Shown: positions 1 to 64,000 of the stretch, one piece after another
Layout of the letters: every line of letters starts with the position of its first letter
Position numbering within the stretch: the stretch's first letter is position 1
Source of the DNA: Candidatus Nitrosotenuis chungbukensis
GTDB taxonomy: Archaea; Thermoproteota; Nitrososphaeria; Nitrososphaerales; Nitrosopumilaceae
Assembly: GCF_000685395.1 (NCBI RefSeq)
Contig: NZ_AVSQ01000020.1
Span: 63,396-127,395 of the forward strand
Reading direction: 5' to 3'
Length of the DNA: 64,000 nt
Translations under genes and position numbers: made by a program
The notes under the pieces: model-generated
The model's input: only the letters and a program-made list of their open reading frames with translations
Told to the model about the DNA's origin: nothing
Databases searched by the model: none

Positions 1-143
1 GAATATGCAAACAAGAAGGCGCAAAGTATTGTGATGTTGGCAATAGTCACGATTGATCCAACCTTTAAAAATTCAATAACGGGAATGCTTTTTCTTTTTT
101 CTGAGGCCTCCAGTATTATCACATTCGTTGCAACGAGTGTTTT
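1..143 (-). pseudogene. C-terminal fragment of an ArsB/DASS-type anion permease
   Basis: The reverse strand has an open frame running off the left edge. It encodes TNVIILEASEKRKS, then IEFLKVGSIVTIANI, then a hydrophobic end. This matches the last re-entrant loop and helix of ArsB/SLC13 (DASS) permeases, where N-V-I-x-x-x-A-E-K-x-G and E-F-L-K-V-G-x-P-V-T are typical. A TAA at 146-144 closes the frame just upstream, and no start codon precedes the conserved part, so the first 350 or so residues are absent. It is most likely a decayed remnant. A frameshift in an otherwise intact gene is excluded on the visible side, because the 206 gene follows closely. Confidence 0.5.
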
Positions 144-205
144 TTAATCTAGTATAAGTCAAACTTGTAATTAGCTTTATTTAGCCTAGAACAATCACAA
201 GCGAC

Positions 206-757
206 ATGACAGCCTCAGACAAATTTGGCATTGCTCTAGCGGTAGGAATAACTATCGTATTTGTTGCAATTGCAGGGTCTTTTGCATCTATGGAATCAAC
301 TCCAGCACCGATGCCGGTTCCAGTACCAACTCCGGCTCCAGCACCGATGCCGGTTCCAGTACCAACTCCGGCTCCAGCTCCAGTTGAGGAAGCAATAGTG
401 GAAGAAGAGCCAACTCCAGTTGAGGAAGCTCCGATGGAAGAAGAACCATCTGCACCATCAGCAGTTGACGTATCAATTCCAAAAGGATCTTCACTTCCAG
501 GATGTGAAGAGAATGATGAATGTTTCATGCCAAGCATGGTAACAGTTAGTGTAGATGGCACTGTAACATGGACAAATGATGATACAGCGGCACATACAGT
601 AACTAGTGGAACAGCATCAGATGGACCAGACGGCGTATTCGACAGCAGTATTCTCATGGCAGGAAAGACATTTGAGCATACGTTTGACGAAGAAGGAAGT
701 TATGATTACTTCTGCGTTGTTCATCCATGGATGACAGGAAACGTCACAGTAGAGTAG
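206..757 (+). CDS. membrane-anchored cupredoxin (plastocyanin-like)
   Basis: A 183-residue protein with an N-terminal signal-anchor (about residues 8-28), a Pro/Ala/Val-rich linker of two 12-residue repeats (about 32-60), an acidic stretch, and a C-terminal type 1 copper domain. Copper ligands are visible: His in DTAAHTVT, then Cys, His and Met in YFCVVHPWM. An extra Cys pair (GCEENDECF) before the domain could form a disulfide. Such proteins are thought to carry electrons in place of cytochrome c in ammonia-oxidising archaea. The TATA-like TTTATTTAG near 178-186 places the start of transcription at the ATG. It is a paralogue of the protein at 43053-43565, with a nearly identical copper site. 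Its exact electron partner is unknown. Confidence 0.9.
   Translation: MTASDKFGIALAVGITIVFVAIAGSFASMESTPAPMPVPVPTPAPAPMPVPVPTPAPAPVEEAIVEEEPTPVEEAPMEEEPSAPSAVDVSIPKGSSLPGCEENDECFMPSMVTVSVDGTVTWTNDDTAAHTVTSGTASDGPDGVFDSSILMAGKTFEHTFDEEGSYDYFCVVHPWMTGNVTVE
301..378 (+). repeat. 36-bp in-frame tandem repeat (2.2 copies)
   Basis: Two perfect 36-bp units start at 301 and 337, with a 6-bp third start at 373. They encode the Pro-rich spacer between the membrane anchor and the copper domain, so copy number sets spacer length. Confidence 0.9.
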
Positions 758-810
758 ACATTTCTGCATCAAATTCATTATTTTTCTTAATTTTTGAACA
801 ACTGAAAAGA

Positions 811-1365
811 TCAGATTATTTTAGAAACATCTTGTGCCAGTTGATGTACTAGATTTTCATAGTCGACGCGATTTTTACCAATTTTTTCAAGCTTTAGTTT
901 TTCAACTTCATCTAGGCTGTTGTTCACTTGATCAGAGTTTCCCTGTAGTCGCATTTCAGCCATCATAAACAGTCGGTTATTTTCCTTCCACAGGTGCGCA
1001 GATATGTGCTCAATGTATTCGCCGATATCAGATGCAAGCTTGGTAGAGGAGCCAGTCCCAAGGTATTCTTTTGCAGACTCTTCCATCCTGTCTGCGATTT
1101 GCCTTGTCATTTGATGTTCCATTAGCATGACGGCAATTGGCCCCATGTTGCGTGGCATTCCTGTCTGTTCCAGTGCTGGGAAAAGAGATTCTTCCTCCTT
1201 TCCATGGTGACATACATCGGTAAAGTTCTTGGAAAAATCAATCACAGGTAAAAGTATTGATTCAGGTATGGTTTTTCCATTTTTTAATAATTGCAGCGTT
1301 ACTTCCATTGATTTTATCACTTTTTCAATTAGGTCGTGATCCTTCCTTAATGACGCAGTAGACAC
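811..1365 (-). CDS. hemerythrin-like (HHE) protein
   Basis: A 184-residue soluble four-helix protein with the hemerythrin pattern: H near residue 10 (KDHDLIEKV), HHGKEEESLFP, LMEHQMTRQ, and EYIEHISAHLWKEN. These supply the histidines and acids of a non-haem di-iron site. Family members bind oxygen or NO, or sense iron and redox state; which applies here cannot be read from sequence. GTG start, with a TATA-like ATTTAAATT about 27 nt upstream. The C-terminal 40 residues are Lys/Glu-rich, beyond the usual domain length. It is a single gene, convergent with the cupredoxin. Confidence 0.85.
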   Translation of the reverse strand: MSTASLRKDHDLIEKVIKSMEVTLQLLKNGKTIPESILLPVIDFSKNFTDVCHHGKEEESLFPALEQTGMPRNMGPIAVMLMEHQMTRQIADRMEESAKEYLGTGSSTKLASDIGEYIEHISAHLWKENNRLFMMAEMRLQGNSDQVNNSLDEVEKLKLEKIGKNRVDYENLVHQLAQDVSKII

Positions 1366-1407
1366 AATATGATTCGAAATTCATATGGAATTTAAATCTA
1401 ATTTGAA

Positions 1408-2367
1408 CTACAGAAATTCGTCTAGTGAGTTTTCACGCAATGGCTGTGCGTCAAACCCCATTTTTACCAAATCCGCCGCAAATTCTTCGACAAAACCATG
1501 TACGGTGTAGATTTTTTCTGCACCTGTCCTTTTTACCAAGTCGATTAATTCATCATAGTCACAATGATCGCTTAGCGGCATTGAATAGTCATTTTTCCGA
1601 CCATAAGAAAGACCAGATTTTGCCCAGCCACTAAATCCTATTGTAACTGCACCATACTTTGATTTCATGTCTTTAATGAATTGGTTACTTTCAGACATTA
1701 GCGGTGCAACCATAACCCATGGTTTTTTCTCAAGCAATCCTTTTGAGGCAGCTTCAGTGTGTCCAAGTCCTGGTTTAATGTCAATTCCTAATTTTCTGTG
1801 CAGGTCGTTCATTTCTTTGACTGAATCATGATAATACACGGGATCCCAATGGCCAAAAAGATGGGATAGGGTTTGTGCCTTTCCAAGCTGGTATCCAAGC
1901 AGTATGACCGGTTTTCCTTTGTTATACAATTCTGAGATCAACTCGTTTACTTTTTTAATCGTCTCATCTAGCCTTGGGAAGACAAATTCGGGTTTGCCAA
2001 AAGTACACTCAGTTATCAAAGTCTTACATTTTGGTATTGTTGCAGCCTTGAGAAAGCCTCGATCCCGGGTGCAGATATCCCCGGTGTAAAACACGTCATC
2101 AAAAAGCAGGCTTCTTGCCCCAAGTATGTGTCCGCTATCATACAGTGCAAAATTATCGAGATATTCAACATGGTTTGTTAGTTCTCTGCCTCTAATGTTT
2201 GCTATTTCCTTAGTCTCCTTTGTTGCCAAGATTATGCCATTTTTTCCATTAGGCAGATGATCCGAATGTGCATGCGATACAAAATTTATGTTATTTTCGA
2301 CGGAAGATTTTGGATCCAAGTTTACAATCATCCTGCTATTACGGCAGGCAATTCCATTTTTCGTCAT
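1408..2367 (-). CDS. metallo-beta-lactamase/beta-CASP family nuclease-like protein
   Basis: A 319-residue protein of the COG1236 type (archaeal relatives of CPSF/Ysh1 and Exo-type nucleases). The metal motif S-H-A-H-S-D-H-L is at about residues 31-38, followed by DSGHILGAR, YTGDICTRDRG, and a C-terminal PLSDHCDYDELI and YTVHGF. This is the order expected for an MBL plus beta-CASP fold. Short family members lack the KH domains of archaeal aCPSF1, so a role in RNA or DNA end processing is likely but unspecified. The start at ATG 2367 is preferred over a TTG five codons upstream. Confidence 0.8.
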   Translation of the reverse strand: MTKNGIACRNSRMIVNLDPKSSVENNINFVSHAHSDHLPNGKNGIILATKETKEIANIRGRELTNHVEYLDNFALYDSGHILGARSLLFDDVFYTGDICTRDRGFLKAATIPKCKTLITECTFGKPEFVFPRLDETIKKVNELISELYNKGKPVILLGYQLGKAQTLSHLFGHWDPVYYHDSVKEMNDLHRKLGIDIKPGLGHTEAASKGLLEKKPWVMVAPLMSESNQFIKDMKSKYGAVTIGFSGWAKSGLSYGRKNDYSMPLSDHCDYDELIDLVKRTGAEKIYTVHGFVEEFAADLVKMGFDAQPLRENSLDEFL

Positions 2368-2464
2368 CAAAACCTTGTACAAGACAAGATTGCGCCAATC
2401 CTATCTGATTTAAATTTCAGTATTGATCCGATGTTGACAAAACAAATAACAAAAACTGCACAAA

Positions 2465-2587
2465 AAAAGAAAAACGAGATAGGGAGTGTCCAGTCCTTAA
2501 CTAGGATTCGAAATGACACCTTTGTGTCAAGACGCAAGAGAATTACGAGCGATACTCGCAACTAGTTAAGAGATTTTTGGACACATC
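2465..2587 (-). ncRNA. candidate structured small RNA
   Basis: There is no credible coding frame here. On the minus strand, GTGTCCA (2578-2584) pairs perfectly with TGGACAC (2486-2492). CTTAACTAG (2562-2570) pairs with CTAGTTAAG (2496-2504). The enclosed segment holds hairpin TGACAC-loop-GTGTCA (2514-2529) and a CGAG/CTCG hairpin (2546-2558). A minus-strand TATA-like sequence (TATAGTATAC, 2611-2620) lies about 26 nt before the outer stem, and the 3' side runs into T5-C-T7 (about 2463-2475), like an archaeal terminator. It is not a tRNA: no T-arm adjoins the acceptor-like stem. The remaining bases up to 2885 are AT-rich and show no gene. Confidence 0.5.
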
Positions 2588-2885
2588 GTTCTCTTACTTT
2601 TTCGAATTGTATACTATACACGATTATCATATTTAATGAAGATCACATAAATAATAAAAATTTGTTTAATATAATCACAAATATCAAATAAAACAAAAGA
2701 ATTACAGGTATTTTTTGTTAAATTGCATACAAATATTCAGTCAATTTTTGTACAAAATGCAAAATCAGATGCTGCAGGTATGCTACAAATACAGATCTTC
2801 GGAAAAACATCCGTCTCTTTCCGCACACATTTCCAGCTTTGGCAGAGCAGTCTTTTATATGAAATAGACGAATAGTAGATCAAAA

Positions 2886-3050
2886 ATGGCTCAAATTGAA
2901 TCAGAAAAACTCACAGAACTACGGGATCCATTATTCGTGATAAGCACGTCATTAAAAATAATAAAACATCAAGCTGCAGATGAAAAGCTGAATCCCGAAA
3001 TCAAAAGAATAGAGACGGCATTAAACAAGATTGAAAGAATCATGCAGTAA
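2886..3050 (+). CDS. 54-aa HisKA-like helix protein lacking the phospho-acceptor His
   Basis: It begins with ATG and encodes 54 residues that resemble a lone DHp hairpin of a histidine kinase. The segment TELRDPLFVISTSLKII aligns with the H-box HDLQNPLAVIKNTLEIL of the kinase at 9729-10589, and the second helix (IKRIETALNKIERIM) matches NRIERAVARM. The phosphorylated His is Thr at residue 10, and there is no ATPase domain. Its stop codon abuts the stop of the convergent CheY-like gene (3050/3051). A decoy or docking partner for a receiver is a guess. A TTTATA lies about 30 nt upstream. Confidence 0.65.
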   Translation: MAQIESEKLTELRDPLFVISTSLKIIKHQAADEKLNPEIKRIETALNKIERIMQ

Positions 3051-3404
3051 CTAGAGTTTTGCCAATAGTTCTGAAATCTTGTTAATATCATATGGCTTTA
3101 TGAAGATCTCAGTAGGCTTTAGAATACTGAGCTTATCCGCAGTTTCTCTACGCAGATCAGCAGTTACAACGACAACCTTAGCGGCAGGGCTTATTTTTCT
3201 AATGTTTTCTAGCGCATAAAATCCGTCATAATCAGGCATCATCAGATCCAAAAATACCACATCAGGGTTATGTTTTCGGTATAGTTCCACCGCCTCTTTC
3301 CCATTATGCCCTCTTCCTATAACTTTGACATTCACAATCTCCAAGTAGTCACAAAAAACATCCACGGTGTCAACATCATCATCTATTACTATGGCAGTTA
3401 TCAT
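3051..3404 (-). CDS. CheY-like single-domain response regulator
   Basis: A 117-residue receiver domain with no output domain. Starting from MITAIVIDDD, the acidic pocket is D8-D10, the phospho-acceptor is D53 in FLDLMMP, the switch Thr is in VVVTAD, and the invariant Lys is in IFIKPY. The start at 3404 is used because the domain begins there; an upstream GTG-type extension adds 11 unconserved residues. It is head-to-head in stop codons with the 54-aa DHp-like gene. Its cognate kinase is not adjacent; the soluble kinase at 9729 is a possible partner within the window. Confidence 0.9.
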   Translation of the reverse strand: MITAIVIDDDVDTVDVFCDYLEIVNVKVIGRGHNGKEAVELYRKHNPDVVFLDLMMPDYDGFYALENIRKISPAAKVVVVTADLRRETADKLSILKPTEIFIKPYDINKISELLAKL

Positions 3405-3405
3405 T

Positions 3406-3705
3406 TCAAATGACTTTTGAGAATATGTCGAAGGCACGGAATTGCCTCGTCAGCACATTTGCGGGGAGGCGGGTTTGTTGCCCATATTTTATCAAGTTAT
3501 TATCATTAGTTTTCAACATATGACACATCATGTTTCCAATTTGATTAAAAGCATCATTCTTGCCCTGATTTTTAGGTATTTGGTAGGCAGGCAATACATC
3601 GCATTTTTTTGACTTCGTTTTTGCAGCACGAGCAATTTCCAGGTGTGAATCAGGCCAGTCATGTATTAGAAATTCCTCATTACCAGATACGATGTGAAAG
3701 CTCAT
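3406..3705 (-). CDS. hypothetical protein (doubtful)
   Basis: An open frame of 99 codons (ATG at 3705) ends one base before the ATG of the receiver gene on the same strand, which is spacing typical of an operon. No domain is recognised; the product is basic, with no membrane segment. An alternative, longer start would overlap the divergent regulator at 3792. It may be non-coding upstream sequence. The receiver could also have its own TATA (ACATATTC, about 3422-3429). Confidence 0.35.
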   Translation of the reverse strand: MSFHIVSGNEEFLIHDWPDSHLEIARAAKTKSKKCDVLPAYQIPKNQGKNDAFNQIGNMMCHMLKTNDNNLIKYGQQTRLPANVLTRQFRAFDIFSKVI

Positions 3706-3753
3706 TACCACTTTTGGAAATGTCAAAATTGTATTAAACTGTTGTGCCCAGTA

Positions 3754-3776
3754 TTGGAAATAATAATATATCATAA
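3754..3776 (+). promoter_or_regulatory. promoter of regulator 3792, shared with its paralogue
   Basis: TTGGAAATAATAATA followed by TATCATAA ends 16 nt before the GTG start. The paralogue at 4609-5217 has the same 23-bp element (5233-5255, minus) with 2 mismatches and the same 16-nt spacing. It contains the TATA box (AATATAT); the TTGGAAAT half may be an operator. Confidence 0.65.
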
Positions 3777-3791
3777 TAGAGCCCCATAGGC

Positions 3792-4400
3792 GTGGCAGGT
3801 CTTGACAGACTGTTATCAAAACACCTAGATCACATTATTCAAGAAAACCTAGGCGATAAAACAATACAGAAAGTTGAGAATAGACTGGTTGAAAAATACG
3901 GCATAACATTAACCGAATCAATAGAGCAATTTCAAAAATTAGACTCCGTCCTGAGGGAATTTTTTGGTGCAGGGGCAGTTGGGCTTGAAAAAAGGTTTCT
4001 TGAAAACATATGTAATGTTAAAACCACGAGTGACAACAGTCGGATTTTAATTAACAATTCAATACTAACCAAAATCATTTTAGAGGCATTTGGGGACATA
4101 GACAAGAAAAGAATCATGGACATCCTAAGCAGTGATGCGTTAATCATATCTCAAATAATCGAAAAATGTGACATTGCACAAACTTCTGGATACCGAAAGA
4201 TAAATTCGCTAATAGATGACGGATTGCTTGTTCCATCCGGATATGTTTCTGCAAGTGATGGCAAAAAAGTCACAAAATACAGATCGGTTTTCGATAATGT
4301 CAAAATCGAAATTGTAAGAAACGACGTCAAGATAGCAATCAGATTAGCAAAAGAAGAGTTTGAGGCAAGTTCGGTATTATCGGTGTGCACACAGGCATAA
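3792..4400 (+). CDS. HTH transcriptional regulator, paralogue A
   Basis: A 202-residue protein starting with GTG, which aligns base for base with the ATG of the paralogue at 5217. The N-terminal half (ENLGDKTIQKVENRLVEKYG, then EQFQKLDSVLREFFG) is helical. The C-terminal half is a winged-helix domain with IIEKCDIAQTSGYRKINSLI and DDGLLVPSGYVSASDGKKV, where TSGYRKINSL is the likely recognition helix. The bases encoding this helix are identical to those in paralogue B over 131 bp, while the rest has diverged. The target genes are unknown, and self-regulation of the pair is plausible from the shared promoter. Confidence 0.8.
   Translation: MAGLDRLLSKHLDHIIQENLGDKTIQKVENRLVEKYGITLTESIEQFQKLDSVLREFFGAGAVGLEKRFLENICNVKTTSDNSRILINNSILTKIILEAFGDIDKKRIMDILSSDALIISQIIEKCDIAQTSGYRKINSLIDDGLLVPSGYVSASDGKKVTKYRSVFDNVKIEIVRNDVKIAIRLAKEEFEASSVLSVCTQA
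4155..4285 (+). repeat. 131-bp perfect inverted repeat, left copy
   Basis: These 131 bases are exactly repeated, inverted, at 4724-4854. Both lie in frame over the DNA-binding helix of the two regulator paralogues. Sequence on either side differs at many sites, which suggests gene conversion. Confidence 0.95.
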
Positions 4401-4608
4401 GTTTAGCAGAATTTGTGTTTGGCCGGTTGAAGGTCAGAGCACGTTAGTAGTTTTTAAAAAATATCATTACGATAGAAAAACATAGGTCGCAAACAGAACC
4501 AATACAGGCACACTATGCAAATAGAAATTGAAAATAATACAAATTAATCGTGTTTTTGTGATGCGCGTATAAGATCAAGTATTTTCAATCAAGGAAGAAA
4601 TAGAAAGA

Positions 4609-5217
4609 TTAGTTTTGGGCACACACAGTCAAGATTGAACTAGTCTCAAAGTCGGCTTTTGGAAGATAGAGTGAGACATTTATTTTGTTTTTCACAATCT
4701 CGATGTTTATGTTGTTAAAAATGGATCTGTATTTTGTGACTTTTTTGCCATCACTTGCAGAAACATATCCGGATGGAACAAGCAATCCGTCATCTATTAG
4801 CGAATTTATCTTTCGGTATCCAGAAGTTTGTGCAATGTCACATTTTTCGATTATCTCTGAGATGATCATAGATTCTCCGTTTATGACACCCAAAATCTTC
4901 TTTTTGTCATCATCACCAAAGGACTCTAGTATTATTTTGGTCAATGATGAATTTTCAATGTAAACATGTTTTTCTCCTCCCACTAGTTTGATTTCACAAA
5001 CGTTTCTGAGGAACTTGTTTTCCAAGCCATCTGCGCTTGATCCAAAGAATTCCCTCAGGACGGAGTCTAATTTTTGAAATTGCTCTATTGATTCACTTAA
5101 TGTTATGCCATATTTTTCAACCAGTCTGTTTTCGATTTTTTGGACAGTTCTAGAACCAAGATTTTCCCTAATTACAGTATCTAACGACTTTGACAGTAGC
5201 CTGTCTATGCCTACCAT
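4609..5217 (-). CDS. HTH transcriptional regulator, paralogue B
   Basis: A 202-residue protein of the same length and domain order as the convergent gene 3792-4400: a helical N-terminal domain (NLGSRTVQKIENRLVEKYG) and a C-terminal winged helix with TSGYRKINSLIDDGLL. The N-terminal and last 45 residues differ clearly from paralogue A (for example KLVGGEKHVYIENSSL against NVKTTSDNSRILINNS), yet the winged-helix core is identical. The two therefore should read the same DNA site while differing in dimer or ligand contacts. The 208 bases between the two stop codons hold no recognisable gene. Confidence 0.8.
   Translation of the reverse strand: MVGIDRLLSKSLDTVIRENLGSRTVQKIENRLVEKYGITLSESIEQFQKLDSVLREFFGSSADGLENKFLRNVCEIKLVGGEKHVYIENSSLTKIILESFGDDDKKKILGVINGESMIISEIIEKCDIAQTSGYRKINSLIDDGLLVPSGYVSASDGKKVTKYRSIFNNINIEIVKNKINVSLYLPKADFETSSILTVCAQN
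4724..4854 (-). repeat. 131-bp perfect inverted repeat, right copy
   Basis: Exact reverse complement of 4155-4285. See the left copy. Confidence 0.95.
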
Positions 5218-5232
5218 GACTACATAACACCT

Positions 5233-5255
5233 TTATGGTATATTACTATTTCCAA
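5233..5255 (-). promoter_or_regulatory. promoter of regulator paralogue B
   Basis: On the minus strand it reads TTGGAAATAGTAATA then TACCATAA, matching 21 of 23 bases of the element at 3754-3776 and with the same distance to the start codon. Confidence 0.65.
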
Positions 5256-5389
5256 AAAGACTACACAGGATCTTAACGCAGTCACGATATTTCCAAACTT
5301 GGCAACAGGCACACGTATGAATCGGGTAGATCGAACAAAACGCAGCCGGCAAGGCGAATCATGGACCTTTCATGCCATAGTTTTTGGAT

Positions 5390-6220
5390 TTAGGCAGCTA
5401 ACTTGTACCTAAGACGGTACAGCCCCACAGTCACAATACCAAGGGATGAAACAGTGAATATATCGACAGATTCCAACAGATAGATTGCAGAATATACAAC
5501 CCCAAAAACAGTAGCTGATGAAAAAATCAGAATAGTTCTAACAGCGCCTATCAGCCTAACGGCCATTACAAAAAATAGAACGCTACCGCCGATTCCAGCA
5601 ATACCAACAAAAGAAAGTATTGGAAGAGCAGACAGGTCAATTGACAAAGGAGTCTGGAAAACTAGCATCATCGCAAAGCAAAAAAGAGCACCTGACAAAG
5701 ACATGATTTGTACGACGCGTGTGGTTTTCACATTACCTGCATGTTTTGCGATAAAAGTACACAGGCAGTATATGAATCCAGAAATTACAATCATGATGTC
5801 GCCGAAAACAAATTCTGAAAATGAAAACCTGTGTTCGTATATGTCTGAGCCAATTGGAAGAATAATGGCGCCCGCAGCTATGAGTACAAATGGCAAAATC
5901 TCTTTTTTTGCAAGGTATTCTTTGAAGAGAATCATTCCTATTAGCACTGTAAAAACTATCTCGCTGTTAGATAGGATCGAGGCATTTGTTGCACTTGTTT
6001 CCTTTAGTCCAAAAGAGAAAGCAAGAGTCGAACAGGCAGATGCCACACCGTAAATTACAAGAACAGCGTAAGATGATTTTTTAATTGGTGCCACCGATTT
6101 TTGTAATTTTGTAATAGGGGTAAAAAACAGGCCAGTTGCCATATACATAATGAAGACAACCATGAGCGGCTCAATTGGTGCAATTCCGTTAACGTTTGGA
6201 TCAACTATTGGTTTTGACAC
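5390..6220 (-). CDS. EamA/DMT-family permease with no canonical start codon
   Basis: A membrane protein of about ten hydrophobic segments with the DMT pattern: SFGLKETSATNASILSNSE at the end of the first half, and the second EamA repeat from FGDIMIVISGFIYCLC. Substrate cannot be told. The GTG at 6220 cuts off the first helix. In the same frame upstream, 6221-6292 encodes K-T-S-T-A-I-G-F-V-V-A-I-L-S-A-A-L, a typical first DMT helix, but the codon where ATG would be expected (6292-6290) is ATC. Either a non-standard start is used or the start codon has been lost. A palindrome lies at 6361-6378. Confidence 0.8.
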   Translation of the reverse strand: MSKPIVDPNVNGIAPIEPLMVVFIMYMATGLFFTPITKLQKSVAPIKKSSYAVLVIYGVASACSTLAFSFGLKETSATNASILSNSEIVFTVLIGMILFKEYLAKKEILPFVLIAAGAIILPIGSDIYEHRFSFSEFVFGDIMIVISGFIYCLCTFIAKHAGNVKTTRVVQIMSLSGALFCFAMMLVFQTPLSIDLSALPILSFVGIAGIGGSVLFFVMAVRLIGAVRTILIFSSATVFGVVYSAIYLLESVDIFTVSSLGIVTVGLYRLRYKLAA

Positions 6221-6360
6221 AACGTCAGGCAGAGAGGACAGAGCGGCAGAGAGAATGGCAACGACAAACCCAATAGCAGTAGAGGTTTTGATAGTAAGTA
6301 GTCTAGAAAAGACAGAACGAGTCTTTGTGAATTGTAACGAAGAGATCAGATTAATTCACC

Positions 6361-6378
6361 ATTTCCATAATTGGAAAT
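6361..6378. promoter_or_regulatory. ATTTCCA-N4-TGGAAAT palindrome, possible operator
   Basis: Seven-base perfect arms around TAAT, in the gap between the divergent DMT permease and the membrane protein at 6519. The right half (TTGGAAATAGT) repeats the left half of the regulator promoters at 3754 and 5255, so a regulator 1-2 kb away may bind here. The 6379-6518 part holds a TATA-like TTATTAAAC (6489-6497) for gene 6519. Confidence 0.4.
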
Positions 6379-6518
6379 AGTTATTCAGAGATTTAAGATG
6401 ATCATTTTATAATAACATAATACCGCCTAAGGCAGTACGTGTAGATGCAAGATCTCATAAAACAGCCACACAAGACGTTAAGCTCACATTATTAAACAGA
6501 TTTAATCCAGACATAATT

Positions 6519-7295
6519 ATGAGTTCGGAGTCAAATGCAAGCCCAAGGCTTGGGGGGAAAATTGACTATAAAATATTGGCAGTAATCTTGTGCCTAACTT
6601 TAGCATACCATGTTGTAAATAACGCAATTAAGGACATAACGGAAGAATTCAACGCCATCGACATAGCAGAGTTATCTCTACAGTTGGTGGTCATGATATC
6701 TGCCTTTATTATTTCAAAACTATATTGGCCTGGCAAAATCTTTGGAAGGGCGTATTTTGCATTAGGGGTAGCATTTGCGATGTGGTTTACTGCAGAAGTC
6801 CTGTGGCAAATTTTTGAAAATATTTTATTTATAGAACCATATCCGTCTGTTGCAGATATTTTCTATTTTGCATTTTACCCGTTTGCAATATACCACATGA
6901 TAACAAATATCAGAGGTTTTGAAGTCAAGATAACCAAAAAAACAAAGGCATGGATGATTGCGATCCCAGTCATCATTGTCAGCGCATATTCGTATTTGGC
7001 AATCTCATCTGAGGGAACTAATTTTCATTATTACTATAGCCTGATCTTCGTCTCAATAGCTTCCACGTCAATTTCATTTGCAATTTTGGGCGCCCAATCA
7101 TTTAGACACAGTGCATTGGCAGTAGTTTGGTCACTTCTCGCAGTAGGGCTATTTTTCCACACGTTTGCAGACATCTGGTATTATTATCTTGAAATATTTG
7201 GTCAGTATACAGATACGCACATTGTAAATGCCCTCTGGCAGGCAGGGTGGATGGTCATCGTTTACTCACTATACAGGCATCAAAAGGTCTTGTGA
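6519..7295 (+). CDS. multi-helix membrane protein (ADIFY family, copy 1)
   Basis: A 258-residue protein with seven to eight predicted membrane helices. A conserved core W-F-T-A-E-V-L-W, then PYPSVADIFYFAFYP (about residues 107-125), also occurs in the protein at 8494-9267. Similar P-S-x-A-D-x-F-Y motifs are known from N-terminal membrane sensor regions of bacterial signalling proteins, but here no output domain follows. Function is unknown; a membrane sensor or ligand-binding part is a guess. The start ATG is 26 nt after a TATA-like box. The 3' end overlaps the convergent gene 7280-8287 by 16 bp. Confidence 0.75.
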   Translation: MSSESNASPRLGGKIDYKILAVILCLTLAYHVVNNAIKDITEEFNAIDIAELSLQLVVMISAFIISKLYWPGKIFGRAYFALGVAFAMWFTAEVLWQIFENILFIEPYPSVADIFYFAFYPFAIYHMITNIRGFEVKITKKTKAWMIAIPVIIVSAYSYLAISSEGTNFHYYYSLIFVSIASTSISFAILGAQSFRHSALAVVWSLLAVGLFFHTFADIWYYYLEIFGQYTDTHIVNALWQAGWMVIVYSLYRHQKVL

Positions 7296-8287
7296 GGGGC
7301 GTTTGTGACTTTTATCAGGTTGGAATGCAAGGTCAAGTCAACCAAATTCACATAATTTTCAAAGTGATAAGATTCTGGTAGTTCTGGCACAAAGATTTCA
7401 TCTCTAGTTTGGATAGAATCAGTCAAAACGTGGCCAGTCTCATCCAAAATACTTCGTAGTTTTTTGTCAAGTGAAAATATTTTTTGATGAGTAATTCCGT
7501 CGTAAAAATTCAACTCGCCACAGCCGTTTGCTACAAGTCTCTTGTCTATATCATTAGGTCTTAGTTTAGAGGGATCAGATACGTTTGACGCAGTTACAAA
7601 TGCCCAGTCTTGTCCAAACAGGGGGGCGTATGCGACATATGGAGTTACAAAGGCAAAGACATCCTGTAATGTTTTTACCACAGAGGCAAATCTTGCAGCA
7701 TGTCTAAAATCGGCAGAATTTGCAGCAGTTGCAAATATTCCATCAGGCTTTAATTTCTGGCTCACTATCTCAAAAAATTCTTTCCTATACAGGGGAGCGG
7801 CAATGTCTTCGTGATGGGGCATCGTCGTATCTAAAAATATGCAGTCATAACTTGAATCAGTCCTTGAGAGAAACTGCCTTGCGTCTTCATGGTATAACTT
7901 TGTACGGGAATCTGAAAATGACTCGGCAGCATAATTGTAGAATTTTTTACAGGTGTCCACCACCTCCTTGTCTATGTCCACAATGTCGACCCTGTCAACA
8001 GTATTGTGACGCAGGACCTCACGCAATGTCAGGCCAGTACCACCTCCGCCGATAAAAATGGTTTTTGGTTTTGAGTTAGATACCATGGAAGGATGAACTA
8101 GGCATTCGTTGAAAACGTGCTCATCTATCTCTGAAGACTGGGGGTCACCATCCAAAAACAAGACAGTGCCAAAGTCCCGAGTTTTAACAATTTCCAGTAA
8201 TTGGTATTTCGTCTTTTTTGAAAGAACGAACTCATCTATTTTATGAAAGATTTTTTCCCCATCCCCAACATCAACGTATTTCCACAT
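7280..8287 (-). CDS. spermidine-synthase-fold protein with altered active site
   Basis: A 335-residue protein. An N-terminal beta-rich part (QLLEIVKTRDFGTVLFLDG, with QSSEIDEHVFNECLVHP) matches the entry to polyamine aminopropyltransferases. A Rossmann part has FIGGGGTGLTLREVLRH, VDIVDIDKEVV and LYHEDARQFL. Two hallmark sites differ from classical SpeE: the acidic residue of GGG(D/E)G is Gly, and the D-S-x-D-P catalytic loop reads DTTMP, with the second Asp absent. About 60 extra residues follow the usual end. It may transfer aminopropyl groups to another amine or have a different substrate. A pyruvoyl arginine decarboxylase (37878-38429) would supply agmatine. Confidence 0.75.
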   Translation of the reverse strand: MWKYVDVGDGEKIFHKIDEFVLSKKTKYQLLEIVKTRDFGTVLFLDGDPQSSEIDEHVFNECLVHPSMVSNSKPKTIFIGGGGTGLTLREVLRHNTVDRVDIVDIDKEVVDTCKKFYNYAAESFSDSRTKLYHEDARQFLSRTDSSYDCIFLDTTMPHHEDIAAPLYRKEFFEIVSQKLKPDGIFATAANSADFRHAARFASVVKTLQDVFAFVTPYVAYAPLFGQDWAFVTASNVSDPSKLRPNDIDKRLVANGCGELNFYDGITHQKIFSLDKKLRSILDETGHVLTDSIQTRDEIFVPELPESYHFENYVNLVDLTLHSNLIKVTNAPHKTF

Positions 8288-8493
8288 TTGAAAATGAGTG
8301 TAAAAACATAATTATTAAAGTTCTCCATTTGTCTTAAATTGTTAATTTTACCTGAAAAAACCCCATTTTGAGGCGATTTTCAGTGTTTTTTATCTTTAAT
8401 GGCTAATGTTTGTGTGAAAAAACAAATTGGTAGCATCAGAGGTAATGGCATATGACTAGGCGAAAAGAGCAACTACCGATATTGAGCATTGCC

Positions 8494-9267
8494 TTACCTT
8501 GACCTTTGAAATAATTTCATATGCCCATATACGCCAAATGTAAGAAGAATATAGTTCCAGTAAAACAGGATTTCCATCGGGTTCCCAGTGTAGTACGAGT
8601 CTTCGTTTTGCGCAAACAAAAAAGCAGTGTCCGCTACAAAAACTGAAATCGCGCCCAAGCACATGAGGGTCCACGTAAAATTCACTTGGCCTTTGAAAAA
8701 TAATGCAACCCCAAGCAATGCAGGGATTAGTATCAACGCATCAAAAATTGGATAAATTACAGATAGACTGTGTTGTAGTAGATCAGAGCTTTTGCTTGGC
8801 TCAAGGGCAAGATACACACTTGGAATGAGAGTCCCCATCGCAATGGAGGATGCCGCAATAAACATTTTTTTTGTAATTGCCAATCGCACAGGTTGCAAAT
8901 ATGCGATGAAAAACATTAGCAAAAACGGATATCCCACAAGATAGAATATGTCAGCAGATGATGGAAACGGATCGACTCTAAGATACAGCTCTTGAACAAT
9001 CCACAGCATCTCTGCAATGAACCACGATATCGCATAACCCCCAAATGAAATCCAGGCAAGTCCAAAATTCCCAGATGTGCCGAACCTAGATATCATCAAC
9101 ATTGACACAATTAGAAATGTTCCAGCCACTGGGATGTACATCACATTACCCACAAATATCGCAGTATCACTGCCAACAAAATTAGAAATTAGGTTTGTTG
9201 ATGCGCAGGCAACTAGTGCTAAGATTAGATATTTTTTTGCAGTGGCAACGTCAAGACCAGTTTGCAT
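8494..9267 (-). CDS. multi-helix membrane protein (ADIFY family, copy 2)
   Basis: A 257-residue protein with about eight hydrophobic segments, homologous to the 6519-7295 product: W-F-I-A-E-M-L-W and PFPSSADIFYLVGYP are shared, as is the ITKK at the start of the next helix. Three bases separate it from the upstream gene at 9271, so the two are probably co-transcribed. The function is unknown. Intergenic 8288-8493 holds the promoter of gene 7280 (TTTAATAATTATG on the minus strand) and nothing else recognisable. Confidence 0.75.
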   Translation of the reverse strand: MQTGLDVATAKKYLILALVACASTNLISNFVGSDTAIFVGNVMYIPVAGTFLIVSMLMISRFGTSGNFGLAWISFGGYAISWFIAEMLWIVQELYLRVDPFPSSADIFYLVGYPFLLMFFIAYLQPVRLAITKKMFIAASSIAMGTLIPSVYLALEPSKSSDLLQHSLSVIYPIFDALILIPALLGVALFFKGQVNFTWTLMCLGAISVFVADTAFLFAQNEDSYYTGNPMEILFYWNYILLTFGVYGHMKLFQRSR

Positions 9268-9270
9268 TTT

Positions 9271-9621
9271 TTATTCTAAAACGGAAATGAATCGACTGAT
9301 GGATTCATGTTGAGAGAATTCCTCTAGGCTGTTTTTTATAGAAACGATTATCGCAACATGGGCATTACCATACAAATCAGACAGGATTCTTTTTAGATAT
9401 TCTGGATGCTCATAGCAGTCAGGAATATAGCAGTTATAGTCATCCTTGAGCGTCTTTGCAACCTTTTCAAATACTGGCTCTCCCATGTTAATGAGTGCTT
9501 TTTCGACTGCAAAGGCAACTAGTGCCCTCTTAATTTGAGCATCAATCGGATCCATGCGTTCCACCCACCTTAATGCATACGAGATTGTTTTATTCGTTCT
9601 GACATTCATGGAAATAGGCAT
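9271..9621 (-). CDS. small conserved hypothetical protein
   Basis: A 116-residue soluble protein (start at 9621; ATG at 9609 or 9555 also possible). The sequence is mixed alpha/beta with ALVAFAVEKALINMGEPVFEKVAKTL and DCYEHPEYLKRILSDLYG, a style seen in many small thaumarchaeal proteins of unknown role. It is directly upstream of the ADIFY membrane protein, which suggests they work together, perhaps as a cytoplasmic partner. No catalytic motif is seen. Confidence 0.6.
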   Translation of the reverse strand: MPISMNVRTNKTISYALRWVERMDPIDAQIKRALVAFAVEKALINMGEPVFEKVAKTLKDDYNCYIPDCYEHPEYLKRILSDLYGNAHVAIIVSIKNSLEEFSQHESISRFISVLE

Positions 9622-9728
9622 TTTAGACTATGCTCACGTTGTTTGTAAAAAACAGACTAGTCCAAATATCATATGAATATCATACGGATTATGTACATGT
9701 ACGCTAACGTAAGGTCAAGGATTGTAAG

Positions 9729-10589
9729 ATGAGTGCAAGTGAGGACGCAGCTAGAATGCTAAAGAATGCGCAGGAGGACGCAGCTAGAATGCTAAAGAAT
9801 GCGCAGGAGGACGCAGCTAGAATGCTAAAGAATGCGCAGGAGGACGCAGCTAGAATGCTAAAGAATGCGCAGGAGGACGAGCTTAGGAACTTGCCTAAAA
9901 CAGGAAAGAGAGTACTGGGTGAAGGCGAACCAGCGATACGCAAAAACAAATTGTATGCAATTGGCGAATTATCATCAAGACTAACACATGATTTGCAAAA
10001 TCCCTTAGCTGTAATAAAAAACACTTTGGAAATTCTAAGACTAAGAGATCCCAAACTAGATGAAAAAACAAAAGAAAACTACAATCGAATAGAAAGAGCA
10101 GTAGCCAGAATGTCACAGCAGATCAGGGATGTTCTGGACTTTGTTAGGACTGCGGATTTAATGCGAGAGGATGTTTCAGTGATCAAATTGCTAAAGACAG
10201 TTATCGATGACATAGACGTGCCAAAAGACATCCAGGTGATTTTACCGCCTCAAGACGCCAGAATTTATGTCGATGTCAAGCAAATGCAGACGGTGTTTTC
10301 AAATTTGATACTAAATGCAATTCAAGCCATTGAGAATAAAGGAAAAATAATGATCCAAGTTCTTGATTCAGACGATGATACGATAATTGAGATCATAGAT
10401 AACGGATGCGGTATAGAAAGTGGGAACTTGGATCATATTTTTGAGCCCCTGTTTACTACAAAACAGAGCGGAACTGGGCTCGGACTTGCAAGTTGCAAGG
10501 CAGTAATAGAAAACCACGGCGGCGAGATAGACTGTTCCAGCATTGTAAATAAAGGAACTGCATTTACCATAAGATTGCCAAAGATATAG
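9729..10589 (+). CDS. soluble sensor histidine kinase with 11-residue coiled-coil repeat
   Basis: A 286-residue protein without membrane segments. Residues 5-48 are four exact copies of an 11-residue unit (EDAARMLKNAQ), which forms a hendecad coiled coil. A DHp domain follows, with the phospho-acceptor His at 87 (LTHDLQNPLAVIKNTL), then the HATPase domain: N-box NLILNAIQAI, G1 DNGCGI, F-box FEPLFTTK and G2 GTGLGL. There is no PAS or GAF input domain, so the coiled coil may itself be the input or an oligomerisation part. The partner may be the single-domain receiver at 3051-3404. The N-terminal repeat is the only part atypical for the family. Confidence 0.92.
   Translation: MSASEDAARMLKNAQEDAARMLKNAQEDAARMLKNAQEDAARMLKNAQEDELRNLPKTGKRVLGEGEPAIRKNKLYAIGELSSRLTHDLQNPLAVIKNTLEILRLRDPKLDEKTKENYNRIERAVARMSQQIRDVLDFVRTADLMREDVSVIKLLKTVIDDIDVPKDIQVILPPQDARIYVDVKQMQTVFSNLILNAIQAIENKGKIMIQVLDSDDDTIIEIIDNGCGIESGNLDHIFEPLFTTKQSGTGLGLASCKAVIENHGGEIDCSSIVNKGTAFTIRLPKI
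9741..9872 (+). repeat. 33-bp tandem repeat, four perfect copies
   Basis: Units start at 9741, 9774, 9807 and 9840 without a single base change, and a 7-bp fifth start follows. In frame, it gives the 11-residue repeat of the kinase. Perfect identity implies recent expansion or ongoing slippage. Confidence 0.97.
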
Positions 10590-10636
10590 ACAGACATAAA
10601 ACAGTAATATTGTTTGACAGTTGAGAAAATTCAGAT

Positions 10637-11266
10637 TTGCTTAGTTTAGGAATACTCATTTCCGGTCGGGGAAGCAACATGGAATCAATACTCAAGGCAA
10701 TCAAAAAACAAAAAATTCCGATAAACCCAGCAGTAGTGATATCGAATAATCCAGATGCAGTCGGGCTCAAAATAGCACAAAAGATGGGGGTCAAAACTGA
10801 GGTCATTGAAAGTAGAGGATTTCCAGGCAGCAGATGGGATTATGATAAAAAAATAATACAAGTTCTTTCAAGACATGGAGTTACGGAAAAAAACGGCCTT
10901 GTTTGCCTTGCAGGATTTATGAGAATCATCAGCCCAGAGTTCATACGAAAATACAAGAACCGTATGCTCAACATCCATCCCGCAATGTTGCCTTCTTTCC
11001 CAGGACTGCATGCGCAGAGACAGGCAGTTGAATATGGCGCAAAATATTCAGGATGCACGGTTCATTTTGTAGATGAGGGAGTCGACACAGGGCCAATAAT
11101 CCTGCAGGCAGTAGTCAAAGTAAAAGACGACGACACTGAAGAAACTCTTTCAAAAAAGATCCTTGCAAAGGAGCACAAAATTTACCCGCAAGCAGTCAAG
11201 TTATTTGCAGAGGGGAAGATCAGGATATCTGGAAGAAAGACCATCATCAAGAGTCAGGGCCGCTAA
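10637..11266 (+). CDS. purN: phosphoribosylglycinamide formyltransferase
   Basis: A 209-residue enzyme of purine synthesis that passes a formyl group from 10-formyl-tetrahydrofolate to GAR. Visible are LGILISGRGSNMESI at the N-terminus, the catalytic region LNIHPAMLPSFPG (Asn, His), and HFVDEGVDTGPII with the catalytic Asp. Length is as usual. TTG start. Its 3' end overlaps the convergent cupin gene by 20 bp. The formyl donor can be made by FolD, encoded 5 kb downstream at 15567. Together with purD (16969-18237) this places three linked steps in one region. Confidence 0.93.
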   Translation: MLSLGILISGRGSNMESILKAIKKQKIPINPAVVISNNPDAVGLKIAQKMGVKTEVIESRGFPGSRWDYDKKIIQVLSRHGVTEKNGLVCLAGFMRIISPEFIRKYKNRMLNIHPAMLPSFPGLHAQRQAVEYGAKYSGCTVHFVDEGVDTGPIILQAVVKVKDDDTEETLSKKILAKEHKIYPQAVKLFAEGKIRISGRKTIIKSQGR

Positions 11267-11567
11267 AGAAATACAAGACAACTAGTTCCTTTTTGTTGCC
11301 AAAGAATTTGTGAGGTATGTTCTTTTGAACGTAGTAGGCCTTTCCTTCGGATATGTCATAATCCCTGTTGTTTATTTTCAAGAATCCGTCCCCATAAATC
11401 ACATAGTACAGTTCGTCTGAATCGTGTGGTTCCTGGGTATCTTCCTCGTTTGGCTCTAGCACCAAAACCCCAGCTGCAAGGTTTTGCTTATTGATAAACG
11501 TGTGAAAGTACCCATCAGACTTTCTAATCTCGTCAATGTATTTTTTTATGTCAAATTCTATCTTCAT
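11247..11567 (-). CDS. cupin-domain protein
   Basis: A 106-residue single-domain cupin. Motif 1-like residues EPHDSDELYYVIYGDGFLKI and motif 2-like YVQKNIPHKFFG are present. The usual second His of motif 1 is Asp (H-D-S-D-E), so metal binding by His, Glu and the later His is likely but incomplete. The substrate is unknown. It is followed after 6 bp by the exported protein gene at 11574-12518, read in the same direction, but no shared pathway is evident. Confidence 0.8.
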   Translation of the reverse strand: MKIEFDIKKYIDEIRKSDGYFHTFINKQNLAAGVLVLEPNEEDTQEPHDSDELYYVIYGDGFLKINNRDYDISEGKAYYVQKNIPHKFFGNKKELVVLYFFSGPDS

Positions 11568-11573
11568 GCAAAG

Positions 11574-12518
11574 TCACTTTTTTCGTTTTTTGCCGTTCTT
11601 CTTTTGTAGTCGGTGTATTAAAAGCGAGAACAGTGCGCCGCCAGGAATGCCAACTAGTGTCCCGATGCTAACGTACGGTGCCAGAAAGAAGCCCCCAATC
11701 CAAAGTCCCCCATCAGTCGTAAATTCCATGAAGGTGCGCGGTCTTAACAGTAGCGACACGGTTTTTGATATTGTTCTTTCAGTTCCGGTGTCATCGGTGT
11801 ATTTGACGGATACTTCAAACGGCAGTTTGTGCTCCAATGTGACCTCAGATGGAGGCGTCACTATTTGTGAATGGACCACAAGGGGAGTATTTTTTGTAAC
11901 TGTTGAAAAGGTATGCGTTGTCTGACCCCTAAAGGAAACGTCATTTGGGGACTTTATCTCAACTAGCACGTTTTGTATGTCAATGTCCTTTGAGATTATC
12001 TCCACGTCAAAAGGAAACTCTGCGTTTGTAAATATCGATTCTGGCGCAGAAGTGTTTATCTGCACTTCGGGCAGTTTTTTTATTTCAATAGGTATCGCGA
12101 TGTTTTTTTGCATTGCAGGCAACGGTGTTTCATTATGGCTAAGCAAGACTTGTGAGTACACGGCATTTAGATAATGAGTTCCAAACTGTGCACTGCCGGC
12201 AGATTCAAGGGTGATTGTTCCGCCATACGAGCCCCCGGTAGAAAGTCGGTCAATCACCAGAGTCCCATTGTTTACAAGAATCGAGTCGTCAGGACTTGTA
12301 ATGGTGAATTTTATGTCCTGTTTGTCTTCCCATCCGTTATTTTGAACAAGCGCTGAAATCGTAAAGTCACGTCCCACAATCACAGAGTCAGGATGTGTTA
12401 TCGTCACATCCATGGCACCTTCCATTGTTTGTCTTATTGTTGCCGCATCGGCACCATAGAACGTAATTGTTGCCAGTAAGAGCGCTGCAAGGGCAAACAG
12501 GGTTTTGGATCGATGCAT
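11574..12518 (-). CDS. secreted, C-terminally anchored Ig-like surface protein
   Basis: A 314-residue protein with a signal peptide (LFALAALLLATITFYGADA), about 230 residues of beta-sandwich character, one C-terminal membrane helix (GGALFSLLIHRL region) and a Lys/Arg-rich cytoplasmic tail. The repeated theme V-x-I-x-x-P-D-S-x-x-V-G-x-x-F and V-x-N-N-G-W resembles CARDB/COG1470-type adhesion modules. It is probably outside the cell, held by its tail. No enzyme motif is seen. Its partner is unknown; the HtrA-like protease is encoded just upstream in the same direction. Confidence 0.7.
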   Translation of the reverse strand: MHRSKTLFALAALLLATITFYGADAATIRQTMEGAMDVTITHPDSVIVGRDFTISALVQNNGWEDKQDIKFTITSPDDSILVNNGTLVIDRLSTGGSYGGTITLESAGSAQFGTHYLNAVYSQVLLSHNETPLPAMQKNIAIPIEIKKLPEVQINTSAPESIFTNAEFPFDVEIISKDIDIQNVLVEIKSPNDVSFRGQTTHTFSTVTKNTPLVVHSQIVTPPSEVTLEHKLPFEVSVKYTDDTGTERTISKTVSLLLRPRTFMEFTTDGGLWIGGFFLAPYVSIGTLVGIPGGALFSLLIHRLQKKNGKKRKK

Positions 12519-12535
12519 CTATTGGCTAAGCCTTC

Positions 12536-12682
12536 TCATCTTAATGTAGACTGGGTGTGTTTGTGTTTTAGTTCTTTTTGCTTATCTGCAAACGTATTTG
12601 CCTTGTCATATTCCTTGGTAAGCTCCTCAAAAAACCTCTCCGAAAAACCATTTTTATCTATAGGGTTTGTGTCCTTTTTCAT
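12536..12682 (-). CDS. 48-aa hypothetical protein
   Basis: A short ATG-started frame, between the HtrA-like and Ig-like genes on the same strand. The product (M-K-K-D-T-N-P-I-D-K-N-G-F-S-E-R-F-F-E-E then Lys/His-rich end) is charged and helical, with no domain recognised. The tidy gap spacing and amino-acid make-up support coding. Confidence 0.55.
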   Translation of the reverse strand: MKKDTNPIDKNGFSERFFEELTKEYDKANTFADKQKELKHKHTQSTLR

Positions 12683-12735
12683 TTAATGAGTCATGAGAAA
12701 TCTTGAATTTAAATTATCGACTCAGTTTGCAAGCG

Positions 12736-13947
12736 TCAATTAGTTGCCACCCTTTCTTGCAAAACGGCAGTCAATTCCAGTATGTTCCCATTTCGGTTTA
12801 TTTGTAGCACCACCTTATCGCCGACGTTTTTGTTTTCAGAAAGGTATATGATCAAGTCATCAATATCACGCACCTTGTACCCATCTAGCGCTATTATCAC
12901 ATCACCGCTCTTTACCTCGCGATTAATGTTGTAGGATGCCTCCTGTACGCCCGCTTTTGCCGCAGGTCCGTCCTTGATTGTACTTGTGACAAATACGCCC
13001 TTGTAGTTTTTTGCAAGCCCTAACTTTTGGGCAATGTCTGGCACCAGGCTTGTTCCAGACACGCCAAGCCACGGGTGCGCATATGTTCCCTTTTCAATCA
13101 ACGAGGGTAAAATTCTCTTAATGGTATTTGACGGCACTGCAAATCCAATCCCAGAAAACTCTCCAGTCGTAGACTGGATTGCAGTGTTTATTCCAATCAC
13201 TTGCCCATCCATGTTCAAAAGCGGTCCGCCTGAGTTTCCAGGGTTTATTGCAGCATCAGTCTGTATCACGTTTGATATTGAATATCCGGATCCCTGATTT
13301 GGCAAAATGCGGCCCATCTGACTGATTATGCCAGTGGTCATGGTGTCACTTAGGCCAAACGGGTTGCCTATTGCGATCACTTGTTGTCCCACATCGAGCA
13401 AGGACGAGTCTGCCAATGGGAGTGGATTTAGCTGTTCATCAGAATAGTCGTCGATTATTTGCAGTACCGCAATATCGTTAAACGGGTCCGTCCCAATTAC
13501 ATTTGCAGAATAAATATTCCCGTCAACAAATCTGACATCGACTGTTTTTGCACCAGAAACCACGTGATTATTGGTAATGATGTGGCCCAGCTTATCATAC
13601 ACAAATCCCGAGCCAAGTCTTGTAGACTGGCTCTCAAGAGGGCTTCCGTTTATGATGACGCTTTCGTTTACTGTCGATACCTTGCTTGTTATTTGAACGA
13701 CCGAGTTTTCCACCTGTTTGAAGATGGCAGTCAATGAACTTGGCTTGCCGGACTCAGAATTTGTGGTAGTCAAGACTGTGTTTTTTAGAGAGGCGTCATC
13801 GTTTTGTGCAACTATGTCTGCGTTCTTTTGTACGGTGGAAATCAGTTCGGCATCAGACGTGTGGCCGAGATTCGTTGCAACGCTAAACACAAGTAGGACT
13901 GAAAGAAGTCCGATTGCCGAAATTTGGATTTTTTCTCGATTGTTCAT
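12736..13947 (-). CDS. HtrA/DegP-like membrane-anchored serine protease
   Basis: A protein of about 403 residues with one N-terminal membrane anchor (ISAIGLLSVLLVFSVAT), a trypsin-like domain with the triad His in ITNNHVVSGA, Asp in PFNDIAVLQI and Ser in NPGNSGGPLL, and one C-terminal PDZ domain (GVFVTSTIKDGPAAKAGV, then SGDVIIALDGYKV). It presumably degrades or folds damaged proteins outside the membrane. ATG 13947 is chosen over a GTG three codons earlier, because a TATA-like CAATAATTC lies 26 nt before it. A palindrome (13978-13991) immediately upstream of that box may control it. Confidence 0.93.
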   Translation of the reverse strand: MNNREKIQISAIGLLSVLLVFSVATNLGHTSDAELISTVQKNADIVAQNDDASLKNTVLTTTNSESGKPSSLTAIFKQVENSVVQITSKVSTVNESVIINGSPLESQSTRLGSGFVYDKLGHIITNNHVVSGAKTVDVRFVDGNIYSANVIGTDPFNDIAVLQIIDDYSDEQLNPLPLADSSLLDVGQQVIAIGNPFGLSDTMTTGIISQMGRILPNQGSGYSISNVIQTDAAINPGNSGGPLLNMDGQVIGINTAIQSTTGEFSGIGFAVPSNTIKRILPSLIEKGTYAHPWLGVSGTSLVPDIAQKLGLAKNYKGVFVTSTIKDGPAAKAGVQEASYNINREVKSGDVIIALDGYKVRDIDDLIIYLSENKNVGDKVVLQINRNGNILELTAVLQERVATN

Positions 13948-13977
13948 TTGTTGCACCAGTGATTATTTCTGAATTAT

Positions 13978-13991
13978 TGAGAACATTCTCA
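13978..13991. promoter_or_regulatory. TGAGAA-CA-TTCTCA palindrome upstream of htrA-like gene
   Basis: Six-base perfect arms with a 2-nt spacer, placed just upstream of the TATA box at the BRE position. The core GAGAAC recurs in the inverted repeat at 14131-14193. Operator function is inferred. Confidence 0.45.
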
Positions 13992-14130
13992 GATTTTGCC
14001 TATAACCATTGCGTAGAAATTGTATGTTTTTGAATTCTTGCACGAGTGACGACTTTCTTAGCCGCATAGATAAAACTGAATTAACATTGTTACTTTGCCC
14101 CTAAATACCAGGATTACCCAATTCCAAGTG

Positions 14131-14193
14131 TGACGAGAACTAATCCATAACCCATACCAACCCTTGTCTAAACACCCAAGACAGTTCTCGTCA
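14131..14193. repeat. 11-bp inverted repeat in htrA/14255 intergenic region
   Basis: TGACGAGAACT (14131-14141) and AGTTCTCGTCA (14183-14193) pair perfectly around 41 nt. It lies between divergent genes (13957-14254), where no coding frame is seen. It may be two operator half-sites or a long hairpin RNA. Confidence 0.6.
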
Positions 14194-14254
14194 TCACCAT
14201 ATCAGTGAACATTGTTAATCACCGGATAAATAGCAGGAATTCGCATTTGTACTG

Positions 14255-14734
14255 TTGGCAAGGCAAAAGAATAAAGCAAATCACAAGTTTAGCTCACGCA
14301 AATTAATCTGGACTTGCGGCATCATACTTGCGGTGGTTGGAATCGGCTATGCGGCACTGATGTCTTCAACCCCAGTTAATGCAAGGTATCCAGTGTTAGG
14401 AGTCCCAGCTAATCATTACATCAAGGTGGTAAATTCTCAGAACGGCCCTGCGTTTGTCAGCACGTCCACCAAGGGAGGAAAGGGATTCTCAGGCTCCGGA
14501 GGACACCTTACGCCCACAATCGAGGTCAACAATAACGAACTTGTGTCAATACACGTGCTTAACGAAGACCACCAAAAACACAATTTTAACATAGACCAGT
14601 TCAACGTCCACACGAAAGACCTTGATCATTTTGGTTCGCAGTCAATTACGTTTGTTGCAGACAAACCTGGAAGGTTCAGCTACTATGATTCGCTCAACCC
14701 CAAGATGAACGGCACCATTTTGGTAGGCAAGTAG
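14255..14734 (+). CDS. membrane-anchored cupredoxin-fold protein lacking copper Cys and His
   Basis: A 159-residue protein, TTG start, with a basic N-terminus and one membrane anchor (about residues 18-38), then a beta-rich domain. HQKHNFNIDQF corresponds to the first copper-His strand. The C-terminal loop SYYDSLNPKMNGTI aligns with DYFCVVHPWMTGNV of the window's true cupredoxins, with Cys changed to Asp and His to Asn, while Met stays. A type 1 copper site is therefore unlikely. It may bind another metal, or act as a structural or assembly factor. The gene is followed after 26 bp by 14761. Confidence 0.75.
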   Translation: MARQKNKANHKFSSRKLIWTCGIILAVVGIGYAALMSSTPVNARYPVLGVPANHYIKVVNSQNGPAFVSTSTKGGKGFSGSGGHLTPTIEVNNNELVSIHVLNEDHQKHNFNIDQFNVHTKDLDHFGSQSITFVADKPGRFSYYDSLNPKMNGTILVGK

Positions 14735-14760
14735 GTTGTACCACAGCAAAATACATAGGC

Positions 14761-15162
14761 TTGCAATGCGGAGGACTGGGATTGGAAGACGCTGAGAACT
14801 ACAGCATTAGAGACGTAATTGAATCGTTTGTAGAGCAGATACAGACAACTAGGAAAATGTTATTTGGGATTACCATTTCTGCGCTGATTCTGGCACCATT
14901 GGCAATAGGCCTTTCAGTGTATTTGGTAAAACATGAGCACTTTTTTTTCATCCTCGACGAGTATGATGAGTTTGGAACATTTCTTGTCATATTGCTTGTC
15001 ACAGTCATAATCGTGTCATCGATTTGGCTGGTTTTGGGGATACGACAGTTTGCAATGCTAAAGTCTTGGAATTCAAGATATTCAAATTATATTAAAAAGA
15101 AAGAAAAACTGGACGAGAAAATATCAGCCAGTTTTGATCTAGACGAGGATCAGGAGACCTAG
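14761..15162 (+). CDS. small membrane protein with two helices
   Basis: 133 residues. An N-terminal helical, acidic part (SIRDVIESFVEQIQTTRKML) precedes two membrane helices (about 35-55 and 74-97) and a charged C-terminal tail (KKKEKLDEKISASFDLDEDQE). The TTG at 14761 is used; a second TTG seven codons later is equally possible. Not recognised. The end overlaps the convergent wHTH gene by 24 bp. Confidence 0.6.
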   Translation: MQCGGLGLEDAENYSIRDVIESFVEQIQTTRKMLFGITISALILAPLAIGLSVYLVKHEHFFFILDEYDEFGTFLVILLVTVIIVSSIWLVLGIRQFAMLKSWNSRYSNYIKKKEKLDEKISASFDLDEDQET

Positions 15163-15468
15163 TTTACTGCTGTCGGTGTTTGTTTTTCTTGGAAACAGAT
15201 CCTCGTACGGCTCTATGATGTTTCGGCAAAACTCCATCCCCTTTGCAGTAACCCTGTAAATTGTAATTTTGCGTTTGCCGTCTTGCAGAGCAGTCTTTGT
15301 AATTATTTGGCGCGCTTCTAATTCGTCGATTATGTGCTTGTGTTTTTTTAGATTCAGGCCGCTGTAGCTTACCAGCGACGTCTGATTCAGTTCCCCATAT
15401 TGGGCGAGAAGCAAAATTATGTCTTTTATTATGTAGATCTTGTCACGGTAACCTTTGGTAACGGTCAT
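15139..15468 (-). CDS. winged-helix DNA-binding protein (HTH_45-like)
   Basis: 109 residues forming one winged helix: DIILLLAQYGELNQTSLVSYSGL (helices 1-2), KKHKHIIDELEARQIITKT (recognition helix and strand), TIYRVTAKGMEFCRNI (wing and last helix). This is the archaeal small repressor type with a C-terminal dimer helix. The target is unknown; folD is divergently transcribed 99 bp away, so folD control is possible. Confidence 0.8.
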   Translation of the reverse strand: MTVTKGYRDKIYIIKDIILLLAQYGELNQTSLVSYSGLNLKKHKHIIDELEARQIITKTALQDGKRKITIYRVTAKGMEFCRNIIEPYEDLFPRKTNTDSSKLGLLILV

Positions 15469-15566
15469 AGTTTTTCAATTCTCTTTGAGAATAAATAACT
15501 TCTAGGAATGACCATCCCGTTTTTCAGCTTGATTAAAATAAATACAATCAGCCCAAAGAACCCACA

Positions 15567-16433
15567 ATGGTTGGAACAAAAATTGACGGAGTCCTAGTGG
15601 CGTCATCAGTCAAAGAAGTGGTAAGAAACGCAGTCTCTGAGCTAAAATCGCAGGGAGTCAAGCCATGCCTTGCCACAGTACTAGTCGGGGACAATCAGGC
15701 ATCTGCCACATATGTGAAGAACAAGCACAAGGCATGCGCTGATGTTGGCATTCTGACCAAAGACCACAAGCTGCCAGCAACCACATCGCAAGAGGAAATG
15801 AATGAGCTGCTCAGCACCCTAAATTCAGACGAGTCCGTCCACGGAATACTGGTTCAGCTTCCGCTCCCAAAGCAATTAGGAGAGTTCGAGACCACTTCAA
15901 GAATTTCACCAATCAAGGATGTTGATGGCCTAACACCGTACAATGTTGGTCTGCTGTCTTTGGGAAAAGCAATTCTAAAGGCATGTACGCCATCAGGAAT
16001 AATCGAATTATTTGATTACTACAAAATAGACCTGGAAGGAAAAAACGTGGCCGTGATAAATAGGAGCAACCTGCTTGGAAAGCCACTGTACCACCTGCTG
16101 CTGCAGCGAAACGCAACTGTCACCACTTGTCACTCCAAAACAAAGAATCTTCAGAAAATTTGCCATGATTCGGACATTATAATAACGGGGGTTGGAGACA
16201 GAACGAGGTTTACATTGACTCCAGAAATGATACGCGACGGCGCCATAGTGATAGACGTTGCGACAACGCGTCATGACGAAAAACTAGTCGGGGATTGCGA
16301 TTTTGACAAAATAATACAAAAGGCGTCATTTGCATCACCGGTACCTGGAGGCGTCGGGCCGATGACAATTGCAATGCTTTTAAAAAACACGGTTACCGCG
16401 GCTTCGCTAAGTGAGAGCATTGTCAGAAGATAA
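15567..16433 (+). CDS. folD: methylene-THF dehydrogenase/methenyl-THF cyclohydrolase
   Basis: A 288-residue bifunctional enzyme that interconverts 5,10-methylene-, 5,10-methenyl- and 10-formyl-tetrahydrofolate. The active site has Y-V-K-N-K (Tyr 49, Lys 53), QLPLPKQL and DVDGL; the cofactor domain has VINRSNLLGKPLYHLL, and the C-terminus has the invariant PVPGGVGPMT. Length is normal. A TATA-like TTAAAATAAA lies 25 nt before the ATG, so the mRNA is probably leaderless. It overlaps the downstream cyclo-ligase gene by 23 bp, so the two are one operon. Confidence 0.97.
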   Translation: MVGTKIDGVLVASSVKEVVRNAVSELKSQGVKPCLATVLVGDNQASATYVKNKHKACADVGILTKDHKLPATTSQEEMNELLSTLNSDESVHGILVQLPLPKQLGEFETTSRISPIKDVDGLTPYNVGLLSLGKAILKACTPSGIIELFDYYKIDLEGKNVAVINRSNLLGKPLYHLLLQRNATVTTCHSKTKNLQKICHDSDIIITGVGDRTRFTLTPEMIRDGAIVIDVATTRHDEKLVGDCDFDKIIQKASFASPVPGGVGPMTIAMLLKNTVTAASLSESIVRR

Positions 16434-16983
16434 GCCAAGGCTGCGCAGCCATTTGCTTGAAAAGCGCGACGGGTTATCGCATGACTTTATGACAATAGCA
16501 AGCAAGCAAATCCAAAGAAACCTCAAAAAAATAGAGGCGTTTAGGAACGCAGAAAAAGTCGCCTGCTACTATTCCATTGGGAGCGAGGTCAAGACGCTTG
16601 ACATAATACAGCAGATGATAAGCGAGGGAAGAACTGTCGCGCTCCCAAGAGTCGTAGACGACGATCTGGTTTTTTGCGCCGTCAAGAACTTTGAGGAACT
16701 TCAAAAAGGAGAGTTCGGGATAATGGAGCCAAGGAAAAACTGCCCCATAGTTGATGACTTTGACATCATTCTGGTTCCGGCAGTTGCAATGATGAGAACG
16801 GGTCAGAGACTGGGCTACGGCATGGGATACTATGACAGGTTTTTGTCAAAGCACAAGATAGTCACAATAGCGTTAGAGTATTCAAAACTGGTTGTCAGGA
16901 ACATACCAAAATCAGACGGCGACGTCGCAATACAATGGGTTGTCACCGAAGACGAAGTGATAAGAACATCACAGGTAAAGTAG
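16411..16983 (+). CDS. 5-formyltetrahydrofolate cyclo-ligase family protein
   Basis: A 190-residue protein, GTG start inside the folD end. Family features: N-terminal KPRLRSHLLEKRDGLS, YYSIGSEVKTLDII, and the phosphate-binding signature RLGYGMGYYDRFL near residue 133. The known reaction is ATP-driven conversion of 5-formyl-THF to 5,10-methenyl-THF, which FolD can then use. The translational overlap with folD supports a joint role in salvage of 5-formyl-THF. Some archaeal members act instead in thiamine or pterin metabolism, so the exact substrate is not certain. It overlaps purD (convergent) by 15 bp. Confidence 0.88.
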   Translation: MRALSEDKPRLRSHLLEKRDGLSHDFMTIASKQIQRNLKKIEAFRNAEKVACYYSIGSEVKTLDIIQQMISEGRTVALPRVVDDDLVFCAVKNFEELQKGEFGIMEPRKNCPIVDDFDIILVPAVAMMRTGQRLGYGMGYYDRFLSKHKIVTIALEYSKLVVRNIPKSDGDVAIQWVVTEDEVIRTSQVK

Positions 16984-18237
16984 GCCTTTTTTTCCAATAT
17001 CCATTCTGCAATACTTGTTTTTCCAAGATATTTTGCCTGCGGCAGAATACGCGTTTTCGATTGCGCTTTGTAGCGAATCCCCAAGCGCAGTTACGCCCAA
17101 AACACGGCCGCCGCTTGTGAGAACTTTGTTGTTTTCAAGTTTTGTCCCTGCATGAAACACGACGGCGTACTTTTCATCGACAGAGTCCAATCCAGCAATC
17201 TCGTCATTTTTCTGATATGATTCAGGGTAACCCTTTGATGCCAAGACTATGCAGACGGCACTTTGCTTTTTCCAGGAGATTGCAGGCAGTTTTGCAAGTG
17301 TTCCATCAGAGCTTGCCTTGAGGTATTCAAGCAGATCAGAGTCCATGCGAACCAGTATTGGTTGGCATTCAGGATCCCCCATCCTTGCATTGTATTCCAG
17401 CACGTACGGACTGCCATCTTTTAGCATTATTCCCGCATAAAGAAATCCCTTGAAAGTTATTCCCTCAGACTTTAGGGACTCGATTGTTTTGTCGATGATG
17501 TCTTTTTGTATTTTTTCAGCTAGTTTATCATCGATTACGCCGGTTGGAGAATACGCCCCCATTCCGCCGGTGTTTGGACCCTTGTCATCATCAAATATTC
17601 TTTTGTGGTCCTGACTTGTCGCCATCGGAATCGCGATGTTTCCGTCAGAGAGTGCAATGTATGACGCTTCAACGCCGTCTATTTTTTCCTCCACGATTAT
17701 TCTTTTTCCCGCGTTCCCAAACGACTGCTTTACCAAAATCAAATCTATTGCGTCAAAGGCTTCTTGCTTGCCGTTGCATACGATGACTCCCTTTCCTGCG
17801 GCAAGCCCATCTGCCTTTATTACCACATCATAGTCTTTTGATTTGACGTATTCTTTTGCGGACGCAGGATCATCGAAGACATCAAAGGCGGCAGTCGGAA
17901 TGTTGTTCCGTTTCATGAATGTTTTTGCCCAAATTTTGCTTGACTCAATCTGTGCTGCATTTTTTGTCGGGCCAAAAATTGGGAGATTTCTTTCGTTAAA
18001 CTTGTCTACAATCCCCATGGCAAGCGGAACTTCGGGGCCAACTACGGTAAAGCAGTTGTTTTTTGCAGCAAAGTCTGCCAGTTTGTCAAGTTCGTCTACT
18101 TGGATCGGGACGTTGTTTTTGGTTCCGCCGTTACCAGGCGCAAAAAATATCTGGCCCACTTTTGTCGATTTGGACAATTTCCACCCAATCGCGTGTTCAC
18201 GTCCGCCAGAGCCAACAACTAAAACGTCAACCAACAC
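16969..18237 (-). CDS. purD: phosphoribosylamine-glycine ligase
   Basis: A 422-residue ATP-grasp enzyme making GAR from phosphoribosylamine, glycine and ATP: the step before PurN. Features: N-terminal VLVVGSGGREHAIGWKLS, VVGPEVPLAMGIVD, the ATP-grasp loop VIKADGLAAGKGVIV, GGMGAYSP, and LEYNARMGDPECQ for Mg binding. Length is typical. GTG start. It is convergent with the folD operon and divergent from ileS. Confidence 0.97.
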   Translation of the reverse strand: MLVDVLVVGSGGREHAIGWKLSKSTKVGQIFFAPGNGGTKNNVPIQVDELDKLADFAAKNNCFTVVGPEVPLAMGIVDKFNERNLPIFGPTKNAAQIESSKIWAKTFMKRNNIPTAAFDVFDDPASAKEYVKSKDYDVVIKADGLAAGKGVIVCNGKQEAFDAIDLILVKQSFGNAGKRIIVEEKIDGVEASYIALSDGNIAIPMATSQDHKRIFDDDKGPNTGGMGAYSPTGVIDDKLAEKIQKDIIDKTIESLKSEGITFKGFLYAGIMLKDGSPYVLEYNARMGDPECQPILVRMDSDLLEYLKASSDGTLAKLPAISWKKQSAVCIVLASKGYPESYQKNDEIAGLDSVDEKYAVVFHAGTKLENNKVLTSGGRVLGVTALGDSLQSAIENAYSAAGKISWKNKYCRMDIGKKGLLYL

Positions 18238-18311
18238 GTGGACTTTTGGAGCCTCGTATATATTCCAAATTTAGATTAGCAATCACCTAAGAACAAGCGG
18301 CATCTAATCTA

Positions 18312-18322
18312 GCTTTATAAAA
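18312..18322 (+). promoter_or_regulatory. TATA box of ileS
   Basis: CTTTATAAAAT lies about 24 nt before the GTG at 18340, which supports a leaderless mRNA and decides that start codon over the TTG two codons later. Confidence 0.6.
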
Positions 18323-18339
18323 TCAGATCAGATACCAGA

Positions 18340-21300
18340 GTGATATTGCACTTAGCAAAAGAATTTGATTCAAAAAATATCGAGGAGGAGATCAGGTCTC
18401 ACTACGCCAAGATTGGCCTTCAGAAAATTATTTCAGAGTCAGACGAGAAAAAGTCAAAAATAATTTTCATCGAGGGCCCGCCCACAATGAACGGCATCCC
18501 GCATGCAGGACACCTGCGGGGACGGGTAATGAAGGACTTTTGGTACAGATACATGACCCTAAAGGGGCACAAGGTCATCTTCAATGCAGGCTGGGACACG
18601 CAGGGGCTTCCAGTGGAATTGCAGGCAGAAAAGGAGCTTGGAATTACCGGCGGAAAGACGGAGATTCTAAAATCATTTGGAATTGAAAGGCTAGTTGAGG
18701 AGTGCAAGCGCCTAGTTCACAAGTATAATGAAAAATGGATCAGAGTTGACCAGCTGCTCGGCATGTCATTTAATCAGGAAAAAGCATACTGGACTTACAA
18801 GGACGGATTCATCGAGCGAGAGTGGCAATTTCTAAAAAAAGCACACGAGACTGGAATTCTAACCGAGGGATACAGGGTTGTCGCATACTGCCCAAGCTGC
18901 CAGACATCGCTTAGCCATGCGGAGGTAAACCAAGGATACGACATGGTGCAAGACCCATCATTATACTACAAGGTCAAGATGGAATCAGAGGATGCATTCC
19001 TAATTGTATGGACTACAATGCCGTTTACATTAGTAACAGACGCAATGGTCGGCCTGAATCCGGAAGAAAACTACCATTATGTCAAAGTGGAAAACGAAAC
19101 TTGGGTTGTCGGCGAAAAGAGGCTAGACGAGTTCATGAAGGAGGTAAAAATTGAAAATTACGAGATAACAAAAACGCTCAAGGGCTCCACATTTGAGGGG
19201 AAGAAATACACGCATCCACTACTAGGCATGATCCCAAAGCTAAAGGATTTGGCAAATGACCCCACAATTCATGTTGCAGTTGCAGAGTCGTTTGTAGATG
19301 CAAACACGGGAAGCGGGCTTGTGCACCTATCTCCTGCAAACGGAGAGGAGGACTACGAGATTGCCAGAAAGAGAAACGCTCCAATTTTCAATCCAATCAA
19401 CGACGAAGTAAAGTTTACAGAGGATGCGGGAAAGTATGCAGGCCTTTTTGTTCGCGATGCGGACAGGATAATCGTAGACGACGTTCGGGATGCGGGAGCG
19501 CTTGTCAGAATTGGCAAAATCAAGCACAAGTATCCGCTTTGCTGGAGGTCGCACCACCCAATTGTCTGGATTGCAAGAAGAGAATTCTTCTACATGCTAG
19601 ACAGACTTGGGGACAAGGCAATACAGGCAGCAGAAAACGTAGAGTATTTTTTTGAGCAGCCAAAGAACCGATTTTTAGGCATAATAAAGGAAAAACACCC
19701 GTGGTGCATTTCCCGTGAAAGGTTTTGGGGCTGCCCACTGCCAATATGGAACTGCAAAAAATGTGGCCACATCGAGAGACTTTTTTCAAGAAAAGAGATA
19801 GTCGATTCTGCAGTAGAGCTGCCAGACGGGCCAAACTTTGAGCTTCACAGGCCATGGATTGACAAGGTAGTGATCAGGTGCAAAAAATGCAGCGCAAACA
19901 TGGAAAGAGAAAAATTTGTTTTGGACACTTGGCACAACAGCGGCTCTGCACCATACTCGTCCCTGACAGACGAAGAATACGCATCAGGAATACCGGCGCC
20001 ATTTCTTACAGAAGGCATAGACCAGACTCGCGGATGGGCATACACTCTTTTGATCGAAAATGTCATTTTGAACAACAAGCCGATTGCGCCGTTCAAGTCG
20101 TTCCTGTTTCAGGGCCATGTTCTTGACAAAAACGGCAACAAGATGAGCAAGAGCCTTGGAAACGTCATGGACGCAGAAGAGATGCTTACAAAGTATCCGG
20201 TGGATTTGATCAGATTTTATTTCATGTGGAAGTCAAGCCCGATTGAACCGCTCAACTTTAGCACGGACGAGATGATGTCAAGACCATACCAGATCCTAAA
20301 CACGCTGTATCACATTCACCTGTATTTCAAACAAAACAGCGAGTACGACAAGTTCGACAGTGATGCCACCCCCATCCAGTCGGTTCAAAACAAGGGACTG
20401 CTCCAGCCCCCAGACATTTGGCTACTATCCAAATTGCAAAAACTCATCGTGCAGGTTGGGGAGAACAACGACAAGTGCAAGTTCCACGAGTCAGCAAAGG
20501 CAATAGAAGACTTTGTCATAAATTCCCTAAGCCAGATTTACATACCAATCACAAAAGCTGAGCTCTGGGAGGAAGACGGCGCAAACGAAAGAAGGTTTGC
20601 AATTTATGCAGTGTTGCACGAAATACTCAAGACACTTGACATCCTCATACACCCGCTTTGCCCCTATACCAGTGAATACCTGTATCTTGCGACATTTGGC
20701 AAAAACAGCATCCTGCTTGACAAGTGGCCTCAGCACCAGCAGGGACTGATCAACGAGCCAATCGAGGAATCATTTGATCTGATGAAAGAGTCAGTGTCAG
20801 TTTCTGCAGCGGCCAGGATGAAGGCCAAACTAAAGCGAAGATGGCCGCTAAACGAGGCCATAATTTGCGTCAAAAAGTCAGAAAAGCCCAAAATTGAAAC
20901 ACTCTCGGATCTCCTCCTATCACAGCTAAACGTTGAAAAATTCAAAGTTGTCGAGATTGAAAGCAAAGAAGGCCTCGAATTACTCGATGAGATGCAAAAA
21001 GCAGGCATCCCAGCAAGGCCAGCCATAGAAATGGACAGAAAAAAGATAGGCCCAAAGGCAAAACAGCACATGGCACTGCTACTTTCCAAGTTTTCAGAAA
21101 CAAGGCAGGAAGACATTGCGTCTGAATTGCTAGCAAATGGGGCCTACACGTTTGATGTCGGGCCTGCCAAGATAACACTAGACAGAGAAGACTTTGTAGT
21201 TGATTTTGATGCGCAGGACGGTTTTGCGTTTTCAAAAAGGGACGGCCTTGTTGTCTTTATTTCGACCATACGAAACAGGGAGATGATGTCAAGGGGGTTG

Positions 21301-21540
21301 GTAAAGGACTTGGCAAGAAGATTGCAAACGCTGCGAAAGGAAAGAGGATACAACCCGACAGACATTTTGCAGACAGCGTCAATACTTGATCTAGACGAAG
21401 AGTCGCTTGAAATGGCAAAAGAAAAATCATCAGATCTCGCATTTTTAGTCAGAGTAAAACAGATCGACTTTGCAGGAGTCGGCAAGAACTACAAAGACGA
21501 CGACATCGATGGTCAAAAAATTCGAATCTCAGTAGAGTAA
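18340..21540 (+). CDS. ileS: isoleucyl-tRNA synthetase
   Basis: A 1066-residue class I synthetase charging tRNA-Ile. The HIGH-type motif is HAGH (about residues 55-58, NGIPHAGHLRGR), and KMSKS is exact at about 602-606 (NGNKMSKSLGN). WTTMPFTLVTDAM marks the editing domain. Several Cys pairs (CPSCQ, CKKCGH, CKKCSANME) suggest bound zinc. The length and C-terminal extension fit the archaeal/eukaryotic-like IleS. It is likely monocistronic and leaderless. Confidence 0.98.
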   Translation: MILHLAKEFDSKNIEEEIRSHYAKIGLQKIISESDEKKSKIIFIEGPPTMNGIPHAGHLRGRVMKDFWYRYMTLKGHKVIFNAGWDTQGLPVELQAEKELGITGGKTEILKSFGIERLVEECKRLVHKYNEKWIRVDQLLGMSFNQEKAYWTYKDGFIEREWQFLKKAHETGILTEGYRVVAYCPSCQTSLSHAEVNQGYDMVQDPSLYYKVKMESEDAFLIVWTTMPFTLVTDAMVGLNPEENYHYVKVENETWVVGEKRLDEFMKEVKIENYEITKTLKGSTFEGKKYTHPLLGMIPKLKDLANDPTIHVAVAESFVDANTGSGLVHLSPANGEEDYEIARKRNAPIFNPINDEVKFTEDAGKYAGLFVRDADRIIVDDVRDAGALVRIGKIKHKYPLCWRSHHPIVWIARREFFYMLDRLGDKAIQAAENVEYFFEQPKNRFLGIIKEKHPWCISRERFWGCPLPIWNCKKCGHIERLFSRKEIVDSAVELPDGPNFELHRPWIDKVVIRCKKCSANMEREKFVLDTWHNSGSAPYSSLTDEEYASGIPAPFLTEGIDQTRGWAYTLLIENVILNNKPIAPFKSFLFQGHVLDKNGNKMSKSLGNVMDAEEMLTKYPVDLIRFYFMWKSSPIEPLNFSTDEMMSRPYQILNTLYHIHLYFKQNSEYDKFDSDATPIQSVQNKGLLQPPDIWLLSKLQKLIVQVGENNDKCKFHESAKAIEDFVINSLSQIYIPITKAELWEEDGANERRFAIYAVLHEILKTLDILIHPLCPYTSEYLYLATFGKNSILLDKWPQHQQGLINEPIEESFDLMKESVSVSAAARMKAKLKRRWPLNEAIICVKKSEKPKIETLSDLLLSQLNVEKFKVVEIESKEGLELLDEMQKAGIPARPAIEMDRKKIGPKAKQHMALLLSKFSETRQEDIASELLANGAYTFDVGPAKITLDREDFVVDFDAQDGFAFSKRDGLVVFISTIRNREMMSRGLVKDLARRLQTLRKERGYNPTDILQTASILDLDEESLEMAKEKSSDLAFLVRVKQIDFAGVGKNYKDDDIDGQKIRISVE

Positions 21541-21596
21541 GAAGCTCACTTTTAGCAAATCAGGGGGATTAAATATCAAAAACGCCATTATATGAT

Positions 21597-21926
21597 ATGG
21601 TAAAGCAGATCAGCCTAGATGCGTGGCAGACGCAGCACCTAGAGGATCTGTTAAAAAAAGCATCTGCAATAGTTACAAAGACTGGAAATCCCATCATTTT
21701 GTACAGGCAGATGCTTGAGGAAGAAGAGGACGCATATGAGGAAATTGTTTGCTCGCTTACAGAAAAGTACGTAGTTGAGCAGCTAGTCATATCAGGCGGC
21801 GTCCTTCCGCCCACATTTAGACAGCAGTTCATATTTACCATAGACGAATTCCCGCAGAGGCTTTTGCGAAAAAGCAAGGATCTATTCTTGCAGACAATTG
21901 AGCTTCTTGAGGGCCAGATAAATTAA
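21597..21926 (+). CDS. conserved hypothetical protein
   Basis: 109 residues, all-helical and acidic (EEEEDAYEEIVCSLTEKYVVEQL), without a membrane segment. A TATA-like ATTAAATAT is about 25 nt upstream of the ATG. It lies between ileS and sucC, in the same direction, 37 bp before sucC. No recognisable motif; a domain fold cannot be assigned. Confidence 0.7.
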   Translation: MVKQISLDAWQTQHLEDLLKKASAIVTKTGNPIILYRQMLEEEEDAYEEIVCSLTEKYVVEQLVISGGVLPPTFRQQFIFTIDEFPQRLLRKSKDLFLQTIELLEGQIN

Positions 21927-21962
21927 CATACAGATTATAAAGACCGTAAAAAAATTTTCTGC

Positions 21963-23075
21963 ATGCGTCTTTTGGAGTATCAGGCAAAGGAGCTTTTTGC
22001 GCAGTACGGCATCAAAACCCCAAAGGGAATATCCTCAAAAAACATAGAGCAGGCAAGAAACGATGCAAAGCAGTTAGGCTACCCATTTGTAATCAAGGTC
22101 CAAGTTCCAGTCGGAGGAAGGGGAAAAGCAGGCGGCATACAAAAGTGCCACAATGACGACGAGTTTGAGATCAAATATCCTCAGCTCCTAGACATGTCAA
22201 TCAAGGGCGAAAAAACAAGGGCCATTTTACTTGAGAAGATGGCAGAATATGAAAAAGAGTTGTACTTGTCATTATTTTTGAATCGCAGCAAGAGATGCTA
22301 CACAGTTATTGCGTCGTCTGAGGGAGGAGTCGAAATCGAATCTGTAAAAAACCAAGTCATACGCGAGGTAGGACTAGGCGATGTAGACGCCCAAACTGCA
22401 GAAGAGATTGCAAAACAAATAGGGCTGCAGGGAAAAACGATTCCGGATTTTGTAGACATGCTGCAAAGACTTGCAAAAATCACAGTTGAAAAGGAAGCAG
22501 AGCTTGCAGAGATTAATCCAGTTGCGCTTCTAAAGGACGGATCACTTCTTGCACTTGACGGCAAAGTGGTTACAGATGACAATGCAAACTTTAGACATCC
22601 AGAGATGGACAAATACCAAGAGAAGACAGAGCTTGAGGAGAGAGCGGAAAAAAGCGGATTTACACTAGTAGAGCTTGACGGAAACATAGCAGTGGTAGGC
22701 AACGGCGCAGGTCTTGTCATGTCAACACTTGACATGCTTGCAGACAACGGCGGCAAGCCAGCATGCTTTCTTGACGTAGGAGGGGGTGCCACCACTGAAT
22801 CAGTGTATGAGGCCCTCACACTAGTTTCAAAAATGAAAAAAGTAAAAGCAATTTTGGTCAACCTGTATGGAGGAATAGTAAAGACGACAACTGTCGCTGC
22901 GGCATTTATCAAAGCGTATGACGATAAGCTAATTGACTTGCCAGTTTACGCAAGACTGATGGGCTCCGAATCTGAGAAATCAAAAGAGATGCTCAAAAAC
23001 ACAAGGACGAAGATGTTTGACTCTGTCGAGGACGCGATAAACGGAGTGGTGATGGAGGTAAACAAGCGTGGCTGA
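21963..23075 (+). CDS. sucC: succinate-CoA ligase, beta subunit
   Basis: A 370-residue subunit of the ligase that interconverts succinyl-CoA and succinate with nucleotide. N-terminal MRLLEYQAKELFAQYGI and the ATP-grasp segment VIKVQVPVGGRGKAGGI are typical; ELAEINPVAL binds the metal, and the CoA-ligase domain has FLDVGGGATTESVYEAL and VNLYGGIVKTTTVA. Where this phylum fixes carbon by the hydroxypropionate/hydroxybutyrate cycle, succinyl-CoA is a branch point. ATTATAAAG lies 25 nt before the ATG. It overlaps sucD by 8 bp. Confidence 0.96.
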   Translation: MRLLEYQAKELFAQYGIKTPKGISSKNIEQARNDAKQLGYPFVIKVQVPVGGRGKAGGIQKCHNDDEFEIKYPQLLDMSIKGEKTRAILLEKMAEYEKELYLSLFLNRSKRCYTVIASSEGGVEIESVKNQVIREVGLGDVDAQTAEEIAKQIGLQGKTIPDFVDMLQRLAKITVEKEAELAEINPVALLKDGSLLALDGKVVTDDNANFRHPEMDKYQEKTELEERAEKSGFTLVELDGNIAVVGNGAGLVMSTLDMLADNGGKPACFLDVGGGATTESVYEALTLVSKMKKVKAILVNLYGGIVKTTTVAAAFIKAYDDKLIDLPVYARLMGSESEKSKEMLKNTRTKMFDSVEDAINGVVMEVNKRG

Positions 23076-23991
23076 CATTTACGAACTTCTAAGAGGCCAA
23101 AAGGACTCTTCTGGGAATTATCAAAAAGTTCCAGTAATAGTCCAAGGAATAACTGGCACCTTTGGCTCACTGCACGCAAAACAGATGCTAGACTACGGCA
23201 CGAACATTGCCGCCGGTGTGACACCTGGAAAGGGAGGGCAAAAGTTCGAAGGCAAGGTTCCAATATACAACACGGTAAAGGACGCAGTCGATGCGACAAA
23301 TTCCAAAGTTTCAATCGTTTTCGTTCCAGCAAAGTTCTTTTTGGGCGCGGCAACTGAGGCACTGGAGGCAGGAATAAAGCTTCTCGTTGCAATACCAGAA
23401 CACGTTCCAATCAGGGACACGATGCAGGTAATCGAGCTGGCAAAGAAAAAAGACGCAATAATAATTGGCCCAAACACACCGGGAGTAATGATACCGGGAC
23501 TTGTAAAAATCGGGATAATGCCTGCAAGCCCATTCAAGCCAGGAAACATCGTAGTCCTATCAAAAAGCGGCACTCTGCTCTATGAGATTTCAAACACCCT
23601 GACAAAGGCAGGATTTGGACAGAGCATCACAATTGGAATAGGCGGAGACCCAGTGAACGGCACAAGGCTAATTGACGCATTTGACATGGTAAAAGATGAT
23701 CCTACCATAGAAGGAATGGTAATAGTCGGCGAAATAGGAGGAGATGCCGAAGAAATCGTTGCACAGCACATCATGGACATTAAATTCAAAAAACCAATCG
23801 TGGCATACATCGCAGGAAGGCGCGCCCCAAAAGAAAAGAGAATGGGGCACGCAGGCGCAATAGTCATGGGCAACTACGGCTCTGCAGAATCAAAGATTTC
23901 CATGTTTAACATGGCAAACATCCCAGTTGCCAAAAGACCAAACGAGGTAGCCATATTGCTGGCAGGCAAATTGGAAAAAACCAAAGACTAA
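23068..23991 (+). CDS. sucD: succinate-CoA ligase, alpha subunit
   Basis: A 307-residue subunit, GTG start inside sucC. It holds the CoA-binding Rossmann domain (VIVQGITGTFGSLHAKQM), the VTPGKGG loop, GPNTPGV, and the phosphorylated His at about 261 in KRMGHAGAI, which carries the phosphate between nucleotide and succinyl-phosphate. The order sucC-sucD and overlap give a heteromeric enzyme from one mRNA. The L40e gene follows after 28 bp with its own ribosome-binding site. Confidence 0.97.
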   Translation: MADIYELLRGQKDSSGNYQKVPVIVQGITGTFGSLHAKQMLDYGTNIAAGVTPGKGGQKFEGKVPIYNTVKDAVDATNSKVSIVFVPAKFFLGAATEALEAGIKLLVAIPEHVPIRDTMQVIELAKKKDAIIIGPNTPGVMIPGLVKIGIMPASPFKPGNIVVLSKSGTLLYEISNTLTKAGFGQSITIGIGGDPVNGTRLIDAFDMVKDDPTIEGMVIVGEIGGDAEEIVAQHIMDIKFKKPIVAYIAGRRAPKEKRMGHAGAIVMGNYGSAESKISMFNMANIPVAKRPNEVAILLAGKLEKTKD

Positions 23992-24019
23992 AAAGGACAA
24001 AAAAGGAGATTTAAGAAAG

Positions 24020-24187
24020 ATGCCAATCACAGACCCAGAAAAGAAAAGAATTGCTCAAGCAGCACGTCTCCACATGAAGGTTTGTCTTAACTGTGGCGTC
24101 AGAAACTCCATGGCTGCATCAAGATGTCGCAAGTGCCACGGAAGCTATCTTAGACTAAAGAACAGAACGCTAGGCGCCAAAAAGTAA
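24020..24187 (+). CDS. rpl40e: ribosomal protein L40e
   Basis: A 55-residue zinc-ribbon protein of the large subunit. Four cysteines (C-L-N-C-G and C-R-K-C-H) bind zinc, in a strongly basic chain ending in LGAKK. GGAG at about 24005-24008, 12 nt before the ATG, is a clear Shine-Dalgarno site. That fits a non-leaderless position inside the sucCD transcript. Confidence 0.95.
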   Translation: MPITDPEKKRIAQAARLHMKVCLNCGVRNSMAASRCRKCHGSYLRLKNRTLGAKK

Positions 24188-24227
24188 AAGCTAGTGCTTT
24201 TCACATTTTACTTTACAGAATCTCAAA

Positions 24228-25181
24228 TCATGCAGGGTGCTTTCTTGCCCTAACAAACGACAAGGCAAGTACGAATCCAAGTATTCCAAGCACCACACCC
24301 AGGGACACAGGAGTTGGGATTTCAATTATCTCAGACACCATCATTTTGACTCCAATAAACATCAGAATCGCGATAAGTCCGGGCTTTAGATAGTAGAATT
24401 TTTCCATCACGCCGGCAAGCAGGAAGTACAGACTACGGAGACCCAAAATTGCAAATATGTTAGATGTGATAACTATGAACGGATCAGTGGTTATCGCCAA
24501 GACAGCTGGGATGGAGTCAAGTGCAAACAGCAGGTCCGTAAATTCTATTATTACCAGTGCGACAATCAGCGTGGTGGCATACAGTATGCCGTTTTTTCTG
24601 ACAAAAAACTTTGTGTCATTTAGCTCAAAGTCGACAGGCATGAACTTTTTGAGCACGCGGATTGCAATGTTTTTCTCAATTTCGATTTTCTTTTCCTTTC
24701 TTTGAAGCAGCATCCTTATTGCAGTCAAAATCAGAAATCCTCCAAAAAGATAGATCATCCAGTGGAATTTCTCAAGGAGTGTCACGCCGACTAGGATTAG
24801 CGGAACCCTCATTGCAATGGCGCCAAGTATTCCCATTGACAGAACCTTGTGCTGGAACTTGTGAGGAATGTTAAGTGATGAAAATATCAATAAAAATACA
24901 AACATGTTATCCACACTCAGTGACTTTTCAAGGGCGTACCCGGTAACGAACTCGGTTAGTTTCTCAGGACCCATGTCAAAATAGATTATGCCGGCAAAGA
25001 TTCCAGCTAGCGAAATCCAGACTATTGTCCACATCAGAGCAGTCTTGATCGGCGGTGCCTGATCTTTGTGCTGTGGTTCTTGTTTTTTTCTTCGTAGCTT
25101 TGAAAACACCCCAAGATCAACTGCGAGCGAAACGCCGACAAACAGTGAGAATATTACCCACAACAAGTAAACGTCGTTCAT
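24228..25181 (-). CDS. TerC-family membrane protein
   Basis: A 317-residue protein with eight or nine membrane helices and the TerC signature: EKSLSVDNMFVFLLIF, and FTDLLFALDSIPAVLAITTD, with the acidic residues thought to bind metal. Relatives (Alx, MeeF/MeeY) export Mn2+ or help metal loading of exported proteins. It is the longer TerC form with an extra charged loop (KKIEIEKNIAIRVLKKFM). A TATA-like TATATTAT lies near 25210. Next along are a YHS protein and Cys-rich mini-proteins, which suggests metal homeostasis. The exact ion is unknown. Confidence 0.92.
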   Translation of the reverse strand: MNDVYLLWVIFSLFVGVSLAVDLGVFSKLRRKKQEPQHKDQAPPIKTALMWTIVWISLAGIFAGIIYFDMGPEKLTEFVTGYALEKSLSVDNMFVFLLIFSSLNIPHKFQHKVLSMGILGAIAMRVPLILVGVTLLEKFHWMIYLFGGFLILTAIRMLLQRKEKKIEIEKNIAIRVLKKFMPVDFELNDTKFFVRKNGILYATTLIVALVIIEFTDLLFALDSIPAVLAITTDPFIVITSNIFAILGLRSLYFLLAGVMEKFYYLKPGLIAILMFIGVKMMVSEIIEIPTPVSLGVVLGILGFVLALSFVRARKHPA

Positions 25182-25286
25182 GCTTTAATTCAGAAACATG
25201 AATTAGGCATAATATACATTGCAGTGAACCCGTGCGTATTTTTGGCAATATATGAATAATGAGTTCGCGGATGTGTGAAATCAAAT

Positions 25287-25418
25287 TCAAACGGGATTAA
25301 TCGCAGACTCTTTTCTGTTCATCAGATAAACCCCAAATATCACAATCCCAGCAGCCAGGATTTGATACCAGCTGATTTGTTCGTGTAGGAAAATAGAAAA
25401 CTCAGGTAGTAAATTGTG
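25287..25418 (-). pseudogene. C-terminal remnant of a second DMT permease
   Basis: The reverse strand encodes L-L-P-E-F-S-I-F-L-H-E-Q-I-S-W-Y-Q-I-L, then AAGIVIFGVYLMNRK, the last helix pair of an EamA transporter. No upstream half exists: the frame runs into a YHS-domain gene read in another frame. It is best read as a leftover after deletion. The 105 bases between this and terC hold no gene. Confidence 0.65.
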
Positions 25419-25542
25419 CAGGATCACTCTCAAATTTCGATTTACAATGCGGGCAGCAAAAATAGAAATCCTGCCCATTGAATCTTGATTTTACCTTTGA
25501 TATTTCCTCCACTTCCATTCCACAAACAGGATCAATCGGCAT
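25402..25542 (-). CDS. 46-aa YHS (TRASH-like) metal-binding protein
   Basis: The whole protein is one YHS domain: M-P-I-D-P-V-C-G-M-E-V near the start, then D-F-Y-F-C-C-P-H-C-K-S-K-F-E-S-D-P-A-Q-F. The Cys residues of DPVCGM and FCCPHC are the expected metal ligands. Such domains occur in copper or other soft-metal sensing and transport. TTAAATTTG, 27 nt upstream of the ATG, acts as TATA. Its end overlaps the permease remnant; the DNA junction probably arose by deletion. Confidence 0.8.
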   Translation of the reverse strand: MPIDPVCGMEVEEISKVKSRFNGQDFYFCCPHCKSKFESDPAQFTT

Positions 25543-25664
25543 GTTATGGTGTGACAAATACTCAAATTTAAGAACCGATCTTTACAATTATAAAGTACAG
25601 TCATTAAATAAATCAAAAACACATCATCCTAGCGGATAGTAAACACGAACAAATCATTGATCCG

Positions 25665-25793
25665 ATGAAGCATTGCCGAGTAGACAACATTAAAATTTGT
25701 ACTAGAGGCGGATCAACTAACATCAAAATAGAAAAAGATACAATTTATTGCAATGATTGTAACGCGATTCTATGTTTTGAGCATAAAGAATAA
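25665..25793 (+). CDS. 42-aa Cys-rich protein
   Basis: ATG-started, with five Cys and two His in 42 residues (K-H-C-R-V, K-I-C-T-R, Y-C-N-D-C-N, L-C-F-E-H). It could bind one zinc or another soft metal. No family is recognised. It lies between the YHS gene (divergent) and the Asp-box protein (same direction, 75 bp on). The 25543-25664 gap holds the YHS promoter. Confidence 0.5.
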   Translation: MKHCRVDNIKICTRGGSTNIKIEKDTIYCNDCNAILCFEHKE

Positions 25794-25868
25794 TTCAGAA
25801 ACATGTTTTACAATTGTAAAGGTATCATTTCATATATCCAATAATTTCAAGTGAACGATAGTTGTTTT

Positions 25869-26816
25869 ATGAAAAATAAATCAAAACCAGAGGACTCGAA
25901 GAAGACAAGACTCTTCGTCATCATTATTGCAGCTGCAATAACAATTGGAATTGGAGCTGCGACTATTTTGGCAAATTTTGCAGTCCAAAATCCTGACAAT
26001 CCACATAGCAATTCAAGAACAGTATTTTGGAGACACATACACGGTCTTGGGATTGATCCTCAAGACAGAAACGTACTATACATTGCAACACATGGTGATT
26101 TTTATCAGAGCGTAAACGGCGACCCACCAGTAAAGGTAGATGAGCAACGGGCCGATTACATGGCGTTTAATGCCCCGTATGCTCAAAATGTTCCATTATA
26201 CGCAAGTGGACATCCAGCAACTGGCGGAAATACAGGATTAATCAAGAGCACGGATGGTGGAAAAACTTGGCGACAAGTTGCTACAGTTTTAGATCCGCCA
26301 GTAGACTTTCATGCGATGGGCATAAGCAAGTCTGATCCAAATCTGATAATTGGGTTTGACAGCAGTGGGAGGGGTTTGTTCAAAACTATTGATGCCGGAC
26401 AAAACTGGCAAACATTACAATTTCCAGAATATATATCGGCGCTTGCGATTTCTCCAAGTGATCCTAATGTGATATTTGCCGCAACTGGAAAGGGAATATA
26501 CCAGTCAAGTGACGGCGCAAACACCTGGATGCATATTGAACAATACAATGAATTGCCAGTATTTGCGCTTACATTTGATGAAAATGGAATTCTTTACTCA
26601 TCAACTGATGAGTTTGGTCTTTCAAAATCTGCAGACCTCGGGAAGACTTGGGAGAAAATTAACACGCAAAAGATTACAATAATGAGTGTTGCAGTTGATG
26701 CACAAAACCAGATTTTGTATATTGCTGGATATGTCCCTGACGGTTATCAGGAAGTCTATAAAAGCTCAGACAATGGAGGTTCTTGGGATTTGATTGGGAC
26801 AAACAAAAAGTTGTAA
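25869..26816 (+). CDS. membrane-anchored Asp-box (BNR/sortilin-like) protein
   Basis: A protein of 315 residues with a basic N-terminus, one membrane helix (LFVIIIAAAITIGIGAATIL), then a beta-propeller with at least five Asp-box motifs: STDGGKTW, TIDAGQNW, SSDGANTW, KSADLGKTW, SSDNGGSW. An N-terminal WRHIHGLGIDPQDRNVLYIATH is typical of the so-called F510_1955 glycosylhydrolase-like group. Glycosidase activity is not shown for that group. ATG 25869 is preferred over a GTG six codons earlier. It is followed with no gap by a 40-aa Cys-rich gene, so the two are coupled. Confidence 0.8.
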   Translation: MKNKSKPEDSKKTRLFVIIIAAAITIGIGAATILANFAVQNPDNPHSNSRTVFWRHIHGLGIDPQDRNVLYIATHGDFYQSVNGDPPVKVDEQRADYMAFNAPYAQNVPLYASGHPATGGNTGLIKSTDGGKTWRQVATVLDPPVDFHAMGISKSDPNLIIGFDSSGRGLFKTIDAGQNWQTLQFPEYISALAISPSDPNVIFAATGKGIYQSSDGANTWMHIEQYNELPVFALTFDENGILYSSTDEFGLSKSADLGKTWEKINTQKITIMSVAVDAQNQILYIAGYVPDGYQEVYKSSDNGGSWDLIGTNKKL

Positions 26817-26939
26817 ATGGTTGAGATAAATTGCGCCGATTGTGGTTGTTTTCCGTCAGAATGTAAATCTGACAAATCTGCAAAAGAATGCTCAAATTGC
26901 AGTCAGAATGAATGCTGCTGTTTTACACTTCTTCGATAA
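26817..26939 (+). CDS. 40-aa metallothionein-like Cys-rich protein
   Basis: The ATG follows the TAA of the Asp-box gene with no base between. Nine of 40 residues are Cys: C-A-D-C-G-C, S-E-C-K, E-C-S-N-C, E-C-C-C. The spacing (CxxCxC, CxxC, CCC) is that of a metallothionein or cluster-forming metal chelator. No aromatic core exists except one Phe pair. It would act as a cytoplasmic metal store or carrier. It does not match a known metallothionein family that I recognise. The adjacency suggests it works with the exported propeller protein. Confidence 0.65.
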   Translation: MVEINCADCGCFPSECKSDKSAKECSNCSQNECCCFTLLR

Positions 26940-26977
26940 AGAAAGATCATTCGGCATGGTTTAAGATTCCAAAATAA

Positions 26978-26997
26978 CCAATTTTGCACAAAATTGG
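26978..26997. terminator. perfect palindrome CCAATTTTG-CA-CAAAATTGG
   Basis: Nine-base perfect arms around CA, 38 nt after the Cys-rich gene stop. It may terminate the transcript or bind a dimeric regulator. The rest of 26998-27125 shows nothing recognisable. Confidence 0.45.
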
Positions 26998-27125
26998 GTC
27001 TAAGTCTCAAAATAGATCATGAATATCGTTTTCTTTCAGCATTATCACAATATTTTGCAGTGTCAGCATGCATTGTCGGGATAAAACACCGCTTGTTTCT
27101 CCGAAGGTTGACAGATCTGTCAGTA

Positions 27126-27156
27126 AAACTGGCAAAAATGTAAGCGCGACTTATAT
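27126..27156 (+). promoter_or_regulatory. shared promoter element, site 1
   Basis: AAACT-N2-CA-N4-TGTAAGCGC-GA-CTTATAT. The same element precedes 32765 and, on the minus strand, 37158; each ends 22 nt before an ATG. TTATAT is the TATA box, and AAGCGCGA lies at the BRE position. Confidence 0.8.
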
Positions 27157-27178
27157 CACAACATATCGATAGAACGTC

Positions 27179-27349
27179 ATGGGAATCATAAAAAAACTAA
27201 AAGATACTGCCGAGAAAGACGTTGAGAGAGGAATAGAGTTGGGCAAGCAAGGCGTCGAACTTGGTAAGCAAAACATCGAGAAAGGAATAGAATCGGGCAA
27301 GCAAAATATCAAGAAAGGAATCGAACGTGGCAAAAAAAGCCTCGAGTAG
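27179..27349 (+). CDS. 56-aa amphipathic repeat protein
   Basis: Starts at an ATG 22 nt after the shared promoter element. After M-G-I-I-K-K-L-K-D-T-A, it is made of degenerate 7- and 11-residue units (VERGIELGKQG, IEKGIESGKQN, IKKGIERGKKS), giving a Lys/Glu/Gly helix. No Cys, no membrane segment. It is reminiscent of stress-linked, intrinsically helical proteins, but no family is assigned. Co-control with the Dps-like ferritin suggests a stress role. The start MGII(K/S)K(L/I)K also opens the protein at 37426. Confidence 0.7.
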   Translation: MGIIKKLKDTAEKDVERGIELGKQGVELGKQNIEKGIESGKQNIKKGIERGKKSLE

Positions 27350-27420
27350 AGCAATCTTTGCAGTTCATGATCCTACCCACTTTCAGCATGGCAAATCAGG
27401 TCAATGAAGACGATAACTAA

Positions 27421-27588
27421 ATGAAAATAATTGGATTTTTGGGATTGGGTCTATTCATAATAGGCATATTGTTTGCCGCTTATGTCGTGACGCATTTAGA
27501 CCAGATTTGGCGCATATTTGAAAACTTGTTTGGGAGTTTAGAGAGGTGGACTGCGTTTATTTTCCCACATGGTCCACAAAGATTTTGA
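27421..27588 (+). CDS. 55-aa single-helix membrane protein
   Basis: ATG-started. One membrane helix (GFLGLGLFIIGILFAAYVV) precedes an amphipathic tail rich in aromatics (HLDQIWRIFENLFG, RWTAFIFP). No family is recognised. It is 71 bp downstream of the 56-aa repeat protein, and may be in the same transcript. Confidence 0.5.
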   Translation: MKIIGFLGLGLFIIGILFAAYVVTHLDQIWRIFENLFGSLERWTAFIFPHGPQRF

Positions 27589-27617
27589 TTGATACATGCA
27601 GCAAATACAGATCTAGT

Positions 27618-28706
27618 CTATGGTTTTGATTTTTTAGAATTGACCAGTTTTTGTATTATAACTGAATGCCAGCCTGTCGAGTAATTCTCAAATCCTGGAG
27701 AAAGGGCATGTCCGATGCAGCACGGTACGCCGGCATATTCGGTGAACATGTAGTTCTTTTTTTCTCCAAGAAGACTTGTCTTTTTGTCAAACTGCAATGT
27801 TTCTTTTAGCGTTTTACCTTCCGAGTCTGCCAGTATCAATCCATCATTATCAACAATGCAAATTCTTGTGTGATTTTTCTCATCTTCACCTATTGGGGTG
27901 TGATTAATTATTGTCTGAGAGAGTGATTCCCATTTGAAGATCACGCCCAGGACTCCGATTATCTTGCCTTTGGTGTCACCATTTTCTCGCACAGCTGCCG
28001 AGTAAGTTATTGCAAGCTCATTATTCACAAGCGGAGATCTATACACGGGTTGGAACCCGAATTCGCTGCCAGTTTTTGTTCTAATTGCACTGGTAAACCA
28101 CTTTCGGTCTGCCACATTGGTGTTTACCGAGGAATATTTTTCCTTATTACCATTTGCCACAATATTTCCTTCCGTATCAGCTAACACAAGGTCATAGTAA
28201 ACGGTGTAAGCCTGCAATATAACATTAAGGCGTTGTGATACAGACTCGTATGCCTCGGGGGTTTTTTTGGTTAACGCGTCAACTACACTGCCATCAGTTG
28301 CCCACCACCTCACATCGGCGGTTCTCTCATACAAGTTACGATCGATTAGATCAATGTTTACCAAAGCCAGATCAGATAGCCTGTTTCCGCGATACTCCCG
28401 AGATTGCGATTTTATCAGATTGCCAACTTCCAGTATTTCCTTTGTGTCCTTTCGCATTCTCTCAGTAATTTTTATCGTCTCATCAGACAATTCGCTCATG
28501 TTTGCGGCAACTATACCAAACGGCCGTCCAAAAGTTCCTGCACGTGCAGCTTCTATCGAGGCATTGACAGAGAGAACGTGCGTCTTATGATTAATGTTAT
28601 CTACCTTGTCAATTGCATTGTCTAGCTTTTCTGCAATAAGATCTGTAAATTCCACGACCTCTTCTAAAGTAAATTTTTTTCCTTGAGCGATTTCAGATAC
28701 TTGCAC
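27618..28706 (-). CDS. soluble MCP-hairpin/Cache sensor protein
   Basis: A 362-residue protein, GTG start, with no membrane helix. The N-terminal part (about 30-90) is the methyl-accepting chemotaxis tip: THVLSVNASIEAARAGTFGRPFGIVAANMSEL. The C-terminal part (about 130-345) is a dCache-like ligand domain: YYDLVLADTEGNIVANG, DRKWFTSAIRTKTG, GVLGVIFKWESL and CIVDNDGLILADSEG. The order is the reverse of ordinary receptors and the sensor is inside the cell. No CheA or CheW is in the window, so a chemotaxis role is uncertain. Confidence 0.85.
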   Translation of the reverse strand: MQVSEIAQGKKFTLEEVVEFTDLIAEKLDNAIDKVDNINHKTHVLSVNASIEAARAGTFGRPFGIVAANMSELSDETIKITERMRKDTKEILEVGNLIKSQSREYRGNRLSDLALVNIDLIDRNLYERTADVRWWATDGSVVDALTKKTPEAYESVSQRLNVILQAYTVYYDLVLADTEGNIVANGNKEKYSSVNTNVADRKWFTSAIRTKTGSEFGFQPVYRSPLVNNELAITYSAAVRENGDTKGKIIGVLGVIFKWESLSQTIINHTPIGEDEKNHTRICIVDNDGLILADSEGKTLKETLQFDKKTSLLGEKKNYMFTEYAGVPCCIGHALSPGFENYSTGWHSVIIQKLVNSKKSKP

Positions 28707-28867
28707 GAGTATACTTGGTACTTTCTATTAGAATCCTTTGTATGATTGCTTTAAACAAACATGGTGTTTTATAACAAAAAAATACGGCTCATCAGACAGC
28801 AGATAACAAAAAATGAATTGCTATGACTATGTGCAGTTGAGTGTTTTTTGCCAGTTACTGCCAAGAT

Positions 28868-29356
28868 TCAAACTCTACATATTGCGCAGATTGCATTTTC
28901 CTGCGTCTGTAAGTGATAACTTTTTCCAAAATCTTTCAGAACATTATAAAACAATGATTTGAAAAACAGGTTGCCAATATCTCCCAGTTCATGGCTAATT
29001 CTCAGATAAGCCTTGCCTGCACGAAAATAGCAGATCGTTTGAGCAGACATCTGGGAGGCAATTTTTTGCAAAACGGAGTTGATTTGTTCAACGTTTCTAT
29101 ACTGCAGATCACTACTTGCCTTGCTTTCTTCCAGCATTGCCAGCACGTATGGCTCTATTGCAAGTAGCATCTTTTGCTCGAGTAAATCTTTCATTTTTCG
29201 GCCCCCAACCACAGGATTGTTAGATAGTGTAGTGGCACAATCCAACGCATCGATCGTTATCAAGTCAGCATTTGACAGGTGTGCGATGTTTTCAAATTCA
29301 GACAGTGAGTTTTTGCTTAATTCTTGATTCTTTGAAAGGTTTTTCAAGCTACGCAT
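28868..29356 (-). CDS. hypothetical helical protein
   Basis: 162 residues from the ATG at 29356 (a longer start at 29404 is possible). It is mainly helical, with LEQKMLLAIEPYVLAMLEESKAS and NVEQINSVLQKIASQMSAQT, and ends in C-A-I-C. No domain is recognised. Same direction as the MCP/Cache protein, 162 bp upstream of it; the gap between them shows no gene. Confidence 0.55.
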   Translation of the reverse strand: MRSLKNLSKNQELSKNSLSEFENIAHLSNADLITIDALDCATTLSNNPVVGGRKMKDLLEQKMLLAIEPYVLAMLEESKASSDLQYRNVEQINSVLQKIASQMSAQTICYFRAGKAYLRISHELGDIGNLFFKSLFYNVLKDFGKSYHLQTQENAICAICRV

Positions 29357-29447
29357 TGTTAACTTTATGCTGTGTGTATTAGCTAGTGTTTGTAAAAAAC
29401 ACACAGACAGTACTGCTACCTACATTCGTCTTTAGCAGATAGCGATT

Positions 29448-29558
29448 TCATGGATTTTGTAAACAGCATGGACGTTTTAAAATTCGTCTCAAATGGATCA
29501 TCATCTCTTTCCGCAGTGAGGCGTCTATTGCCCCTTCTTTGGAGGTTCGTGTTCTCAT
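29448..29558 (-). CDS. possible 36-aa basic protein
   Basis: ATG at 29558 is 26 nt after an AT-rich box (AAATAAGA on the minus strand). The product is basic with a C-C pair near its end. Nothing else supports it. The surrounding gap 29357-29706 otherwise holds the region upstream of gene 29707. Confidence 0.2.
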   Translation of the reverse strand: MRTRTSKEGAIDASLRKEMMIHLRRILKRPCCLQNP

Positions 29559-29706
29559 GCTGACACATAATGCTATCTTATTTTTGAGCAATATAAAAGA
29601 AAGCAGATTCAAGGCCCGCGCGTGCGGCAATGACACGCAACAGGTATTTCAGTCATTTTTCATTGTAAACGGTTAGTTTTTTTAGCAAATATTTTCTACC
29701 CAATTT

Positions 29707-30423
29707 GTGCAGTTTCAGATTCTCAAAAACCCAATGAGCATACTAGAAGTTCACATGGGCAAAGGCGAGATCATAACAGCAGAGGCAGGGGCACTTGTAT
29801 TCATGAAAGGCAGTATTGAGGTCAAGACAAAGATGCGAGGGGGGTTTCTAAAGACTGTAAAGGTCGCATTTTTAGGGAACGAGTCGTTTTTTGTTAATGA
29901 GTATATCGCAGGTGAGGATGGCTGCGTGTTGGGTTTGACCGGTCCCCCAGTAGGTGACATAATAGAAATCCCAATAGACAGCAATAACGGATTCATAGTG
30001 CAGTTAGGCGCATACATAGCATCTACTGCCGGTGTTGACATAGATACAAAGTGGCAAGGATTCACAAAGGGAATATTCGGCAGCGAGATTTTCATGCTAA
30101 AGGTCACAGGAAATGGCAAGGTGTTCTGCAACGCATATGGCGGCATAATAGAGAAACAGATCGCAAGCGGTGAAAAGATGACCCTTGATAATTATCACCT
30201 TGTTGCACTAAGTCAGAATTCAGAGTACAGTGTGACAAAGTTTGGAGGGTTAAAGAGTACAATTCTTGGGGGAGAGGGACTGGTAACTGAAATTATCGGG
30301 CCTGCTACAGTGTACTTTCAGACAAAGAACCTCAAAGAACTAGTTGATCTTCTTGGCATCAAACATGCAAGTGAGACTCAGGGAAGCGGCACATCGTTTG
30401 GTGGGTTTAAATTCGGCACATGA
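29707..30423 (+). CDS. AIM24/TIGR00266 family protein
   Basis: A 238-residue double-stranded beta-helix protein. Family pattern: IITAEAGALVFMKGSIEVKT near the start, GFLKTVKVAFLGNESFFVN, GDIIEIPIDSN, then GIFGSEIFMLKVTGNGKVFCNAYG. GTG start. Such proteins occur in most life and their biochemical function is not settled, with links to membranes and stress in some bacteria. A hairpin overlaps the stop codon (30421-30439). Confidence 0.9.
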   Translation: MQFQILKNPMSILEVHMGKGEIITAEAGALVFMKGSIEVKTKMRGGFLKTVKVAFLGNESFFVNEYIAGEDGCVLGLTGPPVGDIIEIPIDSNNGFIVQLGAYIASTAGVDIDTKWQGFTKGIFGSEIFMLKVTGNGKVFCNAYGGIIEKQIASGEKMTLDNYHLVALSQNSEYSVTKFGGLKSTILGGEGLVTEIIGPATVYFQTKNLKELVDLLGIKHASETQGSGTSFGGFKFGT

Positions 30424-30439
30424 TCGAAAAATTCGATCA
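30421..30439 (+). terminator. TGATCGAA-AAA-TTCGATCA hairpin at gene end
   Basis: Eight-base perfect arms around AAA; the first three bases are the stop codon of the AIM24-like gene. It is probably a 3' RNA end signal. The remaining bases up to 30585 are the upstream region of gene 30586. Confidence 0.55.
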
Positions 30440-30585
30440 GTAAATCGTCAGAATTTAACTTGCAGTATGACAAGACGTGTGATCAGGTTACTTGGTTGAT
30501 ATAGAACAAGGTAAGAACATACGGAATCCGTCATTTCCGATTTTGGCAGAGGGGGTTTTTAAGATAGAGATTTTCTGATCAATTC

Positions 30586-30870
30586 ATGACAACTAGAGAG
30601 TCCATGACGATACCAAAAAGCAAGAAGAGTATCACTCTGGAAAAAGAAATAGAGACAAAAGTGCGTAAAATTCAGGCACGACTAATCGAAAAAACAGATC
30701 AGTCTTGGAGCATATCCATGGTTTTGAACATGCTTGTAACAGGAGGCCTGACACATACTAAAAAAATGAGCAAGGCAGAGTGGCAGAAAGTAAAAACAAT
30801 GGTCGAAGATAAGGAAGTCAGCTTTGATGACTCGATGATCACAGATTTTGTAAAAAAAATCGGTGAATAA
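30586..30870 (+). CDS. ribbon-helix-helix-like protein
   Basis: 94 residues. Residues 10-55 fit an RHH fold: strand KKSITLEKEIETKVRKIQARL, and helix SISMVLNMLVTGGL. The C-terminal 40 residues are Lys/Glu-rich and helical. It resembles an antitoxin or small repressor, but no toxin gene adjoins it; flanking genes are the AIM24-like protein and an alpha/beta hydrolase. The DNA target is unknown. Confidence 0.65.
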   Translation: MTTRESMTIPKSKKSITLEKEIETKVRKIQARLIEKTDQSWSISMVLNMLVTGGLTHTKKMSKAEWQKVKTMVEDKEVSFDDSMITDFVKKIGE

Positions 30871-30949
30871 TCACATCAGCTGCAATCACCGTTATTTTAA
30901 ATTAATTTAGTGTGCAGTACATCCACGTTATCACAAATTGGCTCTGGGT

Positions 30950-31768
30950 CTAATCGATAAACTTCATTAATTCTTCGTTTGTCTTTTCCATCTCTTCAAT
31001 ATTCAAGCCGTGTCCACTTTTTTCGAATCGAACCAACTTGGATCCGGTAATCCCATCATTCATTATTTTTGCCAAATCAAAAGAGCAAATCTTGTCCTGC
31101 ACGCCATGGAAAATAGATACAGGTATTTTCAATTCATTAATTGCTTGCATGTCCTTGCGAAGGTCGGCGTCTCTTAATTCCTCAATGCATTTCAGGGTTG
31201 CATACGGAGATGCGTCTAAATTAATTGAATATAGCCACCGTGCAATTTCTTTGCTGACAGAGCCTTCCTCCTTACTGAAAAAAATCTTGCCAAAATCAGA
31301 GAGAAGCTTGGGCCGATCAGAGTAGGCTTGTGCTATGAGTGCATCAACGCTTGATTTTTCCATGCCATGCGGAAAATCAGCCCTTTTTGTCCAAGACGGA
31401 GCAGCTGCGCCCATCAGCACCATCTTGTCAAGGCCATACCCACGATACTTTGCTGCATAATGCATGACAATTGCCCCACCCATTGAAAATCCAACCAGTG
31501 TCACCATCTTCAAGCTGAGTGAGTCTAAGACCTTCTTGATATCAGAGGCAAAGATATCATAATTGTATTCTCCCCAAGGTTTGTCAGATTTGCCAAATCC
31601 CCTCAGGTCAATACCAATGCAACGGTAACCGTTCTTTTGCAGAGTCATAAACTGGTACTCAAACATCTTGCTACTCAAAGGCCAACCGTGGATGAATACG
31701 ACAGGCTTGCCAGAACCGGTATCTTCGACATAGAGCGATGTATCATCAGATACTTTGACATAAGGCAT
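30950..31768 (-). CDS. alpha/beta hydrolase (haloperoxidase/esterase-like)
   Basis: 272 residues. Features: HGWPLSSKMFEYQ (oxyanion hole), DLRGFGKSDKP, nucleophile Ser in VGFSMGGAIVMHY, the acid near GVQDKICS, and His in SGHGLNIEE. It is like non-haem chloroperoxidases and esterases. Its substrate is unknown. Divergent from a second hydrolase of the same family at 31828, which shares less than half of its residues; the 60-bp gap must hold both promoters. Confidence 0.9.
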   Translation of the reverse strand: MPYVKVSDDTSLYVEDTGSGKPVVFIHGWPLSSKMFEYQFMTLQKNGYRCIGIDLRGFGKSDKPWGEYNYDIFASDIKKVLDSLSLKMVTLVGFSMGGAIVMHYAAKYRGYGLDKMVLMGAAAPSWTKRADFPHGMEKSSVDALIAQAYSDRPKLLSDFGKIFFSKEEGSVSKEIARWLYSINLDASPYATLKCIEELRDADLRKDMQAINELKIPVSIFHGVQDKICSFDLAKIMNDGITGSKLVRFEKSGHGLNIEEMEKTNEELMKFID

Positions 31769-31827
31769 GGTATGACACTCTTACCCGCCTGTACTATATG
31801 TGACTTTTATCTTTGAGCAGAGTTTTA

Positions 31828-32697
31828 ATGCCATCATGTGATATACTTGTAAGTGACCAACTTCAACATAGGTGGGAAACCAATACGTTAGATTCAGTCA
31901 ATGGAATAAACATCTACTACAATGAAACAGGCAAGGGTAGATCTTTGCCAGTACTTTTGATACACGGATTTCCATTTAGTTCCGAAATGTGGAAAGCACA
32001 GGTAGCAGCGTTACAAGAAAACGGCTTTTACGTCATAGACTATGATCTTCGAGGACACGGTCAGAGCGGCATTGGCGATGGGCAGTACACAGTTGAACTG
32101 TTTGTTGATGATTTGATGGCATTATTGGATCATCTGGGAATAACAAAGGCAGTCGTTTGCGGGTTTTCAATGGGAGGATATGTCGCACTTCGAGCCATCG
32201 AAAGGAATCCGGAGCGCTTTGGCGCCCTGATTTTGTGCGACACCACGTCATCGGCAGATTCAAACGAGGCAAAGATCAAACGTGCCGCCTCAATCAAACT
32301 AATAAAAAAAGATGGAGTAAGGTCATTTGCAGAAGGCTTCCTAAAAGCAGTCTTTTATGAGCAGAGTTTTAGCACAAAGCAGAATGCAGTAGAGAGCGTA
32401 AGGAAAATAATTCTGTCAAATTCTATAACCGGTATTTGTGGAGCATTGCTTGCGATGGCATCAAGAACAGACACCACAGAAGCCCTTTCTAAAATCAGTG
32501 TTCCGACACTTGTATTGGTAGGTGAATACGATACTATCACGCCGCCGGCTGCAGCCAAGGCAATGCACGACAGGATTCAGAATTCCAAGATGCACATAAT
32601 TGCAAATGCTGCACACATGAGCAGCATGGAAAACCCCAATGAGTTTAATGAACATTTTATCAAATTTCTAAAAAACCTGAATATACTCACAGACTGA
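31828..32697 (+). CDS. alpha/beta hydrolase
   Basis: A protein of 289 residues. The oxyanion-hole region HGFPFSSEMWKAQ, DLRGHGQSG, nucleophile Ser in CGFSMGGYVALRA, Asp in VGEYDTITPPAAA, and His in NAAHMSSMENP form the triad. It resembles 3-oxoadipate enol-lactonase/esterase types, but the substrate is not set. ATG at 31828 is used; a TTG five codons earlier is possible. Confidence 0.9.
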   Translation: MPSCDILVSDQLQHRWETNTLDSVNGINIYYNETGKGRSLPVLLIHGFPFSSEMWKAQVAALQENGFYVIDYDLRGHGQSGIGDGQYTVELFVDDLMALLDHLGITKAVVCGFSMGGYVALRAIERNPERFGALILCDTTSSADSNEAKIKRAASIKLIKKDGVRSFAEGFLKAVFYEQSFSTKQNAVESVRKIILSNSITGICGALLAMASRTDTTEALSKISVPTLVLVGEYDTITPPAAAKAMHDRIQNSKMHIIANAAHMSSMENPNEFNEHFIKFLKNLNILTD

Positions 32698-32711
32698 CAA
32701 ATCCGTCCATT

Positions 32712-32742
32712 AAACTTACACCGATGTAAGCGCAGCTTAATA
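32712..32742 (+). promoter_or_regulatory. shared promoter element, site 2 (Dps-like gene)
   Basis: AAACT-TA-CA-CCGA-TGTAAGCGC-AG-CTTAATA, ending 22 nt before the ATG at 32765. CTTACA-CCGA-TGTAAG is a perfect 6-bp palindrome inside it, likely an operator half-pair next to the TATA box. Confidence 0.85.
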
Positions 32743-32764
32743 GATTTGCCACCAACAGACTAAC

Positions 32765-32797
32765 ATGATCAAAACACATCAAAACGTAGGTATCTAA
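32765..32797 (+). CDS. 10-codon upstream ORF of the Dps-like gene
   Basis: ATG-ATC-AAA-ACA-CAT-CAA-AAC-GTA-GGT-ATC-TAA; the TAA is directly followed by the ATG of the ferritin. The ATG is where transcription should start, judged by the 22-nt spacing of the other two promoters. It could drive coupled re-initiation or sense translation state. Confidence 0.5.
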   Translation: MIKTHQNVGI

Positions 32798-33361
32798 ATG
32801 TCAGGCAAGATCAAAGACAAAGTAGGAAAGCTTGCAGGGATTGAGGTTCTGGAAAAAAACGGCATAGATTTGGAGAAACTAAGAAAACTCATTGTGGCCG
32901 GCGTAGGGTCAGAATTTGCAACATATTACTACTATACAATACTGCGAATGCACTGTACAGGCCTAGACGGCGAAGGCATTAAAGAAATCGTTGAAGATGC
33001 CAGAATAGAGGATAGAAATCACTTTGAGGCCATGACGCCACGTCTATATGAGATTGGAGGAAGCCTGCCAAGAGACCTCAGAGAGTTTGCAAACATTGCT
33101 GGCTGTCCCGATGCATTTCTGCCAAAAAACTGGGAAGACATAGATGAGATTTTGAAAGTTCTCCTAGCCGCTGAAAAATGTGCAATTCATTCGTGGGGAG
33201 AAGTGTGCGACTATACTGTCGGCAAGGATCATCGAACATATGAAATTGCTCAGAGAATAATGGGAGAGGAGATAGAACACGAAGCTTGGTTTGTAGAACT
33301 CCTTTCAAAAAGGCCGTCAGGACACTTTAGAAGGGGAATAGTAGGACAGTCAGATTCCTAG
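32798..33361 (+). CDS. Dps-like (DPSL) ferritin protein
   Basis: 187 residues of ferritin-like four-helix bundle. Iron-site residues appear in [39 protein letters not shown] and [14 protein letters not shown], and the Cys residues in these helices recall the thiol-bearing archaeal Dps-like group. It should form a shell that oxidises and stores iron, using peroxide. The control region carries the shared element, so it is probably stress-induced. The N-terminal 25 residues ([13 protein letters not shown]) are a basic extension. Confidence 0.88.
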
Positions 33362-33391
33362 ATGATTTGATTAAAAAACATAATTGAAAAG

Positions 33392-33483
33392 TGGACCGAA
33401 TGGGATTCGAACCCATGACCTTTGCGGGATTTTCATCCATACGCAGTGTGAGTGCGTCATCCTAACCACTAGACAACCGGTCC
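33392..33483 (-). tRNA. tRNA-Val (CAC) with a 19-nt non-canonical intron
   Basis: Minus strand. Acceptor GGACCGG pairs with TCGGTCC (one G-U), D-stem GTCT/GGAT, anticodon stem ACGCA/TGCGT around loop CTCACAC (anticodon CAC), T-arm ATGGG-TTCGAAT-CCCAT, discriminator A. Between anticodon stem and T-arm are 24 nt rather than 5. Bases 33421-33439 fit an intron: central helix TGCG/CGCA, 3-nt bulges TAT and AAG, and inner hairpin GGAT-GAAA-ATCC. Removal restores the variable loop A-GGTC (position 44/45). CCA is not encoded. Confidence 0.9.
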
Positions 33484-33557
33484 AATTTGGGAAAAATACT
33501 CGGCACTATTTAGGCGTTAGAATTATAGTCATATAGAGGAAAACGGGCAGGAACCAC

Positions 33558-35318
33558 ATGTACAAGCAGGGAAAATGGAAACTCTCCGATCTGTCAGATC
33601 ACAAAAGTCCAAAATTTGCAAGGCAGATTTCTACTCTAGAAGGCAAGGTAAAAAAATTTGAGAAACTAAAAAAATCGCTAAATCCAAACATGTCGTCAAA
33701 GAACTTTCTTGGAATAATAAAAAACATCGAGGACATAGCAGAAAACGCAAGCGTCATTGGCGGCTATGCATCGCTATGGTATGCGTCAGACACCCAGTCA
33801 GACGAGGCAACATCTCTTGTCACACAAATGGCAAAGCTTGGCTCAGAAATAGATAACAAAACTCTGTTTTTTGATTTGTGGTGGAAAAGAAAGATTGATG
33901 AAAAAAACGCACTGCGCCTAATGAAGGACAGTGGAAACCTAAGAGAATACCTAAGACACAAAAGACTTTTGGCAAAATACTCACTGTCAGAGCCCGAGGA
34001 GAAAATAATCAACACGCTTGACGTTACTGGGTCTACTGCGCTTGTGAAACTGTATGACAAGATAACAAACGCCTTTGAGTATGTCATTACGGTAAACGGC
34101 AAAAAGAAGAAACTGACACGTGAAGAACTCACGGTTCTTGTTAGGAGCAACAGTCCAAAAACAAGGGAGCTTGCATACAAGACCCTGCTTACAAAATACA
34201 CGAAAAACAAGGGCGTTTTAGGAGAGATTTACCAAAACCTTACACTAAACTGGAAAAACGAGGGAATTGAAATACGCGGCTATTCGTCGCCGATTTCGAT
34301 TAGAAACATTGGAAACGACGTAGAGGACAAGACAGTAAACAGTTTGCTTGACGTTTGCAAGAAAAACTCCGATGTGTTTTACAAGTTTTTTGCATACAAA
34401 GCAAAGATGCTTGGATTAGAGAAACTAAGGCGGTACGACCTGTATGCGCCAAGCACAAAGAACATCAAGGAGAAAACATACTCCTACGAGAGCGCATCGA
34501 AGTTGGTCTTGAATTCGCTTGAGAGATTCAGCCCAAGGCTGTCCCAATATGCAGACAGAGTATTCAAAGAAAACCACATTGATTCAGAAATAAGGCCTGG
34601 AAAAAGAGACGGGGCATTTTGCAGCACAATCACACCAAAGATCACACCGTATGTTCTTGTAAATTACACTGGGCGTGCACGAGATGTATTTACGCTTGCA
34701 CATGAATTGGGGCACGCGGTTCACAGCCAGGCAGCATCCGGCCAGTCAATACTGGTGGCAGAGGCACCGTTACCGCTTGCAGAAACGGCATCCACGTTTT
34801 CAGAACTGCTACTGTACGACAACATATCAGACCAGATGAACGATAGTGAAAAAATCACAATACTTTCTGAAAAAATAGACGACCTTTATGCCACAATAAT
34901 GAGGCAGGCATTCTTTACAATATTTGAAATGTCCGCACACAAGCAAATTGCGGACGGAACCACGGTAGACGAACTATCAAAGACGTATTCTGCCAACCTC
35001 AAAACCCAGTTTGGGAACTCGGTAGAGTTATCAGACGATTTTGGAATAGAGTGGAGCTGCATCCCGCACTTTTTCCACACGCCATTTTACTGCTACGCGT
35101 ATTCGTTTGGAAACCTCCTGTCGCTGTCATTGTTCCAAAGATACAAAAAGGAAGGGGCGAGCTTTGAGAAAACATACATTGAGATCCTAGCAGCTGGAGG
35201 GTCAAAAAAGCCAGAAACGCTGCTCAGCGAGTACGGAATTGACATTTCGTCGTCAAAATTCTGGCAAGATGGCTTTGATTACGTAAAGACGCAGGTAAAG
35301 GAACTAGTTTCGTTATAA
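33558..35318 (+). CDS. pepF: M3-family oligoendopeptidase F
   Basis: A 586-residue zinc metallopeptidase. The active site is HELGH at residues 382-386 (LAHELGHAVHSQAA) with the third ligand Glu in ASTFSELLLYD. N-terminal helices (AENASVIGGYASLWYASDTQ) and the end FHTPFYCYAYSFGNLL are typical of PepF. It cuts short peptides in the cytoplasm. Length is normal. A strong hairpin follows its stop (35331-35371). Confidence 0.95.
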   Translation: MYKQGKWKLSDLSDHKSPKFARQISTLEGKVKKFEKLKKSLNPNMSSKNFLGIIKNIEDIAENASVIGGYASLWYASDTQSDEATSLVTQMAKLGSEIDNKTLFFDLWWKRKIDEKNALRLMKDSGNLREYLRHKRLLAKYSLSEPEEKIINTLDVTGSTALVKLYDKITNAFEYVITVNGKKKKLTREELTVLVRSNSPKTRELAYKTLLTKYTKNKGVLGEIYQNLTLNWKNEGIEIRGYSSPISIRNIGNDVEDKTVNSLLDVCKKNSDVFYKFFAYKAKMLGLEKLRRYDLYAPSTKNIKEKTYSYESASKLVLNSLERFSPRLSQYADRVFKENHIDSEIRPGKRDGAFCSTITPKITPYVLVNYTGRARDVFTLAHELGHAVHSQAASGQSILVAEAPLPLAETASTFSELLLYDNISDQMNDSEKITILSEKIDDLYATIMRQAFFTIFEMSAHKQIADGTTVDELSKTYSANLKTQFGNSVELSDDFGIEWSCIPHFFHTPFYCYAYSFGNLLSLSLFQRYKKEGASFEKTYIEILAAGGSKKPETLLSEYGIDISSSKFWQDGFDYVKTQVKELVSL

Positions 35319-35330
35319 GTAATTGAAAAT

Positions 35331-35371
35331 GGGGCCAGCATCCTTTACGCACGGGATGCTGGCTTGTCCCC
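35331..35371 (+). terminator. strong stem-loop after pepF
   Basis: GCCAGCATCC (35334-35343) pairs perfectly with GGATGCTGGC (35354-35363) over a 10-nt loop; an outer GGG/CCC (35331-35333, 35368-35370) extends it past a bulge. It begins 13 nt after the pepF stop, so is transcribed with it. A 3' end structure or a small RNA are both possible. From 35372 to 35470 nothing else is seen. Confidence 0.55.
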
Positions 35372-35506
35372 CTTCGGTTTGAATTCGATGTCTTAATGAC
35401 TGGTTCCATTCTAAATAATTTAAACCTTTGAATTTTCGCAGATCTGGAAAAATAATGTGACAAATTCAGAGTAAACTTAATACTGAAAGCAGGGGCGCCT
35501 GTGGCT

Positions 35507-36676
35507 ATGCACAAGGCAGTTTTGCCGCTTTTACTAATTTTCGTCATGGCGTATTCTGCAGGCATTGTGTTTGCAGAGCAAGCTCGTCTTGCAACGTATC
35601 ATGAGGTAGCCCAAGTAATCGTGGATCAAAAGATATCAAACAATGTTACTGCGTCAATTTCTCTCCAGACAACAAGCATTCAAGAGTTTCAGATACCTCA
35701 CGAACTTGATGCAAAGATAAGAAACAGCACTGACATTGTTGGAATCATAATTACAAATGAAAACCAGTGCGTTCTTGGAATCCATGACCAGATTTGCGTC
35801 ATGATAAACACCAAAAGGGAAAGCAGTAAGGGCGGGATCATAGAGGCCCAAGACAAAGCACGAGAAATAGGCGACAGGTACATTGATGACATCAATAGTG
35901 CGTTTAGCCTGAATACGAAATTCCACTCCGTGTTTATCCACTATGAAGATTCCTCAAACGAGGCACTTGAGACATCAGGCCAAGTGTCAGGTGCCGGTAC
36001 GATTTCTACAGTATACACAGCACAAGTTCAGAGTACCGACTATATGTTTAACAAAATTTCTGCCACTCTGATGCCAGCCCAAATTCGCAGCATGGGCGGA
36101 TTCTTTGAGGTTGCCCAAAAGTTGGCAAAAGACGACAATTCCAGGATGACATTTACCATTCTTCCAAGAGAGCACGACTATGTCATGCAGCTCAAGGTAT
36201 CTGAGAAATACCCAAACACTGCAAAAGACACAAAGGTGATAGATACGCTAAAACTTTTCAAAGTTGACGAAATACGAAAATCCAATTATTTTGCAGGCGG
36301 TTTTTTCCCCCTTAACTCACTAATACACGTAGTAGTGCTCCCGATAGATAATACTACCAGAATACACACCAACACAAACGTAATAGACGCGATTGAGAAA
36401 AATAATCAGACCATTCCGGCAGACATTACCGAGAGCGGGTGGTTCTTTAATTCCAAATCAGGGAGCAAGATAGAAGTAATGTATCTTTTTGGAGAGGAGT
36501 TTTCGGCAAAACGACAAGACCTCATCATGACACTTGGTGAAAAAGAAAGCGTGCCAGAAGAGGCAAATTTGCCAGGCGCAAACGAGATGTATGTTCTCAT
36601 TGGAATCGGCACAGTAGCTGCTGGCGCTGCAGTATACTATCTAAAGGGATTTAGAACAAAGAAGAACGCCGCATAA
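35507..36676 (+). CDS. exported protein with C-terminal membrane anchor
   Basis: A protein of 389 residues: signal peptide (VLPLLLIFVMAYSAGIVFA), a large extracellular domain, and a C-terminal helix (MYVLIGIGTVAAGAAVYYL) with a basic tail (RTKKNAA). Two Cys residues (NQCVLG, QICVMI) may pair. It appears only in this phylum's style and is not recognised. ATG 35507 is preferred over GTG 35501, because TTAATAC at 35477-35483 lies about 27 nt upstream. Confidence 0.65.
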   Translation: MHKAVLPLLLIFVMAYSAGIVFAEQARLATYHEVAQVIVDQKISNNVTASISLQTTSIQEFQIPHELDAKIRNSTDIVGIIITNENQCVLGIHDQICVMINTKRESSKGGIIEAQDKAREIGDRYIDDINSAFSLNTKFHSVFIHYEDSSNEALETSGQVSGAGTISTVYTAQVQSTDYMFNKISATLMPAQIRSMGGFFEVAQKLAKDDNSRMTFTILPREHDYVMQLKVSEKYPNTAKDTKVIDTLKLFKVDEIRKSNYFAGGFFPLNSLIHVVVLPIDNTTRIHTNTNVIDAIEKNNQTIPADITESGWFFNSKSGSKIEVMYLFGEEFSAKRQDLIMTLGEKESVPEEANLPGANEMYVLIGIGTVAAGAAVYYLKGFRTKKNAA

Positions 36677-36771
36677 ACACAAGTATTCTCACATCATATT
36701 CTAGTAAGCATTGATTTTCCGTTTCTCAGGAACGTTTAGTTGATTATATAAAAAAAGAGTTGATTGGTCCT

Positions 36772-37158
36772 TTAACAGGAGAGATTTCTATTCATCAATG
36801 GTGAACTTGTGTAGATGTCAAGCTTGCCTGCATCACATGTTCCACCCGTCAATCCATATCCTGCTGAATAATGGATAGTCGCTGAATAGGAATGCTGATT
36901 TGCCAATGTTATTGAATAGTTTCCTTCCTCATCCACGGTTGCAGAATTGACAGAGCCTGTATCGGATGTGAAATCTATGGTAAGTGGTGCCGTAGCAGGT
37001 CCTGTAGTTGAAGCACTACCGCTTACCGTCACAAAGGGAATTACAGTCTGAGTAATTTGTGGGACGGTGGTAATAACTGCAACTGCTATTAGGACTGCGG
37101 CTATAACGCCGACTCCTATACCAATAATACGTATCTTTTTTGTATTCGTAGTCATCAT
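36772..37158 (-). CDS. exported small protein under the shared promoter element
   Basis: 128 residues: one N-terminal membrane anchor (IGIGVGVIAAVLIAVAVITTV), then a beta-sandwich part (PLTIDFTSDTGSVNSATVDEEGNYSITL) that resembles carboxypeptidase-regulatory-like domains, and two Cys near the end (GGTCDAGK, RNLSC). ATG at 37158 lies 22 nt from the shared element. The function is unknown; its regulation links it to the ferritin. Confidence 0.65.
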   Translation of the reverse strand: MMTTNTKKIRIIGIGVGVIAAVLIAVAVITTVPQITQTVIPFVTVSGSASTTGPATAPLTIDFTSDTGSVNSATVDEEGNYSITLANQHSYSATIHYSAGYGLTGGTCDAGKLDIYTSSPLMNRNLSC

Positions 37159-37180
37159 GACAGATAATGTCGGTAATGCC

Positions 37181-37211
37181 TATTAAGCCGCGCTTACACT
37201 TGTGTTAGTTT
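37181..37211 (-). promoter_or_regulatory. shared promoter element, site 3
   Basis: Minus strand: AAACT-AA-CA-CAAG-TGTAAGCGC-GG-CTTAATA, ending 22 nt before ATG 37158, as at 27126 and 32712. Confidence 0.8.
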
Positions 37212-37425
37212 TATGGACATGTTTGTCAATATCATAAGATAATCAACAGCCTGAAATAATCGGCAAGTTCTCTTTTGCCACTTTTGGCCAAAGTAGTATC
37301 ATCGTGAGATGCTATTTTTTGATTTTGTATAATCGCGGAAATGACAGGTGTTTAGATTTCTCACACATTCGTGCCAACACATTCAGAAGATTATTAAGAT
37401 CTGATCACGCCCGTATTGCAGACGC

Positions 37426-37773
37426 ATGGGCATAATTTCCAAGATTAAAAACAAGGCAATAAAAGCAAGAAAGGCTACTGCAGATTTTACCGAGGACAAG
37501 ATGCATGCACTAAGAGAGGAAGCTGCGTCAACTAATGAAATATTCAAGTCAGATAACCCAATTGTTAGGAAAACAGATACGATTGCAATACTGGTAAAAA
37601 AAGTAGGAAACTTTGAGGAATTTCAAGAAGCACTAGACAAGATAACCAGAGAAGGCTATGCATTTATGTTCAAAGAAGAGGTAAGAGATCTGCCAATCAT
37701 ATCAAAATTAAATCCATTTGGAGAGCTGTATTATTTTCAGAATACAAAATTTAGAACGCCTAACAGTTCATAG
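37426..37773 (+). CDS. conserved hypothetical protein
   Basis: 115 residues: a basic helix (IISKIKNKAIKARKAT), then an alpha/beta part (TDTIAILVKKVGNFEEFQEALDKITREGYAFM). No membrane segment or catalytic motif. Its first eight residues resemble those of the 56-aa protein at 27179. The intergenic 37212-37425 shows only an AT-rich box (ATTAAG at 37393). Confidence 0.6.
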   Translation: MGIISKIKNKAIKARKATADFTEDKMHALREEAASTNEIFKSDNPIVRKTDTIAILVKKVGNFEEFQEALDKITREGYAFMFKEEVRDLPIISKLNPFGELYYFQNTKFRTPNSS

Positions 37774-37877
37774 ATCAGTGCGATTACATCAAGAGATTGT
37801 CTGTTTTCTCACATTCAGATTTATTTTCAACACTAGCCATATTTCATCAACACACCAGATAAAAAATTCAGAAACGA

Positions 37878-38429
37878 CTATAGAATCAGCACTGCCGCTG
37901 CAAACACAGTAGTCCATCTACCTTTTGCATCGCCGACAGCTGTTTGTGTGACGTTCATTGACTTGTAGATTTGCCCAGAGATCTTCCATTGCTGCCTCTT
38001 TTCATCCCAGCTTTTGTCAATGTCAAACTGGATTCCAAGCGAAGAGGCAAGCATCTGCGCCGCGATGTCTTCTGCATAGTCGCCTGCCTTCTTTTCGTTT
38101 TGCCCAAATGCCTCGTATTCTGAGAGGTACCCGTATCTTTTCGGATCAGATGGCTGTGCAATGCCAACTGATGCCGAGATAAGTCGGTGCGGCTCGTTCG
38201 TCTGGTTTCGCGAATAAATCGTAAATAACACTTGGCCTGGTTTTATGAGGTTCAGTCCTTCTTTTTTTGAGACCAGTTTTGCCCCAGGAGGAAATATGCT
38301 AGAAATTAGAACTATGTTGGTTCCAGAGATGCCAGCATCTCGTAACGCATATTCAAAACTAGTAAGTCGGTCTTCGTGGACTCCCTTTCCCTTTGTTAGA
38401 AATAATTTTTTTGCAACTAAATCGAGCAA
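37878..38429 (-). CDS. pdaD: pyruvoyl-dependent arginine decarboxylase
   Basis: A 183-residue proenzyme that makes agmatine, the first step of polyamine synthesis in archaea. Self-cleavage between Ser43 and Ser44 (IVLISSIFPPGA) would form the pyruvoyl group. VLFTIYSRNQTNEPHRLISASVG and YLSEYEAFGQNEKKAGDYAE are family parts. Length is normal. It pairs in pathway with the aminopropyltransferase-like protein at 7280-8287; they are far apart on the chromosome. Confidence 0.95.
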   Translation of the reverse strand: MLDLVAKKLFLTKGKGVHEDRLTSFEYALRDAGISGTNIVLISSIFPPGAKLVSKKEGLNLIKPGQVLFTIYSRNQTNEPHRLISASVGIAQPSDPKRYGYLSEYEAFGQNEKKAGDYAEDIAAQMLASSLGIQFDIDKSWDEKRQQWKISGQIYKSMNVTQTAVGDAKGRWTTVFAAAVLIL

Positions 38430-38466
38430 GTGATTTTTTGAAATTGGTTTTAATTATTTATACTTT

Positions 38467-38928
38467 TTAACCGTTCAGTTTGGACAGTGCCTGTGCAATT
38501 TGTTTGCCGTGCGATTCAACGTCGATGTCATAAAAGACATTACGGATTGTGCCGTTTTTGCCGACAATAAATGTCGAGCGCTTGGCAAGTCCTGCCAAAT
38601 TCAGTCCGGCATATTTCTTGCAGACGTCTTTTGTAGTATCACTAAGATGCAAGTATGGAATATTGTACCGTTCCACAAAGGCGGCCTGATCATCTACGGT
38701 GTCAACGGATATGGCAAAGAGAACAGAGTCAGTCTTCAGTATGTCACCGTAAGCAGAGATAACGCTTTGCGCCATCTTGAAGACTTTTTTTGAGGGGCAC
38801 ATGAAAAGGCGGTTTTTTGGATAAAAGCACAAAACGACATTTTTTTTGTCTTTGAAAGACGACAGCCTGATTTTTTCCCCGTTGTTTGCCACAAGCTCAA
38901 AGTCTGGCGCTACATCTCCTTCCCGCAT
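38467..38928 (-). CDS. peroxiredoxin (BCP/PrxQ type)
   Basis: 153 residues of thioredoxin-fold peroxidase: GDVAPDFELVANNGEKIRLS, then VVLCFYPKNRLFMCPSKKVF with the presumed peroxidatic Cys44. The usual T-x-x-C is absent: F-M-C-P replaces T-P-G-C-T. Cys34 and Cys103 could resolve. It reduces peroxides with thiols. It is divergent from the CPBP-like gene and 38 bp from pdaD. Confidence 0.88.
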   Translation of the reverse strand: MREGDVAPDFELVANNGEKIRLSSFKDKKNVVLCFYPKNRLFMCPSKKVFKMAQSVISAYGDILKTDSVLFAISVDTVDDQAAFVERYNIPYLHLSDTTKDVCKKYAGLNLAGLAKRSTFIVGKNGTIRNVFYDIDVESHGKQIAQALSKLNG

Positions 38929-38966
38929 GAGAAAAATATGTCATATTATTATTTAACCGCTATCCA

Positions 38967-39539
38967 TTGGAATTTGTGCAGTTCTTGTTTACGCTAGACA
39001 GCATAATCCAGTCAGAAGTATTTGTTATAGGGTACTATATTTTCACAGTTGCAACTTCGCTCATCCTAATCAAAGAGACAAAGCAGAGGATACGGGACCT
39101 TGCAAAGGGCGTAAAATCAATGATGTATGCGCCAATTCCAGTTGGCATAATGATGGCATATTTTGTATTTGCATACCCAATTGTTGAAAAGATTCCAATT
39201 TTGAATTGGAGTTGGCTTGGCTACAACATTGCATTTGGCCCGTTTGCGCGGGAAGGATTTTGGGGAGTGCTCCCGTTCATACCAATTTTGATCTACATGT
39301 TCGTCCACATCAATCACGCTGAAGAACTGTACTTTAGGAAATCAAAAAAAATGGTCATAGTGTGGGCCCTTACCCACATCGCAATGGGAATAAAGATCCA
39401 CATGGCGCTTCTCTTAATGCCGTTAGGATTTTTGTTCAAATACGTCTATGACAAAAAAGGGATCAATCACTCATACGCAATGCATTTTGCGACAAACATG
39501 CTTGTAGTAGCTGCGCTATTTCTTACTCTTGCTGGCTGA
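38967..39539 (+). CDS. CPBP-like intramembrane protein
   Basis: 190 residues, six membrane helices, TTG start. Motifs like those of CPBP (Abi/Rce1) glutamate proteases are present: HAEELYFRKS (EExxxR), THIAMGIKIHM, and HSYAMHFATNML (HxxxN). The order and helix position fit, but spacing is shorter than usual, so enzymatic activity is inferred. Its end overlaps the convergent 39516 gene by 24 bp. Confidence 0.6.
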   Translation: MEFVQFLFTLDSIIQSEVFVIGYYIFTVATSLILIKETKQRIRDLAKGVKSMMYAPIPVGIMMAYFVFAYPIVEKIPILNWSWLGYNIAFGPFAREGFWGVLPFIPILIYMFVHINHAEELYFRKSKKMVIVWALTHIAMGIKIHMALLLMPLGFLFKYVYDKKGINHSYAMHFATNMLVVAALFLTLAG

Positions 39540-39719
39540 TCTCGGCTCCTGTGTCAAAAACAGATAGCCGCACATTGCCCCAAGTGACAAATTGATCACG
39601 CCAAAAATGGTAAGATATAGCATTGGATGAATCCAAAGGCTGTAAACTATTCCCCAAATACCAGCTCCAAAGAACAGCCCCATCAAGACCTTGAGCTTCT
39701 TTGGCGGAATGTACTTCAT
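39516..39719 (-). CDS. small membrane protein
   Basis: 67 residues with two membrane helices (LMGLFFGAGIWGIVYSLWI, LYLTIFGVINLSLGAMCGYLFL) and a basic C-terminal tail (SASKSKK). Not recognised. The region 39720-39809 holds the tRNA-Thr promoter. Confidence 0.6.
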   Translation of the reverse strand: MKYIPPKKLKVLMGLFFGAGIWGIVYSLWIHPMLYLTIFGVINLSLGAMCGYLFLTQEPRSASKSKK

Positions 39720-39809
39720 TTACCGAGTTTTGGATGTGGCACTATTAAAGATTGGCAAAAACAGGAATCTGATAACATTTTAAACTACTCACTTTTCTTA
39801 AAAAATTAC

Positions 39810-39883
39810 GCCAATGTAGCTCAGCCTGGCAGAGCATCTGATTTGTAATCAGATGGTCGAGGGTTCAAATCCCTTCATTGGCT
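39810..39883 (+). tRNA. tRNA-Thr (TGT)
   Basis: 74 nt, no intron. Acceptor GCCAATG/CATTGGC, anticodon stem TCTGA/TCAGA around TTTGTAA (anticodon TGT), T-arm GAGGG-TTCAAAT-CCCTT, discriminator T, which fits archaeal tRNA-Thr. CCA is not encoded. Confidence 0.96.
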
Positions 39884-39916
39884 CACCTTTATCATATGTG
39901 TGGGTTAGTGTAGACT

Positions 39917-40762
39917 ATGATTCGAATCAATCCCCTTGAAATAATTCTGTGGAATTTTCGAAAAAGCGAAAAAGACATAATTAGAATTTACGACAAGCTT
40001 GCCCCCTTAATGCAGCTTGGAAGCGGGGCAGACATGCTCAATTTTGGCTTGTGGGACAAAGGAATCACACAGCCACACCGGGCTCAGGAACGCCTCTGCG
40101 ATCTGGTTTCAGAGATATCAGAGTTTTCTTCTGCAACAAACGTCCTAGATGTAGGATGCGGCTTTTGTTCGCCTGCGCTAAGGTGGAAGCAGCAGTTTGA
40201 GGGATTGGAAATTTTCTGCCTCAACATAAACCGCACACAGATCAACACTCCTGCCCCAAAGGAGAAACTTCGCCTGGTAAACTCCACTTCCGTCCTCATC
40301 CCGTTTTCAGATAAATCGTTTGACAGAATAGTGGCGCTAGAATCTGCCCAGCATTTTTACCCCCTGAAGAAATTTCTCGAGGAGTCAAGGAGAATGCTAA
40401 AACATGATGGAATGCTCGTCATGGCAATTCCAGTAGTGAATAACAAAAAAGGACTGTTCTCAAAGCTTGGAATCCTAAATGTCACGTGGACTTCGCAGCA
40501 CTATCCAGCGGATCTCGTGGAGAATCAGATCAGAGGTGCGGGATTCGAAATATCAAAAATTGAAAAAATCGGCAAGGCGGTGTACGAGCCGCTTGCAGAT
40601 TACTACATAGAGAACCGCAAATCAATGAAGGAAAAGTTTTCAGCAACGTATCCGTCATTTGTAGAAACGCTGGTGTACAAGTCAATGCTAAAAATGAAGA
40701 GACTTTCAGAAAGTGGCATCATCGACTATTTGGTGATAAAATCGCATCCAGTTCTCAAATAA
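39917..40762 (+). CDS. class I SAM-dependent methyltransferase
   Basis: 281 residues. Motif I is VLDVGCGFCSPALRW; the later motifs are SDKSFDRIVALESAQHF and LKHDGMLVMAIPVV. The N-terminal helix set and C-terminal YYIENRKSMKEKFS resemble the lipid/quinone/sterol-type methyltransferases, but the substrate is unknown. It lies 33 bp after tRNA-Thr. Confidence 0.88.
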   Translation: MIRINPLEIILWNFRKSEKDIIRIYDKLAPLMQLGSGADMLNFGLWDKGITQPHRAQERLCDLVSEISEFSSATNVLDVGCGFCSPALRWKQQFEGLEIFCLNINRTQINTPAPKEKLRLVNSTSVLIPFSDKSFDRIVALESAQHFYPLKKFLEESRRMLKHDGMLVMAIPVVNNKKGLFSKLGILNVTWTSQHYPADLVENQIRGAGFEISKIEKIGKAVYEPLADYYIENRKSMKEKFSATYPSFVETLVYKSMLKMKRLSESGIIDYLVIKSHPVLK

Positions 40763-40917
40763 AGACAGCATTACCCTGAATTTTTTCAGTTTTGAATGCA
40801 GTTTAGATGCAATCACACTTGAATCAGTCCAATTCCGCTAATCGACGTCGATACGCATTGTAATGGTTTATTAGGAGTAAGAAAGATCTTTGTTTCATCA
40901 GGCTATAATGACGGAAT

Positions 40918-40946
40918 AAGCAATGAGCTTTTCTCTGTCATTGCTT
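40918..40946 (+). promoter_or_regulatory. 9-bp stem-loop in front of the DEAD-box helicase
   Basis: AAGCAATGA (40918-40926) pairs with TCATTGCTT (40938-40946), 11 nt before the TTG start. If transcription starts from TTTATTA (about 40867) the hairpin is in the 5' leader. The rest of 40763-40917 shows nothing. Confidence 0.5.
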
Positions 40947-40957
40947 AGGTAAACAAA

Positions 40958-42418
40958 TTGACAACAACATTCGAACAACTAGGAATTAAAAAATCAATAG
41001 TAGATGGACTAAAGGAAATTGGGTTTGAGGCACCGTTTCCAATACAAGAGGCAACTATACCAGTATTACTTTCAGGACGAGATGTAATTGGCCAAGCTCA
41101 CACAGGAACTGGCAAAACTGCAGCATATGCAATTTCAATGCTGCAAAATGTAGAGCCACGAAGAGGAATTCAAGGGCTCATTCTTGCCCCAACAAGGGAG
41201 CTTGCAGTCCAGATCACAACGGAATTTAAGAAATTTGCAAAACATGCAGGAATTAGAATCGTATCCATTTACGGCGGACAGGGGATGGGCGTTCAGCTTG
41301 ACGCGTTAAGACACGGAGTTGAAATTGTCGTTGCCACGCCGGGAAGACTAATCGACCACCTAAAACGCGGCTCAATTGATCTTAAGGACATAAAGTATGT
41401 CGTGTTAGACGAGGCAGACACGATGCTCGACATGGGATTTATCGACGACATCAAATTCATCTTGGATCTCACGCCGGTAAACAAGGTAATGTCACTCTTT
41501 TCAGCCACAATGCCGCCTGCAATACTTAGACTGGCAGAAGACTATCTGAACAATCCAAAACAGTTTCTCCTTTCAGCAGATGATCTTAGCGGAGAGGGAA
41601 TAGACCAGTCATTTTTGGTGATAAAAGACAGAGAGAAGCTAAAGCATCTAATCGATTTCATTAAAGAAAATAAAAAATCACAATCAATCGTCTTTTGCTC
41701 TACAAAAAACAGAACAAGAGAAGTAGCAAGAGACCTACGCGAAAATGGCTTTAACGCAGTAGCTATCGAAGGCGACATGTCACAACACCAAAGAGAAAAT
41801 TCCATGTCACGCTTCAGAAGAGGGCAAGCAGACGTACTTGTCGCCACAGACGTTGCGGCAAGAGGAATAGACGTGCCAGAAGTTGCACTGGTAGTCAACT
41901 ATGATGTCCCAAATCAAGAAATGGTTTACTTCCACAGAATCGGAAGGACCGCGCGTGCAGGTGCCAAGGGAAGGGCAATCACACTGGTATCATATTCATC
42001 AATTGGCGATTTCAATTTAATTAAAAGACAAATCAAAGTAACGATGACAGACCTGAACGAAAAGCTTGGAATACAGGTAAGCATACCAGACCCACTAAAA
42101 CGAGATGCCGGATCACGTAGAACATTCGGCAGAGGCGGTGGTGGTAGAAGCTATGGTGGCGGAGGTCGAAGTTACGGCAGCAGATCAGACGAAGGAAGAA
42201 GTGGCGATAAACCAAGAAGCTATGGCGGAAGCGGAGGCGGCAGAAGCTATGGCAGTAAATCAGACGAAAAAAGTGGCGATAAACCAAGAAGCTATGGCGG
42301 AAGCGGAGGCGGCAGAAGCTATGGCAGTAAATCAGACGAAAGAGGCAGCAGTGATAAGAGCAGCAGAGGCCAGATGCATCATGCGCCAAAAGGGTCTGCA
42401 CACAGGCGACGTTGGTAA
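40958..42418 (+). CDS. DEAD-box RNA helicase with Gly/Arg/Ser-rich tail
   Basis: 486 residues, TTG start. Motifs in order: Q-motif FEAPFPIQEATIP, I AHTGTGKT, Ia PTRELAVQ, GG, II DEAD, III SAT, V ATDVAARGIDVPEV, VI HRIGRTARAG. The last 110 residues are a disordered RGG-like tail with GRGGGGRSYGGGGRSYG and two exact 24-residue repeats. It unwinds RNA; such tails bind RNA and may drive condensates. In cold-adapted archaea these are often cold-induced. A hairpin precedes the start. Confidence 0.97.
   Translation: MTTTFEQLGIKKSIVDGLKEIGFEAPFPIQEATIPVLLSGRDVIGQAHTGTGKTAAYAISMLQNVEPRRGIQGLILAPTRELAVQITTEFKKFAKHAGIRIVSIYGGQGMGVQLDALRHGVEIVVATPGRLIDHLKRGSIDLKDIKYVVLDEADTMLDMGFIDDIKFILDLTPVNKVMSLFSATMPPAILRLAEDYLNNPKQFLLSADDLSGEGIDQSFLVIKDREKLKHLIDFIKENKKSQSIVFCSTKNRTREVARDLRENGFNAVAIEGDMSQHQRENSMSRFRRGQADVLVATDVAARGIDVPEVALVVNYDVPNQEMVYFHRIGRTARAGAKGRAITLVSYSSIGDFNLIKRQIKVTMTDLNEKLGIQVSIPDPLKRDAGSRRTFGRGGGGRSYGGGGRSYGSRSDEGRSGDKPRSYGGSGGGRSYGSKSDEKSGDKPRSYGGSGGGRSYGSKSDERGSSDKSSRGQMHHAPKGSAHRRRW
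42200..42343 (+). repeat. 72-bp tandem repeat, two copies
   Basis: Units start at 42200 and 42272 and differ only at the last few bases. In frame, it gives SGDKPRSYGG-SGGGRSYGSKSDE twice, in the helicase tail. Confidence 0.95.
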
Positions 42419-42451
42419 ATCTTTTTAAAAGTCAGCGAGTAGAGATATCAA

Positions 42452-42691
42452 ATGCACATCGGTTTTGTTTTATTAAACTGTGATTTAGGCGCAGAAGAAT
42501 ACCTTCTTGAGGAACTCAAACAGATACCAGAAGTAAAAAACGCATACATCACTTTTGGGGCATACGACGTCATAATTGAGATACATGCAAAATCCCAAGA
42601 CGAATTTGACAAGACAGTGTCAAACAAGATAAGGCGCCTATCCAGAGTCATGAGCACCATGACGCTAAAAGTAATTGCCCCCGAAGAATAA
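42452..42691 (+). CDS. stand-alone Lrp/AsnC ligand-binding (RAM) domain protein
   Basis: 79 residues of RAM fold without an HTH: AEEYLLEELKQIPEVKNAYITFGAYDVIIEIHA, then TLKVIAPEE. Such proteins bind amino acids and form octamers or pair with DNA-binding Lrp proteins. TTTTTAAAAG lies 25 nt upstream of the ATG. Confidence 0.85.
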   Translation: MHIGFVLLNCDLGAEEYLLEELKQIPEVKNAYITFGAYDVIIEIHAKSQDEFDKTVSNKIRRLSRVMSTMTLKVIAPEE

Positions 42692-42721
42692 TTATACAAG
42701 AATTCCATACAGAAATCACAC

Positions 42722-43009
42722 TTGGAAAAAATAGAATATACCGGAACTGTTTGGGCGATAAACCACAACAACCCGGAACCACTAGTAGAGCACTGCATAA
42801 AGAAGCTTCAAGAGTACGGTATCAAAAAAGAAGACATACAGCTTACAGATGCCCCGGAGAACGTAAAGGTCGGCGCCATAGTAGTCGAGATTTGGCCATA
42901 TCATCTTGACATTGCAAGGGTCAGAACCATAAGAAACGAGTCATTCATCAGCGGTTCTGTTATGCAGATTGAGCTAAAGGCAGACGAAGAAGGGACATAC
43001 ATAGACTAA
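42722..43009 (+). CDS. conserved hypothetical protein
   Basis: 95 residues, TTG start with AATTATAC about 25 nt upstream. Alpha/beta, soluble, with EPLVEHCIKKLQEYGIKKEDIQL. No motif is recognised. The gene is 30 bp after the RAM gene but has its own promoter. Confidence 0.6.
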   Translation: MEKIEYTGTVWAINHNNPEPLVEHCIKKLQEYGIKKEDIQLTDAPENVKVGAIVVEIWPYHLDIARVRTIRNESFISGSVMQIELKADEEGTYID

Positions 43010-43052
43010 GTTTTGTAGTTTAAAAATAAAGAATGATAATCAGAGAATCTGA

Positions 43053-43565
43053 TTAACTGGCTGTCACTGTGCCTTTCATCCATGGATGAACGATGCACAG
43101 ATAGTCGTATGTTCCTGCAGTATCGAATTTGTGTTTGAATGAGCCTTTTGCCATTAGCATGCCAGAGTCAAATGCGCCATTAGGATCAGTTACAGTGTGG
43201 GCTGCAGTGTCAACATTTTTCCAAGTTACTGTTCCTCCCACTTTGACTTGAACCTTGTTTGGCACAAAGCATTTGTCACCGCACTCAGTGTTTGTCGCTG
43301 TACCTTTTGCCATTTCGACAGTAACCATATCTGAAGCTGCCTTGCCAGTCGCCTTACCGGTTCCAGAATCCTTCTTGGCGTCAGCTGCCTTTTTGTCAGC
43401 TAGTTTCTTGGCGTCAGCTGCCTTTTTGTCAGCTAGTTTCTTGGCGTCAGCTGCCTTGTCACTCGTTCCATAATCTGCAGCATATGCAGATTGCATTACA
43501 GAGGTGCTAATCACACCTGCCAACAATGCAAAAATTGCAATACTTGCAAGTAATTTGGTGTTCAT
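43053..43565 (-). CDS. exported cupredoxin with Lys/Ala helix spacer
   Basis: 170 residues: signal peptide (LLASIAIFALLAGVISTSV), a spacer of Ala/Lys/Asp repeats of 11 residues (KKLADKKAADA), then a copper domain with His in DTAAHTVT and Cys/His/Met in YLCIVHPWMKG. The extra Cys pair (TECGDKCF) matches the paralogue at 206-757, but the spacer there is Pro-rich. It is probably an extracellular electron carrier. The promoter lies near 43580. Confidence 0.9.
   Translation of the reverse strand: MNTKLLASIAIFALLAGVISTSVMQSAYAADYGTSDKAADAKKLADKKAADAKKLADKKAADAKKDSGTGKATGKAASDMVTVEMAKGTATNTECGDKCFVPNKVQVKVGGTVTWKNVDTAAHTVTDPNGAFDSGMLMAKGSFKHKFDTAGTYDYLCIVHPWMKGTVTAS
43374..43455 (-). repeat. 33-bp tandem repeat, about 2.5 copies
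   Basis: Units start at 43374, 43407 and 43440 (the last partial) without a base change. They code for the 11-residue spacer unit of the cupredoxin. Confidence 0.95.
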
Positions 43566-43721
43566 TATTGATCACAGACCTCGAGGTATAACATATTAAG
43601 ATTGGGTAGAATTTCACATCATATTTTAGGAGCCAGAGCGCCAGGTTTCTCTCCATCTGCTTGTAATTTTTTAATATTTTTTCAACTAATTAATATCGAA
43701 CACTTTAAACCATAAAAACAA

Positions 43722-44225
43722 TTGAAAAAGCCAAAAAAGAAAGACAGCAAGGCCACATACGTTGCAGTCGGAGTCGGAATACTGATTGTCTCAGTGGTGA
43801 TTTTCTATTATTATTCTGCAGATCAGGCAATAAACAGAGGGGAGTATTTTGGAAACAGCCTAAAGAGCATCCAAGACGACCTAAAACAGACACAGACGGA
43901 GTTTTACTCAAAAAAGAAAATGCTTGAAGAGGAAAGCATCACAAAAGAAGAATTCCTAAAATACACAGACACACACATCCAAAACATTCAGGACGTGCTC
44001 AAAAGATACAACGATCTTGTTCCTCCGCAGTCTTTTGCGCCATCACTAAAACTCTTCGTCTTGTCTACGCAAAAACAACTTGAAAGCGACCAGCTCCTAA
44101 TAGAGTGGATAAGGACAAACGACACGTCAAGCAAGGTCAGATCAGACCTGCTCCTTCAAGAGTCGTTTGAAAACGAGATAGCGGCGCTTGATTCGTTTAA
44201 CAAGGCAAAAAACAGATCAAACTAG
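43722..44225 (+). CDS. membrane-anchored hypothetical protein
   Basis: 167 residues, TTG start. Basic N-terminus, one membrane helix (ATYVAVGVGILIVSVVIFYYY), then a helical extracellular domain (NIQDVLKRYNDLVPPQSFAPSLKLF). The pattern YNDLVPPxxFAxSLxLF is known from several archaeal exported helix proteins, with unknown role. Overlaps the convergent gene by 4 bp. Confidence 0.6.
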   Translation: MKKPKKKDSKATYVAVGVGILIVSVVIFYYYSADQAINRGEYFGNSLKSIQDDLKQTQTEFYSKKKMLEEESITKEEFLKYTDTHIQNIQDVLKRYNDLVPPQSFAPSLKLFVLSTQKQLESDQLLIEWIRTNDTSSKVRSDLLLQESFENEIAALDSFNKAKNRSN

Positions 44226-44674
44226 AGCAGACCCTTTTCATGCAGCAAATCAAGTGTAGGTTCCAGCGTTCCAAGAATCGCGGTTTTTTCAAGCGAGACA
44301 GGATCTGTGAACTTTACTGGAAATGTAAGGCTCAGCATGTCCTGGTCAGTGTGAGATAGTCTAATTGCATGGTGCATTTGGTTTTGCAAAAGAAATTCCT
44401 TCCACGCCTCCAGCCGCAAGAGTGCATCAGAGAGATGACTTTCCACATACATGACATCCATGTCCTCCTCTGAGCCAAATATGCCAAACTTTACCATTGG
44501 AACAGTCAGGTATCCCCCCGGAACCTTGTCACGGTTTTTATGCATCTGCTCTATTACCTCGTCGGCTTTGTCTTCTGGAAAAATATTGCCGTAATCTGGG
44601 ACAAAATACCCCGCTATGTTATGGTTCTTGTCAAAAATTCGAAAAAAGTCATCCTCCCGATCCAGTTTCCACAT
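44222..44674 (-). CDS. conserved hypothetical protein
   Basis: 150 residues, soluble, without a recognised domain. WKLDREDDFFRIFDKNHNIAGYFV and MHHAIRLSHTDQDMLSLTFPVKF are visible. It stands alone, divergent from gene 44728. Confidence 0.55.
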   Translation of the reverse strand: MWKLDREDDFFRIFDKNHNIAGYFVPDYGNIFPEDKADEVIEQMHKNRDKVPGGYLTVPMVKFGIFGSEEDMDVMYVESHLSDALLRLEAWKEFLLQNQMHHAIRLSHTDQDMLSLTFPVKFTDPVSLEKTAILGTLEPTLDLLHEKGLL

Positions 44675-44727
44675 GTGACTCGATTTTTCATTAACTATTA
44701 TAAATCATAAAATCATGAGCATACCAA

Positions 44728-45006
44728 GTGACAATTACAAAATACACGAAGGACTTTATCGATAATTTGGTGGACTACTACATCAGCGAAGCCCCATCAT
44801 ACAGGCAGATAGCAGAAGCATATGCGCCTGAAATAAACTCGGTTCCAGATGCGGCGTTTGGCATAATTACAGGATGCGTGTATTCTGCGTTTTTAAGGGC
44901 GTATGAAAATGAAAACAAAACAGTCGAGCTAGAAGACATTCAGGAATTCAACAAGATTCTCAAAGAAAAGGCACCCCTGATAAAAAAGGCAATACTTGAA
45001 CAATAA
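44728..45006 (+). CDS. conserved hypothetical protein
   Basis: 92 residues, GTG start with TTATAAATC about 24 nt upstream. All-helical, Tyr- and Glu-rich; no motif recognised. The gene 45033 follows after 26 bp and may share its mRNA. Confidence 0.6.
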   Translation: MTITKYTKDFIDNLVDYYISEAPSYRQIAEAYAPEINSVPDAAFGIITGCVYSAFLRAYENENKTVELEDIQEFNKILKEKAPLIKKAILEQ

Positions 45007-45032
45007 ACCAGAGGAAATAAATTCAAACAAGA

Positions 45033-45368
45033 ATGAGTCAATCCATGTCTGAAACCACGCGGTATAGGGTCCAGCAGATAATTGACAGCGGCAACATTAT
45101 TCAGATGTCACTGGCAGAGGACGTCCAGACAGAGTCCATATCGCAAAAGCAGCTAATCATGGATTCCGTTGCAAAAAAGCTGGATCCTGAGCTAAGAGAG
45201 CAGGTGCAGCCACTGCTTGAGGCAATACTGCAGGGACAGCCGACAATTAAGATAAAGAGCTACGATCAGGCCACCATATCCATTACAGTTCCAAGGATAA
45301 GATATGAAAGAATGGGAAGGCCGCAGGTAGGCGAGATTCTCGAAGTAAACATGTTCCGCTCAAAGTAG
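45033..45368 (+). CDS. conserved hypothetical protein
   Basis: 111 residues. Helical first half ([24 protein letters not shown]), then a beta-rich end ([23 protein letters not shown]). No family is recognised. Overlaps the convergent YyaL-like gene by 9 bp. Confidence 0.6.
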
Positions 45369-47396
45369 TTTTTCTATCTCAGATTCAGATTCAAGCGGCA
45401 AAGAACATGTAAAGTTTTTACACACAAACACGACTGTCTTCTCCGGGCTGAAGTCCTTTCCTGCAAAAAAAGGATATTTTGTCAGACTTTTCAATTGATC
45501 AGAGCCAGATATGGTCACAAGTATTGCCTCCGGAAGAAATCTTTTTGCCAGCAGGTTCAGTATGTTTTTGTTATTTGTGTTCAGCACTGTGATTTCTGTC
45601 GGGCTTTGCAGATACAGATAGATTGCATTTAGGAGATAGCCAAATCCAAACGGGTTTTCGGCAGCCATGATAGAAAACGACTCCATTGTTTTTAGCGAGA
45701 TGTCCAGGAATTTTTTTTCTTGTGTGAGATGGTAAAGCCTCAGGAGGGAGCTTGCCGCAACCGAGTTCCCAGAAGGCATCGATAAATCATAGTTGTTCTT
45801 TGGCCTTATGATGAGCTTTTCGTGGTCGTCGGCAGTAAAGTAAAAGCTGTTGTTCTGCCCATCCCAGAAATGGTCAACTAGGTAATTTGCCAGATTCACC
45901 GCAAGATCCAGGTACTTGGAATCAGGGTTAATCTCAAAGACGTCAAGCAGTGCATTTATGAAATAAGAATAATCCTCAAGGTATCCCTTTAGCTTTGCCT
46001 GCCCATTTTTGTACGTGCGCAGCAAGTGATTTCCGGAGAGGAGGTTTTTTTCTATAAACGCGATGCATTTTTCCGCAGATTCCATATAGGATTTTTCCCC
46101 AGATACTCTGTACCCCTTTGCAAATGCAGATATCATAAGTGCGTTCCACGAGGTCAGCACCTTGTCATCAAGGCCTGGACGAATTCGGCGTGATCGCAAT
46201 TCAAGCAAAATATCAGCCGAGTCTGAGATTATCTTTTTGACATCATCTTCTGACGTGCCAAAATGAAACGCGACAGTTGACGTGCTAATGTTGTTGTTCA
46301 GAATAGTATGGCCCTCAAAGTTTCCCCCATCAGTTACGTCATAGTATAGGCAGAAGGCGTCTGCGTTTTTCCCAAGTATTCCCTGGATTTCACTTTTCTT
46401 CCAGACATAGTACTTGCCTTCCTCCCCCTCAGAGTCAGCATCAAGTGCAGAATAAAATCCGCCTTCTGGGGACGTCATCTCGCGGGTTACAAAATTCAGC
46501 GTCTTTTGTATGACCTCAAGATAAAACGGGTCTTTTGTAATTTGGTATGCCTCAGAATACACAATTGGAAGTAAGGCATTATCGTAAAGCATCTTCTCAA
46601 AGTGCGGCACAAGCCACCTTGCATCAGTAGAGTACCGGTGGAACCCGCCGCCAATCTGATCAAATATGCCGCCCCTTGCCATTTTGTTTAGCGTCTTGAA
46701 TACGAATTCTGAGAATTTTGAAATCTTTGAAATCTTGGAGTAGCGCAGCATAAAGGACAGATTTGCGGCGTTTGGGAATTTTGGCGCACTGCCAAATCCA
46801 CCATACGTATTGTCTGCTATTTGCATTAGGTTCATCGCAGCCTCGTCTAGAATGGATTTTTCAAGCTTTGAGGGAGTGGTTATCTTTTCTGTCTTTTGCA
46901 GTGTTTCCATGAAGTTTTCCGCTGCCTTTTTGACGTCGTTTGGCTTTTCCTTCCAGGCCTGTGCCAGCTGCCTAAGCAGGCTTCCAAAGCCAGGCCTCCC
47001 GTAGCTGTCAAGTGCAGGGAAATACGTGCCAACGTAGAACGGCTTCTGGTCAGGTGTGAGAAAAACACTGAGCGGCCAGCCCCCCTGTCCAGTAGTCATC
47101 TGGCAAACCTTTTGATATATGTCGTCAAGGTCGGGCCTTTCTTCCCTGTCAACTTTGATGCTGACAAAATTCTGGTTCATTATTTCCGCAACGTCGTCGT
47201 TTTCAAACGACTCGTGCTCCATCACATGACACCAGTGGCACGAGCTGTACCCGACGCTAAGAAAGATCGGCTTGTTTTCATCCACTGCCTTTTTTAGCGC
47301 AGTTTCATTCCACGGATACCAGTTAACCGGATTGTGCGCATGCTGCAAAAGATACGGGCTTGTTTCATGAATCAGATTATTTTCTGCCACAGACAT
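45360..47396 (-). CDS. YyaL/SPATA20-type thioredoxin-domain protein
   Basis: A protein of 678 residues. N-terminal [23 protein letters not shown], a thioredoxin domain with [19 protein letters not shown], and a long (alpha/alpha)6 barrel ([39 protein letters not shown]). The family is widespread with unproven function; the CHWC pair suggests redox, and the barrel resembles sugar epimerases. Start at ATG 47396 matches the family; a longer upstream start adds unconserved residues. Confidence 0.92.
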
Positions 47397-47421
47397 GGTT
47401 TGGCATTTAGAGTATTTGTGT

Positions 47422-47646
47422 CTAATTGAATTTTTTCCGCTCTTCAATATCAAAAATTGCAGCATCTAGTTTTGCAATCAGTTTTACTTTGGACTTTTGC
47501 GCCTTTTTGTTGTGGGTATAGTCCTTGTTTTCAACTAGTGTCAGCAGCTGTTTTAGGTCTTCAAGTTCCAACACCTTTAGCCCTTTTTTTGCCACCAGGT
47601 CAAGCAGTTCAACGCGCCTGCGATCGTCTTCTGTTATGTGGGACAC
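47422..47646 (-). CDS. 74-aa hypothetical protein
   Basis: Helical, charged ([27 protein letters not shown]), soluble, with no recognised family. It lies 25 bp upstream of the YyaL-like gene in the same direction, so the two are probably co-transcribed. Confidence 0.6.
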
Positions 47647-47726
47647 AGATACGGTTTGGCGTGATCGAATTAATTTTTATCTAAAAGATGTGCATCGGGC
47701 CTGCGGTTAATTTGTGATGTGAGACA

Positions 47727-47912
47727 CTAACTAGTGTATCGCCTATAAAACCAAGAGCCGCCCATGCCGGCTATCCCAATTACGACAAATGCCCATCTGG
47801 CATTGCCCGCACCTTCAAGATATCCAGATATCAGAAGAAAGACCCCCAAAGACAGTATGATCAAAGATATAATGAAAACGATTACCATCTTGTTGTCAGA
47901 ATCGCTTCCCAT
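47727..47912 (-). CDS. 61-aa membrane protein
   Basis: Two membrane helices (MVIVFIISLIILSLGVFLLI, WAFVVIGIAGMGGSWFY) and short charged ends. Not recognised. Divergent from the alcohol dehydrogenase gene. Confidence 0.6.
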   Translation of the reverse strand: MGSDSDNKMVIVFIISLIILSLGVFLLISGYLEGAGNARWAFVVIGIAGMGGSWFYRRYTS

Positions 47913-48018
47913 GAATTAGTATGCAACTTGGAGTTAATATGCTTGTTCACAAATCCCAATAACGGTTTGGCGCATCGTCTAAAACAATCTAAAAATAACA
48001 TGATTCCATACCGACATC

Positions 48019-49053
48019 ATGTCAAAGATGCGCGCAATGCTGCTTGAGAGTCTTGCGCCAATTGAGACAAACCCGCTTAAGCTAAGGGAAATAGACAGGC
48101 ACCAGATCAAAAGGCCAAACGAAATCCTAATGAAGATAGACGCGTGCGGCGTGTGTCGCTCCCAGCTGCACGGAATAGAGGGAGACTGGAAAAAATACGG
48201 CATACCGCCGGCACTGCCGACCGTTCCGGGGCACGAGATTGTCGGCACCGTAATAGAGACGGGTCCCAAGGTAACAAAATTCAAAGTGGGGCAGAGGGCA
48301 GGGATATCGCCACTTTACGGCTCATGCAGGGAGTGCGATTACTGCAGGGTTGGAAAGGAGCACTTGTGCGATTTGGCAGAGGTCACGGGGGAGTCGCTGC
48401 TTGGAGGATATGCAGAATACATCACCATAACAGAAGACTTTGCAACCATCGTTCCGGATTCTATGGAATCGGCATATGCGGCACCGTTGTTTTGCGCCGG
48501 AGTAACAGCATACAAGGCAGTCATGGCAAGTGAGCCAGAAAGGGGGAAAAAGACAGGCATCTTTGGAGTAGGAGGAGTAGGACACATGGCAGTAGAGTTT
48601 GCAAAGATCAACGGTTGCAGGGTAATCGGGTTTGCAAGAAGCAAAAGCCACCTAGATGTCGCAAAAAAAGTCGGTGCGGACAACGTCATCGAGTATTCAA
48701 GCAATCAGGGAGAATTCCTATCCTCGCTAAAAAAAGAAGAGGGGCTGCTTGATTCTGCAATTGTCTTTGCCCCATCAGAGTCGGTGACAGATGCTGCCAT
48801 AAACTCTGTAAAAAAAGGCGGCACCATAGTTCTTGCAACGTTTGGCAACATACCAAGCTTCGATGTCACGCAAGAAAAGACGGTGCGCGGGACGCTGATA
48901 GGATCCAGAAAAGACATGGCAGACGTAGTCAGAATTGCAGCCGAAAACGATCTTAAAGTAATATACAAGACATTCCCGCTTGAGCAGGCAAATCAAGTGC
49001 TGATGCAGCTAAAGCAATCAAAGATAGAGGCAAGGGCAGTTCTCATTCCTTAA
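48019..49053 (+). CDS. zinc-dependent alcohol dehydrogenase
   Basis: A 344-residue medium-chain dehydrogenase. Catalytic zinc: C-G-V-C-R-S and GHEIVG; structural zinc: four Cys in CRECDYCRVGKEHLC; cofactor motif GIFGVGGVGHMAVEFAK. The zinc-site pattern and SRKDMADVVRIA near the end resemble the AdhP/AdhA type. Natural substrate unknown. It is followed after 25 bp by a small Cys protein. Confidence 0.93.
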   Translation: MSKMRAMLLESLAPIETNPLKLREIDRHQIKRPNEILMKIDACGVCRSQLHGIEGDWKKYGIPPALPTVPGHEIVGTVIETGPKVTKFKVGQRAGISPLYGSCRECDYCRVGKEHLCDLAEVTGESLLGGYAEYITITEDFATIVPDSMESAYAAPLFCAGVTAYKAVMASEPERGKKTGIFGVGGVGHMAVEFAKINGCRVIGFARSKSHLDVAKKVGADNVIEYSSNQGEFLSSLKKEEGLLDSAIVFAPSESVTDAAINSVKKGGTIVLATFGNIPSFDVTQEKTVRGTLIGSRKDMADVVRIAAENDLKVIYKTFPLEQANQVLMQLKQSKIEARAVLIP

Positions 49054-49078
49054 ATTAAAGACGTTATTTTAAAAAATA

Positions 49079-49231
49079 ATGAACTGCAAGCGGTGTCACC
49101 ACATTGCCCAGATTCACGAGTCATCGACGCAGAGCGACTCGCTCATGAGGCTTGGCAAATGCGCAATACCCGGGTGCACATGCAAACAGTATCTTGACTC
49201 CATTGAGCGAATCGATGACGAACTGTTGTGA
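49079..49231 (+). CDS. 50-aa zinc-finger-like protein
   Basis: MNCKRCHHIAQIHESS at the start and KCAIPGCTCKQY near residue 30 give a C-x2-C...C-x4-C-x-C pattern. Possibly one zinc site. Its TGA overlaps the GTG of the next gene (GTGA), so the pair is coupled. Confidence 0.6.
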   Translation: MNCKRCHHIAQIHESSTQSDSLMRLGKCAIPGCTCKQYLDSIERIDDELL

Positions 49232-49503
49232 TTTTAGGTTCATATAGCAAACAGGATGTTGCGTTTTTGATGAAAAAGCACGAGTCTGCAGAGGACATGA
49301 AAAAAGAACTCGACGTCTTGCTGTCCAAGCTAAACGCCCTTGAGATAATTGCCGCCGACGAGTTTCAAAAGGGAACAGTCAAGGTGCTAAGAAGGCTAGT
49401 CGAGGGCCAGATGCACTCGATAAACGAGTTTGAGCACCTAAAGAAGGCACTTGACCTCATCACGCTGCAATTGTTTGATGTAAAAAACAAAATCAGATCA
49501 TGA
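49228..49503 (+). CDS. 91-aa helical hypothetical protein
   Basis: GTG start within the stop of the preceding gene. Residues 15-90 are coiled-coil-like (KKELDVLLSKLNALEIIAAD, EFEHLKKALDLITLQLF). No family recognised. Its last codons overlap the convergent zinc-ribbon gene by 6 bp in TCATGA. Confidence 0.55.
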   Translation: MILGSYSKQDVAFLMKKHESAEDMKKELDVLLSKLNALEIIAADEFQKGTVKVLRRLVEGQMHSINEFEHLKKALDLITLQLFDVKNKIRS

Positions 49504-49623
49504 CTTGAGAACGGTATCAGACAGCCCGCACTCTGAGCACTTCATCAGTACCGAACTTCCCAGATCCTGCGATTTTTCCATTTTTGCGCCGCAGCATGGA
49601 CAGACCATCTGTTTTGAAGACAT
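49498..49623 (-). CDS. 41-aa zinc-ribbon protein
   Basis: MSSKQMVCPCCGAKMEKS and VLMKCSECGLSDTVL give two C-x2-C knuckles, a one-domain zinc ribbon. Role unknown. Each strand reads TCATGA as Ser plus stop, so both genes end on the same palindrome. Confidence 0.7.
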   Translation of the reverse strand: MSSKQMVCPCCGAKMEKSQDLGSSVLMKCSECGLSDTVLKS

Positions 49624-49628
49624 ATTGA

Positions 49629-50078
49629 TCAATTACACGACGGCTTGTATTTGTGAATTATTTTGCCTGCCAGTCTTTTTCTTTCATCCGGGGTGGAATC
49701 CCACATCGGGTATACCGAAAGGTAGAGGTTTGCCTCAGAGCCTGCAGAGTCAATCCAGCATTTTGACTTTTCGTGTTTTTTGAAAAAATCCGCATCCTGT
49801 GATTTTTCCGACTCGCCAACGTAAATCATTTGAAATGAGTCTTTTGTTCGGTTCAGCAAAATGTAGATTACCTGCTCCATCGGAGGGCCCCATTCTGACA
49901 ATTTGATCGGTCCAAGAAACTCGTAGCTTAGAATTTGAAGTGTCAACTGCCATGTTGCGGTTTGGTGGCTTTTTTCTTTTGTGCATGATTGGTCTTTGGA
50001 ATGAGCTGCCAAGCCATGATTTTGTACGGATGAATCAAGTGTCGATTCGCCCAGGAACCGCATTGCAGAGGAATACAC
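49629..50078 (-). CDS. GIY-YIG-like protein
   Basis: 149 residues. From residue 67, EQVIYILLNRTKDSFQMIYVGESEKSQ and the end GKIIHKYKPSCN match the strand-strand and last-helix parts of a GIY-YIG nuclease fold (Y-I-L...Y-V-G...E...Y-K-P-x-x-N). The Gly-Ile-Tyr start is V-I-Y. The N-terminal 60 residues are unconserved, and the true start may be later. Activity is doubtful. It is 5 bp downstream of the start of the zinc-ribbon gene in the same direction. Confidence 0.5.
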   Translation of the reverse strand: MYSSAMRFLGESTLDSSVQNHGLAAHSKDQSCTKEKSHQTATWQLTLQILSYEFLGPIKLSEWGPPMEQVIYILLNRTKDSFQMIYVGESEKSQDADFFKKHEKSKCWIDSAGSEANLYLSVYPMWDSTPDERKRLAGKIIHKYKPSCN

Positions 50079-50178
50079 GTGGACTCAAAATAAAGCGAAA
50101 ATCGTCATTTTAATTGGGTCTGGCAGGAAAAGATTATTCATTTAAAAGAATAAATCTCTCTAGAATTTGGGTTAGTTC

Positions 50179-50421
50179 ATGGCAGAGCCACACAACTACC
50201 GAACAGTCGGATATTCCATGATAATGATATCTGCGGCACTTGTGGCAATCGGCCTGCTGTATCTTGCCATAGGCGAGGACGTCTTGTATTCAGACCACAT
50301 CTCAAGGGAAAAGCAGATGGAATACAAGCAGATGGTGGAAGAAGCAAAACAGAGCGCGCAGCAAGGGAAGAATCTCTCAATAGATCTAAATGAAGAGATG
50401 AATGTACGGAACAATCCCTAG
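50179..50421 (+). CDS. 80-aa membrane protein
   Basis: One membrane helix (SMIMISAALVAIGLLYLAIG) with a Gln/Glu/Lys-rich helical tail outside or inside. Not recognised. Its stop lies 1 bp from that of the convergent gene 50423. Confidence 0.6.
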   Translation: MAEPHNYRTVGYSMIMISAALVAIGLLYLAIGEDVLYSDHISREKQMEYKQMVEEAKQSAQQGKNLSIDLNEEMNVRNNP

Positions 50422-50422
50422 A

Positions 50423-51118
50423 TCAGTATCCGTTTGAGTAGTCTTCCCACATATTTAGTCTTGATGTCATCTTGTTCATCTGGTACAGTGCACCCCCGAT
50501 TATTCCGGCTTGGTAAAACGCGTACAGGTACACCTGAGAGTTGGACGGATGCGTGTGGGACAGGCTGAGCGCCACCATTGAGAAAAAGATGAACGTTCCA
50601 ATAAACGTAAATGTGCTATTTACTATCCCGCCAAGACCTATCATTCTCCTTGTCGCCACCGCCATAAGCGATATGCTAGACAATATCAGAAACGTGAGTC
50701 CGCCATTTTGTGTTACAAACTGCGTAACCCACTGGGCAAGACCCATCTCAAGTATTGATTTTTCCGGAATCATGATTCCGCCCTCAAGCGCAAAACTGAC
50801 AGCGCTAAAGAGCCCCCCAATGATGAAGAAAAACAGCATTATCTTGACGATTCCCCGTTTTATCGGGCTGCGGATTTCAGACGGCTTTATTGCACGCTCT
50901 GTGATTTTCATTCCAAAAAGAAATCCAATGAAGACAGTTGGAAAGTAGGCCATTTCTATCAGAAACGGAGATTCGGTAGTTATTTTCTGGATGTATGGCG
51001 CAAAAATCAGGAAAAGTGAGAGGGCAAGAAGCGCAGCGCTTGCAAAAAGTATCACGTTAAGGTACGGTACACTAGGCCGGTCATCTAGGTCAGCACTCCA
51101 GTTGTACATTTTGGACAT
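50423..51118 (-). CDS. multi-helix membrane protein
   Basis: 231 residues, about six membrane helices, with a soluble N-terminal 20 residues (MSKMYNWSADLDDRPSVPYL) and a conserved-looking SLSHTHPSNSQVYLYAFYQAG near the end. Function unknown; His and aromatic residues recall thaumarchaeal membrane proteins near respiratory genes, but no such gene adjoins it. Confidence 0.65.
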   Translation of the reverse strand: MSKMYNWSADLDDRPSVPYLNVILFASAALLALSLFLIFAPYIQKITTESPFLIEMAYFPTVFIGFLFGMKITERAIKPSEIRSPIKRGIVKIMLFFFIIGGLFSAVSFALEGGIMIPEKSILEMGLAQWVTQFVTQNGGLTFLILSSISLMAVATRRMIGLGGIVNSTFTFIGTFIFFSMVALSLSHTHPSNSQVYLYAFYQAGIIGGALYQMNKMTSRLNMWEDYSNGY

Positions 51119-51234
51119 TTTAGGAAATTAGATTAAAGAAAAGAACGAAAAATCATTTGGTCGATTAATCAATTTTTCTCTAGTCAGAAGAAATCCTAAA
51201 TTCCAGAATTAGCCAGACATCACATCAAGGACAA

Positions 51235-51360
51235 TTGGACGGCACATGGCAGTATCCAGTTAGCAACACTGGTAGATACAAGTGCAAAAGAAAGACGGTG
51301 AGTCTAGTTCGACTAGCCTTTGCCCAGACAATTCGCACTAAATTTGAAATTACAGACTAA
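51235..51360 (+). CDS. possible 41-aa protein or gene remnant
   Basis: TTG-started frame with GTWQYPVSNTGRYKC near its start. The frame stays open 18 codons upstream without a start codon, so it may be the end of a decayed gene. It is the only signal in 51119-51388. Confidence 0.25.
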   Translation: MDGTWQYPVSNTGRYKCKRKTVSLVRLAFAQTIRTKFEITD

Positions 51361-51388
51361 TTTGATTAAAGATAGCTAGTGCTCCCAC

Positions 51389-51814
51389 TCAGTTTTGTTT
51401 TAAAGAGGGGACGTCATTGAATCTTTTTTCAATGATGGCGGGATAGATTTCGTTCAGTATTAGATCAGTATGGTTTACATCATTTTCAATCGACATTAAA
51501 ATAACATGCTTGCTAGTTAGCGGAATTGCAACTCTTGCGATCTTTTCATGCATGGTTAAGCTAAACAGGGTTTGTCCAAATCCGCCATCATGAATCTTTC
51601 TATTGAAAAATCTAGCGGTTGCTTGAATCAATGATGCGTGTCCCTCCTCACGTGAAAGTAACGATTCGTTGTCGTTTTTTTGCTCTGAACAGATGATCAC
51701 GCCATTATCCTCGCATATTGATGCCGATCGTACCTTTGAATGAGAATAAAGAATTTGTTCACAGATTTCCTTTGCGGTGTGAAGTTGAATATTATCGTCA
51801 GTTTTACCCATCAT
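51389..51814 (-). CDS. roadblock/longin-like small protein
   Basis: 141 residues, alpha/beta: ICEQILYSHSKVRSASICEDNGVIICSEQ, then IARVAIPLTSKHVILMSIEND. The helix-strand order resembles roadblock/LC7 or profilin-like sensors common in this phylum, but identity is weak. ATG-ATG start. Role unknown. Confidence 0.5.
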   Translation of the reverse strand: MMGKTDDNIQLHTAKEICEQILYSHSKVRSASICEDNGVIICSEQKNDNESLLSREEGHASLIQATARFFNRKIHDGGFGQTLFSLTMHEKIARVAIPLTSKHVILMSIENDVNHTDLILNEIYPAIIEKRFNDVPSLKQN

Positions 51815-51940
51815 ATAATGATATGAACATATGATCTATTCAAGATGGTTTGTATGTTTTTAACAAACAAACAATTTGAACCAAAATTAGATTTGCGGTT
51901 TTTCAAAACAAATTTTGAAGTACCGTTTTAATTACATCGT

Positions 51941-52072
51941 ATGGACATATGGCCGATTTTGGAATCGAAACGATCTGTCGTGTTAGATGTTGACCTTGGA
52001 ATGACATCTAGATTAGGTCTCTTAGATTACATAGTACCTTTATCAGCAAATGATTTCAAGGAGAGTCGATGA
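51941..52072 (+). CDS. possible 43-aa protein
   Basis: ATG-started frame ending in TGA that overlaps the ATG of gene 52069 (ATGA). The overlap supports coding, but the downstream gene has its own TATA (CTTTATCA, 52037-52044) inside this frame. The 51815-51940 part shows nothing. Confidence 0.3.
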   Translation: MDIWPILESKRSVVLDVDLGMTSRLGLLDYIVPLSANDFKESR

Positions 52073-52269
52073 GATTTGGAAAACCAATAACCATAATCGG
52101 CGTGATTCTGATTTGCTTCGGAGTGATTTTTCAGTTTCAGGGAAGAGGCCAGCTTGGTCCAGAGTCCTCGTTTATGTACTACAATAAGGACTGGATCTCC
52201 AACGGGATGATAATTATCGCATTTGGGATCATAATCAGCGGAATTGGAATATTTCTCTTAAGGCGCTAG
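52069..52269 (+). CDS. 66-aa membrane protein
   Basis: Two membrane helices (ITIIGVILICFGVIFQF, GMIIIAFGIIISGIGIFLL) flanking a polar loop with G-P-E-S-S-F-M-Y-Y-N-K-D-W. Not recognised. Leaderless by the TATA position. Confidence 0.6.
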   Translation: MRFGKPITIIGVILICFGVIFQFQGRGQLGPESSFMYYNKDWISNGMIIIAFGIIISGIGIFLLRR

Positions 52270-52293
52270 CCACAGGGAATGCATTTTTGCAAT

Positions 52294-53787
52294 TCAGATT
52301 CTGACATCAAGTGTATCAAGTGAATTGGTGCTTAGATCAAATGTGCGAATCAGGTGATTGTTCGTATCTGTGATGTATAGTTTGTTGCCGTAAAACTCCA
52401 CATCGCTTGGCTCATAGAGCGGCAAAATATCACATTGTGGATTTCCAGGAAGGCATACTAGGTTTTTTTCGGTCTTGCCAATCAGTGTTGCCACTTGGGT
52501 GTTTTTTAGGTCAATGGTTCGTATTGCAGAATTGTACGTGTCTGCCACAAATATCGTATCTGAAACTGCGCACAGTCCAAGTGGGTGTTGCAGCAATGCG
52601 TCATCAACGTTCCCATCCTGATACCCAAACTCAAAGAGGCCGCGGCCCACAATTGTCTTTACATTGTTTGACGTAAGATCGATTTTCCGAATTGCGGAAA
52701 CTTCGCTGTCTGCAAAATATAGATCATCCCCAAATATTGAAAGGCCGCTCGGCTGTGCAAGCTGTGCACTACGCACCGGCCCGTCAATTATGTTTTCATG
52801 GCCAGAGCCGGCATACGGCAGTATCATTTGGGATTCGGCATCATATGTCCAGATTTGGTGGTTTCCTGCCATTGCCACATAAATCAGATTGTCCCTGACT
52901 GCCACGTCCCACGGAGACGTGATTGAGACAGATTTTCCTTTTCCCCCAGCTGAAATCCACGGGCCTTGCTTTCCAGTGCCCGCTACGGTTTCCACCAGAT
53001 TTTGCTCAAGGTTGATTTTCCTCAATGCATGGTTTTCAGTATCTGCAACAAAAATTTCGTTTCCCCTCCACACCACGCCCTGAGGCCTGAAAAACTTGGC
53101 AGATGCAAAGTCCCCATCCCCAAGTCCGGACTTTCCGCTTCCAATCACATGTAGTATTTTTCCCGAAATGTCTGTAACTAGAATTCTATTATGGTTAGAG
53201 TCGCTCAGCGCCATTTTGCCTGTTTTTGAAATCGAGATCTTGCCAGGAAATGAGAGCAGGTGGTCTGGGACTTTCCAAGAGTTGTGGATTTGAAGGGGGC
53301 TTTTGGCAAGCGTTCCTTTCTTGGCGTGGTTCTGCAGCAAGACCTCAATGGTGTCATCAATTTCGTCTCTTTGCCCCTCCCCTGACTGCTTGTAAACTAT
53401 TGTCCCAGCAGGATCAATTATCAGAATGGTCGGCCAAGCGTTGACTTGGAACTTGCGCCAGATCTGCATTTCCCTATCCACCACAACAGGATGCCTGATT
53501 TCATATCTGGCCACTGCGCTTTTCACATTGCTTGCTTCCTGTTCCGTGAAGAACTTGCCAGAGTGCACGCCGATGAACACGACTGGTTTTTCCCGATATT
53601 TTTCCTCAAGTTGTGCAAGAGTTGGCAATGTGTGCATGCAGTTGATGCAGCAATAAGTCCAAAAGTCCAAAACGACTACACTCCCCCTTAGTTTTGGAAT
53701 GGTCAGAGGTTCATCTGCATTAATCCACTCAAAGCCTTCTGGAAAATCAGGTGCCTTTGCAAGCGGCTGAAAAAATCCTTCAAACAT
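52294..53787 (-). CDS. thioredoxin-NHL repeat protein (NHLRC2-like)
   Basis: 497 residues. An N-terminal thioredoxin domain (VLDFWTYCCINCMHTLPTL, C-I-N-C pair; VVDREMQIWRKFQVNAWPTILII) is joined to an NHL beta-propeller with repeats such as FFRPQGVVWRGNEIFVADTENHALRKI and LAQPSGLSIFGDDLYFADSE. This is the full NHLRC2 layout without its C-terminal strand domain. Role probably redox or protein binding. Confidence 0.9.
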   Translation of the reverse strand: MFEGFFQPLAKAPDFPEGFEWINADEPLTIPKLRGSVVVLDFWTYCCINCMHTLPTLAQLEEKYREKPVVFIGVHSGKFFTEQEASNVKSAVARYEIRHPVVVDREMQIWRKFQVNAWPTILIIDPAGTIVYKQSGEGQRDEIDDTIEVLLQNHAKKGTLAKSPLQIHNSWKVPDHLLSFPGKISISKTGKMALSDSNHNRILVTDISGKILHVIGSGKSGLGDGDFASAKFFRPQGVVWRGNEIFVADTENHALRKINLEQNLVETVAGTGKQGPWISAGGKGKSVSITSPWDVAVRDNLIYVAMAGNHQIWTYDAESQMILPYAGSGHENIIDGPVRSAQLAQPSGLSIFGDDLYFADSEVSAIRKIDLTSNNVKTIVGRGLFEFGYQDGNVDDALLQHPLGLCAVSDTIFVADTYNSAIRTIDLKNTQVATLIGKTEKNLVCLPGNPQCDILPLYEPSDVEFYGNKLYITDTNNHLIRTFDLSTNSLDTLDVRI

Positions 53788-53830
53788 ATTTTATGCCAAA
53801 TGCTGAAAGATAAAAATCGTTCACGGGTAT

Positions 53831-54067
53831 CTACTGGTCTGGGAAGCACGAAGCGACTTTTGCTGCTGCCTGCCTATAATTGGATAGCGCCCAGTACTGC
53901 CCAAGCTCGTGTTTTTTCTTGATGTCATCACAGCTTGCTGCCTCAATTTCGGCACTTTCCTTGAGTATGAGCGGCTTCATCACCACTTCTTTGTGATAAA
54001 CGACGTAAGCTCCAATTGAGCTTGCCAGTACCAGAAATGCAATGCCTATGATGAATATTGGATCCAT
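53831..54067 (-). CDS. 78-aa membrane-anchored protein
   Basis: One N-terminal helix (FIIGIAFLVLASSIGAYVVY), then a helical domain with two Cys (AASCDDIKKKHELGQYWALSNYRQ, ASCFPDQ), which may pair outside. Not recognised. Confidence 0.6.
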   Translation of the reverse strand: MDPIFIIGIAFLVLASSIGAYVVYHKEVVMKPLILKESAEIEAASCDDIKKKHELGQYWALSNYRQAAAKVASCFPDQ

Positions 54068-54129
54068 CGGTAGCCGTTAATTTGGTAGGTATTTGAGTTT
54101 TATGAATTGGATCGGAGCAGTTAGGATCT

Positions 54130-55305
54130 TTAGCTCCAGATCTTTTCTTTGAACGTCCATTTTTTGTTCAAGAGGAAGTTGCTCAGTGCAGTAGACAGCA
54201 CTGCCAGGATGAGCGCTATTGGGTATTGTATGTCGTATTGATCAACTAGCACGTACACCATACCTATTTGCGCAAGTGCGCCAAGTGAGCTAAACCCGAT
54301 GAATTTTGCATATTGTGCAATTGTGTGCCTTGGAGAAAAGTTACGATCCTCAAACGTCCACACCTTGTTTAGCACAAAGTTGCTTGACATTGACACCACG
54401 ATTCCAATTATTGTCGCATGCAGATACCAGAGGTTTGAAACGACATTTGTGAACAAAGACGACACCAAATAATTGGTCACAAGTCCTATTGCGCCGATAC
54501 TGTAGAACCTTCCAGCCTTTGAGAAAAAGCTGACAGATGTTCTTTTTTCTTCCTTCGCTGCCTTTTTGCCGTACCTATACAGGTTCCAGACTGCCTTGGT
54601 ATAGTCCACAACGGTGCGGGCATCTAGCTTGCTTGAGCCAAATTTTCTATTTGTAAAGGTATAGGGTATTTCCAAGACGTTTGCGTTCTTTGTTTTGACC
54701 AGTATCTCAAGTAGCATCTTGTATCCTATGGCGTCAAATTTTAGCCCCTGAATTATCTGGCGCTTGAACGCAAAGAATCCAGACATGGGGTCGTTTGCGT
54801 TTACCCCAAGGCCCCGCTTTGCAATCATCGTCGCGCCCTTGCTTAGGAGTTTTCTTTTTACTGTCCACCCTTTTACTGCGCCCCCGTTTACGTATCGCGA
54901 CGCAATTACAATGTCCCACTTTGGCTGCTTGAGTGCGTCAATTATTTTCGGAAGCAGGCTTGGGGGATGGGAAAAATCGCTATCCATTACAACTATTGCG
55001 TTTCCAGTCGCATACTGGATGCCTTTTAGAATTGCCGAGCTGAGGCCGTCTTTTGTTTTTCGATGTATTATGTCAATTGTGTATCCTGCAATTTTTCTGA
55101 CACTTTTCATATAGTCTTCAACAATTTTTCCAGTCCCGTCCGGTGAGTTGTCATCGACCACGATTGTTTGCGCGGTGATGTTTTTTGGTATGTGCTCCTC
55201 AATTGACCTGAGCACCTGGAGTATGTTCTGCGACTCGTTATATGTTGGAATTATGATAGAGACCTGAGGTTTGCCTGAATATGCCAGATCTCCCTTTGTT
55301 GCCAT
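54130..55305 (-). CDS. GT2 glycosyltransferase fused to GtrA
   Basis: 391 residues. N-terminal dolichol-phosphate-mannose-synthase type: VSIIIPTYNES, VVDDNSPDGTGKIVED, DXD region VMDSDFSHPPSLLPK, NDPMSGFFAFKRQII. The C-terminal 125 residues have four membrane helices of the GtrA/DPMS family (ATIIGIVVSMSSNFVLNKVWTFE). It should load a lipid-phosphate carrier with a sugar at the membrane for S-layer or lipid glycosylation. Confidence 0.93.
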   Translation of the reverse strand: MATKGDLAYSGKPQVSIIIPTYNESQNILQVLRSIEEHIPKNITAQTIVVDDNSPDGTGKIVEDYMKSVRKIAGYTIDIIHRKTKDGLSSAILKGIQYATGNAIVVMDSDFSHPPSLLPKIIDALKQPKWDIVIASRYVNGGAVKGWTVKRKLLSKGATMIAKRGLGVNANDPMSGFFAFKRQIIQGLKFDAIGYKMLLEILVKTKNANVLEIPYTFTNRKFGSSKLDARTVVDYTKAVWNLYRYGKKAAKEEKRTSVSFFSKAGRFYSIGAIGLVTNYLVSSLFTNVVSNLWYLHATIIGIVVSMSSNFVLNKVWTFEDRNFSPRHTIAQYAKFIGFSSLGALAQIGMVYVLVDQYDIQYPIALILAVLSTALSNFLLNKKWTFKEKIWS

Positions 55306-55374
55306 GCTTGCACTTACCCGATTTTGTGGATATTAATTTTTTATTAAAGCTCGTTGACGTTTGAGTAAAATCGT

Positions 55375-56571
55375 TTAAAAGCCAGCCTTGAGGGGGTCGA
55401 CAGGCTTCATTATCTCGCGCATCACCATCGTTGCAAACGATCCGCGCTGCAAGGTAAAGCTGGCAGTGTTCTTTTCAATTAAAAAATCTGTGCAGTGAAT
55501 AGATGCAGTTCTAAACCCGCCTTCTGAGCTTATCTCCTGCATTTCCTTGAAGAAAAAGTCCTTTGGATTAATCTGCTCATCTTGGAGAATTTTCGAAATG
55601 TGCAGGTCAAACCTGGTTTTTTTAAAATAAGAGTGCCCCACAAGGGGTATCGCAAGCTGCTGTCCTGGGTCCATCTCGTATTTTCCCAAATTGGCGTTTT
55701 TGCCGTAGCACACGTCCCCGTCTTGGGGCAGGAATAGTTCCTCGCCGTATTCAAATGCCTTGCAGACAGTCAGATTGAAAATAAACGACTGGTACGCATC
55801 CACAAAGAGCCGCCTAATTGACAGGGGAAGTTTTTGAAACGCCCTTTGCGGGTCTTTGTGCTCTATCATTTCTTGCAGTGCTATTCTTTCCAGGTCCATC
55901 TTGTGCGGCAGAACTTTTAGAGATTCGGAATAATTGGACGGGTCTGACATGATCTTTCTGATCTTGGTGTTCTCGTCTGAGTCATATTCGGATGTAAACG
56001 AAAGCAGGAGCGCTATCGCGTCGTCAAATCTTCGCTGGACTAGCGCCCTTCCAATCAGGTGGGTCACAGGCCGCCTTGAGCCAAATCTTTGGTACCCGTA
56101 AAAATTAAAAATTCTGTCAGACTCGGCAAAATCAGCAAAGTCCCGCTCAGGGTCAGTCACCGTGACGACAAACTTGTTTCCGACCATGTCTTTTGCAGAA
56201 AGTGGTTTTTTCAAAAACCCAATTTTCTCAAGTGAGATTTTGCCGTCAGCATAGTTCGGGACTGATTTGTTTTGCCCAAGCGAGCACACAAACTGCTCAG
56301 TTACTGCAGAAGAGTCCTTCAGGCCCAGCGCCTTTAGGTGGACGCCGAACTTTCTGAAAATTGTTTCAAGTGCATGGTTTGTGTCGATTCCGGATTTTTT
56401 TAGTTTGTAGATGGCAAACCCCTCGCTTTGAGTGACAGAGTCTAGTGTTTTTTGCGACAAGACCTCAGATACTTTGAAATCATCATTTCGCACCTTGATT
56501 TTTCCTCCGCACCCAGGATACTTGGTGGTGTACACTGAGATCCCAATGTCAGAGTCTATTTTTGGGATCAC
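55375..56571 (-). CDS. truD: tRNA pseudouridine synthase D
   Basis: 398 residues. The catalytic Asp86 is in ALGLKDSSAVT; other parts are DFKVSEVLS, YGYQRFGSRRPVTHLIGRALV and RRLFVDAYQSFIFN. It makes pseudouridine 13 in tRNA. GTG start overlaps the stop of the upstream Vgb-like gene (GTGA), which links the two in one mRNA, though their roles seem unrelated. Confidence 0.95.
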   Translation of the reverse strand: MIPKIDSDIGISVYTTKYPGCGGKIKVRNDDFKVSEVLSQKTLDSVTQSEGFAIYKLKKSGIDTNHALETIFRKFGVHLKALGLKDSSAVTEQFVCSLGQNKSVPNYADGKISLEKIGFLKKPLSAKDMVGNKFVVTVTDPERDFADFAESDRIFNFYGYQRFGSRRPVTHLIGRALVQRRFDDAIALLLSFTSEYDSDENTKIRKIMSDPSNYSESLKVLPHKMDLERIALQEMIEHKDPQRAFQKLPLSIRRLFVDAYQSFIFNLTVCKAFEYGEELFLPQDGDVCYGKNANLGKYEMDPGQQLAIPLVGHSYFKKTRFDLHISKILQDEQINPKDFFFKEMQEISSEGGFRTASIHCTDFLIEKNTASFTLQRGSFATMVMREIMKPVDPLKAGF

Positions 56572-58130
56572 TCTATTGTCACGGTAACAAACTTGGACAC
56601 CGTAACATCGGGCGTCTTTGCAGACAGCAAGACCTTGTATGTTCCAGGCAGTGCAAAGTCACTTACATTTATCGACACTGGAATCGTTTGCGGATTTGAT
56701 GCTGTCAAATCTACTTGTGTGTACGGGATTGTCACCGAGATATCGCTAAACTGGGATGTGTTTTTGTGGGAAATTGCAGCTTCGGTGTTTTCATTTGGAG
56801 TTATTTGCATTTGGATTTCTGCCGAGCCTCCCTTTGCCAAAGCAACATCCGTATTTGACACCTGCACATCAAAAGGCAGTGCTTTTGTCGTATCGACCAC
56901 GCCAATGTTGTTCTCCACCCACTCTGTAAACCAAATCTTGTCGCCAGACGATACAAATCCAAACACTTGGGCGATTCCGCATTCATCCATATTTCCACAG
57001 TCAGACCAGTTGGGGTTCTTTGACGGCACGCTGTATTCAACAAGAGATTCAGTGGCAATGTCAAAGACACCTATTGCGTTTGCAAGCTGCTCGTTGAAGA
57101 TCAGCTTGCCGTTGTCAATTTGTGTCCAGTATGGTCCGCTGGTCGGGGACCTTATCAGCCCAGTCGCGTTGCCATAAACTGAAGGGTTTGGATCAGACGT
57201 GACGTACCTTGTGAACGTTTCACTTTGAGAATCAAATTTGAAAAACGAGCTGCTCGACGTGTCGGCCATCCATATGTTGTCGCTGCCGTCAACGGACAGT
57301 CCTATCGGGGTGCCAAGTGTCGGCGGCAGGTCAAAGACGTCTGAGAACTGCGCCGCCGTCGAATTGGTCATTTGTGGTGAGGCGATAAATTCCAAGAATT
57401 CATTATAGTCAAATTTTACCAGTGCACCGCCCTGCTTTAGTATCCAGTTTGTATACCAGATGTTTCCTTGCGAGTCAGTGTCAAAGCTGCTTGTAAACGA
57501 GCCAGGTATTGGGGACGGGATGTTGACGTATGTGCCGTTTTGCCCAGTCTCCACGATATCAAGTACGCTGATTTTGCTTTCGTAAAAATCATTTACGATG
57601 AGTTTGTTGTTTTGTATTTTCAGGTGGTGCGGAAGCGAGTCCTCGACGGTAGGATAGTTTGTCCTCTGGTATGTTTTCTCAGACGTGGAAAACTGCCAAA
57701 TAGAATTGTATGCATCGTCAGTGTACCAGATGTCCCCGTCAAAATATGCAATCCCCCAGAACATAGAGCGGCCTTGTTTTGGCCATCCAGGGTTGTCAAA
57801 TTCTGCAAACTGCTTTGACTGCGGATCAAATCTGGCCATTTTGCCAGTATTTGTCTGGCCAAACCACACCATGCCATTATCATCAGTAGTTATTGCCAGC
57901 GGCTGGGTGCATTTTGTCGGGATCTTAAATTCGGTCACGTATGCGCTGCTTTTTGCATCTCCTGTCTCACAAAACTTTTCCCTTTGCTCGTCTGGAAAGT
58001 TATCCATTGGAGTTCCAGTAATTGACACGTCGTCTGTTTTTTTCGGATTTGAGTTAAACGCAAATGTAGCAGTTGATGCCAAAAGAATTACTGCAAAAAA
58101 TACCGCCACTGCTACTCCTTTTTTCTTCAA
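56568..58130 (-). CDS. exported Vgb/streptogramin-lyase-like propeller protein
   Basis: 520 residues, TTG start. Signal peptide (GVAVAVFFAVILLASTATFAF), a seven-bladed propeller (DDNGMVWFGQTNTGKMARFDP, SQGNIWYTNWILKQGG, GDKIWFTEWVENNIGV) as in Vgb lyase, then an Ig-like C-terminal domain (AEIQMQITPNENTEAAISH). In Vgb the propeller is alone, so a lyase role is unlikely; binding of surface ligand is more likely. Confidence 0.85.
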   Translation of the reverse strand: MKKKGVAVAVFFAVILLASTATFAFNSNPKKTDDVSITGTPMDNFPDEQREKFCETGDAKSSAYVTEFKIPTKCTQPLAITTDDNGMVWFGQTNTGKMARFDPQSKQFAEFDNPGWPKQGRSMFWGIAYFDGDIWYTDDAYNSIWQFSTSEKTYQRTNYPTVEDSLPHHLKIQNNKLIVNDFYESKISVLDIVETGQNGTYVNIPSPIPGSFTSSFDTDSQGNIWYTNWILKQGGALVKFDYNEFLEFIASPQMTNSTAAQFSDVFDLPPTLGTPIGLSVDGSDNIWMADTSSSSFFKFDSQSETFTRYVTSDPNPSVYGNATGLIRSPTSGPYWTQIDNGKLIFNEQLANAIGVFDIATESLVEYSVPSKNPNWSDCGNMDECGIAQVFGFVSSGDKIWFTEWVENNIGVVDTTKALPFDVQVSNTDVALAKGGSAEIQMQITPNENTEAAISHKNTSQFSDISVTIPYTQVDLTASNPQTIPVSINVSDFALPGTYKVLLSAKTPDVTVSKFVTVTIE

Positions 58131-58175
58131 TACGTCAGAATCTGGCTTACCTCGTTATATCTTATTCTGAGAAAA

Positions 58176-58526
58176 TTACAACAACTTGAGGTCGCGCGTT
58201 ATTTTGTCAATCAGATCTTCAGGTGCAGGTCCAATCGAAATGCACGTAACAGTACCTGGCGCAATCTGTGTGTGCCCCGCATCGGTGACTTCGGACCACG
58301 GAAGATCAAGCTCGATTGCGGCCCTTTTTACTTGGTCTAGTTCCTTGTTGTCGTTTACCTTTAGCACGATTTTTGCTTGTCCTCCCCACCACTTTTCAAA
58401 CCAGGCAGGATGAGACTTGCGGACATGTTCTGCGCCAAGCACACATGCGTGTCCCACCTGGGCTGCAATTTTTCCCTTTCCCATACCAAGGTCGTTTCTC
58501 ACCACAATCACCTGCTTTATTGAGAC
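58176..58526 (-). CDS. pth2: peptidyl-tRNA hydrolase, archaeal type
   Basis: 116 residues: KQVIVVRNDLGMGKGKIAAQVGHACVLGA, AKIVLKVNDNKELDQVK, VTDAGHTQIAPGTVTCISIGP and PEDLIDKITRDLKLL. The Lys, Asp, Thr and Asp active-site positions of the Pth2 family are kept. It frees tRNA from stalled peptides. ATG 58526 begins the conserved domain; a longer start adds 15 residues. Confidence 0.97.
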   Translation of the reverse strand, partial: VSIKQVIVVRNDLGMGKGKIAAQVGHACVLGAEHVRKSHPAWFEKWWGGQAKIVLKVNDNKELDQVKRAAIELDLPWSEVTDAGHTQIAPGTVTCISIGPAPEDLIDKITRDLKLL

Positions 58527-58623
58527 CATTGATACACTGACGAAGAGTCCATTGAAAAACTTTTGAGGCAATCATTGCGCATGCTGCGATGAATTAAATT
58601 AATCCAAGCCAAAAAACAACGAA

Positions 58624-59760
58624 ATGTCCTACGATGTTGTAGTTGCAGGCGGCAGTGTCGCTGGCTTGTTTTGCGCAAGAGAGGTTGCAGTAAGCGGGCA
58701 CAGCGTGCTTGTGATAGAGGAGGACTTTGAGATAGGCACCCCAGAGCACTGCGGCGGCCTAGTCAGCACGTCAGGCCTTGAGGAGCTTGGGATAATTCCG
58801 TCAGGCAAGACATTTGACAGTCCGATTGTGCGCGCCGAGGTCAGCGCCCCAGGCGGCAAAAAAATAACAATCGATGCAAAAAAACAAAACATATCAGTCA
58901 TCAACAGACGCGAGCTTGACAAGCAGATAGCGCGCCAGGCGCAAAAAAACGGAGCAGAGATCAGAGTAAAGACGTCGCTTAAGGAGATAAGGGAAAACAA
59001 AGCAATCACTACGTCAGGCGAAATTGATTTTAAGATACTAGTCGATGCGCGCGGAGTATCGGCACTGGCCCAAAAGGACAGAACAGGAATTCTCCAGTCA
59101 GCGCAGTACGAAATTTATGCAGACTGGATAGAAAAAGGAAAAGTCGAGGTGTTTCTGGATGCAGAAAAATATCCAGGATTCTTTTCGTGGATAATTCCGT
59201 CGTGCGGTGGAACAGGCAAGGTAGGGGTTGCAGGGCGCGGCATAAACGCAATGCAGACGCTGGAGAGATTTCTTGACCAGAAGGGCAAGTACTCCATAAT
59301 CAGAAAGGTCTTTGCCCCAATTTGGGTGAACGGGCCAATTGAGAATTTCGTTTCAGGGAACACGGTAATAGTCGGCGATGCTGCAGGACAGTCAAAGCCC
59401 ACAACTGCAGGCGGCATATACTCGTGCGGAATTGGGGGGATTTATGCAGGAAGAGCAATCTCAAAGTTTTTGGAAACTAAGAAACAGGACGATCTGGAAT
59501 CATACCAAAAGGCATGGATTGAGAAATTTGGCAAAGAGTTTGAAAGGCAGTCATTTGCAAGAAAGATGCTCGAAAGACTTGACAACAAGTCAATAGATGC
59601 GATATTTGACGCCCTCACACCTGAGATGATTGCAGACATTTCAAACAATGACGATTTTGATTTTCATACATCTGCAATCATAAAGATGCTCGGCCTCAAG
59701 GGCTCGCTCAAAGTGGCGCAGACAATGTTCGGTGCGGAAATCAGAAAGCTCCTAGGCTAG
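58624..59760 (+). CDS. geranylgeranyl reductase family flavoprotein
   Basis: 378 residues. FAD motif VVVAGGSVAGLFCAREVAVSG, VLVIEEDFEIGTPEHCGGLVS, VVNIDP-like VINRRELDKQIARQA and GDAAGQSKPTTAGGIYSCGIGG. The PxxYxWxFP-like region reads GFFSWIIPS. Archaeal members saturate the isoprenoid chains of membrane lipids (or menaquinone). It stands alone; product specificity is inferred. Confidence 0.9.
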   Translation: MSYDVVVAGGSVAGLFCAREVAVSGHSVLVIEEDFEIGTPEHCGGLVSTSGLEELGIIPSGKTFDSPIVRAEVSAPGGKKITIDAKKQNISVINRRELDKQIARQAQKNGAEIRVKTSLKEIRENKAITTSGEIDFKILVDARGVSALAQKDRTGILQSAQYEIYADWIEKGKVEVFLDAEKYPGFFSWIIPSCGGTGKVGVAGRGINAMQTLERFLDQKGKYSIIRKVFAPIWVNGPIENFVSGNTVIVGDAAGQSKPTTAGGIYSCGIGGIYAGRAISKFLETKKQDDLESYQKAWIEKFGKEFERQSFARKMLERLDNKSIDAIFDALTPEMIADISNNDDFDFHTSAIIKMLGLKGSLKVAQTMFGAEIRKLLG

Positions 59761-59808
59761 CACAAATACTAAGCAAGCTATAAATGCAGAAGCGGAAAAA
59801 ACAGCTAC

Positions 59809-59985
59809 ATGTCAACATTGGCACTTCCAGTATGCAGTTGCTGTCACAGACACATCATGCCAAACGACAAGTGTGTCAAGTTTAACTGTCCAGAATGTGG
59901 CGCAGTCCTAATCTGGAGATGTGAGAGCTGCAGAGAATCGGCAAGAACATACACTTGTGGATCATGTGGTTTTCAAGGACCATAG
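59809..59985 (+). CDS. 58-aa double zinc-ribbon protein (HVO_2753-like)
   Basis: Eight or more Cys in C-x2-C pairs ([35 protein letters not shown]) give two zinc sites. The gene sits 4 bp upstream of aEF-1beta, an arrangement kept in many archaea. It probably binds RNA or nucleic acid in translation. Start ATG 59809. Confidence 0.85.
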
Positions 59986-59989
59986 AAAA

Positions 59990-60271
59990 ATGGCACGCTT
60001 ACTCTTAATTACAAAGATTCTTCCGACGGGAACGGACATAGACTTGGATATCTTGGCAAAGGCGGTTCAATCAAAAATAGATGCAGGAATCACCTTGGAA
60101 AGATACACAAAAGAGCCGCTGGCTTTTGGTTTGTACTATATCAAGGCAGAGTTCACACTAGACGACAAGGAAGGTCAGATGGACCTTTTGGAAAACGCAG
60201 TAAGATCAGTCGACGGCGTAAGCGAGTTCGAAGTGCTCAACATGAGCAGAAAATCAGTAGATGTGAAGTGA
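59990..60271 (+). CDS. aef1b: elongation factor 1-beta
   Basis: 93 residues of alpha/beta-plait fold: [49 protein letters not shown]. It exchanges GDP for GTP on aEF-1alpha. ATG 59990 gives the usual length; an upstream start would run through the zinc-ribbon gene. Five bases separate it from the Cdc48 gene, so it is in the same operon. Confidence 0.95.
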
Positions 60272-60276
60272 GCTAA

Positions 60277-62448
60277 TTGGCACGCAAGGACGAACCTTTG
60301 CAAATGCGAGTAGGCGAGGCAAAGCAAAGGGACGTCGGAAAAAAACGGGCAAGGGTCGGCCCAGATGCGATGGACTTTCTCAAGGTAAATCCCGGTGACA
60401 TTATTGAAATTACAGGCAAGCGCACAAGTTGCGCAGTTGCATGGCCTACAGATGAGGACGACAAGTTCCCAGATGTTGTAAGAATAGACGGCCAGACAAG
60501 AAAAAACATTAACAGCGCGCTAAACGATGTTGTAAAAATTAAAAAAGCCGCAACCAAGGTTGCAAAAACAATCGTCCTGCTCCCGGTAAGCGATGTCGTG
60601 ACGGTAGACAAAGAGTTTACAGATTTTGTAAAGAACCGCCTCAAGGGACTGCCGTTCTGCCAGGGAGACGAGATTTCTGTAATGATACTTGGAAACTCGA
60701 TGGATTTCAAAATTAGCAAGACAGTGCCAAAGGGAATCGTCACCATAGACAGGACGACGGAATTTTCAATATCGTCAGACAAGGTAACTGACAAAAAGAT
60801 TCGCGTAACATACGACGAGGTGGGCGGACTTAGAAACGAGATCAAGGTGATGCGGGAAATAGTAGAGCTCCCACTCAGACATCCTGAAATTTTCGACAGG
60901 CTTGGAATCGAGCCGCACAGCGGGATTCTTTTGTACGGACCGCCCGGATGCGGAAAGACGCTCATTGCAAAGGTTTTGGCAAGCGAGTCTGAGGCAAACA
61001 TGTATTCTATTAACGGCCCTGAAATAATGAACAAGTACTACGGAGAGACAGAGGCGAAGCTCCGAGAAATATTCAAAGAGGCAAAAGACAATTCGCCTAG
61101 CATAATATTCATTGACGAAATCGACGCGATTGCCCCAAAACGGGAGGAGGCATACGGCGATGTTGAAAAAAGAGTAGTGGCTCAACTTCTTGCCCTGATG
61201 GACGGACTGACTGACAGGGGAAACGTGATAGTGCTCGGCGCGACAAACAGGCCGGACAGCGTGGATCCCGCACTTAGAAGACCCGGGAGATTTGACAGGG
61301 AAATCGAGGTGTCAGTCCCAAACGCAGACGGAAGATACGAGATACTGCAGATTCATACGCGCGGAATGCCAATTGCAGAAGACGTAGAGTCAAGGAGGCT
61401 CGCATCGGAATTGCACGGATACACGGGCGCAGACATCAAGTCATTGTGCAGAGAGGCGGCACTAAAGGCAATTCGAAGGTACCTTCCAGATATCGACTTG
61501 GAAACTGAAAAGGTTTCAGCCGAAGTGTTGCAGAAAATGGACATCAACATACAGGACTTTTACGATGCAATGCACGAGGTGGTCCCAACTGCGATGAGGG
61601 AGTTTTACGTTGAGCGACCAAAGGTCTTCTGGAACGAGGTCGGAGGCCTAGAGGACGTAAAGGTGACACTGCAGGATAACTTGATTGTCGCACTAAAAGA
61701 GCCGCAAAAGTTTTACAACATGGGCATAAAGCCGCCAAAGGGAGTCCTGCTGTATGGACCGCCAGGATGCGGAAAGACACTTCTTGCAAGGGCAGTCGCA
61801 ACAGAGAGCGGAAGCAACATGATACTAGTCAGAGGGCCAGAGATCCTATCAAAATGGATTGGGGAATCAGAAAAGGCAATCAGGGAAATTTTCAGAAAGG
61901 CAAAGACATCTGCGCCATGCGTAATAATTTTTGACGAGATGGACTCACTTGCAAGAATGAAGTCAGGCGAAGAGGCGGGGATAGGACAGACAATACTAAG
62001 TCAGCTACTAACTGAAATGGAGGAGAGCGGCTCCGCAAGAGTTGTGGTAATCGGGATAACAAACAGGCCTGACTTGCTTGATCACTCCTTGCTAAGGCCA
62101 GGAAGGCTAGAGCCGGTACTTTTCGTGCAGCAGCCAGACGAGAAGGGAAGGTTGGAGATAATCAAAATACTGACAGAAAAAATGCCGCTATCAGACGATG
62201 TCAACTTGGAGGAAATTTCAGTGTCCACGCAAAATTACACTGGCGCGGATTTAGTAGCCCTCTGCAGAGAGGCAGGAGTGCATGCAATGCAGAACAACTC
62301 TGCCAAGATTGGAAGCTCTGACTTTTCAGCGGCATTAAAGAAGATCAAGCCATCAATCACAAAGGAGGTAGACCAATGGTACACCGCAATAAGGGAAACT
62401 ATTTCTAACGTAGTTCCCAAACCAATAGACAAGACCTTTTACGGTTAA
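60277..62448 (+). CDS. cdc48: Cdc48/VCP AAA+ ATPase
   Basis: 723 residues, TTG start. N-domain (about 1-175, with [23 protein letters not shown]), D1 Walker [13 protein letters not shown] near 221 and [10 protein letters not shown]2 Walker [13 protein letters not shown] near 494 and B VIIFDEMD, with arginine fingers in RRPGRFDR and RPGRLEP. The C-terminus ends in T-F-Y-G, which fits the hydrophobic-Tyr-X motif used to dock on the 20S proteasome. It unfolds proteins. It is followed after 5 bp by a winged-helix protein. Confidence 0.97.
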
Positions 62449-62453
62449 CAAAC

Positions 62454-62759
62454 ATGACAGAACTTCCATTAAGAAACGTAGTATATGAAAAAATCAAGAG
62501 TGCGACCTCCATGACAGACGAGGCCTTAAACAAGAGCCTCATAAAATCAGGCCTCACCTTGCCAGAGGACAGATTCAACAAAATCCTGCTCGACTTGGAG
62601 ATAATGGGGCTAGTCAAAGTGTCGTGGCTTACAAAAGACACCAGGCGAGTCGAGGTCGCAGTCCAGGAAGCAGAAGAGGACGAGTACGAAAAGCAGAACA
62701 GGGAGACTATGGAAAAAGACTACGAGGCTTCATTTCCAGGCGTCGAAGAAGAGAACTAG
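62454..62759 (+). CDS. winged-helix-like protein coupled to cdc48
   Basis: 101 residues. Residues 5-70 look like a winged helix (LRNVVYEKIKSATSMTDEAL, FNKILLDLEIMGLVKVSWL), followed by a long acidic tail (EEDEYEKQNRETMEKDYEASFPGVEEEN). Five bases after cdc48, so probably co-translated. It may be a Cdc48 adaptor or a regulator. The end overlaps ctaB by 4 bp (convergent). Confidence 0.65.
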   Translation: MTELPLRNVVYEKIKSATSMTDEALNKSLIKSGLTLPEDRFNKILLDLEIMGLVKVSWLTKDTRRVEVAVQEAEEDEYEKQNRETMEKDYEASFPGVEEEN

Positions 62760-63718
62760 AACCTAAAGTGAAACGCGGCGTCAAGCGCAATAGCTACGAA
62801 AATTATTGTCAGGTACGGGGCAGTTACCTTGTATGCCTTCCATGCAAAATCCGAAGTCGGATTCTTGGTAAGCTTGTAATGATACACCAGCATCAGGCCT
62901 CCGCTTGCTGCGGCAATTACGAAATATACTATTCCAAGCCCGTTTGGAATAAAGGATAGCGCCAGAGAGTACGGGAGTAAAATTGCAGTGTTCACCAAGA
63001 TGTATTTTGACGTCTTGTGCATTCCTACCAATACTGGTAGCATCGGGACCTTTGCCTCTGCATAGTCGTCCCGTATCTTCATTGCAAGGCACCAAAAGTG
63101 CGAAGGGGTCCAGACAAACACCAAAAATCCCACAAGAAAGCCCAGCAGGTCAATCCCGTATGGCGGCACAAAGCCGGTGGCGGCAGTCCAGCCTGCCATC
63201 GATGCGGCACTTCCTGCAAATCCGCCAATTACTATGTTTGAAGAATTGTTTCGCTTGAGCCACACGGTGTAGATTATGACATAAAAAAATATTCCAAGTC
63301 CTATGAAGAACGTAGAAGTCCAGTTCAGCGTGAGTGCCGCATACACCACAGATGCGACGCTTACTGCGATTCCATAAAATAGAACATGGCTTGCCTTCAT
63401 TCGTCCTGACGGTATAGGCCTGGTGCTTGTTCTTTTCATGAGCGGATCGATGTCCTTGTCATAATAATGATTAAGCGCGCTTGATCCTGCAGACGCCAGT
63501 GCTCCTGCTATTATGATGTGGAACAGCCCAGTCAAGCTAAGCTCAGGGCCGACTAGCTTGCTTGCGGCATACATTGACGTGACTGCAGTAATGACAAGCA
63601 GTACTACTATACGCGGCTTTGATATTTCTAATACTTCTTTTAATCCCAAACTCTTTGAAAGTGGCCTAATTAGGCATATATTTCTAGTTGGCTCTGTTAC
63701 CTCTTCGGTTGCCGCCAA
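62756..63718 (-). CDS. ctaB: protohaem IX farnesyltransferase
   Basis: 320 residues, about nine membrane helices. Two Asp-rich sites: NHYYDKDIDPLMKRTSTRPIPSG and DDYAEAKVPMLP, typical of UbiA-type haem O synthases. It adds a farnesyl chain to haem B for the terminal oxidase. The start is upstream of a 25-residue soluble part. It is divergent from an exported protein at 63924. Confidence 0.95.
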   Translation of the reverse strand: MAATEEVTEPTRNICLIRPLSKSLGLKEVLEISKPRIVVLLVITAVTSMYAASKLVGPELSLTGLFHIIIAGALASAGSSALNHYYDKDIDPLMKRTSTRPIPSGRMKASHVLFYGIAVSVASVVYAALTLNWTSTFFIGLGIFFYVIIYTVWLKRNNSSNIVIGGFAGSAASMAGWTAATGFVPPYGIDLLGFLVGFLVFVWTPSHFWCLAMKIRDDYAEAKVPMLPVLVGMHKTSKYILVNTAILLPYSLALSFIPNGLGIVYFVIAAASGGLMLVYHYKLTKNPTSDFAWKAYKVTAPYLTIIFVAIALDAAFHFRF

Positions 63719-63888
63719 TGTTTTCCAGTGTCAGCACACCTCAGATAGCTGTGACACACCGACTCTGAGGATTACTGGCCATTTCAGGTTCCCCCTGAGT
63801 ACAGGATTAGCACTTCTGTTTTTTCCAGTTTGGAATTAAAAAGCCGCCTAAAATTCCAGAGTTCCTATATGGCATCTTGTTTTAGAAT

Positions 63889-63927
63889 ATGAAAATGAGT
63901 CTTAGAATTTGGATGGGGCGTATTTGA
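63889..63927 (+). CDS. 12-codon upstream ORF
   Basis: ATG 63889 is about 22 nt after TATA-like CCTATATGG (63864-63872); it encodes M-K-M-S-L-R-I-W-M-G-R-I and stops at TGA overlapping the TTG of the next frame. It may be a leader peptide, or the exported gene may start elsewhere. Confidence 0.35.
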   Translation: MKMSLRIWMGRI

Positions 63928-64000
63928 GCACCAATCCCATACACATTGCAGCTGTCATGTCAGTCTTGATTTTGTTTAGCGCAGGCTCGATTTCACATGC
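63924..64000 (+). CDS. start of an exported protein (cut by window edge)
   Basis: TTG-started frame with a signal peptide (IHIAAVMSVLILFSAGSIS), open to the right edge. Its neighbour ctaB suggests a part in oxidase assembly, but nothing else can be read. The 63719-63888 gap contains TTCCA-GTT-TGGAA (63819-63831) and the TATA box. Confidence 0.5.
   Translation, partial: MSTNPIHIAAVMSVLILFSAGSISH

Follow-up and report, generated by a model that had tools for sequence, protein, structure and literature searches.

The window analysed here, a stretch of 64,000 nucleotides, carries three copies of a long promoter-like element. A pattern scan of the window for AAACT-N2-CA-N4-TGTAAGCGC-N2-CTTA returned exact matches at 27126 (+), 32712 (+) and 37211-37184 (-), the three places reported in an initial annotation of this DNA, and no fourth copy could be found in the window even when 6 mismatches were allowed. 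As had been described, 22 nt separate the end of each 31-bp stretch from an ATG (27179, 32765 and 37158), and CTTACA-CCGA-TGTAAG, located at the ferritin gene, forms a perfect palindrome. The element had been taken to span the BRE and TATA positions plus an upstream half-site. Its extent was underestimated: in all three copies it reaches ca. 17 bp further upstream and includes a second palindrome of the form TGACA-N4-(T/C)GTC(A/C) (27109-27122, 32695-32708 and 37228-37215). The sites and the genes behind them are composed as follows:

27109..27122, +, upstream unit of site 1, TGACAGATCTGTCA, a perfect 14-bp palindrome, assigned from its sequence and from the unit peak at -48
27130..27143, +, proximal unit of site 1, TGGCAAAAATGTAA, 21 bp downstream of the upstream unit
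27144..27156, +, core of site 1, GCGCGA-CTTATAT, BRE position and TATA-like sequence
27179..27349, +, 56-aa Lys/Glu/Gly repeat protein
32695..32708, +, upstream unit of site 2, TGACAAATCCGTCC
32716..32729, +, proximal unit of site 2, TTACACCGATGTAA
32730..32742, +, core of site 2, GCGCAG-CTTAATA
32765..32797, +, 10-codon upstream open reading frame (uORF) encoding MIKTHQNVGI, its TAA abutting the ferritin ATG
32798..33361, +, Dps-like ferritin (above the cut-off of NCBIfam NF040955, Arch_DPS; PDB 2clb)
36772..37158, -, probably exported protein of 128 aa whose N-terminal segment is hydrophobic
37181..37193, -, core of site 3, GCGCGG-CTTAATA
37194..37207, -, proximal unit of site 3, TAACACAAGTGTAA
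37215..37228, -, upstream unit of site 3, TGACAAACATGTCC

The 56-aa repeat protein has no match in Pfam or NCBIfam, and a paralogue elsewhere in the source genome (G000:C16:92152) likewise bears the element. The second gene does encode a Dps-like ferritin, as had been proposed: the protein scored 304 bits against the archaeal Dps equivalog model NF040955 (cut-off 250), matched PDB 2clb with an E value of 4e-79 and has close relatives that include a protein of a Nitrosotalea MAG. Its start, however, had been placed at the ATG at 32765, which opens the uORF; the ferritin ATG is at 32798. In five genomes (window 32765-32797; L068, L069, L070 and L071) a uORF of 10-11 codons precedes the ferritin gene, beginning at the position expected of a leaderless start and ending in a TAA that abuts the ferritin start codon, which in L071 is a TTG one base further on. 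As this arrangement is kept across the five genomes while the peptide sequences are not conserved, the data suggest a leaderless mini-ORF translationally coupled to ferritin. The third gene had been called an exported protein; its N-terminal hydrophobic segment makes export probable, and the product shows weak Ig-like/CarboxypepD_reg similarity. Two tRNA genes, at 33392-33483 (-) and 39810-39883 (+), are the sole Rfam matches in the window.

A genome-wide scan with a list of downstream genes, which had been recommended as a check, was carried out on the source genome (G000; 1.76 Mb, 24 contigs, 98% complete). At up to 3 mismatches, the element as first described gave 18 matches in the whole genome compared with 2 for the reversed pattern, while a core-weighted pattern and an upstream-palindrome pattern gave 17 and 11 matches, each with 0 reversed matches. 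Merging these sets and adding weaker sites read in stretches of the genome yielded ca. 21 sites. Most of the downstream genes encode exported proteins. Exported products comprise ice-binding-like proteins (PF11999; six by Pfam and a further two recognized from sequence), a right-handed beta-helix protein, a haemagglutinin-repeat protein and two Lys-rich repeat proteins. The other sites precede genes for two DUF922-like proteins (one of them a weak Pfam match), one histidine kinase, one winged-helix (wHTH) protein, the Dps-like ferritin, two small repeat proteins and the probably exported protein of 128 aa. We consider it very likely that the regulon is real in this soil-type ammonia-oxidizing archaeon. 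Since its targets are mainly exported ice-binding-like, beta-helix and repeat proteins, their common theme appears to be the cell surface, and we describe it as chiefly a surface regulon. The initial annotation had instead proposed an iron, peroxide or copper stress regulon served by one reader. A single reader agrees well with the number of sites, the functional coherence of the targets, conservation in other genera and a winged-helix family that co-occurs with the sites and is linked to them, but the stress assignment is not supported, and a regulon devoted mainly to iron-storage or antioxidant genes was rejected on account of the target list, in which one Dps-like ferritin stands among ca. 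21 targets, most of the others being exported surface proteins. The ferritin itself is a genuine regulon member: G076 and three further genomes have kept its site, and in L070 and L071 the ferritin gene adjoins a unit of wHTH gene, site and DUF922-like gene.

For a detailed view of promoter anatomy, 71 non-redundant sites from several genomes were aligned on the end of CTTAATA, giving the consensus acTgACAaAtttGTc.aT.AAact.ACAcaaatGTaAGCGcggCTTAATA. A 14-bp palindromic unit of the TGACA-N4-TGTCA type scored highly only at -69, -48 and -27, with the -69 unit present in a minority of the sites. These units follow each other in tandem with a 21-bp period and abut a conserved core, GCGCgg-CTTAATA. 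When the proximal unit was compared with upstream windows, identity was 0.56 at a lag of 21 and 0.18-0.38 at every other lag from 15 to 31, and at a lenient threshold two to four consecutive units were recognized in 62 of the 71 sites. Because 21 bp correspond to two turns of B-DNA, dimers bound to successive units would lie on the same side of the helix. The end of the proximal unit coincides with the expected start of the BRE (GCGCgg), with the TATA-like CTTAATA coming next, and the unit covers neither TATA nor the start site. Repeated palindromic sites at -27 and -48 are thus found directly upstream of the BRE at a fixed distance.

An ATG is located 20-26 nt after CTTAATA in 68% of the 71 sites, compared with 12% of random positions, and the remaining sites have theirs at other spacings, including 30-60 nt. 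The exact 22-nt spacing noted for the three window copies therefore stands for these copies and lies near the commonest spacing but is not a fixed rule. With the ATG so commonly found 20-26 nt past CTTAATA, many regulon mRNAs are probably leaderless, with transcripts starting at or near the start codon. Open frames of at least 150 codons fully enclose only 5 of the 71 sites; this speaks against random occurrence in coding DNA, which had been named as the observation that would undermine a regulon. An EM search of 122 non-regulon upstream regions for a generic TATA/BRE signal gave no clear motif. Cores of the type GTRAGCGCGnCTTA(A/T)TW were also seen with quite different upstream boxes ahead of exported proteins at L267 (G008), L272 (G123), L270 (G128) and L284 (G082), and the core of G113 is likewise joined to a different upstream box, a pattern that would fit the reuse of a single core promoter type with different operators.

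Among 151 genomes of the family Nitrosopumilaceae, the strict motif was detected in 11, representing five genera, with 0 control matches in all genomes. In the genus of the source genome, it was found only in G000 and G076 and in none of the 15 other sampled members; in the same-genus genomes lacking the motif, the core likewise does not rise above chance level. Across genera, the units and their 21-bp spacing are retained while flanks and genes are otherwise unrelated.

A small winged-helix protein, present in multiple copies, recurs in the site-bearing clusters and represents our candidate regulator; one copy in the source genome is encoded at G000:C16:73646-73894. Eleven aligned wHTH copies have a mean column identity of 73%. 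Two scores against HTH_45 (PF14947; 37.3 and 30.6 bits) are above the Pfam cut-off of 25.5, while the score against the NCBIfam Sso10a model NF053610 (36.8 bits) is below the cut-off of 60. An AlphaFold model of moderate confidence (pLDDT 73) shows the winged-helix order of elements, and Foldseek searches with this model returned generic winged helices, including ribosomal eS10, as best matches (E > 0.006). Sequence searches of the PDB gave only weak AspA/MarR matches.

In a profile search of the 151 genomes, wHTH was present (E <= 1e-20) in 10 of the 11 strict-motif genomes and in 11 of the 140 genomes without the strict motif (Fisher p = 2.9e-9, a value that overstates the significance since the genomes are phylogenetically related). 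True agreement is better than this table indicates because several genomes scored as negative by the strict pattern (G032, G065, G130 and G104) carry the motif beside their wHTH gene with slightly looser matching. Four further genomes outside the sample (G316, G321, G324 and G335) were found by the protein alone, and all four have the motif at up to 4 mismatches in the wHTH locus, compared with one match in 58 control loci (350 kb). The distance between a wHTH copy and a site is typically 27-68 bp, and in the source genome each of the six copies has a site beside it. A divergent copy in G113 is found next to a site with a changed unit (TGTACA-type) but the same 21-bp step and core, which looks like co-evolution. 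No recognizable site was found near the divergent copies in G073, G085, G144 and G050 or within the locus of the G057 copy L205, and G105 has one weak motif match and no wHTH match. Regulated surface genes often adjoin wHTH genes, and the linkage between wHTH and site could be the result of hitch-hiking with them. Overall, we consider it quite likely that the wHTH family reads the operator, activation and repression being taken together.

The best explanation of the data as a whole, to which we assign a probability of roughly two in three, is that the compound promoter is read by wHTH and serves to activate surface and envelope genes. Here, wHTH would bind the 14-bp units as dimers side by side, cooperatively and on one DNA face, and once bound would recruit TFB/TBP to the GCGCgg-CTTAATA core. 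Recruitment would switch on the ice-binding-like exported proteins, adhesin-like repeat proteins, DUF922-like proteins and the Dps-like ferritin together, and in some genomes wHTH may receive its input from a histidine kinase and a stand-alone receiver that are linked to it. Judged by the position of the operator, activation rather than repression is moderately likely, and TFB recruitment is favoured because the operator abuts the BRE as it does for TFB-RF1 and EarA.

The TFB-RF1 regulon of Pyrococcus furiosus (PMC5937170) resembles the present system in its palindrome (TCTG-N5-CAGA), which immediately precedes BRE/TATA at a fixed distance, in having a linked regulator gene that belongs to its own regulon and in being conserved across genera; TFB-RF1 is an activator that works by TFB recruitment. 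It differs in its motif and protein and has a single palindrome and two operons, whereas the system described here has two to four tandem units with a 21-bp period, ca. 21 targets and a multicopy candidate regulator. The EarA-controlled fla promoter of Methanococcus maripaludis (PMC5512572) similarly carries several short activator sites immediately upstream of the BRE and governs a surface structure, but consists of four 6-bp boxes of another motif at one promoter. By family, wHTH belongs with HTH_45, while Sso10a proteins are described as chromatin proteins and not as operator-specific regulators. In the literature searched, we found no operator-defined regulon in ammonia-oxidizing archaea. 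The regulon supplies a precise predicted binding site together with a list of genes and a named candidate for the regulator.

The same operator might alternatively be read by wHTH as a repressor that silences expensive surface genes. Position alone is compatible with repression, the NCBIfam match of wHTH is to the Sso10a group of chromatin proteins, and a silencing filament could nucleate on arrays of several units. Yet the proximal unit stops at the BRE, which is the position of an activator given that archaeal activators usually bind ahead of BRE/TATA while repressors usually bind inside the promoter or beyond it (PMC5937170), and a pure repressor site would not need a strongly conserved core, so that we regard repression as unlikely. 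Somewhat less likely again is a reader encoded elsewhere, such as a 95-aa HTH_45 protein (MSKQQYRSK...) or a global regulator, with the wHTH family being among the target genes. The 95-aa gene lies directly under a site in G147 (L179:3934-4221) and G057 (L181:6935-7222), and one wHTH gene in both G000 and G076 is itself under a site. However, the 95-aa gene was seen in these two genomes only, whereas wHTH is the only family observed next to sites in almost all motif genomes.

The element could also be the core promoter of a specialised TFB, or TFB/TBP pair, with the wHTH genes as mere neighbours. GCGCgg-CTTAATA is its most conserved part and occurs with other upstream boxes in G008, G123, G128 and G113; ammonia-oxidizing archaea encode 4-11 TFBs (PMC7554672), and TFB genes adjoin wHTH or its sites in four genomes from several genera (G075, G003, G324 and G100; L180:14452-15366, L208:1869-2762, L291:1-872 and L221:401-1315). 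A TFB would leave the 21-bp tandem palindromes reaching to -69 unexplained, and we consider this reading improbable. We rejected a dedicated TFB as the sole reader since no TFB orthologue tracks the motif across genomes: among 23 genomes searched, orthologues of the G075 TFB (73-84% identity) occur only in G130 and G098, the other motif genomes having only ca. 50% identical paralogues. The reader had originally been put down as one activator or TFB, and it is the activator-like single regulator that fits these results. A TFB preference for the GCGCgg-CTTAATA core may nevertheless add a second layer. That the repeats are mobile-element remnants or duplicated promoters devoid of regulatory function is barely credible, for although the sites at C14:42116 and C15:106 form a near-identical duplication and cassettes of wHTH gene, site and surface gene look duplicated, units and spacing have been kept across genera amid unrelated flanks and genes, and the sites are placed at gene starts.

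The nature of the regulon targets hints at a physiological role. In Ca. Nitrosotenuis chungbukensis, which belongs to the same archaeal family, genes for ice-binding-like proteins, the class shared with the regulon targets, are highly expressed in dilute medium and induced by low salinity, with no promoter element or regulator reported for them in the parts of that study available to us (PMC13037477). As the target class matches these low-salinity-induced surface proteins, the regulon may be an envelope response, possibly to low salinity.

Gene neighbourhoods make a two-component input plausible, though not universal. Histidine kinase, stand-alone receiver and wHTH are consecutive genes in G091 and G147, receiver and wHTH lie beside a kinase gene in G075, and in G057 kinase and receiver are each preceded by a site. 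The receiver subtype concerned (>240 bits) was found in only these four of the 151 genomes, all of them motif-bearing; below ca. 200 bits, a general receiver-domain search is uninformative as ordinary CheY-like proteins fill the list. The subtype is absent from the source genome, where the site at C20:20397 precedes a histidine kinase gene that has a receiver gene immediately upstream of it. How the many receiver-only response regulators of thaumarchaea act is an open question, most of them being in no conserved neighbourhood (PMC5847659); one receiver subtype here does have a neighbourhood, beside a candidate regulator and its sites. A full output path, in which the histidine kinase would signal via the stand-alone receiver to the small wHTH and on to the tandem 21-bp operator, the whole having spread as regulator-operator-surface-gene cassettes and the fixed GCGCgg-CTTAATA core being reused with other operators, is a tentative and on balance doubtful extension.

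Repeated cassettes of wHTH gene, site and surface gene were observed at L186 (G000:C16:68-74 kb), L183, L178 and L179, with three to four closely similar wHTH copies in one such stretch. A divergent wHTH copy of the source genome (G000:C19:13389-13568; L026:3357-3575; 97 bits) is shortened and possibly decaying, and lies beside a site.
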